This document shows positions 1 to 64,000 of a DNA stretch of 64,000 nucleotides, in pieces. The position numbers were made by a program, and so were the translations under genes. The DNA lies in NCBI RefSeq assembly GCF_014171595.1, contig NZ_CP050451.1, positions 992,001-1,056,000 of the forward strand, read 5' to 3'. Source of the stretch: Massilia sp. Se16.2.3 (GTDB lineage: Bacteria > Pseudomonadota > Gammaproteobacteria > Burkholderiales > Burkholderiaceae_D). The notes beneath the pieces were generated by a model. It made no database searches and was not told where the DNA came from. It was given only the letters and a program-made list of their open reading frames with translations. The first letter of the stretch is position 1; every line of letters starts with the position of its first letter.

Positions 1-145
1 CAAGGCCGTGAAAGGCTTCAAGGACGGCGTCAAGGGCGAGGAAGACAAGACGGTCGTCAATCCTGGCACGACGGCCCAGCCGCCCCAGCAAGTGGCGGAC
101 AAATCGACGATCGACGTCGAGACCCGCGAAAAGCACCGCTCGTAA
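1..145 (+). CDS. tatA: TatA C-terminal fragment (5' end outside window)
   Basis: Only the last 47 codons are present, in the frame starting at base 2 and ending with TAA at 143-145. The peptide is the hydrophilic, lysine/aspartate-rich tail expected after the amphipathic helix of TatA: it reads [12 protein letters not shown], then a Pro/Gln-rich stretch, and ends EKHRS. TatA forms the size-variable pore of the twin-arginine translocase, which exports folded proteins. Identification rests mainly on position, since tatB starts 15 bases downstream and tatC abuts tatB, the usual tatABC operon order. The transmembrane part is not in the window. Confidence 0.85.
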
Positions 146-160
146 TCCGGCCGTCGCTCC

Positions 161-652
161 ATGATCGACCTGGGACTGTCGAAGATTGCCATCATCGGCG
201 TGGTGGCATTGATCGTGATCGGCCCTGAAAAGCTGCCGAAGGTGGCGCGCATGGCCGGTACCTTGTACGGCCGCGCCCAGCGCTACCTGCACGACGTCAA
301 ATCCGAAGTCAGCCGCTCGATCGAGCTCGACGAACTGCGCAACCTGCAAAAGGAAGTGCACGAGAGCGCCGACGAGTTCCGTGCCGACGTCGAATACCAT
401 TTTTCGAACGCCGCCAAGGAAGTCGAGTCGGCCTGGCATGGCGACATCCAGCCCTCGATTGCGCCACCCAGCGCCACGGTCGATAACCTCGAACGCAAGG
501 CCAAGGACTTCCGGCGCAAGAAGCTGGTGCGTTCGTCCGCCATTCCCGCCTGGTACAAGCACCGCCACGGCGGCAAGACCCGGGTGCTGTCGGGCGCCGC
601 GCGCGTGCGCAAGTTCCGCCCGGGCGTCAAATCCAATTCTTCCTTTTTCTAA
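161..652 (+). CDS. tatB: Sec-independent protein translocase subunit TatB
   Basis: 163 residues, inner membrane. The start MIDLGLSKIAIIGVVALIVI is the single N-terminal membrane helix. It is followed by GPEKLPKVAR, the glycine/proline hinge and amphipathic helix typical of TatB; the glutamate near residue 8 of many TatB proteins is replaced here by Lys/Ile. A charged, probably coiled-coil region follows (about residues 45-95), then a basic tail rich in Arg/Lys. TatB pairs with TatC as receptor for twin-arginine signal peptides. It lies between tatA (15-base gap) and tatC (no gap: TAA at 650-652 is followed directly by ATG at 653), so translation of tatC is probably coupled. Confidence 0.95.
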   Translation: MIDLGLSKIAIIGVVALIVIGPEKLPKVARMAGTLYGRAQRYLHDVKSEVSRSIELDELRNLQKEVHESADEFRADVEYHFSNAAKEVESAWHGDIQPSIAPPSATVDNLERKAKDFRRKKLVRSSAIPAWYKHRHGGKTRVLSGAARVRKFRPGVKSNSSFF

Positions 653-1408
653 ATGAGCGACGAAGCACCGGTCGAAGAAACCTTCATTTCCCACCTCGTC
701 GAGCTGCGCGACCGCCTGGTCAAGGCCATCATCGGCGTGGCGGCGGTGTGCATCGTGCTGATGATCTGGCCGGGGCCGAAGGAGGTGTACGACTACCTGG
801 CCGCGCCCATGCTGGAGTCGCTGCCGACCGGCGCCAAGATGATCGCCACCGGCGTCATCTCGCCCTTCCTGGTGCCGATGAAGGTGACCTTGATGTTCTC
901 CCTCATCGTGGCGCTGCCCTGGGTGTTCTACCAGCTGTGGGCATTTGTCGCGCCTGGTCTGTATGCGCACGAGAAGCGCCTGGTGCTGCCGCTGGTGATC
1001 TCGTCCTCGCTGCTGTTCATTGCCGGCGTCGCCTTCTGCTATTTCTTCGTCTTCAAGCGCGTCTTCCACTTCATCGCCACTTTCTCGCCCTCATCGATTG
1101 CGGTCATGCCCGACATCGAGAACTACCTCGATTTCGTGATGTCGATGTGCCTGGCTTTCGGCGCCACCTTCGAGGTGCCGATCGTCGTCGTGATCCTGGT
1201 GCGCATGGGCATCGTCAGCATCGCGAAGCTGAAGGAGATCCGCCCCTACATCATCGTCGGCGCCTTCGTCATCGCCGCCATCGTCACGCCGCCGGACGTG
1301 GTGAGCCAGCTGGCACTGGCCATTCCGATGTGGCTGCTGTTCGAACTGGGCTTGCTGGTGGCGCCGCTGTTCGTGCGCATGACCCAGGCACCGGAAGAGG
1401 CGGCCTGA
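653..1408 (+). CDS. tatC: Sec-independent protein translocase subunit TatC
   Basis: 251 residues, a normal length for TatC. It has six predicted membrane helices, beginning with the conserved N-terminal FISHLVELRDRLVKAI (residues about 11-26) and the FVAPGLYAHEKR loop (about residues 98-109), both signature TatC segments involved in recognising the twin-arginine signal. TatC is the primary receptor of the translocase and works with TatB and TatA encoded just upstream. The gene begins directly at the tatB stop codon and is the last gene of the operon; a strong hairpin terminator follows within 20 bases. Confidence 0.97.
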   Translation: MSDEAPVEETFISHLVELRDRLVKAIIGVAAVCIVLMIWPGPKEVYDYLAAPMLESLPTGAKMIATGVISPFLVPMKVTLMFSLIVALPWVFYQLWAFVAPGLYAHEKRLVLPLVISSSLLFIAGVAFCYFFVFKRVFHFIATFSPSSIAVMPDIENYLDFVMSMCLAFGATFEVPIVVVILVRMGIVSIAKLKEIRPYIIVGAFVIAAIVTPPDVVSQLALAIPMWLLFELGLLVAPLFVRMTQAPEEAA

Positions 1409-1427
1409 CGCCGGCGGGCCAAAAAGG

Positions 1428-1453
1428 AAAACCGGGCACGCCCGGTTTTTTTT
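1428..1453 (+). terminator. Rho-independent terminator of tatABC
   Basis: The inverted repeat ACCGGG (1431-1436) / CCCGGT (1441-1446) with loop CACG is preceded by an A-run and followed by seven Ts. It lies 20 bases after the tatC stop. The A-run on the left means it could also stop transcripts coming from the convergent gene at 1480-1740. Confidence 0.9.
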
Positions 1454-1479
1454 CGTCCCCGATCGGCTAAAGCCGGCGC

Positions 1480-1740
1480 CTAACGCGCGCCCGGCTTTAG
1501 CTTGCCGACATGCTCGAGCAATTCCTGCGTGCGGCCCTCGTTCACCAGCACGGCCGGCGTCTGCCCGCCCAGCGGCGCCAGCGGCGCATTCATCCAGGCA
1601 TCGGCGGCATCGTCGCTTCCGAGCACCCCACGGGCGGCATGCATCACCGTGTAATAGGCCTGCGCCTTGCGCGATTGCGCTTCGAAGCGCGCCCGCAATG
1701 CGTCCATCGAGGTACTGCTGATCGGTTCGTCTTTGCTCAT
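1480..1740 (-). CDS. Small MbcA/ParS/Xre antitoxin-like protein (DUF2384), orphan
   Basis: 86 residues. The C-terminal third contains WMNAPLAPLGGQTPAVLVNE followed by GRTQELLEHVGKL. This resembles the toxin-binding domain of the Xre/MbcA/ParS antitoxin family (Trp, then P-x-x-x-LGG-x-x-P, then a GxxxVxxxL-like helix). The N-terminal half is helical and has no clear DNA-binding motif. These antitoxins normally sit next to a RES-domain toxin; none is present here, with tatC on one side and a TonB receptor on the other. It may be a solitary regulator or antitoxin remnant. The family call rests on a short motif and is moderately secure; the function is not known. Confidence 0.6.
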   Translation of the reverse strand: MSKDEPISSTSMDALRARFEAQSRKAQAYYTVMHAARGVLGSDDAADAWMNAPLAPLGGQTPAVLVNEGRTQELLEHVGKLKPGAR

Positions 1741-1844
1741 GAAATTCCACAGTCGTTTGGTGCCTAGCGCATTCCGGGATGATACCGGAACGGTTGTCAG
1801 TGGAGGACATCCTCTAAGTGCAAAAAAGCATCATATATTCGCTT

Positions 1845-1879
1845 TTGTATATACATCCATATCTAATTGATATAATTAG
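1845..1879 (+). promoter_or_regulatory. AT-rich promoter/operator region of the TonB receptor gene
   Basis: A perfect -10 hexamer TATAAT lies at 1871-1876. A TTGTAT at 1845-1850 could be the -35 element, but the 20-base spacing is long. The -10 overlaps a perfect inverted repeat, CTAATT (1863-1868) / AATTAG (1874-1879), which is a plausible operator. The surrounding 1800-1900 segment is strikingly AT-rich compared with neighbouring coding DNA. It does not match a Fur box well enough for me to call one. Confidence 0.4.
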
Positions 1880-1960
1880 CGGTTCGCAATTAGCAGAAAA
1901 TCAATAGCTATCTGCTGCCTGCCTGTCAATCGCCCGTTTGCTCACTAGCCAAGGAACAGT

Positions 1961-4285
1961 ATGAAAGATTCCCGATCCGCCCTGTCGCTGCCCCGTTGCC
2001 GCACCCTGATGTTCATGGCGATTGCCGCTGCCTTCCCGATGGGCGCCGCGCTGGCGCAGGAAGCGGCCGCGGCCCAGGAAACCCCTGCGGCCCAGGAAAC
2101 CCCTGCGGGCCAGGAAAACGCCCAGGGCGGCCAGCGCCTCGACGTCGTGATCGTGACGGCCCAGCGCCGCGCCGAGAACATCAAGGACGTGCCGATGGCG
2201 ATCACCACCCTCAGCGGCGACAAGCTCGAGTCGATCTCGGCCGGCGGCGTGGACATCCGCTTCCTGGCCGGCCGTTCGCCGAGTCTGAACGTGGAATCGG
2301 ATTACGGCCGTTCCTTCCCGCGCTTCTACATCCGTGGCCAGGGCAATACCGATTTCGACCTGAACGCCTCGCAGCCGGTCGGCCTGGTGGTCGACGACAT
2401 CGTCCAGGAAAGCCCGATGCTCAAGGGCTTCCCGGTGTTCGACACCGAGCAGGTGGAAGTGCTGCGCGGCCCGCAGGGCACGCTGTTCGGCCGTAACTCG
2501 CCGGCCGGCGTCGTCAAGTTCGATTCCGTCAAGCCGGTGCTCAAGCAAACCGAAGGTTATGCCAGCGCCGGCTTCGGCAACTACGGTGCCTTCAATGCCG
2601 AGGGCGCGTACAACCTGCCGATGGGCGACACGGTCGCCGCGCGCCTGTCGCTGCAGAGCCAGAACCGCGACAACCGCGTGCACAATCCGCGTCCGACCGG
2701 TACCCGCGAACTCGAAGGCTACAGCGATAACGCGGCCCGTTTCCAGGTGCTGGTCCAGCCGAGCAAGCAGTTCTCGGCCCTGTTCAACGTCCACGCCCGT
2801 GACCTCGACAGCAACGCCACCCTGTTCCGCGCGAACATCATCAAGCAGGGGACCAACGAACTGGTCGACGGCTTCGACTACGACAGCTACCCGACCGACG
2901 GCGTCAACAAGCAGACCTTGCGCACCAAGGGCGCCAACATGCGCCTGCGCTGGAACCTCGACGGCGTGACCCTGCATTCGATCACCGGCTACGAGTCGGC
3001 CGACTTCTACAGCCGCGCCGACGTCGATGGCGGCTACGGCGCCGTGTACGCGCAGCCGATGGGCCCTGGCTTCATCCCCTTCGTCGTCGAGACGGCCGAC
3101 CTGCTGCCGAAGCACAAGCAGCTGACCCAGGAATTGCGCGCCGAGTCCAACTCGTCGGGCCCGCTGCAGTGGATCGGCGGCCTGTTCTACTTCAAGGAAG
3201 ACATCCAGATCGACAGCATCAGCTTCGATTCGCTGGCACCTGGTAACCCGCAAAACCCGTTCTACGCGACGCAGAACCAGGACACCAAATCGTGGGCGGC
3301 CTTCGGTTCGCTGAACTACACGGTGTCGGACAAGCTGAAACTGCGCGCCGGCCTGCGCTACACCAGCGACAAGAAGGAATTCTCGGCCAAGCGCGTCGAA
3401 GCGACGACAGCCGGCCCGTTCGGCATCGACAGCGATTCGAACAATGTCAGCTGGGACGTCAGCGGCACTTATGCACTCAACAAGGACACCAACCTGTTCG
3501 CCCGCGTGGCCACCGGCTACCGCGCGCCGAGCATGCAGGGCCGCCTGAACGGCCTGGGTGACCGTCCGTCCTTCGCCGACGCCGAAAAGGCGCTGAGCTA
3601 CGAGGCCGGCATCAAGCAGGAACTGTTCGACCGCCGCGCGCGCGTCTCGGCCAGCGTGTTCCAGTACCGTGTAAAAGACAAGCAGCTCACCGCCGGCAGC
3701 GGCGTGGTCAACATGAACCAGCTGATCAACGCCGACAAGGTCACTGGCCAGGGCGTCGAGCTCGACTTCCAGGCCGTGCTGAGCGACACCCTGCGCATGA
3801 GCCTGGGCGGCAGCTACAACGATACCGAGATCCAGGATGGCTCGCTGTTCGTCCAGCAGTGCGGCAACTTCGCCAACACGGCCGGCGTCGCCGGCTGCAC
3901 CGTGACCGACCCGGCCGGTCCTTTCCCGGGCACCGTGCGCATCGACGGCAACCCGATGCCGCGCGCACCGAAGTGGCAGGCGAACTTCACGCTGCGCTAC
4001 AGCGTGCCGCTGGGCGATGGCGACTTCTTCGCCTACACCGACTGGGCCTACCGCAGCACCTACAACATGTTCCTGTACGAAGCGAAGGAATACAAGGCCA
4101 AGTCGCTGCTCGAAGGCGGCCTGCGCCTGGGCTACAAGTGGGGTGACGGCAAATATGAAGTGGCCGCCTTCGCACGCAACATCACCAATGAGGTGCAGGT
4201 CGTCGGCGCCATCGACTTCGACAACCTGACCGGCATCCTGAACGAACCGCGCACGCTGGGCGCGCAGTTCAAGGTCAACTTCTGA
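1961..4285 (+). CDS. TonB-dependent outer-membrane receptor
   Basis: 774 residues. The signal peptide ends near ALAQE (about residue 33). Next comes a short linker containing two perfect 18-base tandem repeats (2069-2104) encoding AQETPA units, then a TonB-box-like VVIVTAQRR segment (about 62-70). The plug domain follows, including FYIRGQGNTDF and VEVLRGPQGTLFGRN, and then a full beta-barrel ending in phenylalanine (FKVNF), the usual outer-membrane assembly signal. Such receptors import siderophores, vitamin B12, sugars or oligomers using TonB energy; the substrate cannot be told from sequence. The closest relative here is the degraded copy at 49064-50320, which shares plug and barrel-end motifs. 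A hairpin terminator follows the stop. Confidence 0.93.
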   Translation: MKDSRSALSLPRCRTLMFMAIAAAFPMGAALAQEAAAAQETPAAQETPAGQENAQGGQRLDVVIVTAQRRAENIKDVPMAITTLSGDKLESISAGGVDIRFLAGRSPSLNVESDYGRSFPRFYIRGQGNTDFDLNASQPVGLVVDDIVQESPMLKGFPVFDTEQVEVLRGPQGTLFGRNSPAGVVKFDSVKPVLKQTEGYASAGFGNYGAFNAEGAYNLPMGDTVAARLSLQSQNRDNRVHNPRPTGTRELEGYSDNAARFQVLVQPSKQFSALFNVHARDLDSNATLFRANIIKQGTNELVDGFDYDSYPTDGVNKQTLRTKGANMRLRWNLDGVTLHSITGYESADFYSRADVDGGYGAVYAQPMGPGFIPFVVETADLLPKHKQLTQELRAESNSSGPLQWIGGLFYFKEDIQIDSISFDSLAPGNPQNPFYATQNQDTKSWAAFGSLNYTVSDKLKLRAGLRYTSDKKEFSAKRVEATTAGPFGIDSDSNNVSWDVSGTYALNKDTNLFARVATGYRAPSMQGRLNGLGDRPSFADAEKALSYEAGIKQELFDRRARVSASVFQYRVKDKQLTAGSGVVNMNQLINADKVTGQGVELDFQAVLSDTLRMSLGGSYNDTEIQDGSLFVQQCGNFANTAGVAGCTVTDPAGPFPGTVRIDGNPMPRAPKWQANFTLRYSVPLGDGDFFAYTDWAYRSTYNMFLYEAKEYKAKSLLEGGLRLGYKWGDGKYEVAAFARNITNEVQVVGAIDFDNLTGILNEPRTLGAQFKVNF

Positions 4286-4330
4286 TTCGGCGTGGGTGCA
4301 AACGTCCGCGGCGTTCAAGCGGACGATAAA

Positions 4331-4359
4331 AAAGCCGGCTCCCTTGGGGCCGGCTTTTT
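4331..4359. terminator. Bidirectional hairpin terminator between convergent genes
   Basis: Inverted repeat AAAGCCGGC (4331-4339) / GCCGGCTTT (4349-4357), with A-runs on the left and T-runs on the right. It can terminate the TonB receptor transcript (plus strand) and the DoxX-like gene transcript (minus strand). Confidence 0.88.
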
Positions 4360-4406
4360 GTTTTCTGCCGATACCACAGGGGCAAGCGGCCAAGCCAGGT
4401 TGGCGC

Positions 4407-4850
4407 TTATCCGGCCACGGTATTCCTACCTGCGCCGGTGCCGCGGCGCGGCCAGTAGGTCCACAGCACGCCGCCGAGGCAGGCCAGCAGGATGAAGGGC
4501 CATTCCATGCCGCCGGTGCCGCCGCCGACCACGAACCAGCCATTCGGATAATGGAAATGCACCAGCCCGAAGCCGACCACGACCATGTGGCCGATGCAAG
4601 CCGGTACGACCCAGCGGTTCGCCAGCAGCGCGAGGCTGCAAACCGTTTGCAGGACGAGCACGGTCCACGCGAGGACCAGCCCGAAAGGATAGCCCAGCGA
4701 CCCGAGATAGCTGCCGAAACCAGCGATGTCCGCGTAATGGGCGAAGCCGTGCAGCGGATGCATCAGGATGATCAGCGCTACCCCGATGCGGACGATGTCG
4801 ATTCCCTGGGCTGGGCGATGCTTCGGTGTGTCGACGGGCGAGTACGGCAT
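4407..4850 (-). CDS. DoxX-family small membrane protein
   Basis: 147 residues with four hydrophobic helices: around IVRIGVALIILMHPLHGFAH, FGLVLAWTVLVLQTVCSLAL, VVPACIGHMVVVGFGLVHFH and WPFILLACLGGVLWTYW. Helix number, length and the early R-x-x-x-x-x-x-x-H pattern fit the DoxX/YphA group of inner-membrane proteins, whose roles are mostly unknown and sometimes linked to redox stress. I chose ATG at 4850 because AAGGAGG precedes it at the ideal distance; an upstream in-frame ATG at 4931 has no ribosome site. The neighbouring minus-strand membrane protein (5040-5390) is also uncharacterised. Confidence 0.72.
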   Translation of the reverse strand: MPYSPVDTPKHRPAQGIDIVRIGVALIILMHPLHGFAHYADIAGFGSYLGSLGYPFGLVLAWTVLVLQTVCSLALLANRWVVPACIGHMVVVGFGLVHFHYPNGWFVVGGGTGGMEWPFILLACLGGVLWTYWPRRGTGAGRNTVAG

Positions 4851-5039
4851 CTGGCCTCCTTGTAAATACGGCAAGTATGGCACAGGACAGGTTGTGTAGA
4901 ACATTGGACTTGCCGGCATCAGGCCTGGCAATCAAGCAGGGACATTGCCTTTCACGGAACCGTATCGTTGAACCCATTTCTCAATGTCGGACCTGCCCAC
5001 GGTCTCCCGTCGCCATCTGCCTATCCGCCCAAGGACACG

Positions 5040-5390
5040 CTAGACAATCTGGAGTAAGCCAAACAAGACCGGCGCCAACGCAAAACCAAGCAAGTAACGG
5101 CTCGGCAGATGTGCTGGACGGGGAATGAACGACAGGACGATCCCGCCAATGAGAATGGCCACGTACGCGCCAAAGCCCATCACCCAGCTGGCACTCGCCA
5201 TATTGCCGGGCGCCGGCTCGGTCAACTGGGGGTAGGCAAGATAGGCCAGCACAAGGATGGCCGGTGTGAGCGCTCCCAGGACAACGACAGCCTTGTGCCG
5301 CATGTAACCGGCGATAACGCACAGCAGGATCATGGCAGTGGTACCGACCTCGAACAGCGCGGCGGCGACCGTGAACTGGGAATCTGACAT
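5040..5390 (-). CDS. Hypothetical four-helix membrane protein
   Basis: 116 residues from the start MSDSQFTVAA; upstream in-frame codons look non-coding. Four hydrophobic segments can be seen: AAALFEVGTTAMILLCVIAG, VVVLGALTPAILVLAYLAYP, VMGFGAYVAILIGGIVLSF and LLGFALAPVLFGLLQIV. There is no recognisable motif or family. It is most likely an inner-membrane protein. It is encoded 189 bases upstream of the DoxX-like gene on the same strand, so co-transcription is possible. Confidence 0.6.
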   Translation of the reverse strand: MSDSQFTVAAALFEVGTTAMILLCVIAGYMRHKAVVVLGALTPAILVLAYLAYPQLTEPAPGNMASASWVMGFGAYVAILIGGIVLSFIPRPAHLPSRYLLGFALAPVLFGLLQIV

Positions 5391-5533
5391 GGTGTCCGTA
5401 TGGTGGGGTTGGGTGAACGGAGCTCTTCGCGGATTGTGGACGCATCGTAGCGTCCGTTTTGGGCCCAGAGCAGACCTGGACGAGCTATCTCTGAATTCAG
5501 GCACCACTTTTAGGGGAGTTCACGCTGGAGTGG

Positions 5534-5800
5534 TCAGCGTTTTTGCGCAGTCGATGGAATGGAAGGGTCGGGCTGATCCGGCAGGCTGCGCTCGCCGTCC
5601 GCGACACCACGTGCGAACGCTTCGCCAACGGCACCCATCGACATGGGACCGACTTCGCGCTGGGCGCGGCGCTGGTCCAGGTAGAACTCGATATACATTC
5701 CCTTCGACGGACCCTCCGGCAGGCGCCGGATGCGCCCGCGCAGGTATCCCAGGCGATACGCTGCATCGACAAGTGCACTTCCTGCTTGACTCTCATCCAT
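5534..5800 (-). CDS. Small hypothetical protein
   Basis: 88 residues from MDESQAGSALVDAAYRLGYL; an ATG nine codons upstream (5827) lacks a ribosome-binding site, while a GGAA lies about ten bases before 5800. The protein is soluble and charged (RGRIRRLPEG, YLDQRRAQREVG), and its C-terminal tail is rich in Pro and Ser. I do not recognise a family. Reading frame and amino-acid composition are better than in the overlapping alternative frames, which are rich in Arg/Ala/Ser as expected for shadow frames. It might not be a gene. Confidence 0.45.
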   Translation of the reverse strand: MDESQAGSALVDAAYRLGYLRGRIRRLPEGPSKGMYIEFYLDQRRAQREVGPMSMGAVGEAFARGVADGERSLPDQPDPSIPSTAQKR

Positions 5801-5921
5801 GTGTACGTTCCGTCTCAATGCGGTCATTACGTGCGCTCAGCGTGCGCCAATCATCCTGGCCCCATGCAGCGGATTGCTGAGGCCGTGTCTGAATGTCAGG
5901 CCTGACCCCGATTTTCGAATT

Positions 5922-6758
5922 TCAATTCGCTCCGCTTATGCTGGCCAGTGACGTCAACTTCTTCTCGGCCTTCTTGTCACCCTGAGCGGCCGCCTGCTTG
6001 AGCAGCTTCATGGCGGCAGCCACATCCCCGGGTTGTTTGCGCTCCAGCCGGATGATAGCGGCGTTATAGGCTGCCACTGGATTATTCAGCGCAGCACTCT
6101 CTTCGTACGATTCCAGTGCGCTTTCAGGACAAAGCATGAAGATTTCCTTCGCGGCAGCTACCTGCAACAAGCCGGCGGCATCACGGGTTTCCTTGAATCT
6201 GGCTTCCAGATCGATTGCCCAGCCGGCTACCAGCGAGGCCATCACATCCTCATTTTTGCCCACCCAGTAAGGGCCGCTGAGACGGGCAGTAAACGCCTGG
6301 TGCGTTGTGCGCAGCGCGCCGTTCTGCGATATCCACACAAACCCATCCTGGCCGGTAACAGGTTTTCCACCGAGTGCCGCCGACAGTTTCTGCGCCAAGG
6401 ACCTGGAGCCAGGGGCAGGTGCAGCATCGCTCCAGGACGCGACGAGATCGACGCGCTTGAAATTGCTACCTTGCTGACTCACCATGGCCGCTACCTCATC
6501 AATGTCGAGGATGCGGTAGTCCTGATCATATAAATGCCATGGACTGCTATGGCTAGCGATGGAAAGCACTTCAGGCCCGTCGTCAGGGACTGCACGCATG
6601 TATTCTTGCAGAACTTCATCCGCGCGCCTGCACTGGCCGCTCGCAGGGTCGCACTGTTTAACGTTGACGGCTCCCTGCAATGGAATCGCAGTAGAGCAGG
6701 CGGCCTGCGCGTTGCAGCAGGAAGCAACAGCAAACAGAAATGCGGCGAGTTTCATCAT
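5922..6758 (-). CDS. Secreted protein with a C-terminal Sel1-like repeat
   Basis: 278 residues. The signal peptide MMKLAAFLFAVASCCNAQA (cleavage about residue 19-20) indicates export. The middle region matches nothing I know. The C-terminal part (about residues 225-268), with NPVAAYNAAIIRLERKQPGD followed by AAMKLLKQAAAQGDKKAEKK, has the alpha-helical Sel1/TPR-like pattern (A-x-x-x-L, then AA-x-Q-G). Sel1 repeats mediate protein-protein contacts. Several cysteines (CSTAIP, KQCDPASGQC, MLCPES) could form disulfides in the periplasm. Base composition is less GC-biased than the neighbours, as is that of the next gene. Confidence 0.6.
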   Translation of the reverse strand: MMKLAAFLFAVASCCNAQAACSTAIPLQGAVNVKQCDPASGQCRRADEVLQEYMRAVPDDGPEVLSIASHSSPWHLYDQDYRILDIDEVAAMVSQQGSNFKRVDLVASWSDAAPAPGSRSLAQKLSAALGGKPVTGQDGFVWISQNGALRTTHQAFTARLSGPYWVGKNEDVMASLVAGWAIDLEARFKETRDAAGLLQVAAAKEIFMLCPESALESYEESAALNNPVAAYNAAIIRLERKQPGDVAAAMKLLKQAAAQGDKKAEKKLTSLASISGAN

Positions 6759-6855
6759 CGGGATTTCATGTCGTATTTGGAGGGTCGCTCCGAATGTCTT
6801 TGGTCAGATGACCTAACGCAGGTTCTGCCCGAAGTGCACTCGAAGCTTGGGATGG

Positions 6856-7398
6856 TCAATCGACGCTGTTCTGATCTTGTTTTCCCATCGCCGCGCTAGT
6901 TGGGATTTCGCGAGGCAGAGTAGCGTCGACACATGACGCCATGCGCGGCGTCGGTTTGATCTTGTCGCCCAGTTGCCGGACCAGTTCGGATTCAGCGATG
7001 TCCAGTTTTTGCCTGATGAGCTTTTGTGCCGCGCCGTATTGCTCAAGCCCGTAGTCGTCGCCTACGTTCACATGCATCAAATGGACCCCGCACGGATTGC
7101 AGGTGCGGCTCGCGCCTAGGTCAAAGGCGATGTCGAGTTTTCCGTCGTTTCTTTCCGCAAACCCTGGCAGCGCGAATTTGAAATGCATTTCGATATGATT
7201 GCGAAAGCGATTTTCGTTCACATACTGGAAGCCAGCCTGGTGATACGCCGCACGATACACGGCCAGCAGGGACTTGGGCGCTATCTCGACAATGGGGCGC
7301 TCGGGCGTCACGGGTCGGCATGCAAGCGCATCGGACACGATGGCAGTATTGGCGACCAAGAGCAGGACATACGCCCGTAATGCAATCTTGCTCGTCAT
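6856..7398 (-). CDS. Hypothetical secreted protein
   Basis: 180 residues from MTSKIALRAYVLLLVANTAI. I preferred this start because AGGAAG precedes it; a further in-frame ATG at 7437 overlaps the upstream gene's end. The signal peptide probably ends at DALA before CRPVTPERP, so it could be a lipoprotein or a periplasmic protein with disulfides (CNPCGVH, SCVDAT). No family recognised. It lies 45 bases downstream of the DUF2167 gene and about 100 bases upstream of the Sel1-like gene on the same strand, so the three may be one transcript. Confidence 0.6.
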   Translation of the reverse strand: MTSKIALRAYVLLLVANTAIVSDALACRPVTPERPIVEIAPKSLLAVYRAAYHQAGFQYVNENRFRNHIEMHFKFALPGFAERNDGKLDIAFDLGASRTCNPCGVHLMHVNVGDDYGLEQYGAAQKLIRQKLDIAESELVRQLGDKIKPTPRMASCVDATLPREIPTSAAMGKQDQNSVD

Positions 7399-7443
7399 GG
7401 TAGGTCTTCCTGAAAATTTCATTCGCATGGCGCGCATGCAGGT

Positions 7444-8328
7444 TTATGCCTTCCCGCGCCTGAAGAACTTGCCGATCGCGGCCAGCAGGCCGAAGGCGGC
7501 GATGGCGATGATCTTGGCGAATTTCAGGGCGAAGGCGCCGATGACGGCGAACAGGCCAAGCTTCTTGGCGGCGACGCCCGTTACCAGCGCGGCGATGCCG
7601 TATTCGGCCACCTTGTCGGTGGAGGCATTGAAGTCCGCATAGGTCTTGCCGGGATTGAAGCTGGTGCGCGCGAGCAGGGCCTGGGCGAAGGGTTTGTTCG
7701 CTTCCAGCGAATCGAAGCCGGACACCAGGTTCATCGACAGGTAGCCTTCGCGGCCCAGCACATAGGTATTGTAGTTGGCGCCGTGTTCCTCGTTCGACGC
7801 GCCCTTGTCCTTGCTTTCGATGGCCCAGACCAGGCGGTGCGAGGCCTTGTCGTAGACCGGTTTCTGGCTCCAGCCGACGATCTCCATTTCCGGCATGCCG
7901 CGCGCCTGGCGCTCCTTGTTGCCCTCTTCGGTGCCTTCCCTGATGCTGGAGAGGAGTTCGTCCGCCTTCCAGTCGGCCGCTTCGTCGTCCTTGATATAGC
8001 CGGCGTCGATGTAGCGCGGCACCACGAAGCTGTTGCTGTCGGGCGGGACGATGATGCCCAGGCGCGAGGCATCCTCGCCATTGCCCATCGCCTTCATCAG
8101 CCCGTTTGCCTGCGGCTGGGGGATGAAGGCATACCCTGCGGGCAGTTTCAGGCTGGCCTGCTTGCCCAGGGCGATCTCGGCCGGTCCGGTCTTCGCCACC
8201 GCCTTGGCAGCCGCGATGGCCGCGTTCATCTCGGCTTCCTGGTCGATCTTGCCTGTTTGTGCACCGGCGCTCGTGGCGGCAAGGAGGAGGGCGGCGCAGG
8301 CCGTGCGTGCAAACCGGGCAGTGTTCAT
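7444..8328 (-). CDS. DUF2167 family membrane-anchored protein
   Basis: 294 residues. Signal peptide (to about residue 23, SAGAQ), then a globular periplasmic domain, then two C-terminal hydrophobic stretches (about 246-285) ending RRGKA. The order of motifs matches DUF2167: LKLPAGYAFIP, a GYIKDDEAADW segment, EEGNKERQARGMPEMEIVGW, KPVYDKASHRLVWAIE, then NYNTYVLGREGYLSMNLV. Function is unknown in the literature I can recall. An AGGAAC ribosome site precedes ATG at 8328. It is the first gene of a probable short operon running towards 5922. Confidence 0.85.
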   Translation of the reverse strand: MNTARFARTACAALLLAATSAGAQTGKIDQEAEMNAAIAAAKAVAKTGPAEIALGKQASLKLPAGYAFIPQPQANGLMKAMGNGEDASRLGIIVPPDSNSFVVPRYIDAGYIKDDEAADWKADELLSSIREGTEEGNKERQARGMPEMEIVGWSQKPVYDKASHRLVWAIESKDKGASNEEHGANYNTYVLGREGYLSMNLVSGFDSLEANKPFAQALLARTSFNPGKTYADFNASTDKVAEYGIAALVTGVAAKKLGLFAVIGAFALKFAKIIAIAAFGLLAAIGKFFRRGKA

Positions 8329-8517
8329 GACGTTCCTGTTGGATGGCCGGCCGCGCCGGCGGTGGTGATCGAATGAGGGTGAACGCAGGACGGTGCAGGC
8401 GTCTGCTTGTATTTTAAGCGGCGTGGAACTGGCAAATACTCACCAATTGTTGCTCATCTGAAAATATGCATGCGGCGGCCTGACGCTGGGGCGGCGCCAT
8501 CGCCAGAGGGACAGCCA

Positions 8518-8543
8518 TAAAAAAACCGGGGCCGCAGCCCCGG
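8518..8543 (-). terminator. Rho-independent terminator of the PHB-depolymerase-type gene
   Basis: Read on the minus strand: stem CCGGGGC, loop, GCCCCGG (8526-8532 / 8537-8543), followed by a run of seven Ts (the A-run at 8519-8525 on the plus strand). It lies 23 bases beyond the stop codon of the minus-strand gene. Confidence 0.9.
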
Positions 8544-8565
8544 CAAGACTTGCACCTGACGGGAT

Positions 8566-10302
8566 TTACGGGCAGTTGCCGATGACGTAGTAACCGGGCG
8601 CGGTCTGCGCCAGCGTGGTCGTATAGAAGGTGTTGTTCAGGCCCATGTTCTGGTTCGAGCCGTTCGCCAGTGCATAGCCGCCGCTCGCATGCGCGCGACC
8701 GGCCGTCACGTGGGCATAGTTACTGGACGTGGTTGCGGTGCAGCTGCCCGTAGTGCTGGCGGTGACGCTGGCCGAACGTGCGCTTTCCACGCCGCCGTTG
8801 CCGAGCGCGGACACCTGGTAGCTGTAGCCCGTGGAGGCGGCCAGGCCGGTATCGGTGTAGCCGGTCGCCGTCACGGCCGCGCCATTGACCTTGCTGCCGT
8901 TGCGGTAAACGTTGTAGCCAACGGCGCCGTTCGAAGCGTTCCAGGTCAAGCTGATGCTGCTGGCGCTGCGCGCGCTGATTGCCAGGCCAGCGGGCGCCTG
9001 CAGGGCGGGTGCGCTGCCGACCAGGAACTGGCTGATGCTGCAGGCGTTCGAGGTCAAGCCGGTGCTGCTGTCGGTGGCCGTGACGCTGCCGCTGTAATAG
9101 CCGTCGGCGCGTCCCGCATACGCCTTGCTGAAGCTGGCGCCGCTGCCGGCGGCGGCGTCGTTCACCGGCGTCGGCCCGTTCAGCACCACCTTGTAGCTGC
9201 CGATGGTGCCGCTGCCCGCCGCGCCATTGACTGTCACGGTCGACCCGGACACGCTGGCGCTGCACGAGGCCATGGTTGGCGGCGCCACGCGGGCCACGCG
9301 CAGGTTGTTCCTGAACCAGAAATCCATCACGAAGGACGGGTAGTTGACCTTGGTCGCATCCACGTAGTTGCCGTTCTGGCCGCCAGTGCCGGCGGGCCAG
9401 GCGTGGCCCATGCCGGTGACCGTGATTTCCGAGGTGCGCACTTTACCGTTTGCATCCGTATAGGGAATGTTGCTGCCGCCGGTGGGCACGCTCACGGCCG
9501 CGCCTTTGGTGTAGCTGCCGCCGTAGGCGATGCGCATCGCGGCCGCGTCGAGGGGACCATAGCCCTGCGCCACCGTATAGTCGTTGGTTCCCCAGATGAC
9601 GCCGGCGATCTGGCTGCCGAACTGGGACGCATTGGTGCCGGCCAGGTTCCTGCAATTGTTGGCGGCCGTGGTGGCCGTGTAGCCGGAGGGGACCATGCCG
9701 ATCTGCGAGGTCGACACGCCAGGCGGCGGACCGGCATTGATGCCCAGGCCCGCGAACACGTCCGGCGCCAGGCAGCCCATCACCATGGTCTGGGCGCCGC
9801 CCGAGGACAATCCGGTGACGTACACCTGTTTCGGGTCGATCGCGTACTGCGGGTTGCTCAAGAAACGGTTGATCAGGTCGAGCAGCACGCCCGAGTGGCC
9901 GGTGCTGCGGCTGTGCGTCGATTTCGCCCAGTCCCAGCAGTGCACACCATAGACATTGCCGGTCGCATTCGGCGCCAGGATCACGGCGCCGTACTGGTCG
10001 GCGGCCGCTTTCCAGTTGTAGCCCCTGTCGCTGCTGCCGTCGATGACGTCGCCGGCGGCGGTCTGCGAGCAGCCGTGCAGCACCAGCACCAGCGCGCGCT
10101 TGCCGCCCAATGCCGGCGCGGTGGCCGGCCAGTAGTAGTAACCGGTGAGGGCGCCGCCGTTGACGGTGTCGCTCGCCCAGGTCTGGTTGCCGGACCAGGT
10201 GCCGGGACCTGCTTGAACCTGGGCCTGGGCGATGGCCCAGGGGGCGAGTGCGGCGAGCAGCACCGCCTGGCGCGCGGTCCTGTTGAAAAAGCTGAATGTC
10301 AT
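8566..10302 (-). CDS. Secreted PHB-depolymerase-family esterase with fibronectin III domain
   Basis: 578 residues from MTFSFFNRTA; GGAGG precedes this ATG, and earlier in-frame ATGs (10389) lack one. Signal peptide to about residue 28 (IAQAQ). The alpha/beta-hydrolase domain has the oxyanion motif HGC (76-78) and the lipase box GLSSG with nucleophile near Ser166; GMGHAWP probably carries the catalytic His. A fibronectin III domain follows (about 435-515), then a C-terminal module with YAHVTAGRAHASGGYALANG and ending YYVIGNCP, seen in many extracellular PHA depolymerases. It probably hydrolyses polyhydroxyalkanoate or another polyester outside the cell. The acid residue was not assigned. Followed by a strong terminator. 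Confidence 0.88.
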   Translation of the reverse strand: MTFSFFNRTARQAVLLAALAPWAIAQAQVQAGPGTWSGNQTWASDTVNGGALTGYYYWPATAPALGGKRALVLVLHGCSQTAAGDVIDGSSDRGYNWKAAADQYGAVILAPNATGNVYGVHCWDWAKSTHSRSTGHSGVLLDLINRFLSNPQYAIDPKQVYVTGLSSGGAQTMVMGCLAPDVFAGLGINAGPPPGVSTSQIGMVPSGYTATTAANNCRNLAGTNASQFGSQIAGVIWGTNDYTVAQGYGPLDAAAMRIAYGGSYTKGAAVSVPTGGSNIPYTDANGKVRTSEITVTGMGHAWPAGTGGQNGNYVDATKVNYPSFVMDFWFRNNLRVARVAPPTMASCSASVSGSTVTVNGAAGSGTIGSYKVVLNGPTPVNDAAAGSGASFSKAYAGRADGYYSGSVTATDSSTGLTSNACSISQFLVGSAPALQAPAGLAISARSASSISLTWNASNGAVGYNVYRNGSKVNGAAVTATGYTDTGLAASTGYSYQVSALGNGGVESARSASVTASTTGSCTATTSSNYAHVTAGRAHASGGYALANGSNQNMGLNNTFYTTTLAQTAPGYYVIGNCP

Positions 10303-10602
10303 GGAAGCCTCCGTTGCGTGAAGCACGTTGAAGAGCCGGGCGTAAGGACGTGACGAGGCCACTCGGATCGCGCCGGATCGGTGAGACAAAAAGAGAAGGG
10401 GAAGCAGCGCGAACAGCGCTAGGAGGTGGGCGAGGGAAGGGTTTTCATTGATGGTCTCCGCATGTAGATATAGTTTTGTTGTGGCGACGTGAAGTCGCCA
10501 AACTTATTCTAGGCTTCGACGAAACGCCCACAAGCGGCGCACAGGCACGCCGTTTGTGCGCTTTTGCACAGCGCGCGGAGCAGGACGGAAGCGGCGTGAC
10601 TT
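10303..10602. other. Non-coding upstream region of the esterase gene
   Basis: No convincing gene. It contains a small hairpin GGCGAC (near 10484) / GTCGCC with a five-base loop, flanked by AGTTT and AAACT, in an otherwise AT-richer stretch (about 10440-10515) that probably holds the promoter of the minus-strand esterase. The rest shows no recognisable motif. Two large palindromic repeats start immediately to the right. Confidence 0.4.
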
Positions 10603-10760
10603 AGAGCCTATCCCGGTAGTCCGGGGAAAGCTGGTGGCGATGCATGGCAAGCGCGGGCAAGGCGCGAGGAGGCCGCATGGCTGGCCATGCAACGACGAGC
10701 AACGCAGCACGCGTTTGTCAGGCGCGCCAGCAGCGACTCCGGACTACCGGGATAGGCTCT
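10603..10760. repeat. Palindromic intergenic repeat, family 2, copy D
   Basis: Terminal inverted repeats of 22 bases, perfect: 10603-10624 against 10739-10760. The interior contains CAAGGCGC (10658-10665), a central hairpin GCATGG/CCATGC with loop CTGG (10675-10690), then GACGAG and CAACGC (10700-10705). The same order of boxes (CAAGGCGC, small hairpin, GCGAG or CGAG, CAACGC) occurs in copies at 10767, 20001 and, inverted, 13577, but with unrelated outer arms. No open reading frame inside. Confidence 0.75.
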
Positions 10761-10766
10761 TAGAGC

Positions 10767-10859
10767 GCCTAACAAAACCTTCAGAGCAAGGCGCAGCCGC
10801 GAAGACAGTACGCCTGTACGGCGAGCGGGTGCAACGCAGCTATGGAGGTTTTGTTAGGC
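10767..10859. repeat. Palindromic intergenic repeat, family 2, copy A
   Basis: Perfect 14-base terminal inverted repeat (10767-10780 / 10846-10859). Core boxes: CAAGGCGCA (10787), GAAGACAGTAC (10801), GTACGGCGAG (10816), TGCAACGC (10830). The box-to-box spacing is identical to copy B at 20001-20101, and 40 of 51 core bases are identical, while the outer arms share no sequence. Located six bases after copy D and just downstream of the gene at 10864-11328 (minus strand). Confidence 0.8.
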
Positions 10860-10863
10860 CCAC

Positions 10864-11328
10864 TTAGGCCGTCTGTCCGCCGAGGAGGCGCCAGACCCCA
10901 TAGAAAACCAGCGCGCCGACCAGGCCGTGGCAGCCGAAGCGCAGGATCTCTTCGCCGTAGCTGAGCCAGGCATAGGTCGTGGGCTGGCCCGCGATATAGG
11001 TGTCGACATACACGCCGTGCCAGTTGTGCCCGTCCGAGTAGTCGCCGAGCGGGCGCGGCCAGAAGAGGGCTGCCACCGGAAGCGCGCCCGCCAGCAGGCC
11101 GGCCAGGGCCAGCGATGGCCAGCTTAGCCAATCAAGCTTGCGCATCACCAGGAAGATGGGTACACCGCCAACGAGGACCACCGCAGCGGCGACGGCAATG
11201 GTCATGACGGCGAATGCGCCGATGAAGTTCGGCTGGGACTGCGCAGCGGACAAGGCATCGGGGTGGAGGGCGGCGAACACCAGTGGCTGAACCAGGGCGG
11301 CGGCGATGGCGGCGACAATGATACGCAT
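10864..11328 (-). CDS. Hypothetical four-helix membrane protein
   Basis: 154 residues. Hydrophobic segments at about 3-22 (possibly a signal anchor), 35-60 (IGAFAVMTIAVAAAVVLVGG), 68-92 (LSWPSLALAGLLAGALPVAA) and 130-150 (HGLVGALVFYGVWRLLGG). A polar loop between helices three and four contains WHGVYVDTYIAGQPTTYAW. No family recognised. Isolated on the minus strand; its 3' end abuts a structured repeat (copy A), which may act as its transcription stop. Confidence 0.6.
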   Translation of the reverse strand: MRIIVAAIAAALVQPLVFAALHPDALSAAQSQPNFIGAFAVMTIAVAAAVVLVGGVPIFLVMRKLDWLSWPSLALAGLLAGALPVAALFWPRPLGDYSDGHNWHGVYVDTYIAGQPTTYAWLSYGEEILRFGCHGLVGALVFYGVWRLLGGQTA

Positions 11329-11444
11329 GGGCTTCTCGGGTCGGGGCGCTGCGGCGGCAAGCTTGCCGGACCATGGCCAGCGCAGGCGGATTGGAATGCG
11401 CCAGTGTAGGTCGATATTGATGAGTTGGCAACATCTTTGCAGGC

Positions 11445-11474
11445 ATAAAAAAACCGGGACACAGTGTCCCGGTT
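11445..11474 (-). terminator. Rho-independent terminator of the DUF885 gene
   Basis: Near-perfect stem AACCGGGACAC (11452-11462) / GTGTCCCGGTT (11464-11474); on the minus strand it is followed by a T-run (A-run at 11447-11453 on the plus strand). It lies 22 bases beyond the stop of the minus-strand gene at 11497. Confidence 0.9.
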
Positions 11475-11496
11475 GTCATGTGCGGCGCCTGCCGGC

Positions 11497-13473
11497 TTAA
11501 TTGCGCATCAGCTCCGCGATCACTTTCACCGGCGCATTGCCGTAGCTGAGGAACTGGTCGTGGAAGGCCTTCTGGTTGAAGCGCTCGCCCAACGCCTGCT
11601 TGCGCTGCTCGCGCAGTTCCATGATCTCGGCGTAGCCACTGAAGTAGCTGGTCAGCTGCACCGACGAGAGCTGCACGCGGCGCCATTTTTCGGTCGCTTC
11701 CTGGCGCGTCTGGAAGGCCTGGCGGGTCAGCAGGTCCAGGGCCTCCTCGCGTTCCATGCCGTTCACGTGTACCGAGTAGTCGAGGATGGTGTTGGTCACG
11801 CTGCGCAGGTTCCACTTCGAATACATCAGCCACATCTCGGGCGCGTTGCCGCCGTAGCCCGATTCCAGCATCATGCGCTCGCCGTACACGGCCCAGCCCT
11901 CGACCATCGCGCCATTGCCGAACAGGGACTTGATCAGCGAAGGCGAACGATTGGCGTGCACCAGCTGGGCGTAATGGCCAGGGATGGCTTCATGGATGTT
12001 CAGGATCTGCAGGATCCACTCGTTGTATTCGCGCAGGCTGCTTTCGGCCTGCTCGTTCGACAGGCCGTCGAGCGGCGTGACGTTGTACCAGGTCTTGTCC
12101 TTCGAACGGTAAGGACCGGGCGCATCGATGCTGGCGCCGGCCACGCCGCGCTGGTACATCGGCGTCTCGCGCACTTCGAGGGGTTTGCTCGGATCCAGCG
12201 TGAGCAGGTCGTTCTTGACGACCCAGTCCTGCAGTTGCGGGATTTGACGGCGGATCTCGGGGAAGAAGTTTTCGCGCGCGACGTGGCGGCTGGAGAGCCG
12301 GTCGATCAGCATGCCGATCTTCTGGAAGCGGTCGTTCGGCTTCTTCGTGTCGGCCATGTAGCGCGGCCACAGTTCGTCCGAGATCGCGTTCATGCGGGTG
12401 AGCAGTTCCTCGCGCGCGGCCAGCGCTTTGCGGTAGGTCTGCTCGGCGCTGCTGGCCGACTGGATCTCGAGCGCGAACTTCTGTTCATACAGCGCCTTGC
12501 CGATCCTGAACGAGCGCGCCTGGCCGTTGGCCGCCTGCGTCTTTTCCAGGTTGGTCAGGAAGTCGACGTAGTTCAGCACCGCGGCGCCGGCATTGGCAAC
12601 GCGCTGGGCGAAGATCGTTTTTTCCTGCGTGTTCAGCGTCGATTCCGCCGCAGCCTGGCCGATATCAGCCAGCACCACCAGCGTGCCCGGCGCCTGTGCA
12701 ATGGCGAGCTGGGTGTGTTCGCGCGTCGGGTTGACGATGCTCGCCTGCGCCGCCTGGTAATAGGCCGGCACGTTGGCCAGGCGCTTGAGGAGGGTGCGCA
12801 GGCGCTGGGGCTTGGCCGCGTACTCGGTGGTCAGGATCAGGTCGAGCGGCTGGGCGATGTTGTACAGCGCCGGATTCCATTCGAATTCGCCGAAGGTGGT
12901 CAGGCGCCAGCGGTCGTTCTCGAGTTTATTGATCAGGAGGGCGATGTCGGTGCGCTGGCGCGGCGACATCTGGCGCTGGTCGAGCTTGCGGAATTTTTCC
13001 AGCCATTCTTCGGCAAAGGCGAGCTTTTTCGCGCGCGTGGAGGCATCAGGAATGGTCAGCGTGGCAGCGGCGTCGAATTTGCCGACGGCGATGCCGCCTT
13101 CCGGGTCGACGCGCCAGAGCGCGGTCAGGAACTGCATCGACAGGCTGTCGGCGCGGCGGTCGAGGCGTTTTTCGCCCGACGCCGGCGCCGTGCTCGCGAC
13201 GGTTTCGCGGCTCGGGGCGGCGACTGCGGCGGTGACCGCGACGGCTGCTGCGCCGGTTGCGGCAGCTTTACCCTTCTTCGATGTGCTCTTCTTCGAGGTG
13301 CCCTTGGCAGCGGCCGGCGCGCTGCGCTTGGCAGAGGCCTTGGATTTCACGACCTTCGCCGCCTTCGGTTTGGCGGTTTTCGTCGCGGTCTTGGCAAGTG
13401 CGGCGCTGGCGGGCGCCAGTGCCAGGCTGGCAAGCATGACTGCCAGCGCGAGTTTCGTCTTCATCATCTTCAT
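11497..13473 (-). CDS. DUF885 family metallopeptidase-like lipoprotein/periplasmic protein
   Basis: 658 residues. Signal peptide to about residue 25 (ASAALA). A Lys/Ala-rich low-complexity stretch follows (about 28-85; KTATKTAKPKAAKVV-like, SKKSTSKKGKAAATG), resembling histone-H1-type tails, before the folded domain starts near residue 100. The DUF885 domain shows the zinc-site-like NIHEAIPGHYAQ (His near 494) and then MVEGWAVYGERM. DUF885 proteins are related to M32-type carboxypeptidases and are usually secreted; the peptidase activity here is inferred. The alternative start MMKTKLALAV is three codons in. A terminator follows. Confidence 0.85.
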   Translation of the reverse strand: MKMMKTKLALAVMLASLALAPASAALAKTATKTAKPKAAKVVKSKASAKRSAPAAAKGTSKKSTSKKGKAAATGAAAVAVTAAVAAPSRETVASTAPASGEKRLDRRADSLSMQFLTALWRVDPEGGIAVGKFDAAATLTIPDASTRAKKLAFAEEWLEKFRKLDQRQMSPRQRTDIALLINKLENDRWRLTTFGEFEWNPALYNIAQPLDLILTTEYAAKPQRLRTLLKRLANVPAYYQAAQASIVNPTREHTQLAIAQAPGTLVVLADIGQAAAESTLNTQEKTIFAQRVANAGAAVLNYVDFLTNLEKTQAANGQARSFRIGKALYEQKFALEIQSASSAEQTYRKALAAREELLTRMNAISDELWPRYMADTKKPNDRFQKIGMLIDRLSSRHVARENFFPEIRRQIPQLQDWVVKNDLLTLDPSKPLEVRETPMYQRGVAGASIDAPGPYRSKDKTWYNVTPLDGLSNEQAESSLREYNEWILQILNIHEAIPGHYAQLVHANRSPSLIKSLFGNGAMVEGWAVYGERMMLESGYGGNAPEMWLMYSKWNLRSVTNTILDYSVHVNGMEREEALDLLTRQAFQTRQEATEKWRRVQLSSVQLTSYFSGYAEIMELREQRKQALGERFNQKAFHDQFLSYGNAPVKVIAELMRN

Positions 13474-13576
13474 CGGCCCTGTGAAATGGAGTTCAAGGCG
13501 CCGCCCAATACAGGCCAGCGCGCCAGAGTAGCACCATTCGCCTTCCCTGCGGGAGGCTGAAACAATACGTCACGTC

Positions 13577-13696
13577 GGGGGCCTCGGCAAACCTACTGCG
13601 CGTTGCACTGTCGGCCTGCGATGCTCGCTGTACTCGCGTACAGCTGCGCGTCTCGGCCAACATTGCTGCCGCTCGCTACGGTTTTCCGAGGCCCCC
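13577..13696. repeat. Palindromic intergenic repeat, family 2, copy C (inverted)
   Basis: Terminal inverted repeats GGGGGCCTCGG (13577-13587) / CCGAGGCCCCC (13686-13696), extending inward with one mismatch and one bulge. Read on the minus strand, the core has CTGTAC GCGA GTACAG, a six-base stem with a GNRA-type tetraloop, then AGCGAG and later TGCAACGC, the same box order as copies A and B. No gene inside; it sits upstream of the DUF885 gene and beyond the 3' end of the helicase gene. Confidence 0.65.
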
Positions 13697-13735
13697 GTTG
13701 CTGGTCGGCCCGCACTTCTAGCGGGAGACCACGGT

Positions 13736-13793
13736 TTTGTGGCCGCGGCATGTGCGCCGCCGCGTCACCCGATATGGATGAATCGGCCACAAA
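13736..13793. repeat. Imperfect long hairpin beyond the helicase gene
   Basis: Inverted repeat TTTGTGGCC (13736-13744) / GGCCACAAA (13785-13793) with a 40-base GC-rich interior containing GCGGC/GCCGC complementarity. It lies past the 3' end of the minus-strand helicase gene. There is no T-run in the right place, so I do not call it an intrinsic terminator. The rest of the 13474-13846 gap holds family-2 copy C and nothing else I recognise. Confidence 0.4.
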
Positions 13794-13846
13794 GGCGGCA
13801 TGATCACATGGATTGCCCGACAATGCCAGAAGCGGGGCTGTTCGCG

Positions 13847-16800
13847 TCAGCTATTGAAACCCTGCCGCAGCATCGCCAGCATGTCGCCGGGCGACAGGCG
13901 CGCGGCCAGGTCGCCGCCTTCGAGCAGGCTGTCGGCAAGGTCGCGCTTGTGGTGGTGCAGGTCGACGATGCCTTCCTCGATCGTATGGCGCGCCACCAGC
14001 CGGTAGATGGTAACTGGACGCTGCTGGCCCATGCGGTGGGCGCGGTCCGAGGCCTGGTCTTCCACGGCCGGGTTCCACCACGGGTCCATGTGGATCACGT
14101 AGTCGGCGGCGGTCAGGTTGATGCCGACGCCGCCCGCCTTCAGGCTGATGAGGAAAAGGTCTCCCTCTCCGGCCTGGAAAGCGTCGACGCGTTTTTTCCG
14201 TTCCTGCATCGAGGTCGAACCATCGAGGTACTGGTATTTGATGCCACGCGCGTCGAGGTGCTTGCGTATCAACGACAAGTGATCCACGAACTGGCTGAAC
14301 ACCAGCGCCTTGTGGCGGTTCTCGAGCAGATCGTCCGCCAGGCGCGCGAATGCGGCCAGCTTGCTGCTGCCGATGCCGAGACCCGGCGCAACCAGTTCCG
14401 GATTGCAGACGGCGCGGCGCAGCCGCATCATCTCGGCCAGGATGGCAATCGACTTCTGGCTTTGCGGTGCTTCCAGCGAGGCCAGCTTATCGAGCGCCTC
14501 GCGCCGCAGCGATTCGTACAGCGCTGTTTCTTCCGGCGTGAGTTCGACCGGCAGCACGATCTCGGTACGCGGCGGCAGCTCGGTGAGCACCTGGCTCTTG
14601 GTGCGGCGCAGGATGAAGGGCTGCGTCAGGCGGCGCAGGCGCGCACGGGCCGCGCTCTCGGCCCGCTTGTCCTGGGCTTTTTCGATCGGCCCGGCAAAGC
14701 GCAGCTGGAACTGGTCGGCCGTGCCGAGCAGGCCCGGGTTGATGAACCTGAACAGGTTCCACAACTCGCCCAGGTGGTTTTCCAGCGGCGTGCCGGTGGC
14801 CACCATGCGGAAGTCGCCCTGCAGCGCCATCACCGCAGCTGAACGGCGCGTGTGCGCATTCTTGAAGGCTTGCGCTTCGTCCATCACGATCGTGTGCCAG
14901 CGCTTTTTCGCAAACAGCGGCGCTTCCAGCTGCAGCAGGCCATAGCTGGCGACCACCACGTCGAAGGGACCGGCGTCCGCGATGGCGGCGGCACGCTCGC
15001 CGGGCCCGAACAGGGTGACGTTCAAGGTCGGCGCAAAGCGCGCGGCTTCCGCGATCCAGTTGGTGCACACCGAGGTCGGTGCCACCACCAGGGTAGGGCC
15101 GTCCGGAGCGCGCAGCAGGATCAGGGCCAGCGCCTGCAGCGTTTTACCGAGGCCCATGTCGTCGGCCAGGCAGGCGCCCACGCCCCAGTGGGCCAGGCGT
15201 GCCAGCCATGCGAAACCTTCGCGCTGGTAGTCGCGCAGTTCGGCCTGCAGCGTGGACGGCAGCTGCGGCTCGTAGTGGGCGTTGTCCGCCATCTTTTTCA
15301 GGTGCGCGCGCCAGCCCTTGTCGGCTTCGACGCCACCGGCTTCCAGCGCCAGCTCTTCCAGTACAAAACTGGCCAGCGGATGCACACGCAGCGCCTCGTC
15401 GTTCGCGTCCGTGTAGGCGGCGAGATCGGTCAGGCGCCGGTGCAGTTCGTTCGTCAGCGCCACGAACTGGTTGTCCCCCAGGGCGACGAAGCGGCCTTCG
15501 CTATGTCGAACCTTGTCGAGCAGCGAGCGCAGGTCGAGGATGCGGCCTTCGTCCAGCACGACTTCGCCGTCGGCCGCGAACCAGTCCTTGTCGCGCTTGA
15601 TATTCAGGCGTACGGATTTCGACGTCACCTTCTTGCTGACGCGGAAAGGCTCGCCTTCCGGCCAGGCGATGACGACCGCGTTCGGGTCGAGCTCCTGCAA
15701 TTCGCTCACCAGTTCCAGGCATTGCATCGGCTGACCGAGCAGCCACTCGTCGTGTTCCTGCTCGGCGAATTCGAGCGCGCGGCAGGCGGCGACCAGCTGG
15801 CGTTCGGCCTCGCGCTCGGCGTTGAGAATGCGTCTGGCCTCGGTGCGCACGCCATTGACGTCGGCAATGACACGTTCGGCACCGCTGCCGGGCGCGTAAT
15901 ACGCACCGGTGTCCGGTAGCGGCCGCACCAGGATGCGCAGGCGCAGGCCCCGGTTATAAGGCAGCAGGTGCAGGTGCAGGCGCGCGTCGGCATCGATGCG
16001 CTCGATGTCGGCGGCGCTGGCGCCGATGTCCGACTGCACCGTGACGATCGAGGAGATCGCGCCGATCGCCTGCAGCACGCGCACCTCGGCTTCCAGCGGC
16101 ACCTGCAAGCCGTCGCCGACGATGGCGCCGATGCGGCGGTGCTCGTCGCGGATGCGCACCACGCGCAGGCGCGTCGGCGTCTCGCGCGTGACGACGACGT
16201 CGCCGACGCCCCGCGCACCGGCGGACGCAGCGAGATCGTCACCTGTCCCTGCGCGGCCTTCACCAGCAGTTCGGGTTCGCCCGGCAGCAGTTCGACGCGG
16301 GTACCGGGCGCGTCGAACCAGAACAGCAGCGGATGGCCGATCAGGGCCGCTAAAGCCTTGTCGAGGTCGATTTCGTAGCGCAGGCCGCTGCTGTAGTACT
16401 GGCGCGCCGCGCCGATGCTCGATACCACCAGCAGGTCCTGCGCGGTGAGGAAGTCGAGCGTGGCGGCTTCGTCGAGCAGGCGTTTCAGGCCTACCGGCCG
16501 GCCGCGGCTCCAGGCGCCTTGCGCATCGCGCTTCTGCTCGCGCGGCTCGATTTCCTGTACGCCCAGGTGCGGGTCGTAGCGGATCAGCCAGACCAGGCGC
16601 GATTCCTTCACCACTTCGACATTGGTCGCCGGCTGCAGGTTGATCAGCGCGTTCAGCTGGCGCTCCCAGGGCTGCTCGCGCTCGAACCAGAGCGTCATGT
16701 CGGTGTAGCGGCCTTGCTGGCGCAGCGAAATCGCGCGCTGTTCGTGCTTGACGCCGCCCAGCTGCCCCAGCAGGCTGGCGAATTGGGCGCTAAGGAAGTC

Positions 16801-17978
16801 GAAGCCGGCGCTTTCCGCCAGCGCCAGCGCTTCTTCCAGCTGGGCGCGGCGGCTGGACAGTTGCGGCATGCCCAGCCACCAGTGCAGCAGGGCGCGGAAC
16901 AGCACCGGCTGCAGGGCCGTTTCCCAGTTGCGCGAGGGGAGCACCTCGGCATCGACCGTGCCGCCACGGATCTGGCGCAGCATCGACAGTTGCTGGTAGA
17001 CGGCCGTGTCGTGGCTTTGCACGGCGCGCGTGGCGCTGTCGAGATAACTTTCCGCCGCCTTCTGGTACTTGCTTTCCGTGCGCCGCAGCAGGGCCGCCAC
17101 GTACAAGTGGCCGCCGATGCCGCCGAACACGGCCTTTCGCTTGCCGGTCTCGCGCCGCAGCAGCTTTAATGCAGCATCGAAACCGGCCAGCGCGGCATCG
17201 ACGTCGTCGCGGAGCAGCAGCAGCAGGCTGCGGTAGAACAGCGCGCTCGAATCGTCCAGGTCCACCAGCAGGCTTGCCGCCTCGTCGAGGCGCCCACACA
17301 GGATCAGGTGCTCGGCCAGTGCCGCGCGCAATGCCATCGACGGCGCGCTGCCCGCGGCATGGTCGAGGGCATGGGCGCGAATTGCCGGCGCGCTGGCAGG
17401 TTCGCGCTGGACATGGTCGACCAGGATAGCCAGCACGTCATCGCGCAGGGCCGGGTTGATGCGTTCGATGAGGCCCGGCTCGAAGGGACGCGCGCAGATG
17501 TCGACCAGCGGATGCAGGTAGGCCGCTTCATGGCAGCGCAGGCAGGCCGCCAGCAGCGGCGCCACCGTCTTCGGGCCGTCGCCGCCGACCAGGGCCATGC
17601 GCAAGAGCGCCACCCCTGGCGGTAGCTGCGCAGCACCGGGTTGCCTTGCCAGTCGCGCCGCAAGAGGGTGGTGCTGTCGTAGACCTCGCGCAGCTCATTG
17701 AAGCGGCCAGTGCGCAGCAGGTAATCGATGGCCGGCCAGGCCACGCCGGGTGCATTGACGCTGCCGCGCGCGGCCACCTCAGTCGCCAGGCCCAGCGTGC
17801 GCAGCTGCGCCAGGTCGCCGACCAGCGCGCCTTCGTTTTCGTAGGCACCGAGCGGCTCGAGGTGCTCGCGCAGGCGCGTGAATCCGAACGGCTCTCCCGC
17901 CAGCGCCAGCAAGCCGAGGATCAGTTTCTGGCGCGTGCTGGTGGCGGCGAAGGCCTCGTGCAGTGCGGCTTCGGTCAT
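13847..17978 (-). pseudogene. Large SNF2-family DEAD/DEAH helicase, reading frame interrupted twice
   Basis: One ancestral frame of about 1,377 codons split in three. The N-terminal part (from 17978, MTEAALHEAFAATSTRQKLI) shifts at the C-run 17613-17616; the middle part (helical, TPR-like) shifts at the C-run 16209-16212; the C-terminal part is intact. Adding one base at each C-run restores a continuous protein, so I suspect homopolymer errors rather than decay. The C-terminal ATPase has Walker A LADDMGLGKTLQ, the DEAQ box VMDEAQAF, SATP-like ATGTPLEN, and motif VI QASDRAHRMGQQRPV, all SNF2/RapA-type. It presumably remodels nucleic acid-protein complexes. Its ATG overlaps the stop of the upstream S9 peptidase (ATGA at 17975-17978), suggesting coupled translation. 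Confidence 0.85.
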
Positions 17979-19930
17979 GCAGCCAGGTTCTCGATCTCCA
18001 GCGCAGGCAGGCCGGGTGGCAGGGCAATGCCGAACACGCGCAGGTAGAAGGCCAGTTCCGCTTCCAGGGTGCGCACGACGCTATCAAGCTTGCGAAAGCC
18101 GTGGCCTTCGCCTTCGAGCGTGATGTACGCCACCGGCACGCCGCGTGCGCGCAGGGCGTCGACCATCGTTTCCGACTGCTGCGGCGGCACCACCTTGTCG
18201 TCCAGGCCCTGGAAGAAGATCATCGGACGGTTGAGGGCATCGGTATGGTGGATCGGCGAACGCGCGCGGTAGATCGCATCGGCCTGGGCTTTCGGCGCAA
18301 TCAGGTATTCGTTGTAGTGCGACTCGAATTTGTGGGAGTCGGCATCCAGCCCGGCCAGGTCCGACACACCGTAATAGCTGGCGCCGGCCTTGAAGACGTC
18401 GTGGAAGGTGAGGGCCGACAGGGTCGTGAGTCCGCCGGCGCTGCTGCCGCGGATCAGCAGGCGCTCGGGGTCGACCAGGCCTTGCTGCGCCAGGTGGCGC
18501 GCGCCGGCCACGCAGTCCTCCACGTCGATCACGCCCCACTGGCCCTTCAGCAGGTCACGGTAGGCGCGCCCGAAACCGGTGCTGCCGCCGTAGTTTACGT
18601 CGAGCACGGCGAAGCCGCGGCTGGTCCAGAACTGGGTGGCCAGCTTCAGGGTGCTGGTGGCCATGCCGGTGGGGCCGCCGTGGCCGATGACGATCAATGG
18701 CGGCAGTTCGCCGTCCACCGCCTGGAAATCGGCATTCGCCGGCGGATAATAGAAAGCATAGGCGCTGCGGCCCTTCGCGCTCGGGTAGCGGATGCTGTGC
18801 GGGACCGACAGGTAGCCCGGCTCCGGCAGCTCCGCGATCGAGCGCGCCAGCACGGTACGCGCACCGGTAATCGGGTCGATCAGGGCGATTTCGACGGGAA
18901 GCGTCGGCGAGCCGGCCAGCACTGCCACCGCGGTGGGAGACACGCGCAGTTCGCGGATTTCCTCGTAGGGGGTGTCGATGGGCGTGAGGCTGCAGTCACG
19001 CGTGGACAGGCGTGCCAGGCGGCTGACGCCGTCCTCGATATAGGTGCAGACGATCTCGTCTTCCGAGCGGAAGCCGTACATCGAATTGCCGAAGCTCCAG
19101 TGCGGCCCGCCGAATTCGGCCTCGCGCGAACACAGCGGGTGCACCACGCCCCCTTCGAAGCGGTACAGGTTCCACCAGCCGCTGCGGTCGGAAACGAAGT
19201 AGAGCAGGCCGTCGGGCGACCACTCGGGCTGGCAGATCGATTCTTCCAGGCCGCCCGCGATCAGGCGGCCGTTGACCAGGCTGCCGTCGTCGGCGAAATC
19301 GGCCACCCAGAGTTCGGTGCCCTGCCAGGGCATGCGCGGGTGGTCCCAGCACAGCCAGGCCAGCTGGCGGCCATCGGGAGACAGGCGCGGCGCCGCATAG
19401 AAATCGTTGCCCTCGACGAGGATGGTCTCGGCGCCATCGAAGCCGACCGCGCAAATCGTATTGACGGGATAAGCCTCGCCGGCCAGGTGGTCTTCGCGTA
19501 CCGCCACCAGGCGGTGTCGAGCCCGGTCGGGCACGAAGTCGGCGTAGCGCACCTGCTCCTCGCGCGTGAGCATGACGGGTGTGCCGTCGCCCTCGACCGC
19601 ATATAGATGGTTGTCGGCAAAGTGCGAGAACCAGACCGTGCCGCCATCGGCCGCATAGGCGCCGCCGCCGTACTCGTGCACGCGGCTGCGCACGTTGAAG
19701 GGCGCCGGCGTCGGTTCGCCAACGGCGCTGGTGGCGGCAGCAGCATTGATGCGCAGGCGCTGCAGCGTGGTGCGGCCCGCTTCGCTGGCGCGTCCTGCCA
19801 GCCATAACACGTGCTCCCCGTCGAGCGCGATCTGCGACAGCGGAATGGCACCGGCCGCGACGACGGCGGCGCTGATCGGGGAAGTCCAGGTGCCGCAGGG
19901 GGCGGCCTGCTTGCTTGTCGGCTCGGTCAT
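17975..19930 (-). CDS. S9 family serine peptidase (prolyl-oligopeptidase type)
   Basis: 651 residues from MTEPTSKQAA; further upstream in-frame codons are non-coding in character. The N-terminal half is a beta-propeller-like region (repeated LSPDGRQLAW, WSPDGLLYFVSDRSG). The C-terminal alpha/beta-hydrolase domain has IGHGGPTGMATS, the nucleophile motif RGSSAGG (Ser near 495), an Asp in GLDDKVVPPQQSE, and the catalytic His in EGEGHGF. No signal peptide, so cytoplasmic cleavage of short peptides is likely. The stop codon overlaps the helicase start by four bases, making a two-gene operon with the SNF2 protein. Confidence 0.9.
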   Translation of the reverse strand: MTEPTSKQAAPCGTWTSPISAAVVAAGAIPLSQIALDGEHVLWLAGRASEAGRTTLQRLRINAAAATSAVGEPTPAPFNVRSRVHEYGGGAYAADGGTVWFSHFADNHLYAVEGDGTPVMLTREEQVRYADFVPDRARHRLVAVREDHLAGEAYPVNTICAVGFDGAETILVEGNDFYAAPRLSPDGRQLAWLCWDHPRMPWQGTELWVADFADDGSLVNGRLIAGGLEESICQPEWSPDGLLYFVSDRSGWWNLYRFEGGVVHPLCSREAEFGGPHWSFGNSMYGFRSEDEIVCTYIEDGVSRLARLSTRDCSLTPIDTPYEEIRELRVSPTAVAVLAGSPTLPVEIALIDPITGARTVLARSIAELPEPGYLSVPHSIRYPSAKGRSAYAFYYPPANADFQAVDGELPPLIVIGHGGPTGMATSTLKLATQFWTSRGFAVLDVNYGGSTGFGRAYRDLLKGQWGVIDVEDCVAGARHLAQQGLVDPERLLIRGSSAGGLTTLSALTFHDVFKAGASYYGVSDLAGLDADSHKFESHYNEYLIAPKAQADAIYRARSPIHHTDALNRPMIFFQGLDDKVVPPQQSETMVDALRARGVPVAYITLEGEGHGFRKLDSVVRTLEAELAFYLRVFGIALPPGLPALEIENLAA

Positions 19931-20000
19931 GGCGCGGGATTCGAAAATAGGGAGAACCACATTATAAGAGCGCAGGGTAGGGAGGGCGACGCGCCACGTG

Positions 20001-20101
20001 GAGCGTGTGAAAGAATGGTCAGGACAAGGCGCATCGTCGAAGACAGTACAAAGGTACGGCGAGACCATGCAACGCCGTCATGGCCATTTTTTCACACGCT
20101 C
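20001..20101. repeat. Palindromic intergenic repeat, family 2, copy B
   Basis: Terminal inverted repeat of 21 bases (20001-20021 / 20081-20101) with two mismatches, both of which would be G-U pairs in RNA. Core boxes CAAGGCGCA (20025), GAAGACAGTAC (20039), GTACGGCGAG (20054) and TGCAACGC (20068) are at the same spacing as in copy A. The arms (GCGTGTGAAA-type) are unrelated to the arms of copies A, C and D. It lies between the divergent S9 peptidase and hemE genes, 80 bases before the hemE start. Confidence 0.8.
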
Positions 20102-20180
20102 GTGCGCTGCGTCCGCGGGGCTCCCGCCATGCGCGGAGAATGCGATAATAGCCGTCCTCCGACGCCACCCATTGTCAGCC

Positions 20181-21266
20181 ATGCCACAATTTGCCCCGCT
20201 CAAGAACGATACTTTCCTGCGCGCGCTGCTGCGCCAGCCGACCGACTACACCCCGGTGTGGCTGATGCGGCAGGCCGGGCGCTACCTGCCGGAATACCGC
20301 GCCACGCGCGCGCGCGCCGGTTCGTTCCTGGGCCTGGCGAAGAACCCGGACTATGCGACCGAGGTGACCCTGCAGCCGCTCGACCGCTATCCGCTGGACG
20401 CGTCGATCCTGTTCTCGGACATCCTGACCGTGCCCGATGCAATGGGTCTCGGCTTGTATTTCGCCGACGGCGAAGGACCGAAGTTCGAGCGTCCGCTGCG
20501 CAGCGAAGCCGAGGTCATGGCGCTGCAGGTACCGGATATGGCGTCGCTCGACTATGTCTTCAAGGCCGTCACGCAGATCCGCACCGAGATCAACGGCCGC
20601 GTGCCCCTGATCGGCTTTTCCGGCAGCCCGTGGACGCTGGCCTGCTACATGGTCGAGGGGCAGGGCTCGCGCGAATTCCACACGATCAAGAAGATGCTGT
20701 ACGCGCGTCCGGACCTGATGCACCGCATCCTCGACATCAATGCCACGGCGGTCACGCAGTACCTGAACGCGCAGATCGACGCCGGCGCCCAGGCTGTCAT
20801 GATTTTCGACTCCTGGGGCGGTGCCCTGGCCGATGGCGCCTACCAGGAATTCTCGCTGCGCTACATGGAGAAAGTCGTCAGCGGGCTGCAGCGCGAGAAG
20901 GATGGCGTGCGCATTCCGGCGATCGTCTTCACCAAGGGCGGCGGCATCTGGCTGGACGAGATGGCGAACATCGGCGCCGACGCGCTGGGCCTGGACTGGA
21001 CCGTCAACCTGGGCCATGCGCGTGCGCTGGTGGGCGACCGCGTCGCGCTGCAGGGCAATCTCGACCCGGCCATCCTGTTCGCTTCCCCCGAGCAGATTCG
21101 TGCGGAGGTGGAACGTTCGCTCACGGCCTACGGGACGCCTGCCGCCGGGGCCGGCCATGTCTTCAACCTGGGACACGGCATTTCACAATTTACGCCGCCC
21201 GAATCGGTCAGCGCCATGGTGGAAGCAGTGCACAACTTCAGCCGCGCGCAACGTACCACTCGCTAG
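20181..21266 (+). CDS. hemE: Uroporphyrinogen decarboxylase
   Basis: 361 residues from [10 protein letters not shown]; longer in-frame starts would read through repeat copy B. It removes the four acetate carboxyls of uroporphyrinogen III to give coproporphyrinogen III in cytoplasmic haem synthesis. Family signatures are present: [14 protein letters not shown] near residue 25 (substrate-binding Arg), [13 protein letters not shown] with the catalytic Asp, [13 protein letters not shown], and IFDSWGGAL. The ending [11 protein letters not shown] is also typical. The gene is separated from priA by an unusual AT-rich 565-base region. Confidence 0.97.
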
Positions 21267-21831
21267 CCGGGCCGGTTTGCGGGGGCGATGTCTTTATGAC
21301 ACCACACATCGCTTCGCAGCGCAGCAAAATCACACTTGTTCACAAGTTTTAAAAATGCAGGCTTTGAACCTGTGGACATGTCAGGCGCAACCTTGATTAT
21401 TCTAAGTGGTTGAAATTGCTGGGTTTTATGCTTCAGTTCGCTGAAGAATGCGCTTCCGGAAGCAGATTTTTCGTAACAGAAATCATAGCTGTGCCAGCCT
21501 TGTTCACAAAGTTATCAACAGCATGCGCCACTCATCAATAAAAAGTGCTGCGTTTACGGGCACTTACGCTATGCAGTGCAGATACTTGTTTAATTGGACA
21601 TGCGTTTCGCGCATTTACTAGAAGAAAAATCGAAGTTATACACAATCGTTGCGTCAGAGGAAGTAGGTTGCTGTGGACTACTTTAGTTCTTGTAAGTGTT
21701 TGAAATTAAAGCGCTAATTGCGACATGAGTTTCGCTGATGCCGCCAAGGTTTGACTTAACGTAAACTTCTCCACTGGTCAAGTACAGCGCTTTCCACAAA
21801 GTTTTCCACAGGCTCTTTAGCAAGGTCGACA
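21267..21831. other. Candidate replication origin: AT-rich hemE-priA gap with DnaA-box cluster
   Basis: No gene in 565 bases. 9-mers matching or nearly matching the DnaA box: TTGTTCACA (21336 and 21500), TTATCAACA (21512), TTATACACA (21636, perfect), CTTTCCACA (21790), TTTTCCACA (21802, fits TTWTNCACA). Two TGTGGAC motifs on the other strand (21371, 21672) are weaker. A direct repeat TAAGTGKTTGAAATT occurs at 21403 and 21693, hairpins at 21431-21446 (TTCG loop) and 21600-21614, and a palindrome GCTTCCGGAAGC at 21452. In 21541-21600 I count 26 G/C of 60, well below coding DNA here. Genes to the left run leftward, those to the right mostly rightward. Alternatively it is a DnaA-responsive priA promoter. 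Confidence 0.55.
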
Positions 21832-23841
21832 TTGGCGTACTGCATTTTACAAATCGCGATCGATACGCCGCTCAACAGCGTGTTCGATTACGGCTGGCCT
21901 TATGAAGGCGCAGCGCCGCAGGTCGGCCAGCTGGTCCTGGTCAGTTTCGGACGCCGCGAAATCGTCGGCCTGATCGTTGCCATCGCCACCGAAAGCACGG
22001 TCCCGCCCGACAAGCTGAAGAACGCGATCGCCGTGCGCGACCAGTTGTCTCCCTTGTCCAGCCGATGGATCGCCCTTGCCGCTTTCGCCGCCGATTACTA
22101 CCAGCGTCCGCTCGGCGAAGTGGCGCTGCCGGGGCTGCCGAAAAACCTGCGCGTGCCGACAACCGTCGCGCTCGACCGCGCGCTGAAAAAGCTTGCCAAG
22201 AGCGCAAACGCGGGCGACCCGGCCCCTTGCGGCATGCCGGCCTTGAATCGCGAGCAGCAGACGGCGGCCGATGCCATCGGCGGTGCCCGGGGTTTCACGC
22301 CGATCCTGCTGTACGGCGTTACCGGCAGCGGCAAGACCGAGGTGTATCTGCAGGCCTGCGCCCAGGTGCTGGCGCGCGACCCGCAAGCGCAGATCCTGAT
22401 CCTGGTCCCGGAGATCAACCTCACGCCTCAACTGGAAGGCAATATCCGCGCGCGCTTCCCGGGCCTGATGCTGGCGACCCTGCACAGCAGCCTGTCCGAA
22501 GGCGAACGCATGCTGCACTGGCTGGCGGCGCACCAGGGCCAGGCGCGCATCGTGCTCGGTACCCGGCTGGCGATCCTCGCGTCCCTGCCGCACCTGCAGC
22601 TGATCGTCATCGACGAGGAGCACGACCCGTCCTATAAACAGCAGGAGGGGCTGCGTTATTCGGCGCGCGACCTGGCCGTGTGGCGCGCGCGCCAGCTCGC
22701 CATTCCCATCGTGCTCGGTTCGGCCACGCCCTCGCTGGAAAGCTGGCACCATGCCCAGACGGGACGTTACGACCTTTTACCGCTGCGCGAACGCGCCGTG
22801 CGCGACGCCGTGCTGCCGAGCGTGCGCCTGATCGACATGGAGCGCGACAAGCCGAAGGAAGGCCTGACCGGCGGCCTGCTGGCGGCACTGAGGCAGCGCC
22901 TGGAGCGTGGCGAACAATCGCTGCTGTTCCTGAACCGGCGCGGCTATGCGCCGGTGATCACCTGCGAAGCCTGCGGCTGGATCAGCAACTGCACCCGCTG
23001 CACCTCGTTCATGGTGCTGCACAAGCCCGAACACCGGCTGCGCTGCCACCACTGCAGCCTGGAGCTGCGCATCCCGCGCCATTGCCCGACCTGCGGCAAC
23101 GTCGACCTGCAGCCGCTCGGGCGCGGCACCCAGCGCTTCGAAGAAAACCTGACCGCGATGTTTCCCGACGCGCGCATCCTGCGCATCGATGCCGACTCCA
23201 CCCGCAAGAAGGGCAGCGCCCAGGAAGCTTTCGATACCGTGCACCGCGGCGAGGTCGATATCCTGATCGGCACGCAGATGGTCGCCAAGGGGCACGACTT
23301 CAAGAAGCTGACCCTGGTCGGCATCCTCAATCCGGACACGGCCCTGTTCTCGCAGGACTACCGGGCCAGCGAACGCCTCTTCGCGCAGCTGATGCAGGTG
23401 GCGGGCCGCGCCGGCCGGGCCGGCCTGGCCTCCGAGGTCCTGATCCAGACCCGCTACGCGGCCCACCCGCTGTATTCGGCCGTGGTGCGCCACGACTACG
23501 AGCGCTTCGCCATGAACCTGCTGGAAGAGCGCCACCAGGCCGCGCTGCCGCCCTACATGTACCAGGCGCTGCTGCGTGCCGAGGCGCCGGAACTGGCCAC
23601 CGCCATCGCTTTTCTTGAAGAGGCGCGCGGCATCCTGCCCGTCGATCCCGAATCGATCACGCTGAACGACCCGATCCCGATGACGATGACGCGCGTGCAC
23701 AATGTCGACCGCGCCCAGTTGCTGGTGGAATCGAATTCGCGCCCGGCGCTGCAGGGCTACCTGAAGGAGTGGCTGCACCTGCTGCGGGCGATGAAGACGC
23801 GCGTGCGCTGGTCGCTCGAGGTTGATCCGCTGGACATCTGA
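21832..23841 (+). CDS. priA: Primosomal replication protein N' (PriA helicase)
   Basis: 669 residues; the start appears to be TTG (21832) with AAGG six bases upstream. PriA is a 3'-5' DNA helicase that reloads DnaB at stalled forks. Seen here: N-terminal DNA-binding domain (about 1-110), Walker A YGVTGSGKTEVY, DEEH box VIDEEHDPSYKQ, GSATPSLES, and a zinc region with eight cysteines (CEACGW, NCTRC, RCHHC, CPTCG) between the helicase lobes. Motifs V-VI appear as TQMVAKGHDF and QVAGRAGRAG. No catalytic residue is missing. It lies directly next to the candidate origin, so DnaA-linked expression is conceivable. Confidence 0.96.
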   Translation: MAYCILQIAIDTPLNSVFDYGWPYEGAAPQVGQLVLVSFGRREIVGLIVAIATESTVPPDKLKNAIAVRDQLSPLSSRWIALAAFAADYYQRPLGEVALPGLPKNLRVPTTVALDRALKKLAKSANAGDPAPCGMPALNREQQTAADAIGGARGFTPILLYGVTGSGKTEVYLQACAQVLARDPQAQILILVPEINLTPQLEGNIRARFPGLMLATLHSSLSEGERMLHWLAAHQGQARIVLGTRLAILASLPHLQLIVIDEEHDPSYKQQEGLRYSARDLAVWRARQLAIPIVLGSATPSLESWHHAQTGRYDLLPLRERAVRDAVLPSVRLIDMERDKPKEGLTGGLLAALRQRLERGEQSLLFLNRRGYAPVITCEACGWISNCTRCTSFMVLHKPEHRLRCHHCSLELRIPRHCPTCGNVDLQPLGRGTQRFEENLTAMFPDARILRIDADSTRKKGSAQEAFDTVHRGEVDILIGTQMVAKGHDFKKLTLVGILNPDTALFSQDYRASERLFAQLMQVAGRAGRAGLASEVLIQTRYAAHPLYSAVVRHDYERFAMNLLEERHQAALPPYMYQALLRAEAPELATAIAFLEEARGILPVDPESITLNDPIPMTMTRVHNVDRAQLLVESNSRPALQGYLKEWLHLLRAMKTRVRWSLEVDPLDI

Positions 23842-23925
23842 GCGCGCCCGCCCAGTCTCGGGCCACCGCTGTGAAACTGGCAAAATAGGCGTATCGTCAT
23901 GGCGGCACAGCAAACGGAGTACAAG

Positions 23926-25365
23926 ATGAAAAAACTACAGGTCGACGTGGCCGTCATCGGCACCGGCACCGCCGGCATGTCCGCCTACCGCGCCGCGCAC
24001 GCGCAAGGCGCGCGCACCGTCGTCATCGAGGGCGGCCCGTACGGCACCACCTGCGCCCGCGTCGGCTGCATGCCGAGCAAACTCCTGATCGCGGCGGCAG
24101 ACGCCGCCCATACCCTCGACGTGGCGCCGGGCTTCGGCGTGCATCCGGGCGAAAAACGCATCGACGGTCGCGCCGTGATGGAGCGGGTGCGGCGCGAACG
24201 CGACCGTTTTGTGGGCTTCGTGCTCGAGAGCGTCGAGAGTTTTCCGGAAAGCGACCGCATTCGCGGCCACGCCCGCTTTACAAGCCCGCATACGCTCCAG
24301 GTGGACGAGCACACCGAGATCGAGGCGGCCAGCTTCGTGATTGCCACCGGTTCGACGCCGGTCGTGCTGCCGCAGTTGCAGGACGTCGGCCCCGGCATCG
24401 TCACCAGCGACGACGTCTTTTATTGGGACGATCTGCCGCGTTCGGTGGCGGTGATCGGCACCGGCGTGATCGGCCTGGAACTGGGCCAGGCACTGACCCG
24501 CCTTGGCGTGCGCGTGCGCATCTTCGCGCGCGGCGGCAGCGTCGCCCACCTGAGCGATCCGGAAGTACTGCACGCGGCCACCCGCACTTTGACCCAGGAA
24601 CTCGATCTGCAATTCCAGACCGAAGTCGTGCGCGCCGAGCAGCAGGGAGAACAGGTGCTGCTCACCACGCGCGACGCGCTTGGCAAGGAAACAAGTGAAT
24701 CCTTCCAGTACGTACTGCTGGCAACCGGACGCAGCCCGAACGTCAAGGACCTGGGACTGGAAGAGACGGGACTGGCGCTGCAGGCAAATGGCGTGCCGGA
24801 ATTCGACAGCCGCACCATGCAGTGCGGGAGCAGCCACATCTTCATTGCTGGCGACGCCAACAACGAACTGCCCCTGCTGGCCGAAGCGGCCGACCACGGC
24901 AAGATCGCCGGAGAAAACGCCGGCCGCTATCCGGACGTGCGCCCCGGCCTGCGCCGCACCCCGCTGGCGATCGCCTTTACGGAACCGAACATCGCCACGC
25001 TCGGCAGGAGCTATAAAACGCTGTGCGAGGGCGGGCGGCCGAAGTTCGCCATCGGCCAGGTCTCGTTCGAGAACCAGGGCCGCAGCCGCGTCATGTTGCA
25101 AAACAAGGGGATGCTGCGCGTGTACGCCGAATACGGCAGCTGCCGTTTCCTCGGTGCCGAGATGATCGGCCCGCGCGGCGAGCACCTCGCCCACCTGCTG
25201 GCCTGGGCCGTGCAGGCGAACCTGACGGTCCCGCAGCTGCTCGACATGCCGTTTTATCATCCGGTGATCGAGGAAGGCGTGCGCACCGCGCTGCGCGACC
25301 TGGCCGCCAACCTGGCCAAGGGCGCGAACCACACCGACCCGGCCGATTCCGAGCCGGGAACCTGA
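23926..25365 (+). CDS. Dihydrolipoyl dehydrogenase-like flavoprotein disulfide reductase
   Basis: 479 residues from MKKLQVDVAV, chosen because CGGAG lies just upstream. FAD-binding GTGTAG at 12-17; redox-active disulfide in TTCARVGCMPSK (Cys43 and Cys48); NAD(P)-binding VIGTGVIGLELG in the centre; C-terminal dimer domain with the active-site HPVIEE (His445, Glu450). These are the hallmarks of class I pyridine-nucleotide-disulfide oxidoreductases, closest in layout to dihydrolipoamide dehydrogenases. It is not next to genes for 2-oxoacid dehydrogenase complexes, so it may be a stand-alone reductase rather than the complex E3; substrate uncertain. Followed by a paired palindromic repeat. Confidence 0.85.
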   Translation: MKKLQVDVAVIGTGTAGMSAYRAAHAQGARTVVIEGGPYGTTCARVGCMPSKLLIAAADAAHTLDVAPGFGVHPGEKRIDGRAVMERVRRERDRFVGFVLESVESFPESDRIRGHARFTSPHTLQVDEHTEIEAASFVIATGSTPVVLPQLQDVGPGIVTSDDVFYWDDLPRSVAVIGTGVIGLELGQALTRLGVRVRIFARGGSVAHLSDPEVLHAATRTLTQELDLQFQTEVVRAEQQGEQVLLTTRDALGKETSESFQYVLLATGRSPNVKDLGLEETGLALQANGVPEFDSRTMQCGSSHIFIAGDANNELPLLAEAADHGKIAGENAGRYPDVRPGLRRTPLAIAFTEPNIATLGRSYKTLCEGGRPKFAIGQVSFENQGRSRVMLQNKGMLRVYAEYGSCRFLGAEMIGPRGEHLAHLLAWAVQANLTVPQLLDMPFYHPVIEEGVRTALRDLAANLAKGANHTDPADSEPGT

Positions 25366-25375
25366 AAACGAACTT

Positions 25376-25515
25376 GTAGGGTGGGCGCCCCGGGTCCACG
25401 CGGTATCGCCGCTCGCGCAGAGGTATGGCGGGACAACGCGACCTTGAATGTGCTGCAAGAAAGCAGCCAATGAAACGCGTATTCCGGGTCCGCGTGGGCT
25501 CGGGGCGCCCACCCT
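25376..25515. repeat. Paired-hairpin intergenic repeat, family 1, copy R1
   Basis: Outer perfect 15-base inverted repeat 25378-25392 / 25501-25515, beginning AGGGTGGGC, and an inner one CCACGCGG (25396-25403) / CCGCGTGG (25490-25497), separated by about 85 unrelated bases. Flanks GTAGGGT and ACGCGG are those shared by all family-1 units. Located eight bases after the flavoprotein stop codon. Confidence 0.75.
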
Positions 25516-25585
25516 TCCACAGCACGGTTCCGCTTCCGTCCACGCGTTCGACGCACCTCAGCGCACCTCAGCGCACCCGAGCCGT

Positions 25586-26071
25586 TCAGTTCAGATAACT
25601 CGCATCGAGCTTTCCGGCCGCCGCCATCTGGCGCAGGATGCGCACCGTGTCGAGGTCCGCTTCCTGGTAGGCTGATTTCTTGAATTCGTCGTACATCTTG
25701 TTGGCGGCGTCGACATGTTCGCCGGTGCCGTCGTCGTAGCTGAAGCGCACGTAGAGGCGGCCTTCGGCGGGGCACTCGATCGTCATGGTGAGGAGGGATG
25801 CCTGGATCTCGCCCTGGGCCGGCACCTCGTAGCGCACTTCCTGCAGCGGCGTGAGCAGGACCGTGTCGAGCACCACCAAATCGCCGTAGCGCAGGCGGCG
25901 CTGGAAACTGCCCGACTCGCGCTCGCCGATTTCGCATTCGTCAAGGTGCGGCACGAACAGCTTCGGCGATTCCGCGCGGATGACCAGGCCGCGCCACAGT
26001 TGCTCGCGGGTGATGGTGTCCATCAGCGGGTTGAGTGGGTCGTTAATTTCAATCAGGTGTTCAAATTTCAT
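25586..26071 (-). CDS. AtaL-like SRPBCC-family protein (DUF1857)
   Basis: 161 residues from MKFEHLIEINDPLNPLMDTI; upstream in-frame sequence is non-coding. The opening FEHLIEIND, then TREQLWRGLVIRAESPKLFV, matches the AtaL-like/DUF1857 group of START/Bet v 1-fold proteins, which bind hydrophobic ligands. The role is unknown in bacteria as far as I know. It is encoded on the same strand as modB, 70 bases downstream, so it may be transcribed with modAB by readthrough. Confidence 0.72.
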   Translation of the reverse strand: MKFEHLIEINDPLNPLMDTITREQLWRGLVIRAESPKLFVPHLDECEIGERESGSFQRRLRYGDLVVLDTVLLTPLQEVRYEVPAQGEIQASLLTMTIECPAEGRLYVRFSYDDGTGEHVDAANKMYDEFKKSAYQEADLDTVRILRQMAAAGKLDASYLN

Positions 26072-26141
26072 TGTTCGTGCTCGTGTTCGTGGGCGCGTGG
26101 CCGAAGGGGCGATGGTAACCGATCGAATCGGTGGGGGAAGT

Positions 26142-26840
26142 CTAGTTCGATAGCAGGATCGCGTTCTGCCGTCGTTGCAGGAAGGCGATCCCGACCAGTA
26201 TGGCGAAGGAAATCGCCAGCAATACCAATGCATATGCGTGCGCAGCGCCATAATTCAACTTCTGCGCTTCATCGTAGAGCGCAATCGAGGCCACCCGCGT
26301 CTGGCCCGGGATATTCCCACCCAACATCAGCACGACGCCGAATTCGCCCATCGTGTGCGCAAAGCTGAGCGAGACGCCGGTGAGAATGCCGTGCTTCGAC
26401 AGCGGCAGCACGATGGACCAGAAGGCCTGCCGGCGCGTCAGGCCCAGCGCCAGCGCCGACTGCACCATCTCGCGCCCGACGCCGCGAAACGCCGCCTGGA
26501 AGGGTTGCACCGCGAAGGGCAGGCTGTAGAGCACGGAGCCCGCCACCAGGCCGGCAAACGAAAACGGCAACGGATGGCCGAAGGCCTTCAGCCAGGCCGC
26601 ACCGACGGGTTGCGTCGGCGCCATCAAGGTCAGCAAATAAAAGCCGATGACGGTGGGCGGCAGCACGATGGGCAGGCTGACCAGGGTTTCAATGAAGATG
26701 ATCCCGCGCATCCGGCTGTTGTTGAGCCAATTGGCCAGCGGAATGCCAATCACCAGCAGCACAATGGAGGTAACGGCCGCCAGGCGCAGCGTCAGGCCAA
26801 TCGCGTCCCACAGCTCGGGCGGGAACTGCCAGTCGGTCAT
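26142..26840 (-). CDS. modB: Molybdate ABC transporter permease
   Basis: 232 residues, inner membrane, about five helices. The segment LSFAHTMGEFGVVLMLGGNI is the permease EAA-type loop with the signature GEFG that contacts the ATPase; FIETLVSLPIVLPPTVIGFY is the conserved ModB helix. It forms the channel for molybdate delivered by ModA. ATG at 26840 overlaps the modA stop by four bases (ATGA), so translation is coupled. The ATPase ModC, normally the next gene, is absent; an AtaL-like gene follows instead. Confidence 0.88.
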   Translation of the reverse strand: MTDWQFPPELWDAIGLTLRLAAVTSIVLLVIGIPLANWLNNSRMRGIIFIETLVSLPIVLPPTVIGFYLLTLMAPTQPVGAAWLKAFGHPLPFSFAGLVAGSVLYSLPFAVQPFQAAFRGVGREMVQSALALGLTRRQAFWSIVLPLSKHGILTGVSLSFAHTMGEFGVVLMLGGNIPGQTRVASIALYDEAQKLNYGAAHAYALVLLAISFAILVGIAFLQRRQNAILLSN

Positions 26841-27607
26841 TCGCGCGTGCCCGTCGACAAGGCGAAACCGTTGCGCGCCAGGATGGCACGTGCCGCGGGG
26901 GACCCGAGAAAGCGCACGAAGCCGAGCGCATGCGGATTGCCGGCGCCGGCCCGGGTGACGATGGCGCCTTGCTCGAGCGGGGCCAGGCCGTCTTGCGGCA
27001 TCAGCGCAAAGCGGCCGACGCCCTTCAGTTTGGTGGCGTGCAGGGTGGCGTACGAGACGATGCCCACCTGCGCATTCCCCGTCTGGACGAACTGGGCCGT
27101 TTGCGCGATGTTTTCGCCAATCACGAGTTTCGGCTGCACCTTGTCCCAGAGGCCATCGAGCTCCAGTAAGGCCTTGGCGGCGCGGCCATACGGTGCCGTG
27201 GCAGGGTTGGCAATCGCAACGCGTTTTACACGGGCATCCGCCACCAGGGCGGCCAGGCCGCGGTGCGGGTCGACTTGCGGGTCGAGCGACCACAGTGCCA
27301 GGCGGCCGATCGCATAGGGGGTCAGCGTGGCGCCATCGGCGGCGCCGAGCTTGGCCAGTTCGCGCGGATAGTCCATGTCGGCCGAGAGCAAGACGTCGAA
27401 CGGGGCACCGTTGCGAATTTGTGCAAAAAAGTTGCCAGACGCACCAAGCGATACCTTCGGCTCGACGTCGGGCGCGGTTTTGCGGTACGCGGCGACGAGT
27501 TCATCGATACAATAGCCGAGATCGCTGGCGGCAGCGACCAGTAGCGGGCGCGCCAGCGCCGGCAGGGTCAGCATGCTTGCAAGCAACAGAATAAGCACTT
27601 TTTTCAT
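26837..27607 (-). CDS. modA: Molybdate ABC transporter substrate-binding protein
   Basis: 256 residues from MKKVLILLLASMLTLPALA, a clear signal peptide (an ATG three codons upstream is possible). The mature part starts LLVAAASDLGYCIDELVAAY, the ModA opening with an AAASD oxyanion-binding motif, and continues SLGASGNFFAQIRNGAPFDV, another ligand-binding segment with LSADMDYP. It binds molybdate or tungstate in the periplasm and hands it to ModB. It is divergent from rep, with only 69 bases between the starts to hold both promoters; I see no obvious ModE palindrome there. Confidence 0.88.
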   Translation of the reverse strand: MKKVLILLLASMLTLPALARPLLVAAASDLGYCIDELVAAYRKTAPDVEPKVSLGASGNFFAQIRNGAPFDVLLSADMDYPRELAKLGAADGATLTPYAIGRLALWSLDPQVDPHRGLAALVADARVKRVAIANPATAPYGRAAKALLELDGLWDKVQPKLVIGENIAQTAQFVQTGNAQVGIVSYATLHATKLKGVGRFALMPQDGLAPLEQGAIVTRAGAGNPHALGFVRFLGSPAARAILARNGFALSTGTRE

Positions 27608-27676
27608 GCCGAACATTGTAGCGCGCAGCCCTGGCGGCTTCGCTACAATGCTCGGCTGCCTTCAAGAATATTTCCC

Positions 27677-29758
27677 ATGTCCAATGCACCAAAGTTCGGC
27701 CTGAACGGGCCGCAAAGCGAAGCCGTGCTCTACCTCGACGGCCCCTGCCTGGTGCTGGCCGGTGCCGGCTCGGGCAAGACGCGGGTGATCACGCAAAAGA
27801 TCGCGTACATGATCGAGCACTGCGGCTACGATCCGCGCACCATCGCCGCGCTGACGTTTACGAACAAAGCCGCGCTCGAGATGCAGGAGCGCATCGCCAA
27901 GCTGCTCAAGCAGCCCAAGCAGGCCAAGCAGTTGACGGTGTCCACCTTCCACTCGCTGGGCGTGAAAATCCTGCGCCAAGAAGCGGCTGGCGTCGGCCTG
28001 AAGGACAAGTTCTCCATCATGGACAGCGACGATTGCTACACCATCGTCTCCGACCTCGCGCTCACGACCGACAAGCAGGAAGTGCGCCGCATCCAGAATG
28101 CGATTTCGCTGTGGAAGAACGGCCTGGTGGATCCGGACGACGCGATCAAGCAGGCCAAGGACGAGGACGAAGCCCAGGCCGGGCGCGTCTACCGCAGCTA
28201 TGTCGCCACCCTGCAGGCCTACCAGGCGGTCGACTTCGACGACTTGATCCGCCTGCCGGTGGAACTGTTCCGCAACAATGACCCGATCCGCGACCGCTGG
28301 CAGAGACGTTTGCGCTACCTGTTGATGGACGAGTACCAGGACACGAATACCTGCCAATATGAACTGGTGAAACTGCTGGTGACGGGCATCGGCAAGAAGC
28401 CGATGTTCACGGCCGTCGGCGACGACGACCAGGCCATCTACGCCTGGCGCGGCGCCTCTGTCGAAAACCTGAAAACGCTGCAGACCGATTTCCCCGACCT
28501 GCGCGTGATCAAACTCGAGCAGAATTATCGGTCGACCACGCGCATCCTGCAGGCGGCCAACGCCGTCATCGGCAACAACCCGAAGCTGTTCGAGAAGTCG
28601 CTCTGGTCCGAGCATGGCCTGGGCGAGCCGATCAAGGTACTCGGCATGCAGAACGACGACCAGGAAGCCGAGCAGGTTGCGATCATGATCTCGGCGGACC
28701 ATTTCCAGCGCAAGAACAAGTGGTCGGACTACGCGATTCTTTATCGCGGCAACCACCAGGCACGCGTGATGGAGCAGGCCTTGCGCAAGGAGCGCATTCC
28801 CTACACCATGTCCGGCGGCCAGAGCTTTTTCGACAAGGCCGAAATCAAGGACATCATTGCCTACCTGCGCCTGATTGCGAACCAGGACGACGATCCTGCC
28901 TTCATCCGCGCCGTCACCACGCCCAAGCGCGGCGTCGGCATGGCGACCCTGGAAGTGCTGGGCGAAGTGTCGAAGCAGTGGAACTGTTCGCTGTTCGCCG
29001 CCGCCAGCAAGGGTGGCCTGGAAGCGCGATTGCAGGACCGACAATTGCACCCGCTGCGCGACTTCTGCCGCTTCATCGACGACCTGGAAAGCCGTGCCAC
29101 GCGTCCCGGCCCGTCCGGCAGCGGCGACCATGCCGCCGAAGTGCTCGACGACATGATGAAAGAAATCAATTACGAGCACTACCTGTACGAGGGCTTCGAT
29201 GACCGCGCGGCGCAAGCCAAGTGGCAGAACGTGATGGAGTTCACCAACTGGCTGAAGGAGCGCGGCCGCGGCGGGCGCGAGCGCGACGGCGAAGAGAAAA
29301 ACCTGCTGGAACTGACGCAGATGGTGGCATTGATGTCGATGCTCGAGGGCCAGGACGAGGAGCAGGATGCGGTGCGCATGTCGACCCTGCACGCCTCGAA
29401 AGGGCTGGAATATCCGCACGTGTTCCTGGTGGGCGTGGAAGAGGGCATCCTGCCGCACAAGGGCGACCCGGACGATGCGGTCGAAAAGATCGCCGCGCGC
29501 ATCCAGGAAGAGCGGCGCCTGATGTACGTCGGCATTACGCGCGCCCAGCGCACGCTGCAGATCACCTGGTGCAAGAAGCGGAAGCGCGCCGGCGAACTGG
29601 TGCACTGCGACCCTTCCCGCTTCATCAAGGAGATGGCCCTCGACGAGGGCATCGCCGCGCCCCAGGAATCGGAAATCATCAGCCCGAAGGACCGCCTGGC
29701 GAGTTTGAAGGCGCTGCTCAACACGCCGAAGCCGGACGCCACCAAGCTGATGTCATAA
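27677..29758 (+). CDS. rep: ATP-dependent DNA helicase Rep (UvrD/Rep family)
   Basis: 693 residues. Superfamily 1 helicase with all motifs: Walker A LAGAGSGKTRV, TFTNKAALEMQERI, Walker B MDEYQDTN, QAIYAWRGA (motif III), EQNYRSTTRI (IV), MSTLHASKGLEYPHVFLVG (V), and RRLMYVGITRAQ (VI). The short, Asp-rich GDDDQAIYAW and the length (about 690) fit Rep better than UvrD (about 720-750). Rep acts 3'-5' at the fork, clearing protein roadblocks for the replisome. slyX follows closely (41 bases to its start). Confidence 0.92.
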   Translation: MSNAPKFGLNGPQSEAVLYLDGPCLVLAGAGSGKTRVITQKIAYMIEHCGYDPRTIAALTFTNKAALEMQERIAKLLKQPKQAKQLTVSTFHSLGVKILRQEAAGVGLKDKFSIMDSDDCYTIVSDLALTTDKQEVRRIQNAISLWKNGLVDPDDAIKQAKDEDEAQAGRVYRSYVATLQAYQAVDFDDLIRLPVELFRNNDPIRDRWQRRLRYLLMDEYQDTNTCQYELVKLLVTGIGKKPMFTAVGDDDQAIYAWRGASVENLKTLQTDFPDLRVIKLEQNYRSTTRILQAANAVIGNNPKLFEKSLWSEHGLGEPIKVLGMQNDDQEAEQVAIMISADHFQRKNKWSDYAILYRGNHQARVMEQALRKERIPYTMSGGQSFFDKAEIKDIIAYLRLIANQDDDPAFIRAVTTPKRGVGMATLEVLGEVSKQWNCSLFAAASKGGLEARLQDRQLHPLRDFCRFIDDLESRATRPGPSGSGDHAAEVLDDMMKEINYEHYLYEGFDDRAAQAKWQNVMEFTNWLKERGRGGRERDGEEKNLLELTQMVALMSMLEGQDEEQDAVRMSTLHASKGLEYPHVFLVGVEEGILPHKGDPDDAVEKIAARIQEERRLMYVGITRAQRTLQITWCKKRKRAGELVHCDPSRFIKEMALDEGIAAPQESEIISPKDRLASLKALLNTPKPDATKLMS

Positions 29759-29799
29759 TGCGGCCCACCTATTTGCCAGACATCTCAACAGGAAGCGCC

Positions 29800-30006
29800 G
29801 TGGAACACGAAGACCGTTTTGTCGATATCGAAATCAAGCTGGCGCACATGGAAGACCTGGTCGACACCTTGAACACCACCGTCTACCAGCAGGCGCGCCG
29901 CATCGACCAGCTCGAGGGCATCGTGCAGCAGCTGGCCGAGCATGTGCGCACCTTGCGCGAAGCGGGGCAGCAGATGCCGGTGAACGAAAGGCCGCCGCAT
30001 TATTGA
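29800..30006 (+). CDS. slyX: SlyX family protein
   Basis: 68 residues. A GTG start at 29800 is chosen because AGGAAG lies eight bases upstream; an in-frame ATG at 29758 overlaps the rep stop and has no such site. The protein is one amphipathic coiled coil (VDIEIKLAHMEDLVDTLNTT, then heptads through HVRTLREAG) ending NERPPHY, the PPHY tail that is diagnostic for SlyX. Function unknown. It is followed within ten bases by a palindromic repeat. Confidence 0.85.
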   Translation: MEHEDRFVDIEIKLAHMEDLVDTLNTTVYQQARRIDQLEGIVQQLAEHVRTLREAGQQMPVNERPPHY

Positions 30007-30013
30007 TGGGGTT

Positions 30014-30166
30014 GTAGGGTGGGTGCGGCCGGCGAGGCACTCGTGCCCACGCTGTCGTACCGTCGTGCGCCGCATGGATAACCCAGGATCGGTGCGTCCG
30101 CGTTCAATGTTTCAATCGTTCCGATCCGCACGCGCTGTACCGCGTGGGCTCAAGAGCCCACCCTAC
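30014..30166. repeat. Paired-hairpin intergenic repeat, family 1, copy R2
   Basis: Left unit GTAGGGTGGG ... GTGCCCACGC (30014-30051) with an enlarged loop; right unit in reverse orientation, GCGTGGGCTCAAGAGCCCAC followed by CCTAC (to 30166), a clean GGGCTC/GAGCCC hairpin. About 90 bases of unrelated DNA separate the units. Confidence 0.75.
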
Positions 30167-30182
30167 CTAACCACCTGGCACC

Positions 30183-30338
30183 GTAGGGTGGAGTCCTGAC
30201 TCCACGCGGTCGTACCGTAACGGGCCGCACCGTTAATTGACATCGGCACGTCTCCATCTCGATGCTTTTTATATGCATCGATACGCACGCCCCGTACCGC
30301 GTGGAGTCAGGAGCCTAGGCGGCCCCCTCCGCCCTACG
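30183..30338. repeat. Paired-hairpin intergenic repeat, family 1, copy R3
   Basis: Left unit GTAGGGT + GGAGTC CT GACTCC + ACGCGG (30183-30210). Right unit is reversed and rearranged: GCGTGGAGTCAGGA, then a GGCGG/CCGCC hairpin, then CCCTACG (to 30338). The right unit overlaps the last codons and stop of the GMC oxidoreductase gene. The whole 30007-30314 gap holds only R2 and R3. Confidence 0.72.
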
Positions 30339-31628
30339 TGTAGCGGCTAGCGAGCTTCCTAGCCGCTTGCCCAGGCACAGCAACGTGAGGGTGGGCGGCA
30401 AGCCCCAGGGCTCCGGAATCACGGACGCGTCGCACACGTACAGCCCGGGCGTGGACGTCTGCAAATCGGCGTCGACGCCTTCCCCGATGCGCACGCTGCC
30501 GCCCGGGTGTGCCGCGAAATGCCAGGATTTGAAGATGTGATGCGCGCCCGCTTCGCGCAGGATCGCCTTCGCCATGCCGACGCCATGGGCCAGCTTCTTG
30601 CGGTCGCTGTCCGCCAGGGTCTTGTCCGCCCAGCGCGGCCCGACGCCACCGCCGATCTCGTCGCGGATCTTGACCATCATCGACAGCGTCCGCTTGTGCG
30701 CGAACAGGCGGTCAACGCGGCCGACCTGCGCCGCGAAGGCCGCGTACATCGGTTGCGGCAAGGTCAGGTCGGCCAGCGCGATGCCTTCCTCATGCAGGGA
30801 CAGGCCGGCCGCCATCGGCACTTCGGCACCGCCGTCGATGTCGTCGACGCTGCCCATCACCGCCACCACCGGGTCGCTGAAAAAGGGAGAGCAGCGCGGC
30901 CCCAGGCCGGAGGCATGCAGCAGGCGCGGGCTGCCCAGGCCACCTGCCGCAAGCACGACGACCGGCGCCCGCACCGCATGGACCTTCCCCTGCACCTCCA
31001 CCTCGACGCCGGCCGCGCGGCCATTCTCCACCAGCACGCGCAGTACCCGCGCACGGTCGGCCAGATGCGCGCCATCGCGGCAGGCTTCAATGATGAAGTC
31101 GCGCGCCGTCCACTTGGCGCCGTACGGGCAGCCGTACAGCACAGCGCCAGCAGCCGGCGCGGCAGGACGCGGGCCGGATCATCTTGTCGAGCTTGCGCCA
31201 CGCCAGGCCGAGCGCGCGGGCCGCCGCCATCATGCGCGCCGCCATCGGGCCGACCAGCTCGTCGGGCAGGGGCGCCAGCGGCAGGTCGGCGCGCAGTGCC
31301 GCCAGCGCCGGTTCCAGGTCGATGCCATGGCGGGCGAACAGCGCCTGCGGCGGTGGCGCGGCGGTGGCGAAGTTGATCGCCGAGCTGCCGCCCAGCGTGA
31401 TGCCGGCCACCAGCAGCGAGGCATCGCGGTGCAGGTAGGCGCCCTTGCCGGGTACGGCGGACCATGGCCGCCATCTGCGTCACCGTGCCCGTCAAGGGGG
31501 CTCGGCGCCGCCACGCTCGAGCACCAGCACGCGCAGGCCGCCCCGTGCCAGTTCGCGCGCGGTGCTGGCGCCGCCCGGGCCGCTGCCGACGACGATGGCG
31601 TCACACGAGAGGGGGAGGGCGGCGGGCA
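30315..31628 (-). pseudogene. GMC-family oxidoreductase, reading frame broken at three places
   Basis: Conceptual protein of about 437 residues. It begins at 31628 with MPAALPLSCDAIVVGSGPGG, the FAD-binding GxGxxG. The frame breaks at the G-run 31496-31500, again near 31450-31462, and at about 31140-31150, then continues to 30315 with LYGCPYGAKWTARDF and the C-terminal HPGGSVRIGEG and CDASVIPEPWGLPPTLTLLC segments, which carry the catalytic-His region of GMC enzymes. Restoring single bases gives continuous homology-like sequence, so assembly error is likelier than decay. GMC enzymes oxidise alcohols or sterols using FAD; substrate unknown. The last seven codons come from repeat R3. The esterase gene lies eight bases upstream, so the two are probably co-transcribed. 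Confidence 0.75.
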
Positions 31629-31635
31629 TGGCTGG

Positions 31636-32551
31636 TCACTTCTTCGAAGGCAGGACCGAACGCAGGCCGTGCGTCACCACGAGCGGGAACACGCTGGCAT
31701 GGTCCTCGTCGGCAAACACCTTCATCTGCATGCGCAGGCCGGGATAGCGGTGCGATTTCAAGGTGCCGTGCAGGTCCTGCAGGTCGGCCACCATGTCGGC
31801 CTCTTCCTCGGCGCGCGAGCGCTTCTTGCCGGGCGCAAGCCGTTCGAGGCCGCCGATGCCGAAGAAGACGCTGGCCGGCAGGTCGCGGTGCCGCTCCGAA
31901 TAGACGTTTTCGCGGTCGAACATCACGCCGCCGTCGTACCACAGCGAGGGGCTGCCGAGAATGTAGTGTTCGAAGGTGCGCGGCTCGGTGAGCAGGATCT
32001 GCAGGCCGAGCAGGCTGCCGTAGGAATGCCCGACGAAGAATTTGCGGCCCATGTCGGCGCGGTAGTGTTTCGCCACCAGCGGCAGGACCTGGTCCTTGAG
32101 GAAGCGCGCATAGGCGGCCGCTTCGCCCAGCGCGACTGGCCGGCCGGGCATGTCGGAGCGGTAGTCGTGCTTGCGCGGCACCGACGGCGTGTAGTCGCGG
32201 CGGCGGCTGTACACGCCGGTATCGCCCTGGGCATACGACAGGCCCACCACGATGGTCTCTTCCATGCCCGCGTGTTTGGTCAGGCGCTGGGCGATGCCGC
32301 GCACGATGGGAAACGCATAATTGGCGTCGGTGACGAAGACGACCGGATAGCGGCGCGTGGTATCGCGGTAGGAATCGGGCAACGCAACAAACACCTGGTA
32401 GTCGCGCTTGAGCGCCGGCGCGCGCACGTCGCGCACTTCCGTGTTCTCCGGGACGTAGGGGCCGGGGCGCGGCCGGGGCTGGCGGTGCGGATGCCGCGGC
32501 CGCCGCGCTACCAGCCCAGGACAAGACGATGGCAAAGCAAAGCGTTTTCAA
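31636..32551 (-). CDS. Secreted esterase (IroE/esterase-D type alpha/beta hydrolase), one frameshift
   Basis: Mature part: RDYQVFVALPDSYRDTTRRY, PVVFVTDANYAF, nucleophile motif GHSYGSLLG, then a His in DEDHASVFP, as in the putative-esterase family (PF00756) that includes IroE and Fes-like hydrolases. The signal peptide LKTLCFAIVLSWAGSAAAAA, probably from a TTG start near 32551, is in a different frame; the shift falls in a C/G-rich stretch around 32455-32478. I therefore treat the gene as one, about 305 codons. Such enzymes cleave acyl esters, sometimes siderophore esters. It lies eight bases upstream of the GMC gene. Confidence 0.72.
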
Positions 32552-32793
32552 TGGTGACTCCGTGGTGGCGGCAAACCATGCCCGGAGCGTGGAACGGGGC
32601 TGGCGCACTGCGCCCGATTATAGCTTCGGGCTTCCTGTCCCTTCGTTCCGGAGGGTAGCCGTGCGTGCGGCCAGGCTGGTATGCGTGGCGCATCGGCGCA
32701 GATGACAGCATTGGCAGGAATTGACCGTTTTATGTCATTTCGCCACGCCTGCCGGCCCGGATAATCCCGATACGTCAACCCGAGGATCATCCC

Positions 32794-33865
32794 ATGCGCC
32801 ATCTGCTGTTCGTCCTGTTGCTATGTTGTCAGTTCGCCGCCGCCGCGGTCATTGCCCCCTACGAGGCGCGCCCGGGGCGCGAGCAACCCGTGGTCGCCGT
32901 CGTCGGTTTCAATGGCGGCACCGAGCTGACCGATTTCGTCGTCCCGTATGGCGTGCTGGCGTGGGCCGGGGTGGCGCAGGTGCTGGCCGTCGCCACCGGA
33001 CCCGGCCCCCTCATGATGCGGCCGGCCTTGCGGCTCCAGCCCGACCTGACGACCGCGCAGTTCGACACCCGCTTTGCCGACGGTGCCGACTACGTGATCG
33101 TGCCCGCGGTGGTCAAGCCTGCGGACACGGTGCTGGTGGCCTGGATCGCGGCGCAGGCGGCCAAAGGCGCCACGGTGGTCAGCATTTGCGACGGCGCGCT
33201 GGTCGTGGCCAACGCCGGCCTGTTCAAGGGGCGCCATGCCACGGCCCACTGGGCGACCGCCTCCTACCGCAGGCAGCACTATCCGGATACGCACTGGGAC
33301 GAGAATGTGCGCTATGTCGCCGACGGCAAACTCGTGTCCAGCGCCGGCATCAGCGCCGCGCTGCCAACGGCGCTGGCGCTGGTCGAAGCGATCGCCGGGC
33401 ATGAACGCGCGGCCGGGTTGGCGCGCGAAATCGGCGCCGGCGACTGGAGTCCGGCGCACGACAGCGGCGTGTTCCGCCCGCGCTTCGGCGTCAATCTGAG
33501 CGCCTACCTGACCGGTTATGCCAACGGCTGGTTCCATACGCCCGAGCGGGTCGGCATCCGGGTGGCGGACGGCGTCGACGAAATCACGCTCGCCTTTACC
33601 GCCGATGCCCTGGGCGCGCTCGAAGCGTAGTCGGGTGCTGGCGGTGGCGAGCGCAAATGCGCCGCTGCGCTCACGTCATGGCTTGACGATCCTGCCCGAC
33701 CTGGAGGCGGGGGCGGCGGACGCGCCGGAGATGCTGGACGCGAGCGCGTTGGCAGTTTCTCCAGGCCAGGCCCCGGCACGCGCCCTCGATGCGCTGGCCG
33801 GGCGCTATGGCCGGCAGACGGCGCGGCTGGTCGCGCTAGAATTCGAGTATCCACAATATCGCTAA
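32794..33865 (+). CDS. DJ-1/PfpI-family secreted protein, C-terminal frameshift
   Basis: N-terminal signal peptide (MRHLLFVLLLCCQFAAAA). The DJ-1/PfpI glutamine-amidotransferase-like fold is indicated by VVAVVGFNGGTELTDFVVPY, GADYVIVPAVV and the nucleophile-elbow VVSICDGALVVANAGLFKGR with Cys near residue 131, then HWATAS. The frame stops at 33630, but the +1 frame continues with SRVLAVASANAPLRSRHGLT to 33865, so an indel near 33613-33630 probably truncates the true protein of about 356 residues. The family includes regulators' ligand domains and stress proteins; the activity here is unknown. It precedes a GlxA-type regulator with the same fold by 28 bases. Confidence 0.72.
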
Positions 33866-33893
33866 TGCGCCGCTGATGCGCCGGGCCTGCCTC

Positions 33894-34885
33894 ATGTCAT
33901 CGAAACCCACCCTGCGTGTCGTCCTGCTGGCCACGACGACATGAACCTGCTCGACCTCTGCGGCCCCCTGCAGGCGCTGGCCACCGCCAGCCGCCGCCAT
34001 GCGGGAAGTGGCAAGCCGCTCTACGAGACGGTCGTCGCCTCCGCCGCCGGTGGCCTGATCACGACCAGCGCCGGCCTGCCACTGATGACGGCTGCCATAG
34101 CGGACCTGGATCACCTGGCCATCGACACCCTGATCGCGCCAGGAGGCTGCAAGGGCCGGGACTTCTATGCGCCGCCGGCGCTGGTCGACTGGATTGCCCG
34201 CCGTGCACCCGACGTGCGGCGCATCTGCTCGGTCTGCACCGGCGCCTTCCTGCTGGCCGCGGCCGGGCAGTTGCAGGGCCGGCGCGCCGCCACCCACTGG
34301 GAATGGGCCGAGCGCCTGCGCCGGCGCCATCCGCAGGTCGAGGTCGACGCCGACCGGATTTTCGTGCGCGATGGCGCAGTATGGACCTCCGCCGGCGTCA
34401 GCGCCGGCATCGACCTGACGCTGGCGCTGATCGAGGAGGACTACGGGCACCAGGTCGCCATCGAAACGGCGCGCCAGCTCGTCATGTTCGTCAAGCGCAG
34501 CGGCGGCCAGTCGCAGTTCAGCGTGCCGCTGGCGGCGCAGGCGCGCGAAGGCGGACGCTTCGACGCGCTGCACGCCTGGGTGGCCGCCAACCTGCGCGAA
34601 CAGCTGACCGTGGAGCGCCTGGCCGAGCAGGCGGGCATGGGGGCGCGGACCTTTGCGCGCAGCTATGCCAGCCAGCTGGGACGCACCCCGGCCAAGATGG
34701 TGGAAGCGATGCGCCTGGAAGCGGCCTGCCGCGCACTCGAGAACACCGCGCTGCCGCTGAAAACGGTGGCTGCCAGTAGCGGCTACGGCAGCGAGCAGAA
34801 CCTGCGGCGCGTGTTCCAGCGCCAGCTCGGCGTCAGCCCGGGGCAGTACCGCAGCCGCTTTTCCGGCCATGCCGGCACTGCCTAG
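33894..34885 (+). CDS. GlxA-family (AraC-type) transcriptional regulator, N-terminal frameshift
   Basis: DJ-1/PfpI-like sensor domain (about residues 1-185) followed by an AraC helix-turn-helix (about 215-320). The sensor shows LLDLCGPLQALATAS, IDTLIAPGGCKGRD, RICSVCTGAFLLAAAGQL, RRAATHWEW; the DNA-binding part shows LTVERLAEQAGMGARTFARS and VSPGQYRSRF. The ATG at 33894 (MSSKPTLRVVLLA) fits the family start, but the frame shifts at about 33931-33936 (one base missing in GGCCACGACG). A downstream ATG at 33941 gives an otherwise complete frame. It probably regulates the neighbouring PfpI gene; inference from position only. Confidence 0.8.
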
Positions 34886-34981
34886 CATCCGCCGCCCGCC
34901 CGCTGCGACAGACAGCAGGAGCCCCCGAGCAGGCGCGCCGGAGCTGTCTATACACTTTTGTATGCAGATTGTTTCATGGTG

Positions 34982-35009
34982 ATTGCACGACAATAAAGCC
35001 TGCTATGAT
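34982..35009 (+). promoter_or_regulatory. Candidate promoter of the first M3 peptidase gene
   Basis: Extended -10 element TGCTATGAT (35001-35009) preceded at 16 bases by ATTGCA as a weak -35. It lies 63 bases upstream of the ATG at 35072. The -10 is good, the -35 poor. Confidence 0.45.
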
Positions 35010-35071
35010 CTGGCGCGCACCTGTCGGCGGCGATCGTCGCGGACAGCCTTTTCGAGTTCGTGAGAGAGACC

Positions 35072-37213
35072 ATGAAACGACCACAAATGCTCATCATCGC
35101 AGCCAGCCTGGCGTTCGCCGGCGCGGCCTTTGCGGCTACCCCCGCGGCACCTGCCGGCGCCACGCTGGACGCGTCCAACCCGTTCGCCAAGCCGAGCGCG
35201 CTGCCGTTCAACTACCCGGCCTTCGACAAGATCAAGGACGAGCACTTCCTGCCGGCCTATGCCGCGGGCATGCGCGAGCAGCTGCGCGAAGTGGCAGGCA
35301 TTGCCAATAACCCGAAGGCGCCGACGTTCGACAACACCATCGTCGCGCTGGAGCGTTCGGGCCAGATGCTGTCGCGCGTGGGCGCCGTGTTCTCGAACCT
35401 GCAGACCGCCAACACGAATGACCGCCTGAATGCCATCGACAGCGAAATGTCGCCGAAACTGGCCGCCCACAACGACGCCATCTACCTGAACCCGAAACTG
35501 TTCAAGCGCGTCGAAACGCTGCACGCCAAGCGCGCCAAGCTGGGCCTGGACGCCGAGTCGACCTTCCTGCTCGAGCGCTACTACAAGGAATTCGTGCGCG
35601 CCGGTGCCAGGCTGTCGAACGCCGACAAGGAAAAGCTGAAAGCCTATAACGGCCAGATCGCCAGCCTGCAGTCGGAGTTCTCGCAGCGGGTGCTGAAGGA
35701 AGCGAATGCCTCGGCACTGGTGATCAACACCCGCGAAGAGCTGGCCGGCCTGTCGGACGCGGAAATCACGGCTGCCGCCACGGAAGCGAAGAAGCGTGGT
35801 TTGGACGGCAAGTACGTCCTGACGATCGCCAACACCACCATCCAGGCGCCGCTCGCGCAGCTGACCAATCGCGCCGTGCGCGAACGCCTGCAGGCGGCCT
35901 CGATGAACCGCGGCTCGCGCGGCGGCGAATTCGACACGCGCGAACTGGTGCTCAAGCTGGCCAAGCTGCGCGCCGAACGCGCCACCCTGCTCGGCTACCC
36001 GAACTACGCCGCCTATTCGCAGGAACTGGAAACGGCGAAGAACCCGGCCGCCGTCAACAAGCTGCTGGCCGAACTGGCCAAGCCCGCGATCGGCAACGCG
36101 AAAAAAGAAGCTGCCGAGATGCAGAAGATCGTCGATGCCGAGAAGGGAGGCTTCCAGATCGCCGCCCATGACTGGGCCTTCTACACCGACAAGGTGCGCG
36201 CGGCCCGCTACAACTTCGACGAAAACCAGCTGCGTCCGTATTTCGAACTGAATAACGTGCTGCTCAACGGCGTGTTCTTCGCGGCGAACAAGGAATTCGG
36301 CCTGTCGTTCAAGGAGCGCAAGGATCTGCCGGTCTACGACCCGGACGTGCGCACTTTCGATGTGATCGATGCCGACGGCAAGCAGCTGGCGATCTTCATC
36401 TTCGACCCGTATGCCCGCGCCAACAAGCAGGGCGGCGCCTGGATGAACGAATACGTGTCGCAGTCGCACCTGCTGGGCAAACACCCGGTGGTGGCCAACC
36501 ACCTGAACATCCCGAAGCCGCCCGCTGGCGAGCCGACCCTGATGACCTATGACGAAGTGCGCACCGCCTTCCACGAATTCGGTCACGCGCTGCACGGCAT
36601 GTTCTCGAACGTGAAGTATCCGCACTTCTCGGGTACGAACGTGCCGCGCGACTTCGTCGAGTACCCGTCGCAGGTCAACGAGATGTGGGCGATCTGGCCC
36701 GAGGTGCTGTCGAACTACGCCAAGCACCACAAGACCGGCGCGCCGATGCCGAAGGAATTGCTGGACAAGGTCGTCGCTTCCAAAAAATTCAACCAGGGCT
36801 TCATGACCAGCGAATACCTGGCCGCCTCGCTGCTCGACCAGCGCTGGCACCAGCTGACCCCGGCGCAGGTGCCGACCGACGTGCTGGCCTTCGAGGCGCA
36901 GGCGCTGAAGGAAGCCGGCGTCGACTACGCTCCGGTGCCGCCGCGCTACCGCACGACCTATTTCTCGCACTCGATGAACGGCGGCTACTCGGCCGGCTAC
37001 TACGCCTACCTGTGGAGCGAAAAGCTCGACGCCGACACGGTCGAGTGGTTCAAGGAAAACGGCGGCCTGTCGCGCAAGAACGGCGACCACTTCCGCAAGA
37101 CCCTGCTCTCGCGCGGTGGTACCACCGAGGCGATGAACCTGTTCCGCGATTTCCGCGGCCGCGATCCGATCATCGAGCCGCTGCTGGAACGGCGCGGGTT
37201 GACCGGGCAGTGA
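35072..37213 (+). CDS. M3 family metallopeptidase (peptidyl-dipeptidase Dcp-like), copy 1
   Basis: 713 residues with signal peptide MKRPQMLIIAASLAFAGAAF (cleavage near AFA-A), so periplasmic. Zinc site HEFGH at 501-505 within TYDEVRTAFHEFGHALHGMF, with the third ligand Glu in RDFVEYPSQVNEMW about 25 residues on, as in Dcp, oligopeptidase A and thimet oligopeptidase. The C-terminal YFSHSMNGGYSAGYYAYLWS is the substrate-binding Tyr/His loop of M3 enzymes. It probably removes dipeptides from the C-termini of imported or turned-over peptides. A second gene of the same family and almost equal length follows 298 bases downstream. Confidence 0.93.
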   Translation: MKRPQMLIIAASLAFAGAAFAATPAAPAGATLDASNPFAKPSALPFNYPAFDKIKDEHFLPAYAAGMREQLREVAGIANNPKAPTFDNTIVALERSGQMLSRVGAVFSNLQTANTNDRLNAIDSEMSPKLAAHNDAIYLNPKLFKRVETLHAKRAKLGLDAESTFLLERYYKEFVRAGARLSNADKEKLKAYNGQIASLQSEFSQRVLKEANASALVINTREELAGLSDAEITAAATEAKKRGLDGKYVLTIANTTIQAPLAQLTNRAVRERLQAASMNRGSRGGEFDTRELVLKLAKLRAERATLLGYPNYAAYSQELETAKNPAAVNKLLAELAKPAIGNAKKEAAEMQKIVDAEKGGFQIAAHDWAFYTDKVRAARYNFDENQLRPYFELNNVLLNGVFFAANKEFGLSFKERKDLPVYDPDVRTFDVIDADGKQLAIFIFDPYARANKQGGAWMNEYVSQSHLLGKHPVVANHLNIPKPPAGEPTLMTYDEVRTAFHEFGHALHGMFSNVKYPHFSGTNVPRDFVEYPSQVNEMWAIWPEVLSNYAKHHKTGAPMPKELLDKVVASKKFNQGFMTSEYLAASLLDQRWHQLTPAQVPTDVLAFEAQALKEAGVDYAPVPPRYRTTYFSHSMNGGYSAGYYAYLWSEKLDADTVEWFKENGGLSRKNGDHFRKTLLSRGGTTEAMNLFRDFRGRDPIIEPLLERRGLTGQ

Positions 37214-37255
37214 TTGCCGGCGCGGGCTGCGGCCTGCGCCAACAATGATCATCGT

Positions 37256-37386
37256 TCCGCGTGGGGCGGAGCTGGGAATTCGGGCAGCATGCTGCCCGCC
37301 AGCGAAGCGCCCTGCCCGACAGGGCAGGGCCCGGAGTGCCCACCCTACAAATGCGACCGTAGGGTGCGCACCCCGTGCGCACGCGG
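37256..37386. repeat. Paired-hairpin intergenic repeat, family 1, copy R4
   Basis: Left, reversed units: CCGCGTGGG start (37257) and a segment containing the palindrome CGGGCAGCATGCTGCCCG and the hairpin GCCCTGCC/GGCAGGGC, ending GTGCCCACCCTAC (near 37348). Right, forward unit: GTAGGGTGCGCACCCCGTGC continuing to ACGCGG (37359-37386), a TGCGCAC/GTGCGCA stem. It fills most of the gap between the two M3 peptidase genes. Confidence 0.7.
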
Positions 37387-37511
37387 AAGCCGGCATCATG
37401 CTGGCGCCTTTAGACACCGAAAACGGTCGCGCCTCGTTGGCGCTTCAAGAAGTGCACCCACGCCTCCGTAAGACATTCACTCTTCTGCAACATAAAACCA
37501 CACGAGACACC

Positions 37512-39650
37512 ATGAACCGTCCCCACATCCTCCTGATCGCCGCGGCCAGCGCCGCTGTCGCCAATTTCGCCGTCGCCGCCCCCACGGCCCCGGCCTCGCA
37601 ACTGGAAGCCTCGAACCCCTTCGCCAAGGAGAGCGCGCTGCCTTTCCACTACCCGGCCTGGGACAAGATCAAGAACGAGCATTTCGCCCCGGCCTATGCC
37701 GAAGGCATGCGCCAGCAGGCCGCCGAGATCGAGAAGATCGCCGCTAACCGCGCCGCGCCAACCTTCGACAACACCATCGTCGCGATGGAGCGTTCCGGCC
37801 AGCTGCTCAACCGCGTCGGCAGCGTGTTCAACACGCTCACCGGTTCGTACACCAACGACACCCTGATCGCCCTCGACAAGGAACTGGCGCCGAAGCTGTC
37901 GGCCCACAGCGATGCGATCCGCCTGAACCCGAAACTGTACGCGCGCGTGAAAGCCCTGTACGACAAGCGCAACAAGTTGGGCCTGGACGCCGAATCGAAG
38001 TACCTGATCGAGCGCTACCACACCGATTTCGTGCGCGCCGGCGCCAAACTCTCAAGCGACGACAAGCAGAAGCTGAAAGCGATGAACGGTGAACTGGCCG
38101 CGCTGTCGACCCAGTTCGCGCAGAACGTGCTGAAGGAAGCGAATGCGTCGGCACTGGTCGTCGACACCCGCGCCGAGCTGGCCGGCATGTCGGACAAGCA
38201 GATCGACGTCGCCGCCCTTGAGGCAAAGAAGCGTGGCCTGGACGGCAAGTTCGTGCTGCCGGTCGTGAACACCACCCAGCAGGCGGCCCTGTCGGTATTG
38301 ACCAACCGCGCCACCCGCGAAAAGCTGCTGGCTGCATCGCTGGCGCGCGGCTCGCGCGGCGGTGAATTCGACAACCGCGAGGTCGTGCTGAAAATCGCCC
38401 GCCTGCGCGCCGAACGCGCCACGCTGCTGGGCTACCCGAACCACGCCGCCTACAACCTGGAAGACCAGACCGCGAAGACCACTGGCGCCGTCAACAGCCT
38501 GCTGGCCGAATTCGCCAAGCCGGCCGTGAACAACGCGCGCAAGGAAGCGGCCGAAATCCAGAAAGTGATCGACGCCGAGAAGGGTGGCTTCCAGGCCGCC
38601 GCCCATGACTGGGCCTTTTACAGCGACAAGGTGCGCCAGCAGCGCTATGCCTTCGACGCCAGCCAGCTGCGTCCGTATTTCGAACTGAACCGCGTGCTGC
38701 AGGACGGCGTCTTCTTCGCCGCCAACAAGGAATTCGGCATCAGCTTCAAGGAACGCAAGGACTTGCCGACCTATGACGCCGATGTGCGCGTCTTCGACGT
38801 GTTCGACACCGACGGCAAACAGCTGGCGATCTTCACCTTCGACCCCTACGCGCGCCCGATCAAGCGCGGCGGCGCCTGGGCCAATGCCTGGGTGGCGCAA
38901 TCGAAACTGCTGGGCACGAAGCCGGTCATCGCGAATAACCTGAATATTCCGAAGCCGGCCGCGGGCGAGCCGACCCTGCTGACCTACGACGAAGTGCGCA
39001 CGATGTTCCACGAGTTCGGCCACGCCCTGCACGGCATGTTCTCGGACGTGAAATACCCGCGCTTCTCGGGCTCGCGCGTGCCACGCGACTACGTCGAATT
39101 CCCCTCGCAGGTGAACGAGATGTGGATGGCCTGGCCGGAAGTGCTGGCCAATTATGCGAAGCACTACCAGACCGGCGAGGCGATGCCGAAGGAGCTGCTC
39201 GACAAGGTGCAAGCCTCGCAGCAGTTCAACGAAGGCTTCCGCACCACCGAGTACCTGGCGGCGTCGCTGCTGGACCAGGCCTGGCACCAGCTGTCCCCTA
39301 ACCAGATCCCGACCGACGTGCTGGCCTTCGAGGCTGAGGCACTGAAGAAGGCGGGTGTCGACTTCGCGCTGGTACCGCCGCGCTACCGCACCACCTACTT
39401 CTCGCACACCTTCTCGGGCGGCTACTCGGCCGGCTACTACGGCTACCTGTGGGCCGAGAAGCTCGACGCCGATACCGTGAACTGGTTCAAGGAACATGGC
39501 GGCCTGACCCGCAAGAATGGCGATCACTTCCGCAAGAGCCTGCTCTCGCGCGGCGGCACGCTCGATGCGATGCAGATGTACCGCAATTTCAGCGGGCGCG
39601 ATGCGCAAGTGCAGCCGTTGCTGGAGCGTCGTGGGTTGACTGGTCAGTAA
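37512..39650 (+). CDS. M3 family metallopeptidase (peptidyl-dipeptidase Dcp-like), copy 2
   Basis: 712 residues with signal peptide MNRPHILLIAAASAAVANFA. Zinc motif HEFGH at 500-504 (TYDEVRTMFHEFGHALHGMF), third ligand in RDYVEFPSQVNEMW, and the loop YFSHTFSGGYSAGYYGYLWA. It aligns end to end with copy 1 without gaps of note, including FDNTIVAMERSGQLLNRVGS and HDWAFYSDKVRQQRY, so the pair is a tandem duplication that has since diverged. Both keep the catalytic residues, arguing for two working periplasmic dipeptidases with different specificities. Confidence 0.93.
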   Translation: MNRPHILLIAAASAAVANFAVAAPTAPASQLEASNPFAKESALPFHYPAWDKIKNEHFAPAYAEGMRQQAAEIEKIAANRAAPTFDNTIVAMERSGQLLNRVGSVFNTLTGSYTNDTLIALDKELAPKLSAHSDAIRLNPKLYARVKALYDKRNKLGLDAESKYLIERYHTDFVRAGAKLSSDDKQKLKAMNGELAALSTQFAQNVLKEANASALVVDTRAELAGMSDKQIDVAALEAKKRGLDGKFVLPVVNTTQQAALSVLTNRATREKLLAASLARGSRGGEFDNREVVLKIARLRAERATLLGYPNHAAYNLEDQTAKTTGAVNSLLAEFAKPAVNNARKEAAEIQKVIDAEKGGFQAAAHDWAFYSDKVRQQRYAFDASQLRPYFELNRVLQDGVFFAANKEFGISFKERKDLPTYDADVRVFDVFDTDGKQLAIFTFDPYARPIKRGGAWANAWVAQSKLLGTKPVIANNLNIPKPAAGEPTLLTYDEVRTMFHEFGHALHGMFSDVKYPRFSGSRVPRDYVEFPSQVNEMWMAWPEVLANYAKHYQTGEAMPKELLDKVQASQQFNEGFRTTEYLAASLLDQAWHQLSPNQIPTDVLAFEAEALKKAGVDFALVPPRYRTTYFSHTFSGGYSAGYYGYLWAEKLDADTVNWFKEHGGLTRKNGDHFRKSLLSRGGTLDAMQMYRNFSGRDAQVQPLLERRGLTGQ

Positions 39651-39660
39651 TAGTTGCATG

Positions 39661-39685
39661 ACGGTGGCGGATTGTTTGCCACCGT
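39661..39685 (+). terminator. Hairpin after the M3 peptidase pair
   Basis: Inverted repeat ACGGTGGC (39661-39668) / GCCACCGT (39678-39685) with a nine-base T-rich loop, 11 bases after the stop. No T-run follows directly, so termination may instead depend on the adjacent family-1 repeat, whose right unit ends ACGCGTTTTTT. Confidence 0.45.
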
Positions 39686-39703
39686 CGCGAATGCATTGAT
39701 GTT

Positions 39704-39799
39704 GTACCGCGTGGGCACGGGTGCCCACCCTACGTTACGCGACGGCCAGTGGCTGCGGCATAACGTAGGGTGGGCTCTTGAGCCCACGCGTTTTTTCGT
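39704..39799. repeat. Paired-hairpin intergenic repeat, family 1, copy R5
   Basis: Compact copy. Reversed unit at 39704-39739: ACCGCGTGGGCAC GG GTGCCCACCCTACG. Forward unit at 39757-39799: CGTAGGGTGGGCTC TT GAGCCCACGCG followed by six Ts. The inner ends ACGTTACGC / GCATAACGT are themselves inverted with one mismatch. The right unit with its T-run looks like a functional terminator. Confidence 0.78.
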
Positions 39800-39869
39800 G
39801 TGCACGCATACCCCCACGAATCCGGTGTATAAATCACCGGGTTCCCACCATGAAAAACAAAGCCCAGCG

Positions 39870-40082
39870 ATGAGTGTTCAATCCCTCCACGGTATTACCT
39901 TAGAATCCCTGTTAACCCGCCTGGTCGAGCACTATGGCTGGGAGGGACTCGGCCGCCGGATCGACATCAATTGCTTCCAGAAAGACCCGAGCATCAAGTC
40001 GAGCCTGAAGTTCCTGCGCCGCACGCCGTGGGCGCGCGAGCAGGTCGAGCAGCTGTACCTCGAGACCCGCTTCACCAACTAG
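39870..40082 (+). CDS. VF530 family DNA-binding protein (DUF2132)
   Basis: 70 residues. The whole sequence matches the VF530/DUF2132 family: [58 protein letters not shown]. The family has a small helical fold suggested to bind DNA; the biological role is not established. ATG at 39870 gives the family length, and longer in-frame starts run into repeat R5. Followed after 12 bases by a DUF4404 gene, probably in one transcript. Confidence 0.88.
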
Positions 40083-40094
40083 AGCGAGAACGCC

Positions 40095-40379
40095 ATGCTG
40101 AACGAGAACGATTCGAACCTGAAAGCGCACCTGAAAACCCTGCACCGCAGCCTGTCCGAGACCGACGAGGTCGACGAGGAGTTGCAGATGCTGCTGCGCC
40201 AGCTCGATGGCGATATCAAGCACGTGCTCGAGCGCCGCGCAGATGCCGACCTCGACGCCAACACCTATGGCCTCGGCACCCGCACCCAGGAACTGAGCGC
40301 CCGCTTCGCCGCGCGCCACCCGACCGTGTCCTCGGCCCTGAGCGAGCTTGGCAACATCCTGTCGAGCATGGGTATCTAG
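40095..40379 (+). CDS. DUF4404 family protein
   Basis: 94 residues, mostly amphipathic helices: LKAHLKTLHRSLSETDEVDE, LLRQLDGDIKHVLERRAD, LSARFAARHPTVSSALSELG, ending NILSSMGI. This is the DUF4404 pattern; function unknown. It has no signal or membrane segment. It lies 12 bases after VF530 and is followed by the YgiQ gene after 127 bases. Confidence 0.8.
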   Translation: MLNENDSNLKAHLKTLHRSLSETDEVDEELQMLLRQLDGDIKHVLERRADADLDANTYGLGTRTQELSARFAARHPTVSSALSELGNILSSMGI

Positions 40380-40506
40380 CCAACCGGCAAGGCAGCGCCA
40401 CAACGCTGCTGCTGAGATGGCTTCTCAGCCACAAGTCATTGATATTCAAGCCATTTTTCGGACGGGAATGAGCCGGTAAAGCGGTTTTCCGGTAAAATAC
40501 CGGCCA

Positions 40507-42825
<2,319 letters not shown>

Positions 42826-42877
42826 GCGGAGTCAAAGGGCGCGCTTCGCAGCGTCGCCCAAGCTGCGATCGATACGA

Positions 42878-42914
42878 AACCAGTGCCTGCGTTCACGCAG
42901 GCGCTGGTTTTTTT
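42878..42914 (+). terminator. Rho-independent terminator of ygiQ
   Basis: Stem AAACCAG-x-GCCTGCGT / ACGCAGGC-x-CTGGTTT with loop TC, one internal T/G mismatch position, then seven Ts. It lies about 50 bases beyond the stop codon. The rest of the gap to 43123 shows only the palindrome described next. Confidence 0.9.
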
Positions 42915-43063
42915 ATGTCCGTTGCAGATTGACTACGTAACATTATCAAGCTTGCACCGTCGTGCTGCGATGCGGCTGAGGACCTCTTCTAAAGCCGCCA
43001 ATCGTGCATACCTGATTCGTGAAACGGTGTAACATAATTCTTTTGGGAAACAAGAGTTACATT

Positions 43064-43081
43064 CCTGGCATGCATGCCAGG
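43064..43081. promoter_or_regulatory. Perfect 18-base palindrome upstream of the diguanylate cyclase gene
   Basis: CCTGGCATGCATGCCAGG, a perfect dyad centred 51 bases before the ATG at 43124. The position suits a repressor or activator site. I do not recognise the binding protein. Confidence 0.45.
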
Positions 43082-43123
43082 TGGATGGAGCAGTTGCAGT
43101 AGTCGCTCTGCCGTAACCTGCCC

Positions 43124-44284
43124 ATGAGGATTCCAGTGATCGATCATCAAACTTATATGTTGGCAGTTGGCATCGGCAACCTGTCGTTTGCCCTGCTGTT
43201 GGCCGCCTATATACGCTGCACCGCCAATAGTCCGGCCCTGCCGGTATGGATGTGGGCACGCATGGCCTTCGGCCTGACCCAGCTGCTTGCCTATGCGCGT
43301 CCGCTGGAAGGCTCGCCCCTGCTGGCAGCAATGGAATCGGCCGGCTGGGTTGCCGGCCTGACCCTCGAGTCGACTGCCTATGCGATTTTCTTCGGCTACA
43401 AAAACTGGCGCCGTACCCTGGTACCGGTCTGGGGACTATGCCTGCTGCTGGCCTGTGCGGCGACACTGAACGGTTTCGCCTACGCGCAGCTGATCGGCGC
43501 CGTGTCGCTCGTCATGGGATGCGGCACCCTGCTGGCCGGCATGATGCTGGTGCATCCGCACCTGCATGGCATCACTCCACTGAAACGCCTGATCGGCGCG
43601 AGCGACCTCGTCTCCGGTGCCGGCCTTGCGTTGTGGGGCTGCATCGTCGCCGCCGGCATGCCCGAACCGGAGTGGGGCCGTACCGTGGCCTATATCTCGG
43701 GCTACCTGCTCATGCTGGTGAACGGCTTTGGTTTCATGTTGATGAGCAAGCAGCGCGACGATGCACGCATGGAGCGCCTGGCCACCACCGACGACCTGAC
43801 CGGTTTACTGAACCGGCGCGCCTTCTATGCGCAGACCGAAGCGGCGCGCATGCTGGCGCTGCGCCAGGCCCAGCCGATGGCCCTGCTGATGCTCGACATC
43901 GACCATTTCAAGCAACTGAACGACCGCTTCGGCCACGCTACCGGCGACGAGGCCCTGGTCAAGTTCGCCGCCACTTGCCATGCCGCCTTGCGCGAGCACG
44001 ACATCCTGGGTCGCATGGGCGGCGAGGAATTCGCGCTGGCACTGCCCGGCACCGACCTGGCGGGCGCCGTCAACGCGGCCGAGCGCCTGCGCCAGGCCGT
44101 GGTCGACACGCGCCTGCTCACCTGCGGCAACCAGTACACGATGACGGTCAGTATCGGCCTGGTCGTGATCGAGCCGGACGAAGCCCTGTCGGCGGCATTG
44201 GCGCGCGCCGACCAGGCCCTGTATGCGGCCAAGCGCGGCGGGCGCAACCGGGTGGAAGTCGGCCCGACGCGCCGCTGCGCTTAA
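43124..44284 (+). CDS. Membrane-bound diguanylate cyclase (GGDEF)
   Basis: 386 residues. About six membrane helices in the first 205 residues (MLAVGIGNLSFALLLAAYI onward) without a recognisable sensor motif. The GGDEF domain follows (about 215-380): TTDDLTGLLNRRAFY, LMLDIDHFKQLNDRFGHATG, and the active site GRMGGEEFALALPG. The inhibitory RxxD site is present as REHD five residues before GGEEF, so product inhibition is expected. It makes cyclic di-GMP, which controls biofilm and motility switching. Its stop shares TTAA (44281-44284) with the stop of the convergent kinase gene. Confidence 0.92.
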   Translation: MRIPVIDHQTYMLAVGIGNLSFALLLAAYIRCTANSPALPVWMWARMAFGLTQLLAYARPLEGSPLLAAMESAGWVAGLTLESTAYAIFFGYKNWRRTLVPVWGLCLLLACAATLNGFAYAQLIGAVSLVMGCGTLLAGMMLVHPHLHGITPLKRLIGASDLVSGAGLALWGCIVAAGMPEPEWGRTVAYISGYLLMLVNGFGFMLMSKQRDDARMERLATTDDLTGLLNRRAFYAQTEAARMLALRQAQPMALLMLDIDHFKQLNDRFGHATGDEALVKFAATCHAALREHDILGRMGGEEFALALPGTDLAGAVNAAERLRQAVVDTRLLTCGNQYTMTVSIGLVVIEPDEALSAALARADQALYAAKRGGRNRVEVGPTRRCA

Positions 44285-47008
44285 GCTGATCCAGGCCCGT
44301 CGCTTGCCAGTGCAGCGAGCAGCTCCTGCACCACCTTCACCTGCACCGGCTTCGTGAGATGGTGATCGAAACCGGCCTCGGCTGAACGGAGGCGGTCGCT
44401 TTCGGTTCCCCATCCTGTCAGCGCCACCAGCGTCATGCCCGCCAGCCCGGGCGTGCGGCGAATGGCGCTGGCTGTCTGGTAGCCGTTCATGCCGGGCATG
44501 CCGATGTCGAGAAAGGCTACCTGCGGCAGGAATTCGCGGGCGGCGGCCAGGGCTTCGATGCCGTCGTGGGCGATGCGCGTCGTGTGCCCGCTGACCTCGA
44601 GGATCATCGACAGCGTCAGCGCGGCGTCGACGTTGTCGTCCACCACCAGCACGCGCACCGGTCCGGCGCCGGCGGCGGGCGTGTCAACCGTGTCCGGTGC
44701 ACCTGCGCGTCTCCCCTGCCAGCGGCAGCCTGACGATAAACGTGCTGCCGCGGCCGGCGCCGGGGCTTCTTGCGCTGACACTGCCGCCGTGCATGTCGAC
44801 GAGGCGGCGTACCAGCGACAAGCCGATGCCCAGGCCGCCCGGGCATGCTCGGCATGGTGGTCGACCTGCTTGAACATGTCGAAGACGCTGGCCAGGGCGT
44901 CAGGCGGGATGCCGACGCCGCTGTCGCTGACCTCGATGACGGCGGTGTCGCCGTCCCGGCTCACTTTCAGGTCGATGCGCCCACCCCCGGGCGTGTACTT
45001 GGCCGCGTTGTTGAGCAGGTTGGCCACCACCTGGGCGATGCGGGTGACGTCGGCATCGACCATCAGCGGGGCCTCGGGGAGGTCGACATGCAGGCGGTGG
45101 CGGCTGGCCTCGATCAGGGACAGGCTCGTTTCCAGCGCGCTCGACAGGATGTGCTGCAGTTCCGCCCGTTCGCGCTTGAGTTCCAGCTTGCCACCGCTGA
45201 TGCGGGCGACGTCGAGCAGGTCGTCGATCAGGTGCACCATGTGGCCGACCTGGCGTTCCATCATTTCCCTGACCTTGCGCACGGCCGCGGCATCGTCGCC
45301 AGTGAGGCGCAGCACGCCCAGCCCGCTGCGGATCGGTGCCAGCGGGTTGCGCAGCTCATGGGCCAGCGTCGCCGGGGAATTCGGTCTTGCGGCGATCGGC
45401 ATCGGACAGGTCGTCGGCCAGCTGGCGCAGCCGGGCTTCCGAGCGCTTGCGCTCGGTGATGTCGGAAAACAGGATCGCGACCTTGCGGCTGTCGGCATCG
45501 CCCATCCGTGTGGCGTACACGTCGAACCAGCGCCCGACCGCGGGCGCCTCGCGTTCGAAGCGTACCGCCTCGCCCGTCAGCCCCACGCGGCCATAGGTGT
45601 CGAACCAGAAGGGGTCGAGTTCCGGCACGAGTTCCCTGGCGGTCTTGCCGGTCGCCCCGGTCACGCCGGTATGGCGCGCAAACATCGCGTTCATTTCGAG
45701 GAAACGGTAGTCGGCCGGCTGCCCGCCGGCATCGAAGATGAGGTCGAGGATGGCGAAGCCCTGGTCGACCGATTCGAACAGGGTGCGGTAGCGTTCCTCG
45801 CTGGCGCGCAGCTTTTCCGCCGCCCGGCGGCTCTCGGTGGTATCGAGCACGATCGCCACGAAGCCCTGGAATTCGCCCTCGGCGCTGCGCAGCGCGCTGA
45901 CGCTGCTGGTGGCCGGCTGCAGCGAGCCGTCCTTGCGCAGGTAGTGTTTGTCGATGACGAAATCCGGACCGCCTGCGACCAGCTTCTCTATCGCCGCCAA
46001 GGTCGCCGCCAGCGAGTCGGGCGCCGTCACGTTGGCCGCGCTTTTGCCGAGCAGCTCGGTCTCGGTGTATCCCAGCATGCCGCAATACTTCTGGTTCGCC
46101 AGCGTGATGCGGCCCTGCTGGTCCATCTGCACCACGCCGGTCGCGGCCTGGTGGACGATCTTCGCGAAGCGCTCGCGGCTTTCCAGCAGCGCGCTTTCGG
46201 CACGCTTGCGGTGGGTCTGGTCGACGCCATGGACGAGCAGTCCAGTGATGCGGCCGTCCCCATTGCGCAGGGCAGTGAAGACCAGGTCGATGAAGCGCTG
46301 CTCGAGCGGGGCACCGGGCTGGCGCTGCAGCATGACGGGCAGGTCGGTACCGAAGAAGGGTTCCCCGGTCAGGTAGACCTGGTCGAGCAGTTCCAGGTAG
46401 CCTTGCGCGGCGATTTCCGGCAGCGCGTCGCGCATTGCCTGGCCCGCCAGGTTGCGGTTGCCAACCAGTTGCAGGTAGTGTTCGTTGATGAGTTCGAAGA
46501 CATGGTCCGGCCCGGCCAGCACGCACATGAAGGCCGGGGTCTGGCGAAAGATGTCTTCCATGCGCGCATTGGCGGCCTGCACTTCGCGCAGCAGGCGTTC
46601 GCGTTCGGCCTCGGCCTCGACCTGGCCGGTGACATTGCGCGAGACTGCCAGCAGGTGACGCAGCTGGCCATCGTCTCCATGCACCGGCGTCACCATCACT
46701 TCCCACCAGCGCGGCGCGCCTTTGGCGGTCGGGCAGAAGGCCTTGAAATGGCCGGTCGTGCCGATCCTGGCCTGGGCCATGGCGGCATGGAGCTGTCCCT
46801 GGCTGTCGCGCGGCCAGAGCGATTCCCAGCGCGCACCGGCAACGATGCCGAAGTCGTCGATCTCCATGGCGCACATCCCGTTGCGGTTCATCGCCAGGAG
46901 GTGCCCTTCATTGCTGAGCAACTTCACGCAATCCGGGCTGCTTTCGAAAAGCTGCAGGCCCAGGGCGTTCGTGTCGAGAGGGGAGGAGTGGTGGCTGTCG
47001 TCCTGCAT
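44281..47008 (-). pseudogene. PAS-rich hybrid histidine kinase, reading frame broken three times
   Basis: About 909 codons in all. From MQDDSHHSSP at 47008: four PAS-like domains (RWWEVMVTPV, RFIDLVFTAL, FVAIVLDTTESRRAAEKLRA, VAILFSDITERKRSEARLRQ). Next is the HisKA box TLAHELRNPLAPI, the HATPase NLLNNAAKYTP and DSGVGIPPD, then a receiver domain [19 protein letters not shown] with LDIGMPGMNGY, ALTGWG and KPV. Frame changes occur at about 45374-45378 (just before the H-box), 44838-44843 (CCCGGG run) and about 44700-44712. All catalytic motifs survive in one or another frame, so sequencing error is a good explanation. No cognate transcription factor is adjacent; it may signal to the convergent diguanylate cyclase pathway, but that is speculation. 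Confidence 0.83.
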
Positions 47009-47174
47009 TCGCTGGTTCCAGTGTGCATTCGCTCATGGGGAAAACGCCGTGGCGCAGGGGCTATCTATAGCACGGGCGGAAGAGCGGAACTGTTCGTTCG
47101 ATAACCCATGGCGGGTATGGGAAGAGTCTGCAGGAAGATAAAAGCAGGATGAAAATGAAACCGTCGCGTAAACG

Positions 47175-47202
47175 AAAAAAGGAACCTTGCGGTTCCCTTT
47201 TT
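47175..47202 (-). terminator. Terminator of the tRNA transcript
   Basis: On the minus strand: GGGAACC GCAA GGTTCC followed by six Ts, preceded by a run of As. It lies nine bases after the 3' end of tRNA-Asp. It can also work on the plus strand. Confidence 0.88.
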
Positions 47203-47210
47203 CTTGATGC

Positions 47211-47287
47211 TGGCGGAGCGGACGGGGCTCGAACCCGCGACCCCCGGCGTGACAGGCCGGTATTCTAACCAACTGAACTACCGCTCC
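47211..47287 (-). tRNA. tRNA-Asp (GTC)
   Basis: Complete cloverleaf on the minus strand: acceptor GGAGCGG/CCGCTCC, D arm with TAGTTCAGTTGGTTAGA, anticodon loop CTGTCAC with anticodon GTC, T arm GGGTTCGAGCCCC-type, discriminator G and encoded CCA (47211-47213). It lies 35 bases from tRNA-Val on the same strand, and both end before a shared terminator. Confidence 0.97.
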
Positions 47288-47322
47288 GTTTTTACTGATC
47301 GGTTCCTCGTTGAAACGATATC

Positions 47323-47399
47323 TGGTGGGCGCTGAGAGGCTCGAACTCCCGACCTAATCCTTGTAAGGGATCCGCTCTACCAACTGAGCTAAGCGCCCC
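47323..47399 (-). tRNA. tRNA-Val (TAC)
   Basis: Complete cloverleaf on the minus strand: acceptor GGGGCGC with its 3' partner GCGCCC, D arm TTAGCTCAGTTGGTAGAG, anticodon stem GATCC/GGATT around loop CTTACAA with anticodon TAC, T arm with GGGAGTTCGAGCCTCTC, encoded CCA (47323-47325). First gene of a Val-Asp tRNA pair, an arrangement common in betaproteobacteria. Confidence 0.96.
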
Positions 47400-47595
47400 G
47401 CTCACCGTATTCGTTTCGTCTGACACTTGTCATCGCGTCTGAAGAGGCCCGAATCATAGCGTATGGGTTCGCGAATGTGCAAGGGTTTTTCCGAAAAAAT
47501 GTCGAGGCAGCGTTTTTCGATGGCGGACGCGTGCCGGCCGCTTCGTACCAGTTTCATGCCAAACTGGGTCGCATTTCACGCAACGAGGAGCACAC

Positions 47596-48871
47596 ATGCC
47601 CGTCCCCGATCCCCGCCAGTTCCTGACCCGGCTGTTCGACAGCGCGCTCGTGGCGGTCGACGCCGGCGCCCCGGTGGCGCGCCACCTGCCGCCGCCGCCA
47701 CGGGGACGCACGGTCGTGGTCGGCGCCGGCAAGGCGGCCGCGCGCATGGCAGAGGGCGTCGAGCGTGCGTGGCGGGGGGCGCCGTCGGCGCTGTCGGGCC
47801 TGGTGGTGACGCGCTACGGACACGGCGCGCCGACGCGGCATATCGAGGTGGTCGAGGCCGGCCATCCGGTGCCGGACGAGAACCGGGCTGGCGGCAGCCG
47901 AGCGCATGCTGGCGCTGGTGTCCAGCCTAAGCGCGGACGACCTGGTGCTGTGCCTGGTTTCCGGCGGCGGCTCGGCCCTGCTGTCGCTGCCCGCGCCCGG
48001 CATCACGGTCGAGGAGAAGCGCGCGATCCACCGGGCCCTGCTGCGTAGCGGCGCGCCCATCGGCGAGATGAATTGCGTGCGCCGGCACCTGTCCGCCATC
48101 AAGGGCGGGCGCCTGGCGCTGGCTTGCCACCCGGCGCGCGTCGTCACCCTGATCGTGTCGGACGTGCCTGGCGACGATCCGGCAACGGTCGCCTCCGGCC
48201 CGACCGTACCCGACAGCAGCCGTCCGGCCGATGCGCTGGCCATCCTCGAACGCTACGCTATCGCGGTGCCCGACGCGGGTGCGCGCACCTGGCGAACCCG
48301 TCCCACGCCGCCCCCCTGCCGGACGATCCTCGCCTGGCAGGCAACGAAGTGCGCGTCATCGCCACCCCAGGACGCGCTGGAAGCGGCGGCGGCCACGGCG
48401 CGTGCCGCCGGCGTCACGCCGCTGATCCTGTCGAACAGCGTCGAAGGGGAAGCGCGCGATGTCGCCAGCATGCACGCGGCGATCGCCAGGCAGGTGCTGG
48501 AGCACGGGCAGCCGCTGGCCGCGCCCTGCGTGCTGCTGTCCGGCGGCGAAACCTCGGTTACCGTGCGCGGCAGCGGACGGGGCGGGCGCAATGCGGAGTT
48601 CCTGCTGGCGCTGGCGCTCGCGCTGGGCGGCCGCCCCGGCATCCACGCGCTGGCGGTCGACACCGACGGCATCGACGGCACCGAAGACAATGCCGGCGCC
48701 ATCGTGACCCCCGATACGCTCGCACGCGCCGCGGCCGCCGGCCTCGATGCCCGTGCCCTGCTGGCGAACAACGATGGCTACAGCCTGTTCGCGGCTCTGG
48801 GCGACCTGGTCGTGACCGGGCCAACCCGCACCAACGTCAACGATTTACGGGCCATCCTGATCGGCGCCTAG
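47596..48871 (+). pseudogene. Type II glycerate 2-kinase (MOFRL family), frame broken three times
   Basis: About 425 codons, the family length. N-terminal part MPVPDPRQFLTRLFDSALVA, VVVGAGKAAARMAEGVERAW, EAGHPVPDENR; then an extra base in the G-run 47885-47887 moves the frame. Next: LCLVSGGGSALLSLPAPGIT and MNCVRRHLSAIKGGRLA. A further shift at about 48283-48289 is reversed at the C-run 48365-48368; the intervening 28 codons read HLANPSHAAPLPDDPRLAGN in the alternative frame. The MOFRL end is complete (LLSGGETSVTVRGSGRGGRN, TDGIDG). The enzyme phosphorylates D-glycerate to 2-phosphoglycerate in glyoxylate/tartronate catabolism. Because conserved sequence continues across every break, these look like base-calling errors. 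Confidence 0.85.
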
Positions 48872-49063
48872 ACCCTGCCCTGTTGTTAGTCAGTCCCGCC
48901 ATCGATGTCCCCTTGCGATCGACCATGGCATCGCCAACAATATCGCCTTGCAAGGACGGCAACCTTGAGACATCGTCAAGATGCGGGTGCCGGGCGACAT
49001 GTGCCCACGCCGCTCGCGGCGCAGGAGGAGAGGTAACGGCTTTTCGACCTCAAGGAAAAACTC

Positions 49064-50320
49064 ATGGCCAAGATGTCCAGGATGCACCGCCGCGTCCTGC
49101 AGGCAGAGCTGGCGGCGCTCGCGCTGGCGGCCCTGCCCGCCGTGCCGGCCCTGGCCCAGAGCAGCGATGGCGCCGCGCTGCAGACCGTCACCGTGACGGC
49201 CCAGCGCCGCACCGAAAACATCCGCGACGTGCCGCTGGCCGTCAGCGCGCTGCGCGGCGAAAAGCTCGACGTGCTCACGTCCGGTGGCCAGGGCATCCGC
49301 CTGCTGGCCGGCAAACTGCCGAGCCTGAATGTCGAATCCTCGAATGGCCGCACCTTCCCGCGCTTCTATATTCGCGGCTACGGCAATACCGATTTCAATA
49401 CCTTCGCTTCGCAGCCGGTCTCGCTGATCCATGACGAAGTGGTGCAGGAAAACCCGATCCTGAAAGGCTTCCCGATCTTCGACGTCGCCAACGTCGAGGT
49501 GCTGCGCGGCCCGCAGGGCACCCTGTTCGGCCGCAATACCCCGGCCGGCGTGGTGAAGTTCGAGTCGGAAAAGCCGAACACGAGCAAGGTCGAGGGTAAC
49601 TGCAATGCCTCGGTCGCCACCCACAACACGATCAAGGTCGAAGGCGCGGTCAACGTGCCGCTGTCGCAGGACTGGGCGATGCGCGTGTCGACCCTGCGCC
49701 AGCACCGCGACGACTACGTTGAGAACTACAGCGACCTGGCCATGACCCAGCGCCGTGGCGACCTCGACGGCGTACCCCGGCCGGTCCCGGCTTCATTCGA
49801 CAAGAAGCATTTCAATCCCGTCATCGCCGAGAACGTGACCCAGATCGGCAACCCGTCGGTCGACACCAGCAAGGCCAAGTTCAGCTGGGACCTGAGCGGC
49901 ACCTATAAGCTCACCCCGAGCGCCAACCTGTACGGCCGCGTGGCAACGGGTTTCCGCGCGCCGAGCATCGCGGCTGCCTCGGCTTCGGTGCCGATCACCG
50001 TGGCCGACGCCGAGACCATCACCTCGTATGAGGCCTGCATCAAGGCCGACCTGTTCGAACGCCGCGGCCGGGTTGCCTTCTCGGTCTATGACTACACGGT
50101 GAAGGACCAGCAGCTGAAGCGGCGGATTCACCGGCAAGCCGCTGACGGAAGGTGGCCTGCGCCTGGGCTACACCTGGGCCGACGGCAGGTACGAAGCGGC
50201 CCTGTTCGGCCGCAACATCCTCGACGAGCGCCGCATTACCGGTGCCATCGACTTCAACAACTGACGGGATTTACCAACGAACCGCGTACCTGGGGTGTGC
50301 AGTTCAAGGGCAATTTCTGA
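49064..50320 (+). pseudogene. Degraded TonB-dependent receptor, paralogue of the one at 1961-4285
   Basis: 418 codons remain against 774 in the paralogue. The N-terminus and plug are well kept (TVTVTAQRRTENIRDVPLAV, FYIRGYGNTDF, VEVLRGPQGTLFGRNTPAGV), but the part corresponding to roughly 235 barrel residues is missing after DYVENYSDLAM, and about 165 more after VKDQQLK. Beyond about 50119 the original frame shifts (other frame: EGGLRLGYTWADGRYEAALF), returning near 50262 to TGFTNEPRTWGVQFKGNF. Large in-frame losses cannot be base-calling errors, so this is a true decaying copy. A terminator follows. Confidence 0.82.
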
Positions 50321-50375
50321 TGACAGCGTGATGACAATTCACACAACTGAACGCTAGTTTGTGTGAGTTTTCTCG

Positions 50376-50402
50376 AAAGGCCGTGCTCTGCACGGCCTTT
50401 TT
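50376..50402 (+). terminator. Rho-independent terminator after the degraded receptor
   Basis: Perfect 11-base stem AAAGGCCGTGC (50376-50386) / GCACGGCCTTT (50390-50400) with loop TCT, then TT. It lies 55 bases beyond the pseudogene stop. The remainder of the gap to 50709 is AT-rich upstream DNA of the protease gene in which I see no certain promoter. Confidence 0.9.
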
Positions 50403-50709
50403 GCATGGATTCGCATCACACAAACTCTCATTCATTGCAGTCGAGAATTGGTTTTGTGATGAAAGTAACGAATTTCCACCGTATGTTATTTGGCACACAT
50501 TATGTATTGGCAAATAAATCATGTTTTTGTTAATTCAAGCGTGTAAACCGTTGCGAAAGTGCCGCACGCGCTTCGAAATTCCCGGCGCACATGTTTACTC
50601 CGCAGTACATTTCTTGAGCCGCCAGCAGAGGGCACTTCGGAATCAACGCCGGAGATCATAAAACAGGGCATTTTGCCTTGACGGAAAACTACACATCAAA
50701 GGACTCAAC

Positions 50710-52515
50710 ATGAAGTCGACGCATTCGATTTACCCGTTGTTGAAGGTCGCTGTAGCTGTCTCCATCGCCACCGGTTCGCTGTGCGCCGGTTCGGCCATCG
50801 CCGCTGTGAACCTGGACGCCCAGGCCGCCGGCACCACGCAATACATCACGAACACCGATCGCCTGATCGTGAAATACAAGGCTGCCCAGGGCGGCAGTGT
50901 CGCTGCCCAACTCGGCGCCAACATGAGCACTGCGCGCCAGGCAGTGGCCGACCGTGCCGGCCAGCAGTTCGGCATGAAGCTGCAAGCCCTGCGCACGACC
51001 GCCAACGGTGCCCACGTGTTCAAGATCGACCGCAAGGTCTCGCTGAAAGAAGCCGACGCGCTGGCCAAGGAAATGATGGCGCGCGACAGCTCGATCGAGT
51101 ACGCGGAACCAGACCGCATCATGACCAAGATGGCCACCGCCAGCGATCCGCGCTACTCGGAGCAGTGGGACTTCTTCGACACCACCGGCGGCCTGCGCGT
51201 GCCTGGCGCCTGGGACCTGTCGACCGGTACCGGCGTGCGCGTTGCCGTCATCGACACCGGTATCCGTCCTCACGCCGACCTCTCCGGCCAGTATGTCGGC
51301 GGCTACGACTTCATTTCCGACGCGACGATGGGCAACGACGGCAACGGCCGCGATAGCGACCCGTCCGATCCGGGCGACTGGATCGTTGCCAACGAGTGCT
51401 ACGCCGGCAGCCCGGCATCGAACTCGAGCTGGCACGGTACCCACGTGGCCGGCACCATCGCCGCCAAGACCAACAACGGTGTCGGCGTCGCCGGCGTCGC
51501 CTACAACGCGCGTGTCGTGCCTGTCCGCGTGCTCGGCAAATGCGGTGGCTACACCTCCGACATCGCCGACGCCATCATCTGGGCTTCGGGCGGCACCGTG
51601 AGCGGCGTGCCGGCAAATGCCTATCCTGCCAAGGTCATCAACATGTCGCTCGGCGGCGGTGGCGCTTGCGACACCACGACCCAGAACGCGATCAACAGCG
51701 CCCGTTCGCGCGGCACCGTGGTCGTCGTCGCGGCCGGTAACGAAAACCAGAACGCCAGCAACTCGAATCCGGCCAACTGCGCCGGCGTCGTGACCGTGGC
51801 GGCAACCGGCAAGACCGGCGCCCGCGCTTCGTACTCGAACTACGGCACCGTGGTCGACGTCGCTGCACCAGGCGGCGACGGTTCCTACGGCATCCTGTCG
51901 ACGCTCAACAGCGGCACCCGTGCTCCAGGCTCGGACAGCTACGCCGCCTACCAGGGCACCTCGATGGCGACCCCGCACGTCGCCGCCGTCGCTGCGCTGA
52001 TGCTGGCGAAGAACTCGGCCCTGACGCCTGACCAGATCGAAGCCAAGCTCAAGAGCACCGCACGCGCCTTCCCGGGCACCTGCTCGGGCTGCGGCACCGG
52101 CATCGTCGACGCGGCAGCAGCCGTGGTCTCGGCCGGCGGCGGTACCACCGGCACGACGATCAACGAAACCGAGTCGAACGGCTCGATCTCGACCGCGAAC
52201 GCCGTCAGCACCAGCGGCACCACCGTCAACGGCACCATGGGCAGCTCGACCGACAGCGACTACTTCGTGGTCCAGCTGCCGGCCGGTAAGTCCCTGTCGG
52301 CATCGCTGAGCATGGGTTCGACCGCGGACTACGACCTGTATGTCTACAACTCGTCGGGCACCCAGCTGGCCGCCAGCGAGAACGGCGCCGGCGCAACCGA
52401 CAGCACCTCGGTGTCGAACACGGGCACGTCGACCGTGGCACGTTATGTGCGCGTGAAGTACTACAGCGGCCCAACCGGCAGCACCGGCACCTACTCGCTG
52501 AAACTGACCTGGTAA
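50710..52515 (+). CDS. Secreted subtilisin-like serine protease (S8) with PPC domain
   Basis: 601 residues. Signal peptide (to about residue 32, IAAVN), inhibitor-I9 propeptide-like region (about 45-135; DRLIVKYK to SIEYAEPDRIM), peptidase S8 domain with the catalytic triad Asp182 (VAVIDTGIRPH), His242 (WHGTHVAGT) and Ser418 (GTSMATPHVA), and Asn in AAGNENQNASN as oxyanion residue. The C-terminal prepeptidase (PPC) domain (about 485-600) with SDYFVVQLPAGKSLSAS and ADYDLYVYNSSG is usually trimmed after export. It is an extracellular protease with a Ser/Thr-rich linker before PPC. A strong terminator follows. Confidence 0.93.
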   Translation: MKSTHSIYPLLKVAVAVSIATGSLCAGSAIAAVNLDAQAAGTTQYITNTDRLIVKYKAAQGGSVAAQLGANMSTARQAVADRAGQQFGMKLQALRTTANGAHVFKIDRKVSLKEADALAKEMMARDSSIEYAEPDRIMTKMATASDPRYSEQWDFFDTTGGLRVPGAWDLSTGTGVRVAVIDTGIRPHADLSGQYVGGYDFISDATMGNDGNGRDSDPSDPGDWIVANECYAGSPASNSSWHGTHVAGTIAAKTNNGVGVAGVAYNARVVPVRVLGKCGGYTSDIADAIIWASGGTVSGVPANAYPAKVINMSLGGGGACDTTTQNAINSARSRGTVVVVAAGNENQNASNSNPANCAGVVTVAATGKTGARASYSNYGTVVDVAAPGGDGSYGILSTLNSGTRAPGSDSYAAYQGTSMATPHVAAVAALMLAKNSALTPDQIEAKLKSTARAFPGTCSGCGTGIVDAAAAVVSAGGGTTGTTINETESNGSISTANAVSTSGTTVNGTMGSSTDSDYFVVQLPAGKSLSASLSMGSTADYDLYVYNSSGTQLAASENGAGATDSTSVSNTGTSTVARYVRVKYYSGPTGSTGTYSLKLTW

Positions 52516-52536
52516 GCGCTGGTTAGTCAGCAAGGC

Positions 52537-52568
52537 AAAAAACGCGCGGCTTGCCGCGCGTTTTTTTT
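52537..52568 (+). terminator. Rho-independent terminator of the S8 protease gene
   Basis: Stem ACGCGCGGC / GCCGCGCGT with loop TT, preceded by six As and followed by eight Ts, 22 bases beyond the stop. Confidence 0.92.
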
Positions 52569-52637
52569 GCCTGCAGGCGGCGTCATTCTAAGTGCCCGCC
52601 CTACGGGCCCTTGCAACTCTCCTCAATTGACGAGATA

Positions 52638-52653
52638 CTGTACAGAATTACAG
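52638..52653 (+). promoter_or_regulatory. LexA (SOS) box in the dinB promoter
   Basis: CTGTACAGAATTACAG fits the LexA consensus CTGT-N8-ACAG exactly. It ends 19 bases before the GTG start of dinB, so bound LexA would block transcription initiation. DNA damage is therefore expected to induce dinB. Confidence 0.85.
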
Positions 52654-52672
52654 TAGTGGCCCTGTCGCCCGA

Positions 52673-53749
52673 GTGAACGCCCCCGCCCGTAAAATCATCC
52701 ATTGCGATTGCGACTGCTTCTATGCGTCGGTCGAGATGCGCGACGATCCGTCCCTGCGCGGGCGTCCGCTCGCCGTCGGCGGCCGTCCTGACCAGCGCGG
52801 CGTGGTGGCGACCTGCAACTACGAGGCCCGGCGCTTCGGCATCCATTCGGCCATGGCCACGGCCCAGGCGATGAAACTGTGCCCGGACTTGCTCGTCATT
52901 CCGCCGGCGATGGAAAAATACCGCATTGCCTCGCGCCAGATCATGGAGATCTACAGCGACTACACCGACCTGGTCGAACCGCTGTCGCTCGACGAAGCCT
53001 ATCTGGATGTCTCGAATTCACCGCACTGCAAGGGCAGTGCGACCCTGATCGCGCAGGAAATCAGGCGCCGCATCTTCGAGACTGTCGGCATCACCGCCTC
53101 GGCGGGCGTCGCACCGAATAAATTCGTGGCGAAGATCGCCAGCGACTGGAACAAGCCCGACGGCCTGTTCCTCGTGCGTCCCGAAGAGGTCGATGCTTTC
53201 GTCGCGGCCCTGCCTGTGAAAAAACTGCACGGGGTCGGGAAAGTGACCGCCGCCAAGCTGAACAAACTCGGCGTGCAGACCTGCCTCGACATGCGCGGCT
53301 GGACGCTGCAGGAGCTGCAGCATCATTTCGGCAGTTTTGGCGCGCGCCTGTACGACCTGTGCCGCGGCATCGATTACCGCGAAGTCAGCCCCGAGCGCGA
53401 GCGCAAGTCGATCAGCACCGAGGAAACCTATACGCCGGACGTGCCCGACCTGCCAGCCTGCCTGGCGCTGCTGCCGGATTTATACGAGCACCTGCTGGGG
53501 CGCATCAAGCGCAACGCTGCCGAAAAATTCATCAACAAGCTATTTGTAAAAATCAAATTCTCCGACTTCCAGCAGACCACGGTCGAGTGCGTGGGCTTTT
53601 CGCCACACCTGCCCACCTTCGCCCGCCTGATGGAAATCGGCTGGCAACGCGCCAGCCGCCCTGTGCGCCTGCTGGGTGTCGGGGTGCGCCTGGGCGAGAC
53701 CGAAAACGTCGAGCAGCTCAGTCTGTTTGACGAACGCACAACACATTAA
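52673..53749 (+). CDS. dinB: DNA polymerase IV
   Basis: 358 residues, GTG start. Y-family translesion polymerase: [20 protein letters not shown] with the metal-binding Asp12, then [11 protein letters not shown] with the second Asp-Glu pair, helix-hairpin-helix [20 protein letters not shown], and a little-finger domain. The C-terminal EQLSLFDE is the QLxLF clamp-binding motif that recruits the polymerase to the beta sliding clamp. A LexA box lies immediately upstream. rdgC follows on the same strand after 86 bases. Confidence 0.95.
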
Positions 53750-53835
53750 AACGATATTGTTGCCCGCTGAAAATACGCGGACATCAGCGTGTAAAATGTC
53801 GTTCCCCTGAAATACTGAGACAACAGAAAGCAACT

Positions 53836-54732
53836 ATGTGGTTCAAGAATCTTCAGATTTACCGTCTTCCCGCCAACTGGGCGTTTGCCCCCGAGCAGAT
53901 GGAAGAGGCGCTGCAGACGCAGGCATTCTCGCCGGCCAGCAGCAACGAATTGCTGCGCCAGGGCTGGGATTCGCCACGCGGCAATGGCAAGCTGGTCCAC
54001 GTCGTCAACAAGCAGATGCTGATGATGCTGGGCACCGAAAAGAAGCTGCTGCCGAGCTCGGTCATCAACCAGGTCGCCAAGGCCAAGGCGGCCGAACTGG
54101 AAGAGCAGCAGGGCTTCCCGCCAGGCAAGAAGGCGATGAAGGAACTGAAGGAACGTGTGGCCGACGAACTGCTGCCGCGCGCATTCACGATCCGCAGCAA
54201 CACCTGGACCTGGATCGACCCGGTCAACGGCTGGCTGGTCGTCGATGCCGCCAGCCCGGCGAAAGCCGATGACGTCATCAAGCTGCTGCTCAAAGCCGTC
54301 GACCGCCTGCCGCTCGAATCGCTGCGCGTGCAGCGCTCGCCGGTGGCCGTGATGACGGGCTGGCTGGAATCGGACGAAGCGCCATACAACTTCACGATCG
54401 ACCAGGACACGGAACTGCGTGCCACCGGCGAAAGCCGCGCCGCCGTGCGTTACGTGAAGCATTCGCTCGACCCGGAAGACATCCGCCGCCACATCGCGTC
54501 GGGTAAACAGTGCACGCGCCTGGCCATGACCTGGAACAGCCGCGTGTCGTTTGTCCTGACCGAAGCGCTGGCCATCAAGGGCGTGAAACCGCTGGACGTG
54601 ATCAAGGAAGGCGAAACCGTCACCTACAGCGACGACGAGCGCTTTGACAACGACATCATGCTGATGACGGGCGAGCTGTCCAAGATGCTGACCGACGTGG
54701 TGGAAGCGCTGGGCGGTGAAGCGAAGGCGTAA
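53836..54732 (+). CDS. rdgC: Recombination-associated protein RdgC
   Basis: 298 residues, the usual length. [20 protein letters not shown] is the family opening; [19 protein letters not shown] and [20 protein letters not shown] are conserved blocks. RdgC is a ring-shaped, sequence-independent DNA-binding protein that limits RecA loading. It sits behind dinB, and the pair links translesion synthesis with recombination control. A family-1 repeat and a bidirectional terminator follow. Confidence 0.94.
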
Positions 54733-54737
54733 GCGTT

Positions 54738-54892
54738 TGTAGGATGGGCACTCCGTGCCCACGCGAAAGCGTGAATAGTGTTAACGCTAACCACATGCAT
54801 TTGTTGGCCAGTTGCTCCCTCGGTTAACTCTGCGCAGCAATGCCGCCAACAATGATCACAGTTCCGCGTGGGCACGAGTGCCCACCCTACGT
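54738..54892. repeat. Paired-hairpin intergenic repeat, family 1, copy R6
   Basis: Forward unit GTAGGATGGGCAC TCC GTGCCCACGCG (54739-54765); reverse unit CCGCGTGGGCAC GA GTGCCCACCCTACG (54864-54892). Both stems are TGGGCAC/GTGCCCA. About 98 bases of unrelated sequence separate them. It follows the rdgC stop by six bases. Confidence 0.78.
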
Positions 54893-54893
54893 T

Positions 54894-54920
54894 AAAACGG
54901 ACCCATTTGGGTCCGTTTTG
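54894..54920. terminator. Bidirectional terminator between rdgC and the catalase gene
   Basis: Stem AAAACGGACCC / GGGTCCGTTTT with loop ATTT; A-run and T-run on the two sides allow it to work for both convergent transcripts. Confidence 0.88.
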
Positions 54921-54929
54921 CTTTGCTGC

Positions 54930-56531
54930 TTACTTCGCCCCCGCCACCTCGTCGCTCGTCGCCGGCTCGGCACTTGTCCCATCCGTCAACGTCGCTCCCT
55001 GGCGATTCGCGTGCGGCATCGGCTTGCCCGGCAACGGCGCCAGCGCCTTGGCCTTCTCGAGGTCGATGCCGGCCACTTGCGCCACGCGGCGGCCGTAGTC
55101 CTCGTCGCAATGCCACAGGTGCCACACCATGCGCAGCTGTACCGGCTCCGGGCAGGCTTTCAAGTCGCCGCCAACATTGTTCACCAGCTCGTCACGCTCC
55201 CAGTCCGCGAACGTGCGGTAGCGGTCGCCCGCCTGTTTGTAGTCGCTGCGGGTATTCGTGGTCTGGTAGCGGCCGAGATACCCTTCCACGTGCTGGTGGT
55301 ACTCGCGCTGCGGCTTGGGCGCTTCCTGGGTGCCGCCCAGCAGGCTCGGCTCGTAGTTGATGTGCTTGTTCGCGCCGCTGTCGTCGACGACATAGGTCAT
55401 CTGGCCGTCGCGCTGGTTGGTGCGCGGGCGTGCCCGCTCCTGGGGTGCGTTGATTGGCAGTTGCAGGTAGTTGGGCCCGACGCGGTAGCGCTGCGTGTCG
55501 GAATAGGAGAGGGTGCGGCCCTGCAGCATCTTGTCGTCCGAAAAGTCGATGCCGTCGACCAGCACGCCGGTGCCGAAGGCGGACTGTTCAGTCTCGGCAA
55601 AGACATTCTCGGGATTACGGTCGAGCACCATGCGGCCGACCGGCAACAGCGGGAACTGGTCTTCCGGCCAGCGCTTGGTATCGTCCAGCGGGTCGAAGTC
55701 GAGTTCGGGATGCTCGCCGTCGGCCATGATCTGTACGCAGAATTCCCATTCCGGATAGTCGCCGCGTTCGATCGCCTGATACAGGTCGCGGGTGGCGTGG
55801 CTGGTGTCGTGCGCCTGGATCTCGGCGGCCTGGGCCGCGGTCAGGTTGCGCACGCCCTGCCGTGGCTGCCAGTGGAATTTCACCAGGTGGGCCACGCCCT
55901 GGTCATTCACCAGCTTATAGGTGTTGACGCCCGAACCTTCCATCTCGCGGTAGTTCGCCGGGATGCCCCATGGACTCTTGACCCAGGTGACCATGTGCAG
56001 GGCTTCGGGAGAATTGGCGACGAAGTCGTAGAAGCGCCAGGCTTCCTGCTGGTTGGTGACGGGGTCGGGTTTAAAAGCGTGGATCATGTCCGGGAACTTG
56101 ATGGCATCGCGGATGAAGAAGACCTTCAGGTTATTGCCGACCAGGTCCCAGTTGCCCTCGACTGTTTTCAGTTTGACCGCAAAGCCGCGCGGGTCGCGGG
56201 CCGTTTCCGGTGAATCCTTGCCGCCGATAACGGTCGAGAAGCGCACGAAGACGGGCGTCTGCACCCCGGTTTCATTCAGTACGCGCGCGCGCGTGTACTT
56301 GCTGGCGGGCTCGTCGCCGATCTTGCCGTAGGCTTCGAAATAGCCGTGGGCACCGGTGCCGCGTGCATGCACGACGCGCTCGGGGATGCGTTCGCGGTCG
56401 AAATGGGTGATCTTTTCAATGAACTGGTAGTTCTCGAGCGTCGCCGGACCGCGCTCGCCGACGGAACGCAGCGACTGGTTGTCGCGCACGGGGTGGCCCT
56501 GGCGCGTGGTCAGGATGGGACGGTCGGACAT
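54930..56531 (-). CDS. Haem catalase
   Basis: 533 residues from [16 protein letters not shown] lies just before this ATG, inside the longer in-frame start at 56552. It converts hydrogen peroxide to water and oxygen in the cytoplasm. Seen: catalytic His55 in [23 protein letters not shown], the distal Asn in [29 protein letters not shown], and the proximal haem-ligand Tyr in [14 protein letters not shown]. The length matches small-subunit catalases with a slightly extended tail ([13 protein letters not shown]). It may be regulated by OxyR, but I see no clear site. Confidence 0.92.
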
Positions 56532-56637
56532 GGCACTCTCCTCGCGGTTCATAGGAGAGAAAAGTATAGGAAGTTTGCCGATGGGGCAGCGCTCTGCTGC
56601 CCCGTGGAATATCTATTTGTGTGTTTGAGTCCGCTTG

Positions 56638-57123
56638 CTAGAGCGGCTGGAAGACGCCGGCCGCACGGTTCTTCGTCACGTTGTCCCAAGTAAACACCTG
56701 GCCGTTCATGCCGACGTATACACCCGGCGGCAGGGTCTGGGCGACGCCGCAGGCGAAACCGAGGTTGAAGAGGGCGTCGGAATTGGCGATTTCATAGGGA
56801 ATCATGGCGCCGGTCAGCACGATCGTCTTGCCGAGGCTGGCAGCGCCGAGCACGGCGGCCGTTTGCGGCATGGTGTCGGTGCCGTGCACGATGACGATGG
56901 CTTTTTCGGTTGCCGCCTGGCAGGCTGCCAGTACGCGCTCGCGGTCGGCATCCTGCATGTCGAGCGAATCGAGCAGGGGCAGCACTTCCAGCGCGACAGG
57001 AATCGTCATGCGCGCACGCTGCAGGACGGCCGGCATGTGGCTGTCTGCAAAGCCGAGCACACCGTTGAGTTCATTGTAGTGTTTGTCGAACGTGCCGCCG
57101 GTGGCGATGAGTCGCAAAGTCAT
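56638..57123 (-). CDS. Short asparaginase-domain protein
   Basis: 161 residues, about half a normal L-asparaginase. It keeps the N-terminal domain motifs: LRLIATGGTFDKHY with the nucleophilic Thr11, and VIVHGTDTMPQTAAVLG with the second catalytic Thr-Asp pair, then LTGAMIPYEIANSDALFNLG. The whole C-terminal domain is missing, and the frame ends with its own stop (GVFQPL), so this is either a naturally single-domain enzyme or a truncated one. Similar short proteins exist in proteobacteria, so I favour the former; activity is uncertain. Confidence 0.75.
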   Translation of the reverse strand: MTLRLIATGGTFDKHYNELNGVLGFADSHMPAVLQRARMTIPVALEVLPLLDSLDMQDADRERVLAACQAATEKAIVIVHGTDTMPQTAAVLGAASLGKTIVLTGAMIPYEIANSDALFNLGFACGVAQTLPPGVYVGMNGQVFTWDNVTKNRAAGVFQPL

Positions 57124-57263
57124 ATCGGTTTATAAACGCAGTAAAAAAAGGTGGGTAATGATAGCCGCAAATGGGTGTGTATCCATATGTGACTAGGCTA
57201 GAATCAACCGGATCGGATGAGTAGACTCCTCTTTTCTCCAGGCATTGCCCTACCTAATTTCCC

Positions 57264-58019
57264 ATGAAAGCCGTTGCTCCAGGTACCGTTATTTTCCACC
57301 GACATCGCGGGTATGGCGTGATCACCCACGTCAACCTGCTGACCGGCTGGATCTCCGCACGCTTCGGCAACGAAGCGCGTGCGCTCGATTTGAACCTGTC
57401 GACCGATGAAGTCCAGCACGCCGACGGCGAAGCGATCCTGTTCCGCCGTACGCCGCCGGACCGCATGCCCCATGCGCGCCTGATGGCTGTCGTGCGCGAA
57501 CTGCACAAGGCTGGCTACCAGAAGCTGTACCTGTATTCCTGGCCCAAACCGTCGGGCCTGCACTGGCGCTGGCATCTGTTTACCGGGCAGCGCAACTGGA
57601 TGCAGCGTTCCTGGCGCGAAGGCTGGTACGGTTCCGGCGCCGAATACAACAATAACCCGGTGATGGGCTGGGGCGATTTGCCCGGCGCCAGCACCGATGA
57701 ACTGATCCATGCACTGGCGAAGTTCGACCCGCAGGGTCTGGCCCAGGCCCTGGGCCGCGACGAAGACCACACTGCCTGGTTTGCCGATGTTTGCGAGCAA
57801 CTGCTGCCGGGCTACATGTATAGCCTGAACATGGAAAGGCCACCTGGTGGCGGCCTGATCGAGGCGCCACCGGTGCCGGTGGTGCCGGTACGCGCCGGCG
57901 TGAAGCCGTATGCCGGTCCCGCCATCGGTTGGCCGCCAGGCTGGGCGGGGCTGTGGACGGGTACCCACGTGATGCCGGCGCGGCGCATCAACCTGACGGG
58001 CGAGCCGGAGCTGCGCTGA
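57264..58019 (+). CDS. Conserved-looking protein of unknown function
   Basis: 251 residues, soluble. N-terminal MKAVAPGTVIFHRHRGYGVI resembles the small beta-barrel 'GTVVxHxxxGxGxV' start of CarD- or DUF3553-like domains, with NLLTGWISARFGNEARALDL continuing the barrel. The middle is Trp-rich (YSWPKPSGLHWRWHLFTGQR, RSWREGWYGSGAEYN), which suggests ligand or polymer contact, and the end is Pro/Val-rich (EAPPVPVVPVRAGVKPYAGP). I cannot name it. It is monocistronic, divergent from the asparaginase-like gene, and ends at repeat R7. Confidence 0.65.
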   Translation: MKAVAPGTVIFHRHRGYGVITHVNLLTGWISARFGNEARALDLNLSTDEVQHADGEAILFRRTPPDRMPHARLMAVVRELHKAGYQKLYLYSWPKPSGLHWRWHLFTGQRNWMQRSWREGWYGSGAEYNNNPVMGWGDLPGASTDELIHALAKFDPQGLAQALGRDEDHTAWFADVCEQLLPGYMYSLNMERPPGGGLIEAPPVPVVPVRAGVKPYAGPAIGWPPGWAGLWTGTHVMPARRINLTGEPELR

Positions 58020-58021
58020 AC

Positions 58022-58164
58022 CGTAGGGTAGGCGGGGAGAACAGTCCAGCGGACTGTTCTCCCCGCCTACGCGTTCAACGCGAGTTGATCGGGCAGCGAC
58101 CCATTTGATTACCGGCTCTGCAAACGCCCGTTGAACGCGTGGGCAGAATCTGCCCACCCTACGT
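58022..58164. repeat. Paired-hairpin intergenic repeat, family 1, copy R7
   Basis: Forward unit (58022-58071): GTAGGGT flank, then a perfect 19-base stem (58029-58047 / 58051-58069) with loop AGC, then ACGCG. Reverse unit (58135-58164): ACGCG TGGGCAGA/TCTGCCCA ACCCTACG. The inner ends GCGTTCAACG (58071) and CGTTGAACGC (58129) are also inverted. The two units have completely different stems in the same flanks. It lies between two convergent genes and touches both ends. Confidence 0.78.
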
Positions 58165-58165
58165 C

Positions 58166-59152
58166 CTACCTCAACGCCTCGGGATTCAATATGTTGCTTG
58201 GTTCGCCCGCGGCAAAATTCACGATATTCTCGAACGCCGCCCTGAAATACATCTCGTAACTATCCTGCTCGACATAACCCAGGTGCGGCGTGGCCAGTAC
58301 GGTCGGGATGCGCAGGATGGGCGCATCCGCGGCCAGCGGCTCGTTGGCGAACACGTCCACCGCCGCGCTGCCGGGTATGCCGCGATGTAAGGCTTCCTCG
58401 AGCGCGCCCTCTTCCACCAGTTCCGCCCGGCTCGTGTTGACGAACAGCGCGTCCGGCTTCATGCGCGCCAGGTCGGCCGCCGTGACGAGGCCGCGGGTGG
58501 CTTCCGCCAGCCGCAGGTGCAGCGTCAACACGTCGGCCTCGGCGAAGAATGCTTCCCGTGATGCAGCCGCCTCGAAACCATCGGCCACCGCCGCCTGACG
58601 GCTTGCTTCGCTTCCCCACACCAGCACGCGCATGCCGAAGGCCTTGCCATACCCGGCTACCAGGCGCCCGATCTTGCCGTAGCTCCAGATCGCGAGCGTG
58701 CGTCCCTTGAGCACCCGTCCCAGGCCGTTCAGCGCGGCATTGAAGGAGGCGCTCTGCCAGGTGCCTTCCTTCAGGTTATTCGCATAAGGCACGATCTTGC
58801 GGCTGGCTGCCATGATCAGCGCCCAGGTGAGCTCGGCCGGGGCCGTTGGCGAGCCGACGCCTTCGGCAATGGCGATGCCACGCGCCGTCGCGGTGGCCAC
58901 ATCCACATGCCCGCTGACCTTGCCGGTCTGCGAAATCAGCCTCAGGTTCGGCAATTTGTTCAGCAGCGCGGCCGGGAAGGCAGTGCGCTCGCGGATCAGC
59001 ACCAGGGCATCGAACGGTGCCAGGCGGATGGCCAGCTGGCCGAGGCCGCGCGTCGAATTGTTGAACACCTTGACCTCGTGGCCGTCCAATATTTTGTAAC
59101 AGTCGAGACCGGGCACAGCGTTCTGGTAGTCGTCAAGAATGGCTATTTTCAT
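58166..59152 (-). CDS. D-2-hydroxyacid dehydrogenase family protein
   Basis: 328 residues. MKIAILDDYQNAVPGLDCYK is the opening of a common subgroup of D-isomer-specific 2-hydroxyacid dehydrogenases. Nucleotide-binding region TLAIWSYGKIGRLVAGYGKA, where the usual GxGxxG is SYGKIG. The catalytic triad is present: Arg in VNTSRAELVEE, Glu in DVFANEPLA and His in LATPHLGYVEQ. It reduces or oxidises a 2-hydroxy/2-oxo acid with NAD(H); the substrate is unknown. It ends at repeat R7. Confidence 0.88.
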   Translation of the reverse strand: MKIAILDDYQNAVPGLDCYKILDGHEVKVFNNSTRGLGQLAIRLAPFDALVLIRERTAFPAALLNKLPNLRLISQTGKVSGHVDVATATARGIAIAEGVGSPTAPAELTWALIMAASRKIVPYANNLKEGTWQSASFNAALNGLGRVLKGRTLAIWSYGKIGRLVAGYGKAFGMRVLVWGSEASRQAAVADGFEAAASREAFFAEADVLTLHLRLAEATRGLVTAADLARMKPDALFVNTSRAELVEEGALEEALHRGIPGSAAVDVFANEPLAADAPILRIPTVLATPHLGYVEQDSYEMYFRAAFENIVNFAAGEPSNILNPEALR

Positions 59153-59266
59153 GGAAATTGAGCGAAGTTATGGATGAGCGCGTAAAGGAATAACGGGTTC
59201 GCGCGGAATCGAAGTAGCCCACTACAAAAGTCAACTATATTTCCTACATTTTTCGATCGGAACAGC

Positions 59267-59294
59267 TTGAATCGCCGTTTTACAGGTGTACAAT
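59267..59294 (+). promoter_or_regulatory. Candidate sigma-70 promoter of pckG
   Basis: TTGAAT (59267-59272) and TACAAT (59289-59294) separated by 16 bases, about 200 bases upstream of pckG. The long untranslated leader (59295-59501) has no recognised riboswitch. A TTGACA further on (near 59315) has no -10 at a usable distance. Nothing else stands out in the 59153-59501 gap. Confidence 0.5.
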
Positions 59295-59501
59295 CGGCCG
59301 AATCTTAAGGGTTTGACACCATCAAAGTGTATATCAACCCCCGCTGTATCGTTCCACCCAGCCTCGCCCGCGAGGCCATCGACATGACCGCCGTACCGCC
59401 GCTTCCGCTGGCGAACCTGGGATGCCGTAGCCATCCCCGCAGACGACGATCCTGCCGTGCCGGGACAAGAAAGAATTCTTAATTGGCATTGGAGGTACCA
59501 C

Positions 59502-61370
59502 ATGAACCAGCCCGTGATGGGCGGCGTCGCCGCACTGAACGCCCCTGCTTACATCAAACACCAGAAGCTCCTCAATTGGGTCGCGGAAATCGCCACCCTG
59601 ACGAAGCCTGACGCCATCTACTGGTGCGACGGCTCCGAGGAAGAGTACGACCGCCTGTGCGCACAGATGGTCGAAGCCGGTACGATGAAGCGCCTGAACC
59701 CGGCAAAACGCCCGAATTCCTACCTGGCGCATTCCGATCCGTCGGATGTGGCACGTGTCGAAGACCGTACCTATATTTGCTCGGCAACGAAGGAGCAGGC
59801 TGGCCCGACCAACAACTGGATGGACCCGGCCGAAATGCGCACCACCCTGAACGGCCTGTTCGACGGCTGCATGGCTGGCCGCACGCTGTACGTCGTGCCG
59901 TTCTCGATGGGCCCGCTCGGTTCGCCGATCGCCCACATCGGCGTCGAACTGTCCGATTCGCCCTATGTCGCGGTGAACATGCGCATCATGACGCGCATGG
60001 GCAAGGCCGTGTACGACGTGCTGGGCGAAAGCGGCGAGTTCGTGCCCTGCGTGCACACCGTCGGCATGCCGCTGTCTGCCGGCCAGCAAGACGTGCCATG
60101 GCCATGCAACAGCACCAAGTACATTGTCCACTATCCGGAAACCCGCGAAATCTGGTCCTTCGGCTCGGGCTACGGCGGCAATGCGCTGCTCGGTAAAAAA
60201 TGCTTCGCGCTGCGCATCGCCTCGAACATGGGCTACCAGGAAGCGCAAGCCGGCGGCACCGGCTGGCTGGCCGAACACATGCTGATCCTGGGCGTGGAAT
60301 CGCCGCAAGGCGAGAAGAAATACGTCGCCGCCGCCTTCCCTTCGGCCTGCGGCAAGACCAACTTCGCCATGCTGATCCCACCGAACTCGTTCAATGGCTG
60401 GAAAGTCACCACCATCGGCGACGACATCGCCTGGATCAAGCCGGGCGCCGACGGCAAGCTGTACGCGATCAATCCGGAAGCCGGCTACTTTGGCGTGGCC
60501 CCGGGCACCAATGACAAGACCAACTCGAACTGCATGCTGTCGCTGCGCGAGAACGTCATCTTCACCAACGTCGCGCTGACCGATGATGGCGACGTCTGGT
60601 GGGAAGGCATGACCAAGGAAGCGCCAGCCCACCTGATCGACTGGCAGGGCAAGGACTGGACCCCGGCCTCGGGCACCAAGGCTGCCCACCCGAACGCGCG
60701 CTTCACCGTCGCCGCGACGCAGAACCCGGTGATCGATCCGGCCTGGGACGATCCGGCCGGCGTGCCGATCTCGGCCTTCATCTTCGGCGGCCGCCGTTCC
60801 ACCACCGTGCCGCTGGTGACCGAAGCGCGCGACTGGGTCGAAGGCGTCTACATGGCAGCAACCATGGGCTCCGAGACCACCGCCGCTGCTGCTGGCCAGA
60901 TGGGTGTCGTGCGCCGCGATCCGCTCGCGATGCTGCCGTTCATCGGCTACAACATGAGCGATTATTTCCAGCACTGGCTCGATCTCGGACGGAAAGTCGC
61001 GGAGAAGAACCCGGCCGCGCTGCCGAAGATCTTCTGCGTCAACTGGTTCCGTACCGACGAGTCCGGCAACTTCGTGTGGCCGGGCTATGGCGAGAACATG
61101 CGCGTACTGAAGTGGATCCTCGACCGTGCCCAGGGCCAGGCCGAAGGCGGCACCCAGCACCTGTTCGGCACCTCGCCGAACTATGGCGACCTGAACTGGG
61201 ACGGCGTCGACTTCACCCAGGAGCAGTTCAACCAGATCACCTCGATCGACAGGGACGCCTGGCGCGAAGAGCTGAAACTGCACACCGAACTGTTCGAGAA
61301 GCTGGCTTACCACCTGCCGCAAGAGCTGGTGGCGACCAAGCAGAAGCTGGAACAGCAGCTGGCGCAATAA
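59502..61370 (+). CDS. pckG: Phosphoenolpyruvate carboxykinase (GTP)
   Basis: 622 residues; ATG at 59502 follows GGAGG at a good distance. It converts oxaloacetate plus GTP to phosphoenolpyruvate plus CO2, the entry step of gluconeogenesis. Seen: [40 protein letters not shown], the P-loop [16 protein letters not shown] with the reactive Cys near 283, and WRTDE-type [15 protein letters not shown] binding. All are GTP-type (animal/actinobacterial/proteobacterial), not ATP-type. A single-gene transcript with a clear terminator. Confidence 0.96.
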
Positions 61371-61409
61371 AATTTCTGAGGAGGGCGGCCGTGTCATGCG
61401 GCCGCACAT

Positions 61410-61445
61410 AAAAAAGGCAGTGCCATATGGCGCTGCCTTTTTTTA
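61410..61445 (+). terminator. Rho-independent terminator of pckG
   Basis: Stem GGCAGTGCC (61416-61424) / GGCGCTGCC (61429-61437) with loop ATAT and one G-T pair, A-run before, seven Ts after. It lies about 45 bases past the stop, after a smaller GCGGCCG/CGGCCGC palindrome. Confidence 0.9.
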
Positions 61446-61648
61446 TGGGCGGGCGCCGGCATGGCCGCAGGGACATCCTTGCGCGTTTTTCATGCAAGGT
61501 GGATGGATCGAGACATTTTTCCAAATTCATGTTGAGCCTGCAACAGAACATGCATTACATTTGGAAATAGTTAAAAGAATTGCACGAAAGCACTGCGAAC
61601 AGAGACACGTCGAGAACAATCCTGCGCCACCACCTGAGGGAGCAATGC

Positions 61649-64000
61649 ATGAGCAAGCAACAATCGAATACCTTGCGGCCAACCATCCTGGCCTCGAGCA
61701 TTGTCGCCGCACTGGTTTTGTTGGCGAACCAGGCGGTTGCACAGACGGAGACGACAGGGCAGGCCGCGCCGGCGGAACCGAAAATACAGCGGGTGCTGGT
61801 CACGGGCTCCTCGATCAAGCGGCTCGACAGCGAAGCGGCGCTGCCGGTGGAAGTGATTTCGCGCGAAACCATCGACAAGATGGGCGTCACCACCGCGGCC
61901 GAACTGGTGCGCAACATCAGCGCCAACACGGCGCCCCTGACGGACGGTCCCAGCATTTCGGACAGCACCTCGGGCCAGCGCGGCATGAACAGCGCCAACA
62001 TGCGCGGCCTGGGCGTGTCGTCGACACTGGTACTGCTCAACGGCCGCCGCCTGGCCAACTTCGCCTCCCCCGGCGACAATGCCGGCGTCGACCTGAACAA
62101 CATCCCCGCCGGGGCGATCCAGCGTGTCGAGGTATTGAAGGACGGCGCCTCGGCGATCTACGGCACCGACGCCATCGGCGGCGTGATCAATTTCATCACC
62201 CGCAAGGACTATACGGGCATCGACCTGGCCGCCTCCGCCGCGGGCACCCAGCATGGCGGCGCCGGCAAACGCACCGCCAGCCTCAGCGCCGGCTTCGGCG
62301 ACCTCACGACCGATCGTTTTAACGTGTTCGGCGTGCTCGACTTCCAGCAGCTCGACCGCCTGCGTTCGCGCCAGCGCAGCTTCATCGCTGAGCGTGCCCT
62401 GGCCACCACGCTGCCGGCGCAAATGTCGAGCAATACCTTCCCGGTCAACGTCGATATCTCGAGCGCCCAGCGCGCCGCGCTGATAGCCGCGGGCCTGCTG
62501 CCGGCGGGCAGCACGGTCAGCCGGATCAACCCGAGCGCACCTGGATGCAATCCGCCCGCCACCGTGTATGCCGAGAAGGGACCAGGCGGGGCGGCGGGCT
62601 GCAGCTACGACTACATGGAAGACACCGAGATCTATCCGGACTCGCGCAAGATCGGTTTCATCGGCCGCGCGACTTACCAGCTCGACGCCAACAACCAGCT
62701 CTTCGCCGAGCTGGTGCAGACCGAAGCGAAGAGCAAGTACGTGCTGTCGCCGAACCCGGTCCGCATCCGCAACCTGCCGGTGAGTATCCTGCCCGAGGCC
62801 TATCGCCGTGCGTTGACGGGCCCAGGCCTGCCCGACACCTTCAGCGGCATCCGCTACCGCATGCAGGAAGCCGGCAACCGCAGCAACGAGGTCAGCAGCG
62901 AAGGCCAGCGCCTCGTGCTCGGTGCCAGCGGCAACCTGGCCGGCTGGGACTACGACCTGGCGCTGGCGCGCGCCGAAAACCGCAGCACCGACAAGTATGT
63001 CGATGGCTACGTGCTGTTCGACCAGTTTGACGCCGCCGTGCGCAACGGCACGATCAACCCCTTCGCACCCTCGTCCCAGGCGGGCATCGACCTGATCAAC
63101 AGCATCAAGATCAACGACGAAGCGCGCAAGGCGAAAGGCATCTCGACCTCGATCGACGGCAAGATGTCGCGTGCGCTGGCCACGCTGCCCGGCGGCGAGC
63201 TGGCCATCGCCATCGGCGGCGAATTCCGGCGCGAGCACCAACTCTTCACGCCATCAAGCCTGCTGCAGTCGAACAACATCGCCGGCGACCGCGACAGCAC
63301 GGTGCCGGCCGGCGAGCTGCTCGAAGTCGAGACGGCGGACAACAGGCGCCGTGTGGGCTCGGTCTTCACCGAACTGAATGCGCCCTTCACGAAGGAACTG
63401 GAAATGCAGTTCGCGCTGCGCCATGACCGCTACAGCGAAGTGGGCGGCACCACCAATCCGAAGATCGGCCTGCGCTGGCAGCCGAACGCGGACCCTGCTG
63501 CTGCGCGCCTCGGCCGGCACGGGTTTTCGCGCGCCGTCGCTGTCCGACCTGAAGCGTCCGACCATCTTCGGCACCTCGGCCGGCATCCTGACCGACCCGC
63601 AATGCGTGGCGCAGGAAGGCAGCATCGATACCTGCACCGATCAGTGGAACGTCGAGCGCCGCTCGAACCCGGATTTGAAGCCGGAGAAATCGCGCCAGTT
63701 CACGCTTGGCACCGTGGTCGAACTGAACAAGCGCAGCAACTTCTCGATCGACTACTGGAACATCGAAAAGCGCGACGTCATCAGCACCCTGGGCGAACAG
63801 GTCATCATCGAGAACCCGGCCGCCTACAACGGCAAGTACATCGAACGCGACGAGGACGGCTTCATCTCGAACATCCTCCTGATGAAGGAAAACCAGGGCC
63901 GCCTGAAGACCTCGGGCATCGACCTGGCCGCCGACTGGCGCAGCGAGCGCGGACCCTGGGGACGCTTTGGCCTGAGCCTGTCGGGCACCCGCATCCTGCG
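61649..64000 (+). CDS. TonB-dependent receptor, 3' end beyond the window, one frameshift
   Basis: At least 780 codons. ATG at 61649 has GAGGGAG six bases upstream; the overlapping ATG at 61645 is in another frame. Signal peptide MSKQQSNTLRPTILASSIVA to AVAQ. Plug: VLVTGSSIKRLDSEAALPVE, SANMRGLGVSSTLVLLNGRR, VEVLKDGASAIYGTDAIGGV. The barrel continues to about 63487, where an extra base in GCGG shifts the frame; the following TLLLRASAGTGFRAPSLSDL and later NPDLKPEKSRQFTLG are typical barrel motifs in the new frame and remain open to the window end. The 'GSSIKR' plug type differs from the receptor at 1961. Substrate unknown. Confidence 0.87.
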   Translation, partial: MSKQQSNTLRPTILASSIVAALVLLANQAVAQTETTGQAAPAEPKIQRVLVTGSSIKRLDSEAALPVEVISRETIDKMGVTTAAELVRNISANTAPLTDGPSISDSTSGQRGMNSANMRGLGVSSTLVLLNGRRLANFASPGDNAGVDLNNIPAGAIQRVEVLKDGASAIYGTDAIGGVINFITRKDYTGIDLAASAAGTQHGGAGKRTASLSAGFGDLTTDRFNVFGVLDFQQLDRLRSRQRSFIAERALATTLPAQMSSNTFPVNVDISSAQRAALIAAGLLPAGSTVSRINPSAPGCNPPATVYAEKGPGGAAGCSYDYMEDTEIYPDSRKIGFIGRATYQLDANNQLFAELVQTEAKSKYVLSPNPVRIRNLPVSILPEAYRRALTGPGLPDTFSGIRYRMQEAGNRSNEVSSEGQRLVLGASGNLAGWDYDLALARAENRSTDKYVDGYVLFDQFDAAVRNGTINPFAPSSQAGIDLINSIKINDEARKAKGISTSIDGKMSRALATLPGGELAIAIGGEFRREHQLFTPSSLLQSNNIAGDRDSTVPAGELLEVETADNRRRVGSVFTELNAPFTKELEMQFALRHDRYSEVGGTTNPKIGLRWQPNADPAAARLGRHGFSRAVAVRPEASDHLRHLGRHPDRPAMRGAGRQHRYLHRSVERRAPLEPGFEAGEIAPVHAWHRGRTEQAQQLLDRLLEHRKARRHQHPGRTGHHREPGRLQRQVHRTRRGRLHLEHPPDEGKPGPPEDLGHRPGRRLAQRARTLGTLWPEPVGHPHPA

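Follow-up and report, generated by a model that had tools for sequence, protein, structure and literature searches.

The gap between hemE and priA in Massilia sp. Se16.2.3 is probably a conserved cis-acting DnaA/IHF control element of the DARS2 type, in a form that appears worn in this species, and not a replication origin. It belongs to the window, the whole stretch of 64,000 nucleotides that was analyzed, which corresponds to positions 992,001-1,056,000 of a genome assembled in one contig (5,351,291 bases). Two modules are present in the gap. In each of them a single DnaA box comes first, then an IHF-type site, and 97 bp after the start of this site a double box, whose two DnaA boxes are 12 bp apart (Table 1). 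The module of single and double boxes occurs in all 78 hemE-priA gaps compared, those of the window and of relatives among the best 80 of 587 PriA matches, with a total of 124 copies.

The gap measures 565 bp, from the hemE stop at 21266 to the priA start at 21832, and has a G+C content of 0.45 compared with 0.66-0.67 in the flanking 2-kb segments (19001-21000 and 22001-24000). Six DnaA boxes are found there, all on the + strand, two matching TTWTNCACA exactly and four with one mismatch; the shuffle mean of 32.3 boxes within one mismatch per 64 kb corresponds to about 0.3 in 565 bp. The preliminary description of this DNA had reported a DnaA-box cluster in an AT-rich gap without genes, including a perfect box at 21636 and another box at 21802, together with hairpins and a direct repeat. 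The cluster is borne out by these counts and both boxes are exact; the direct repeat is 27 nt long and present in three copies (21331, 21495 and 21785), and the hairpin is a palindrome with imperfections (21443-21472). That description mentioned neither the modular plan nor the IHF-type sites at 21403 and 21693. Only one cluster, at 806.2 kb, exceeds the box-cluster score of the gap in the 940 contiguous kb scanned, and two of the three 12-bp double boxes (pair total of at most two mismatches) detected in 940 kb of the genome are located in the gap. The window PriA is nearest to those of Massilia, Duganella and Janthinobacterium among the matches listed, from which its own species is possibly absent. 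The true hemE start is probably downstream of 19998. The genome encodes IHF-alpha, identified above its family cut-off.

Table 1. The hemE-priA gap and its flanking genes; coordinates are those of the window and distances refer to the start of the double box.
Feature	Coordinates	Strand	Basis
hemE (uroporphyrinogen decarboxylase), left flank	19998..21266	+	NCBIfam TIGR01464, 418.7 bits, cut-off 302.95
Module 1, single DnaA box TTGTTCACA (one mismatch), 164 bp upstream of double box	21336..21344	+	box search
Module 1, IHF-type site TAAGTGGTTGAAA, one mismatch to YAANNNNTTGATW, at -97	21403..21415	+	sequence match
Module 1, double box, first box TTGTTCACA (one mismatch), position of DARS box III	21500..21508	+	box search
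Module 1, double box, second box TTATCAACA (one mismatch), position of DARS box II	21512..21520	+	box search
Module 1, place of inverted box I; no box here, 5 mismatches	21526..21534	-	relatives' geometry
Module 2, single DnaA box TTATACACA (exact), 154 bp upstream of double box	21636..21644	+	box search
Module 2, IHF-type site TAAGTGTTTGAAA (one mismatch), at -97	21693..21705	+	sequence match
Module 2, double box, first box CTTTCCACA (one mismatch)	21790..21798	+	box search
Module 2, double box, second box TTTTCCACA (exact)	21802..21810	+	box search
Module 2, place of inverted box I; no box here, 4 mismatches	21816..21824	-	relatives' geometry
priA (replication restart helicase), right flank, TTG start	21832..23841	+	NCBIfam NF004067, 959.7 bits, cut-off 763

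The comparison set was obtained by fetching the best 80 of the 587 PriA relatives. A hemE gene was found upstream in 77 of them, the three others (L109, L112 and L127) being left out, and the window completes the set of 78 gaps. These include Massilia, Duganella, Janthinobacterium, Collimonas, Herminiimonas, Noviherbaspirillum and Undibacterium as well as Achromobacter, Bordetella, Alcaligenes, Cupriavidus, Ralstonia, Pandoraea, Paraburkholderia and others. The module was defined as a single box TTATNCACA, TTTTNCACA or TTGTNCACA followed by a double box with its two boxes 12 bp apart, an AAG or TAG spacer and a pair total of at most two mismatches. This definition and the mismatch limits were set post hoc from the same sequences, and the relatives constitute non-independent samples. 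The 124 modules were retained from 128 single-double pairs, after one pair with a 199-bp distance and three pairs whose spacer is GAA had been dropped. One copy is present in 33 loci, two in 44 and three in a single locus. The conservation of the boxes across related genomes, which the preliminary description had listed as a check, is thus observed.

The interior of the module is conserved as well. An IHF-type site YAANNNNTTGATW with at most one mismatch starts between -99 and -95 from the double box in 114 of the 124 modules, 76 of these matches being exact; when the module interiors were shuffled, the matches at these positions averaged 0.5 with a maximum of 3. The IHF and Fis consensus sequences were taken from the literature (PMC4245941), the first base of the former being relaxed to Y. 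The Fis consensus, which is that of E. coli, is neither enriched (19 exact matches versus 19.9 in shuffles) nor placed at a fixed offset. The spacing between single and double box is distributed in bands of 151-154 bp (33 modules), 160-167 bp (65), 170-179 bp (23) and 184-185 bp (3), the values 160, 170 and 179 being single outliers within their bands. These bands are about one helical turn apart and, as an informal indication drawn from related sequences, suggest a folded loop in which the rotational setting would matter. An inverted box with at most one mismatch, corresponding to box I, is located at +26 from the double-box start in 69 of 123 modules, any other offset being represented by at most 3. 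It occurs in at least one module of 47 of the 78 loci (window plus best 80 of 587 relatives) and is missing, at the same mismatch limit, from the remaining 31. Among the latter are the M. niastensis (L085) and M. timonae (L103) PriA loci, others named Bordetella, Achromobacter, Cupriavidus, Pandoraea and Paraburkholderia, and the window, both modules of which lack it. The spacings inside the module are kept across the 78 gaps and the distance between the last double box and priA varies from 9 to 513 bp.

DARS sites (DnaA-reactivating sequences) have been characterized in E. coli, and nine loci of strain K-12 served as controls: DARS1, DARS2, nrdA, polA, purH, oriC/mioC, nrdD, dnaA and datA. 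Of these, only DARS1 and DARS2 combine a 12-bp double box with an inverted box at +26 that has no more than one mismatch; nrdD does not contain any 12-bp double box. The relatives' modules that carry box I share with DARS2 the order, orientation and spacing of box III, 12 bp, box II, 14 bp and inverted box I, and DARS2 is likewise intergenic and away from oriC. Its IHF match has the same orientation and is also on the side of box III, at -87, the -97 of the hemE-priA modules being one helical turn further. A candidate IHF site on this side of the core also belongs to both window modules, with one mismatch each. The two IHF matches that we found in DARS2 are 3 bp apart, as are the reported IBS1 and IBS2 (PMC4245941). 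According to the same source, DARS2 retains moderate activity when its IHF sites are moved 10 bp towards the Fis sites, and partial activity when they are moved by 5 bp or towards the core. In the literature, boxes I, II and III are described as equally spaced in DARS1 and DARS2, box I facing the opposite way (PMC5742627), and boxes I and II as acting head to head in ADP release (PMC8682772). DARS1, located upstream of uvrB, displays the same 12/14 three-box core but differs in that the 400 bp scanned contain no IHF match with one mismatch or less. The correspondence between module and DARS2 is one of order, orientation, spacing and helical phase, not of overall sequence.

Several features set the module apart from DARS2. 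An in-phase single box precedes its double box by about 151-185 bp, and DARS2 has no counterpart in the same orientation at that distance. DARS2 resides near mutH, whereas the module is found between hemE and priA and is often duplicated. DARS2 needs Fis, and the hemE-priA modules carry no conserved Fis site according to the E. coli consensus. Finally, the three-box core present in DARS2 is lacking from the window's own two copies. The promoters of nrdA, polA and purH in E. coli resemble the module by two boxes 12 bp apart, with an AAG spacer at nrdA and polA, but differ by the absence of an inverted box at +26 (6 mismatches at each main double box).

Copies of the IHF-double box part also exist outside hemE-priA. 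Two are present in the same genome, at 4,099,122-4,099,239 and 4,096,587-4,096,704, with 0 and 1 mismatches to the search pattern, respectively; the reversed-pattern control gave 0 matches. In both, the IHF site is located at -97 and an inverted box, one mismatch away from the consensus, at +26, which gives the three-box core. A single box precedes the former by 162 bp (L282, 4,099,001-4,099,400); for the latter, no single box within one mismatch was found in the 193 bp scanned upstream (L281, 4,096,501-4,096,800). Matching loci were recovered in G016 (L263), a genome of the same genus, beside an ORF for a UvrD-type helicase, and in G071 (L264), in a stretch without any match in a Pfam scan. 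A strict exact pattern of the IHF-double box part was also run on 399 genomes of this order: 24 contain it (0 in the reversed-pattern control), and 12 of these 24 places are flanked by both hemE and priA. The pattern missed the window genome and most others and is therefore no measure of module frequency.

The preliminary description had put forward the gap, at 1,013 kb of the genome, as a possible oriC, a proposal that several markers of this chromosome do not support. In this genome the plain GC skew, with a local minimum at 1,058.5 kb within 0.9-1.3 Mb, is not decisive because of its weakness and irregularity, and a walk based on heptamer strand asymmetry was used instead. Its 362 strand-biased heptamers were derived from 31 stretches of the chromosome, all of them outside 0.44-1.46 Mb; over 480-1,420 kb the walk is lowest at 818,841, some 195 kb away from the gap. 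Commonly used consensus sequences were taken for parS and dif, and a commonly used criterion for the DnaA-trio. Two perfect parS sites and one with a mismatch are grouped at 795.3 kb, the sole place in the genome within two mismatches, a limit at which the reversed-pattern control gave one chance match per strand. A dif-like site at 3,466,796 has its antipode, by arithmetic, at 791 kb. Asymmetry minimum, parS and dif thus point to 0.79-0.82 Mb. There, 11 kb from parS, an intergenic gap of about 1.5 kb harbors a cluster at 806,160-807,470 (L156:6160-7470) with three repeats, each composed of TTATCCACA, a TAC/TAT trio-like run and an AT-rich stretch; by eye, the run is unbroken in two repeats and broken in the third. 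This arrangement resembles the basal unwinding element of bacterial origins, and the cluster is the probable true origin. It shares with the hemE-priA gap a high density of DnaA boxes and an intergenic location but differs by these repeats and by the lack of a 12-bp double box within two mismatches over 806-807.5 kb. Conversely, a TAN-TAN-TAN run is absent from both strands of the hemE-priA gap. The gene dnaA, whose location together with dnaN the preliminary description had also listed as a check, is encoded at 1,128,041-1,129,432 (L014:8041-9432, minus strand) with the beta-clamp gene dnaN adjoining, about 320 kb from the proposed origin. An origin at dnaA was rejected as well, the cluster upstream being weak (score 5) and the gene itself situated about 310 kb from the asymmetry minimum.

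The hypothesis that the gap is oriC or a second active origin appears highly improbable to us, even though its dense boxes and AT-richness would fit and some relatives speak in its favor. The box-cluster score of hemE-priA surpasses that of the cluster near parS in G016 (16 versus 11), a genome of the same genus, and in G098 (10 versus 6), where the parS region contains no clear origin-type unit; G016 and G098 illustrate how box density alone can mislead origin prediction. In G016, the arithmetic dif antipode at about 2.075 Mb is nearer to priA (start at 2,051.4 kb) than to parS (1.844 Mb). Such matches to dif, parS and priA were all placed on contig C1 in 9 of 18 genomes searched, four of them with rounded sizes, and the antipode is nearer to parS in 8 and nearer to priA in G016 only; in G133 and G139 it is more than 300 kb from both sites. 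The KOPS polarity switch (consensus from PMC4948915) occurs between gap and origin-type cluster, at 882-948 kb in this genome, about 75-140 kb from the cluster on the priA side, where it fits neither site exactly, and at 1.952-1.958 Mb in G016, about 100 kb from the origin-type cluster and also on the priA side. Against an origin in the gap stand the asymmetry minimum, the stronger cluster at 806.2 kb and the missing TAN trio, as well as the skew of relatives. In G098, which has a strong GC skew, the minimum over 400 kb is at 1,321,955, only 0.7 kb from parS at 1,321,272, and the hemE-priA boxes at about 1,074.9 kb are on the middle of the slope, about 247 kb away; the GC-skew minimum, which according to the preliminary description should fall at the gap if this were oriC, is found at parS in this relative. 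In G016, with a weak skew, the minimum over 400 kb (1,857.9 kb) is next to an origin-type cluster that spans 1,853.6-1,855.5 kb and away from hemE-priA; the skew samples of G117 were too noisy to place its origin. In Alcaligenes faecalis AU14, parS-like matches with 1-2 mismatches (one per strand in the control) are located at 2.80-2.81 Mb and priA at about 1.967 Mb, so that hemE-priA, with its module kept, is about 0.84 Mb from what is assumed to be the origin there. On present evidence, the hemE-priA gap is probably not oriC and the origin is elsewhere.

An element of the datA kind is a more serious contender, which we nevertheless regard as unlikely. In such a site, IHF would fold DnaA bound to the single box against DnaA bound to the double box, and thereby promote ATP hydrolysis or soak up DnaA at a place doubling early, about 206 kb from the proposed origin. 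What all 78 loci have in common is precisely a set of boxes around an IHF-type site, box I being missing from 31 of them, the window included. Minimal datA is described as boxes 7, 2 and 3 plus one IHF site (PMC5742627), and in E. coli datA a 12-bp pair is accompanied by an IHF match and by a single box, the latter 162 bp away from the second box of the pair. However, in box direction the IHF site and the single box of datA follow the double box (+77 and +174), and those of the module precede it (-97 and about -165), as does the IHF site of DARS2: the order in the gap is single box, IHF-type site, double box, on the opposite side to datA, and the two geometries do not superpose. A datA-like function would also leave unaccounted for the box I located at exactly +26 in more than half of the modules. 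We find it very improbable that the gap is instead a transcriptional operator, at which bound DnaA would repress or time priA, or affect hemE, and so tie restart capacity to initiation. The second double box of the window does end 21 bp before the priA start, and E. coli DnaA is reported to prefer double boxes with 2-3 bp between, several of which are upstream of genes (PMC11317965). Yet the distance to priA varies widely while the internal spacings stay fixed, many loci carry two modules and one carries three, and the same module is found elsewhere in the genus, next to the UvrD-type helicase ORF of G016 and at 4.1 Mb of this genome. Nothing marks priA as the target, contrary to the control of priA that the preliminary description had envisaged. 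Its other alternative, a secondary DnaA titration or regulatory site, is supported, and the boxes are conserved in relatives. Its overall reading is thus partly supported, for the secondary DnaA site but not for oriC or for priA as target.

We therefore return to the DARS2-type control element. The sequences establish the sites with their conservation, spacing and phase, and place most origin signals elsewhere; from this, and by analogy with the E. coli sites, we infer binding of DnaA and IHF, assembly of DnaA across the bend and nucleotide exchange. IHF would bend the DNA between single box and double box and fold the DnaA oligomer together. In modules with box I, the ADP-DnaA molecules bound to boxes I and II would come head to head, drop their ADP, be released and take up ATP, as at E. 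coli DARS. The window copies are without the inverted box, and for them binding or titration of DnaA is the safer claim and the more likely activity compared with exchange. DARS-type activity could be carried by the box-I-bearing modules at 4.097 and 4.099 Mb. The window site would be replicated early, given its distance to the proposed origin. This reading as a DARS2-type element has to accommodate the loci without box I, the window among them, the absence of a Fis signal although E. coli DARS2 needs Fis, and the in-phase single box without DARS2 counterpart. A further point against it is that the 12/14 triad is not exclusive to control sites: the origin-type cluster of G027, which shows two box/trio-like/AT-rich units 11 kb from its parS (L249 17,670-18,330), contains a triad of DARS geometry (L249:17672-17706).

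In a broader perspective, it seems to us an even call whether the Burkholderiales possess their own family of IHF-folded DnaA-switching elements, placed between hemE and priA in one to three copies and at a second locus in this genus, built on the DARS2 plan and equipped with the nucleotide-exchange box in some lineages only. If true, chromosomal sites that control ATP- and ADP-DnaA would be ancient and modular, and would be widespread outside the group of E. coli and its relatives. The presence of a recognizable module at a syntenic place in many genera would make DnaA nucleotide switching testable outside enterics. In the open-licence literature searched, no description was found of a hemE-priA DnaA site or of a named betaproteobacterial DARS. 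The DARS2 core is reported to be conserved among gamma-proteobacteria related to E. coli (PMC4245941), and a later review speaks of beta- or gamma-proteobacteria and of datA-like box clusters in B. subtilis and Streptomyces (PMC5742627). Regarding origins in this group, the exact place of the chromosome-1 origin of Burkholderia cenocepacia is given as unclear and a second box cluster is pointed to (PMC4948915); in Cupriavidus metallidurans CH34, a skew transition is reported close to three perfect boxes, with dnaA about 90 kb away (PMC2864759).

Two minor observations can be added. In four genomes of one genus (L273-L276; f24, g126, 1.3 Mb), the strict IHF-double box pattern is located away from hemE-priA. 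The L273 stretch comprises ORFs that we take, from their translations, to be TatD-like and CTP-synthase-like. In the window itself, tRNA-Asp and tRNA-Val genes are arranged in tandem on the minus strand at 47211-47398.
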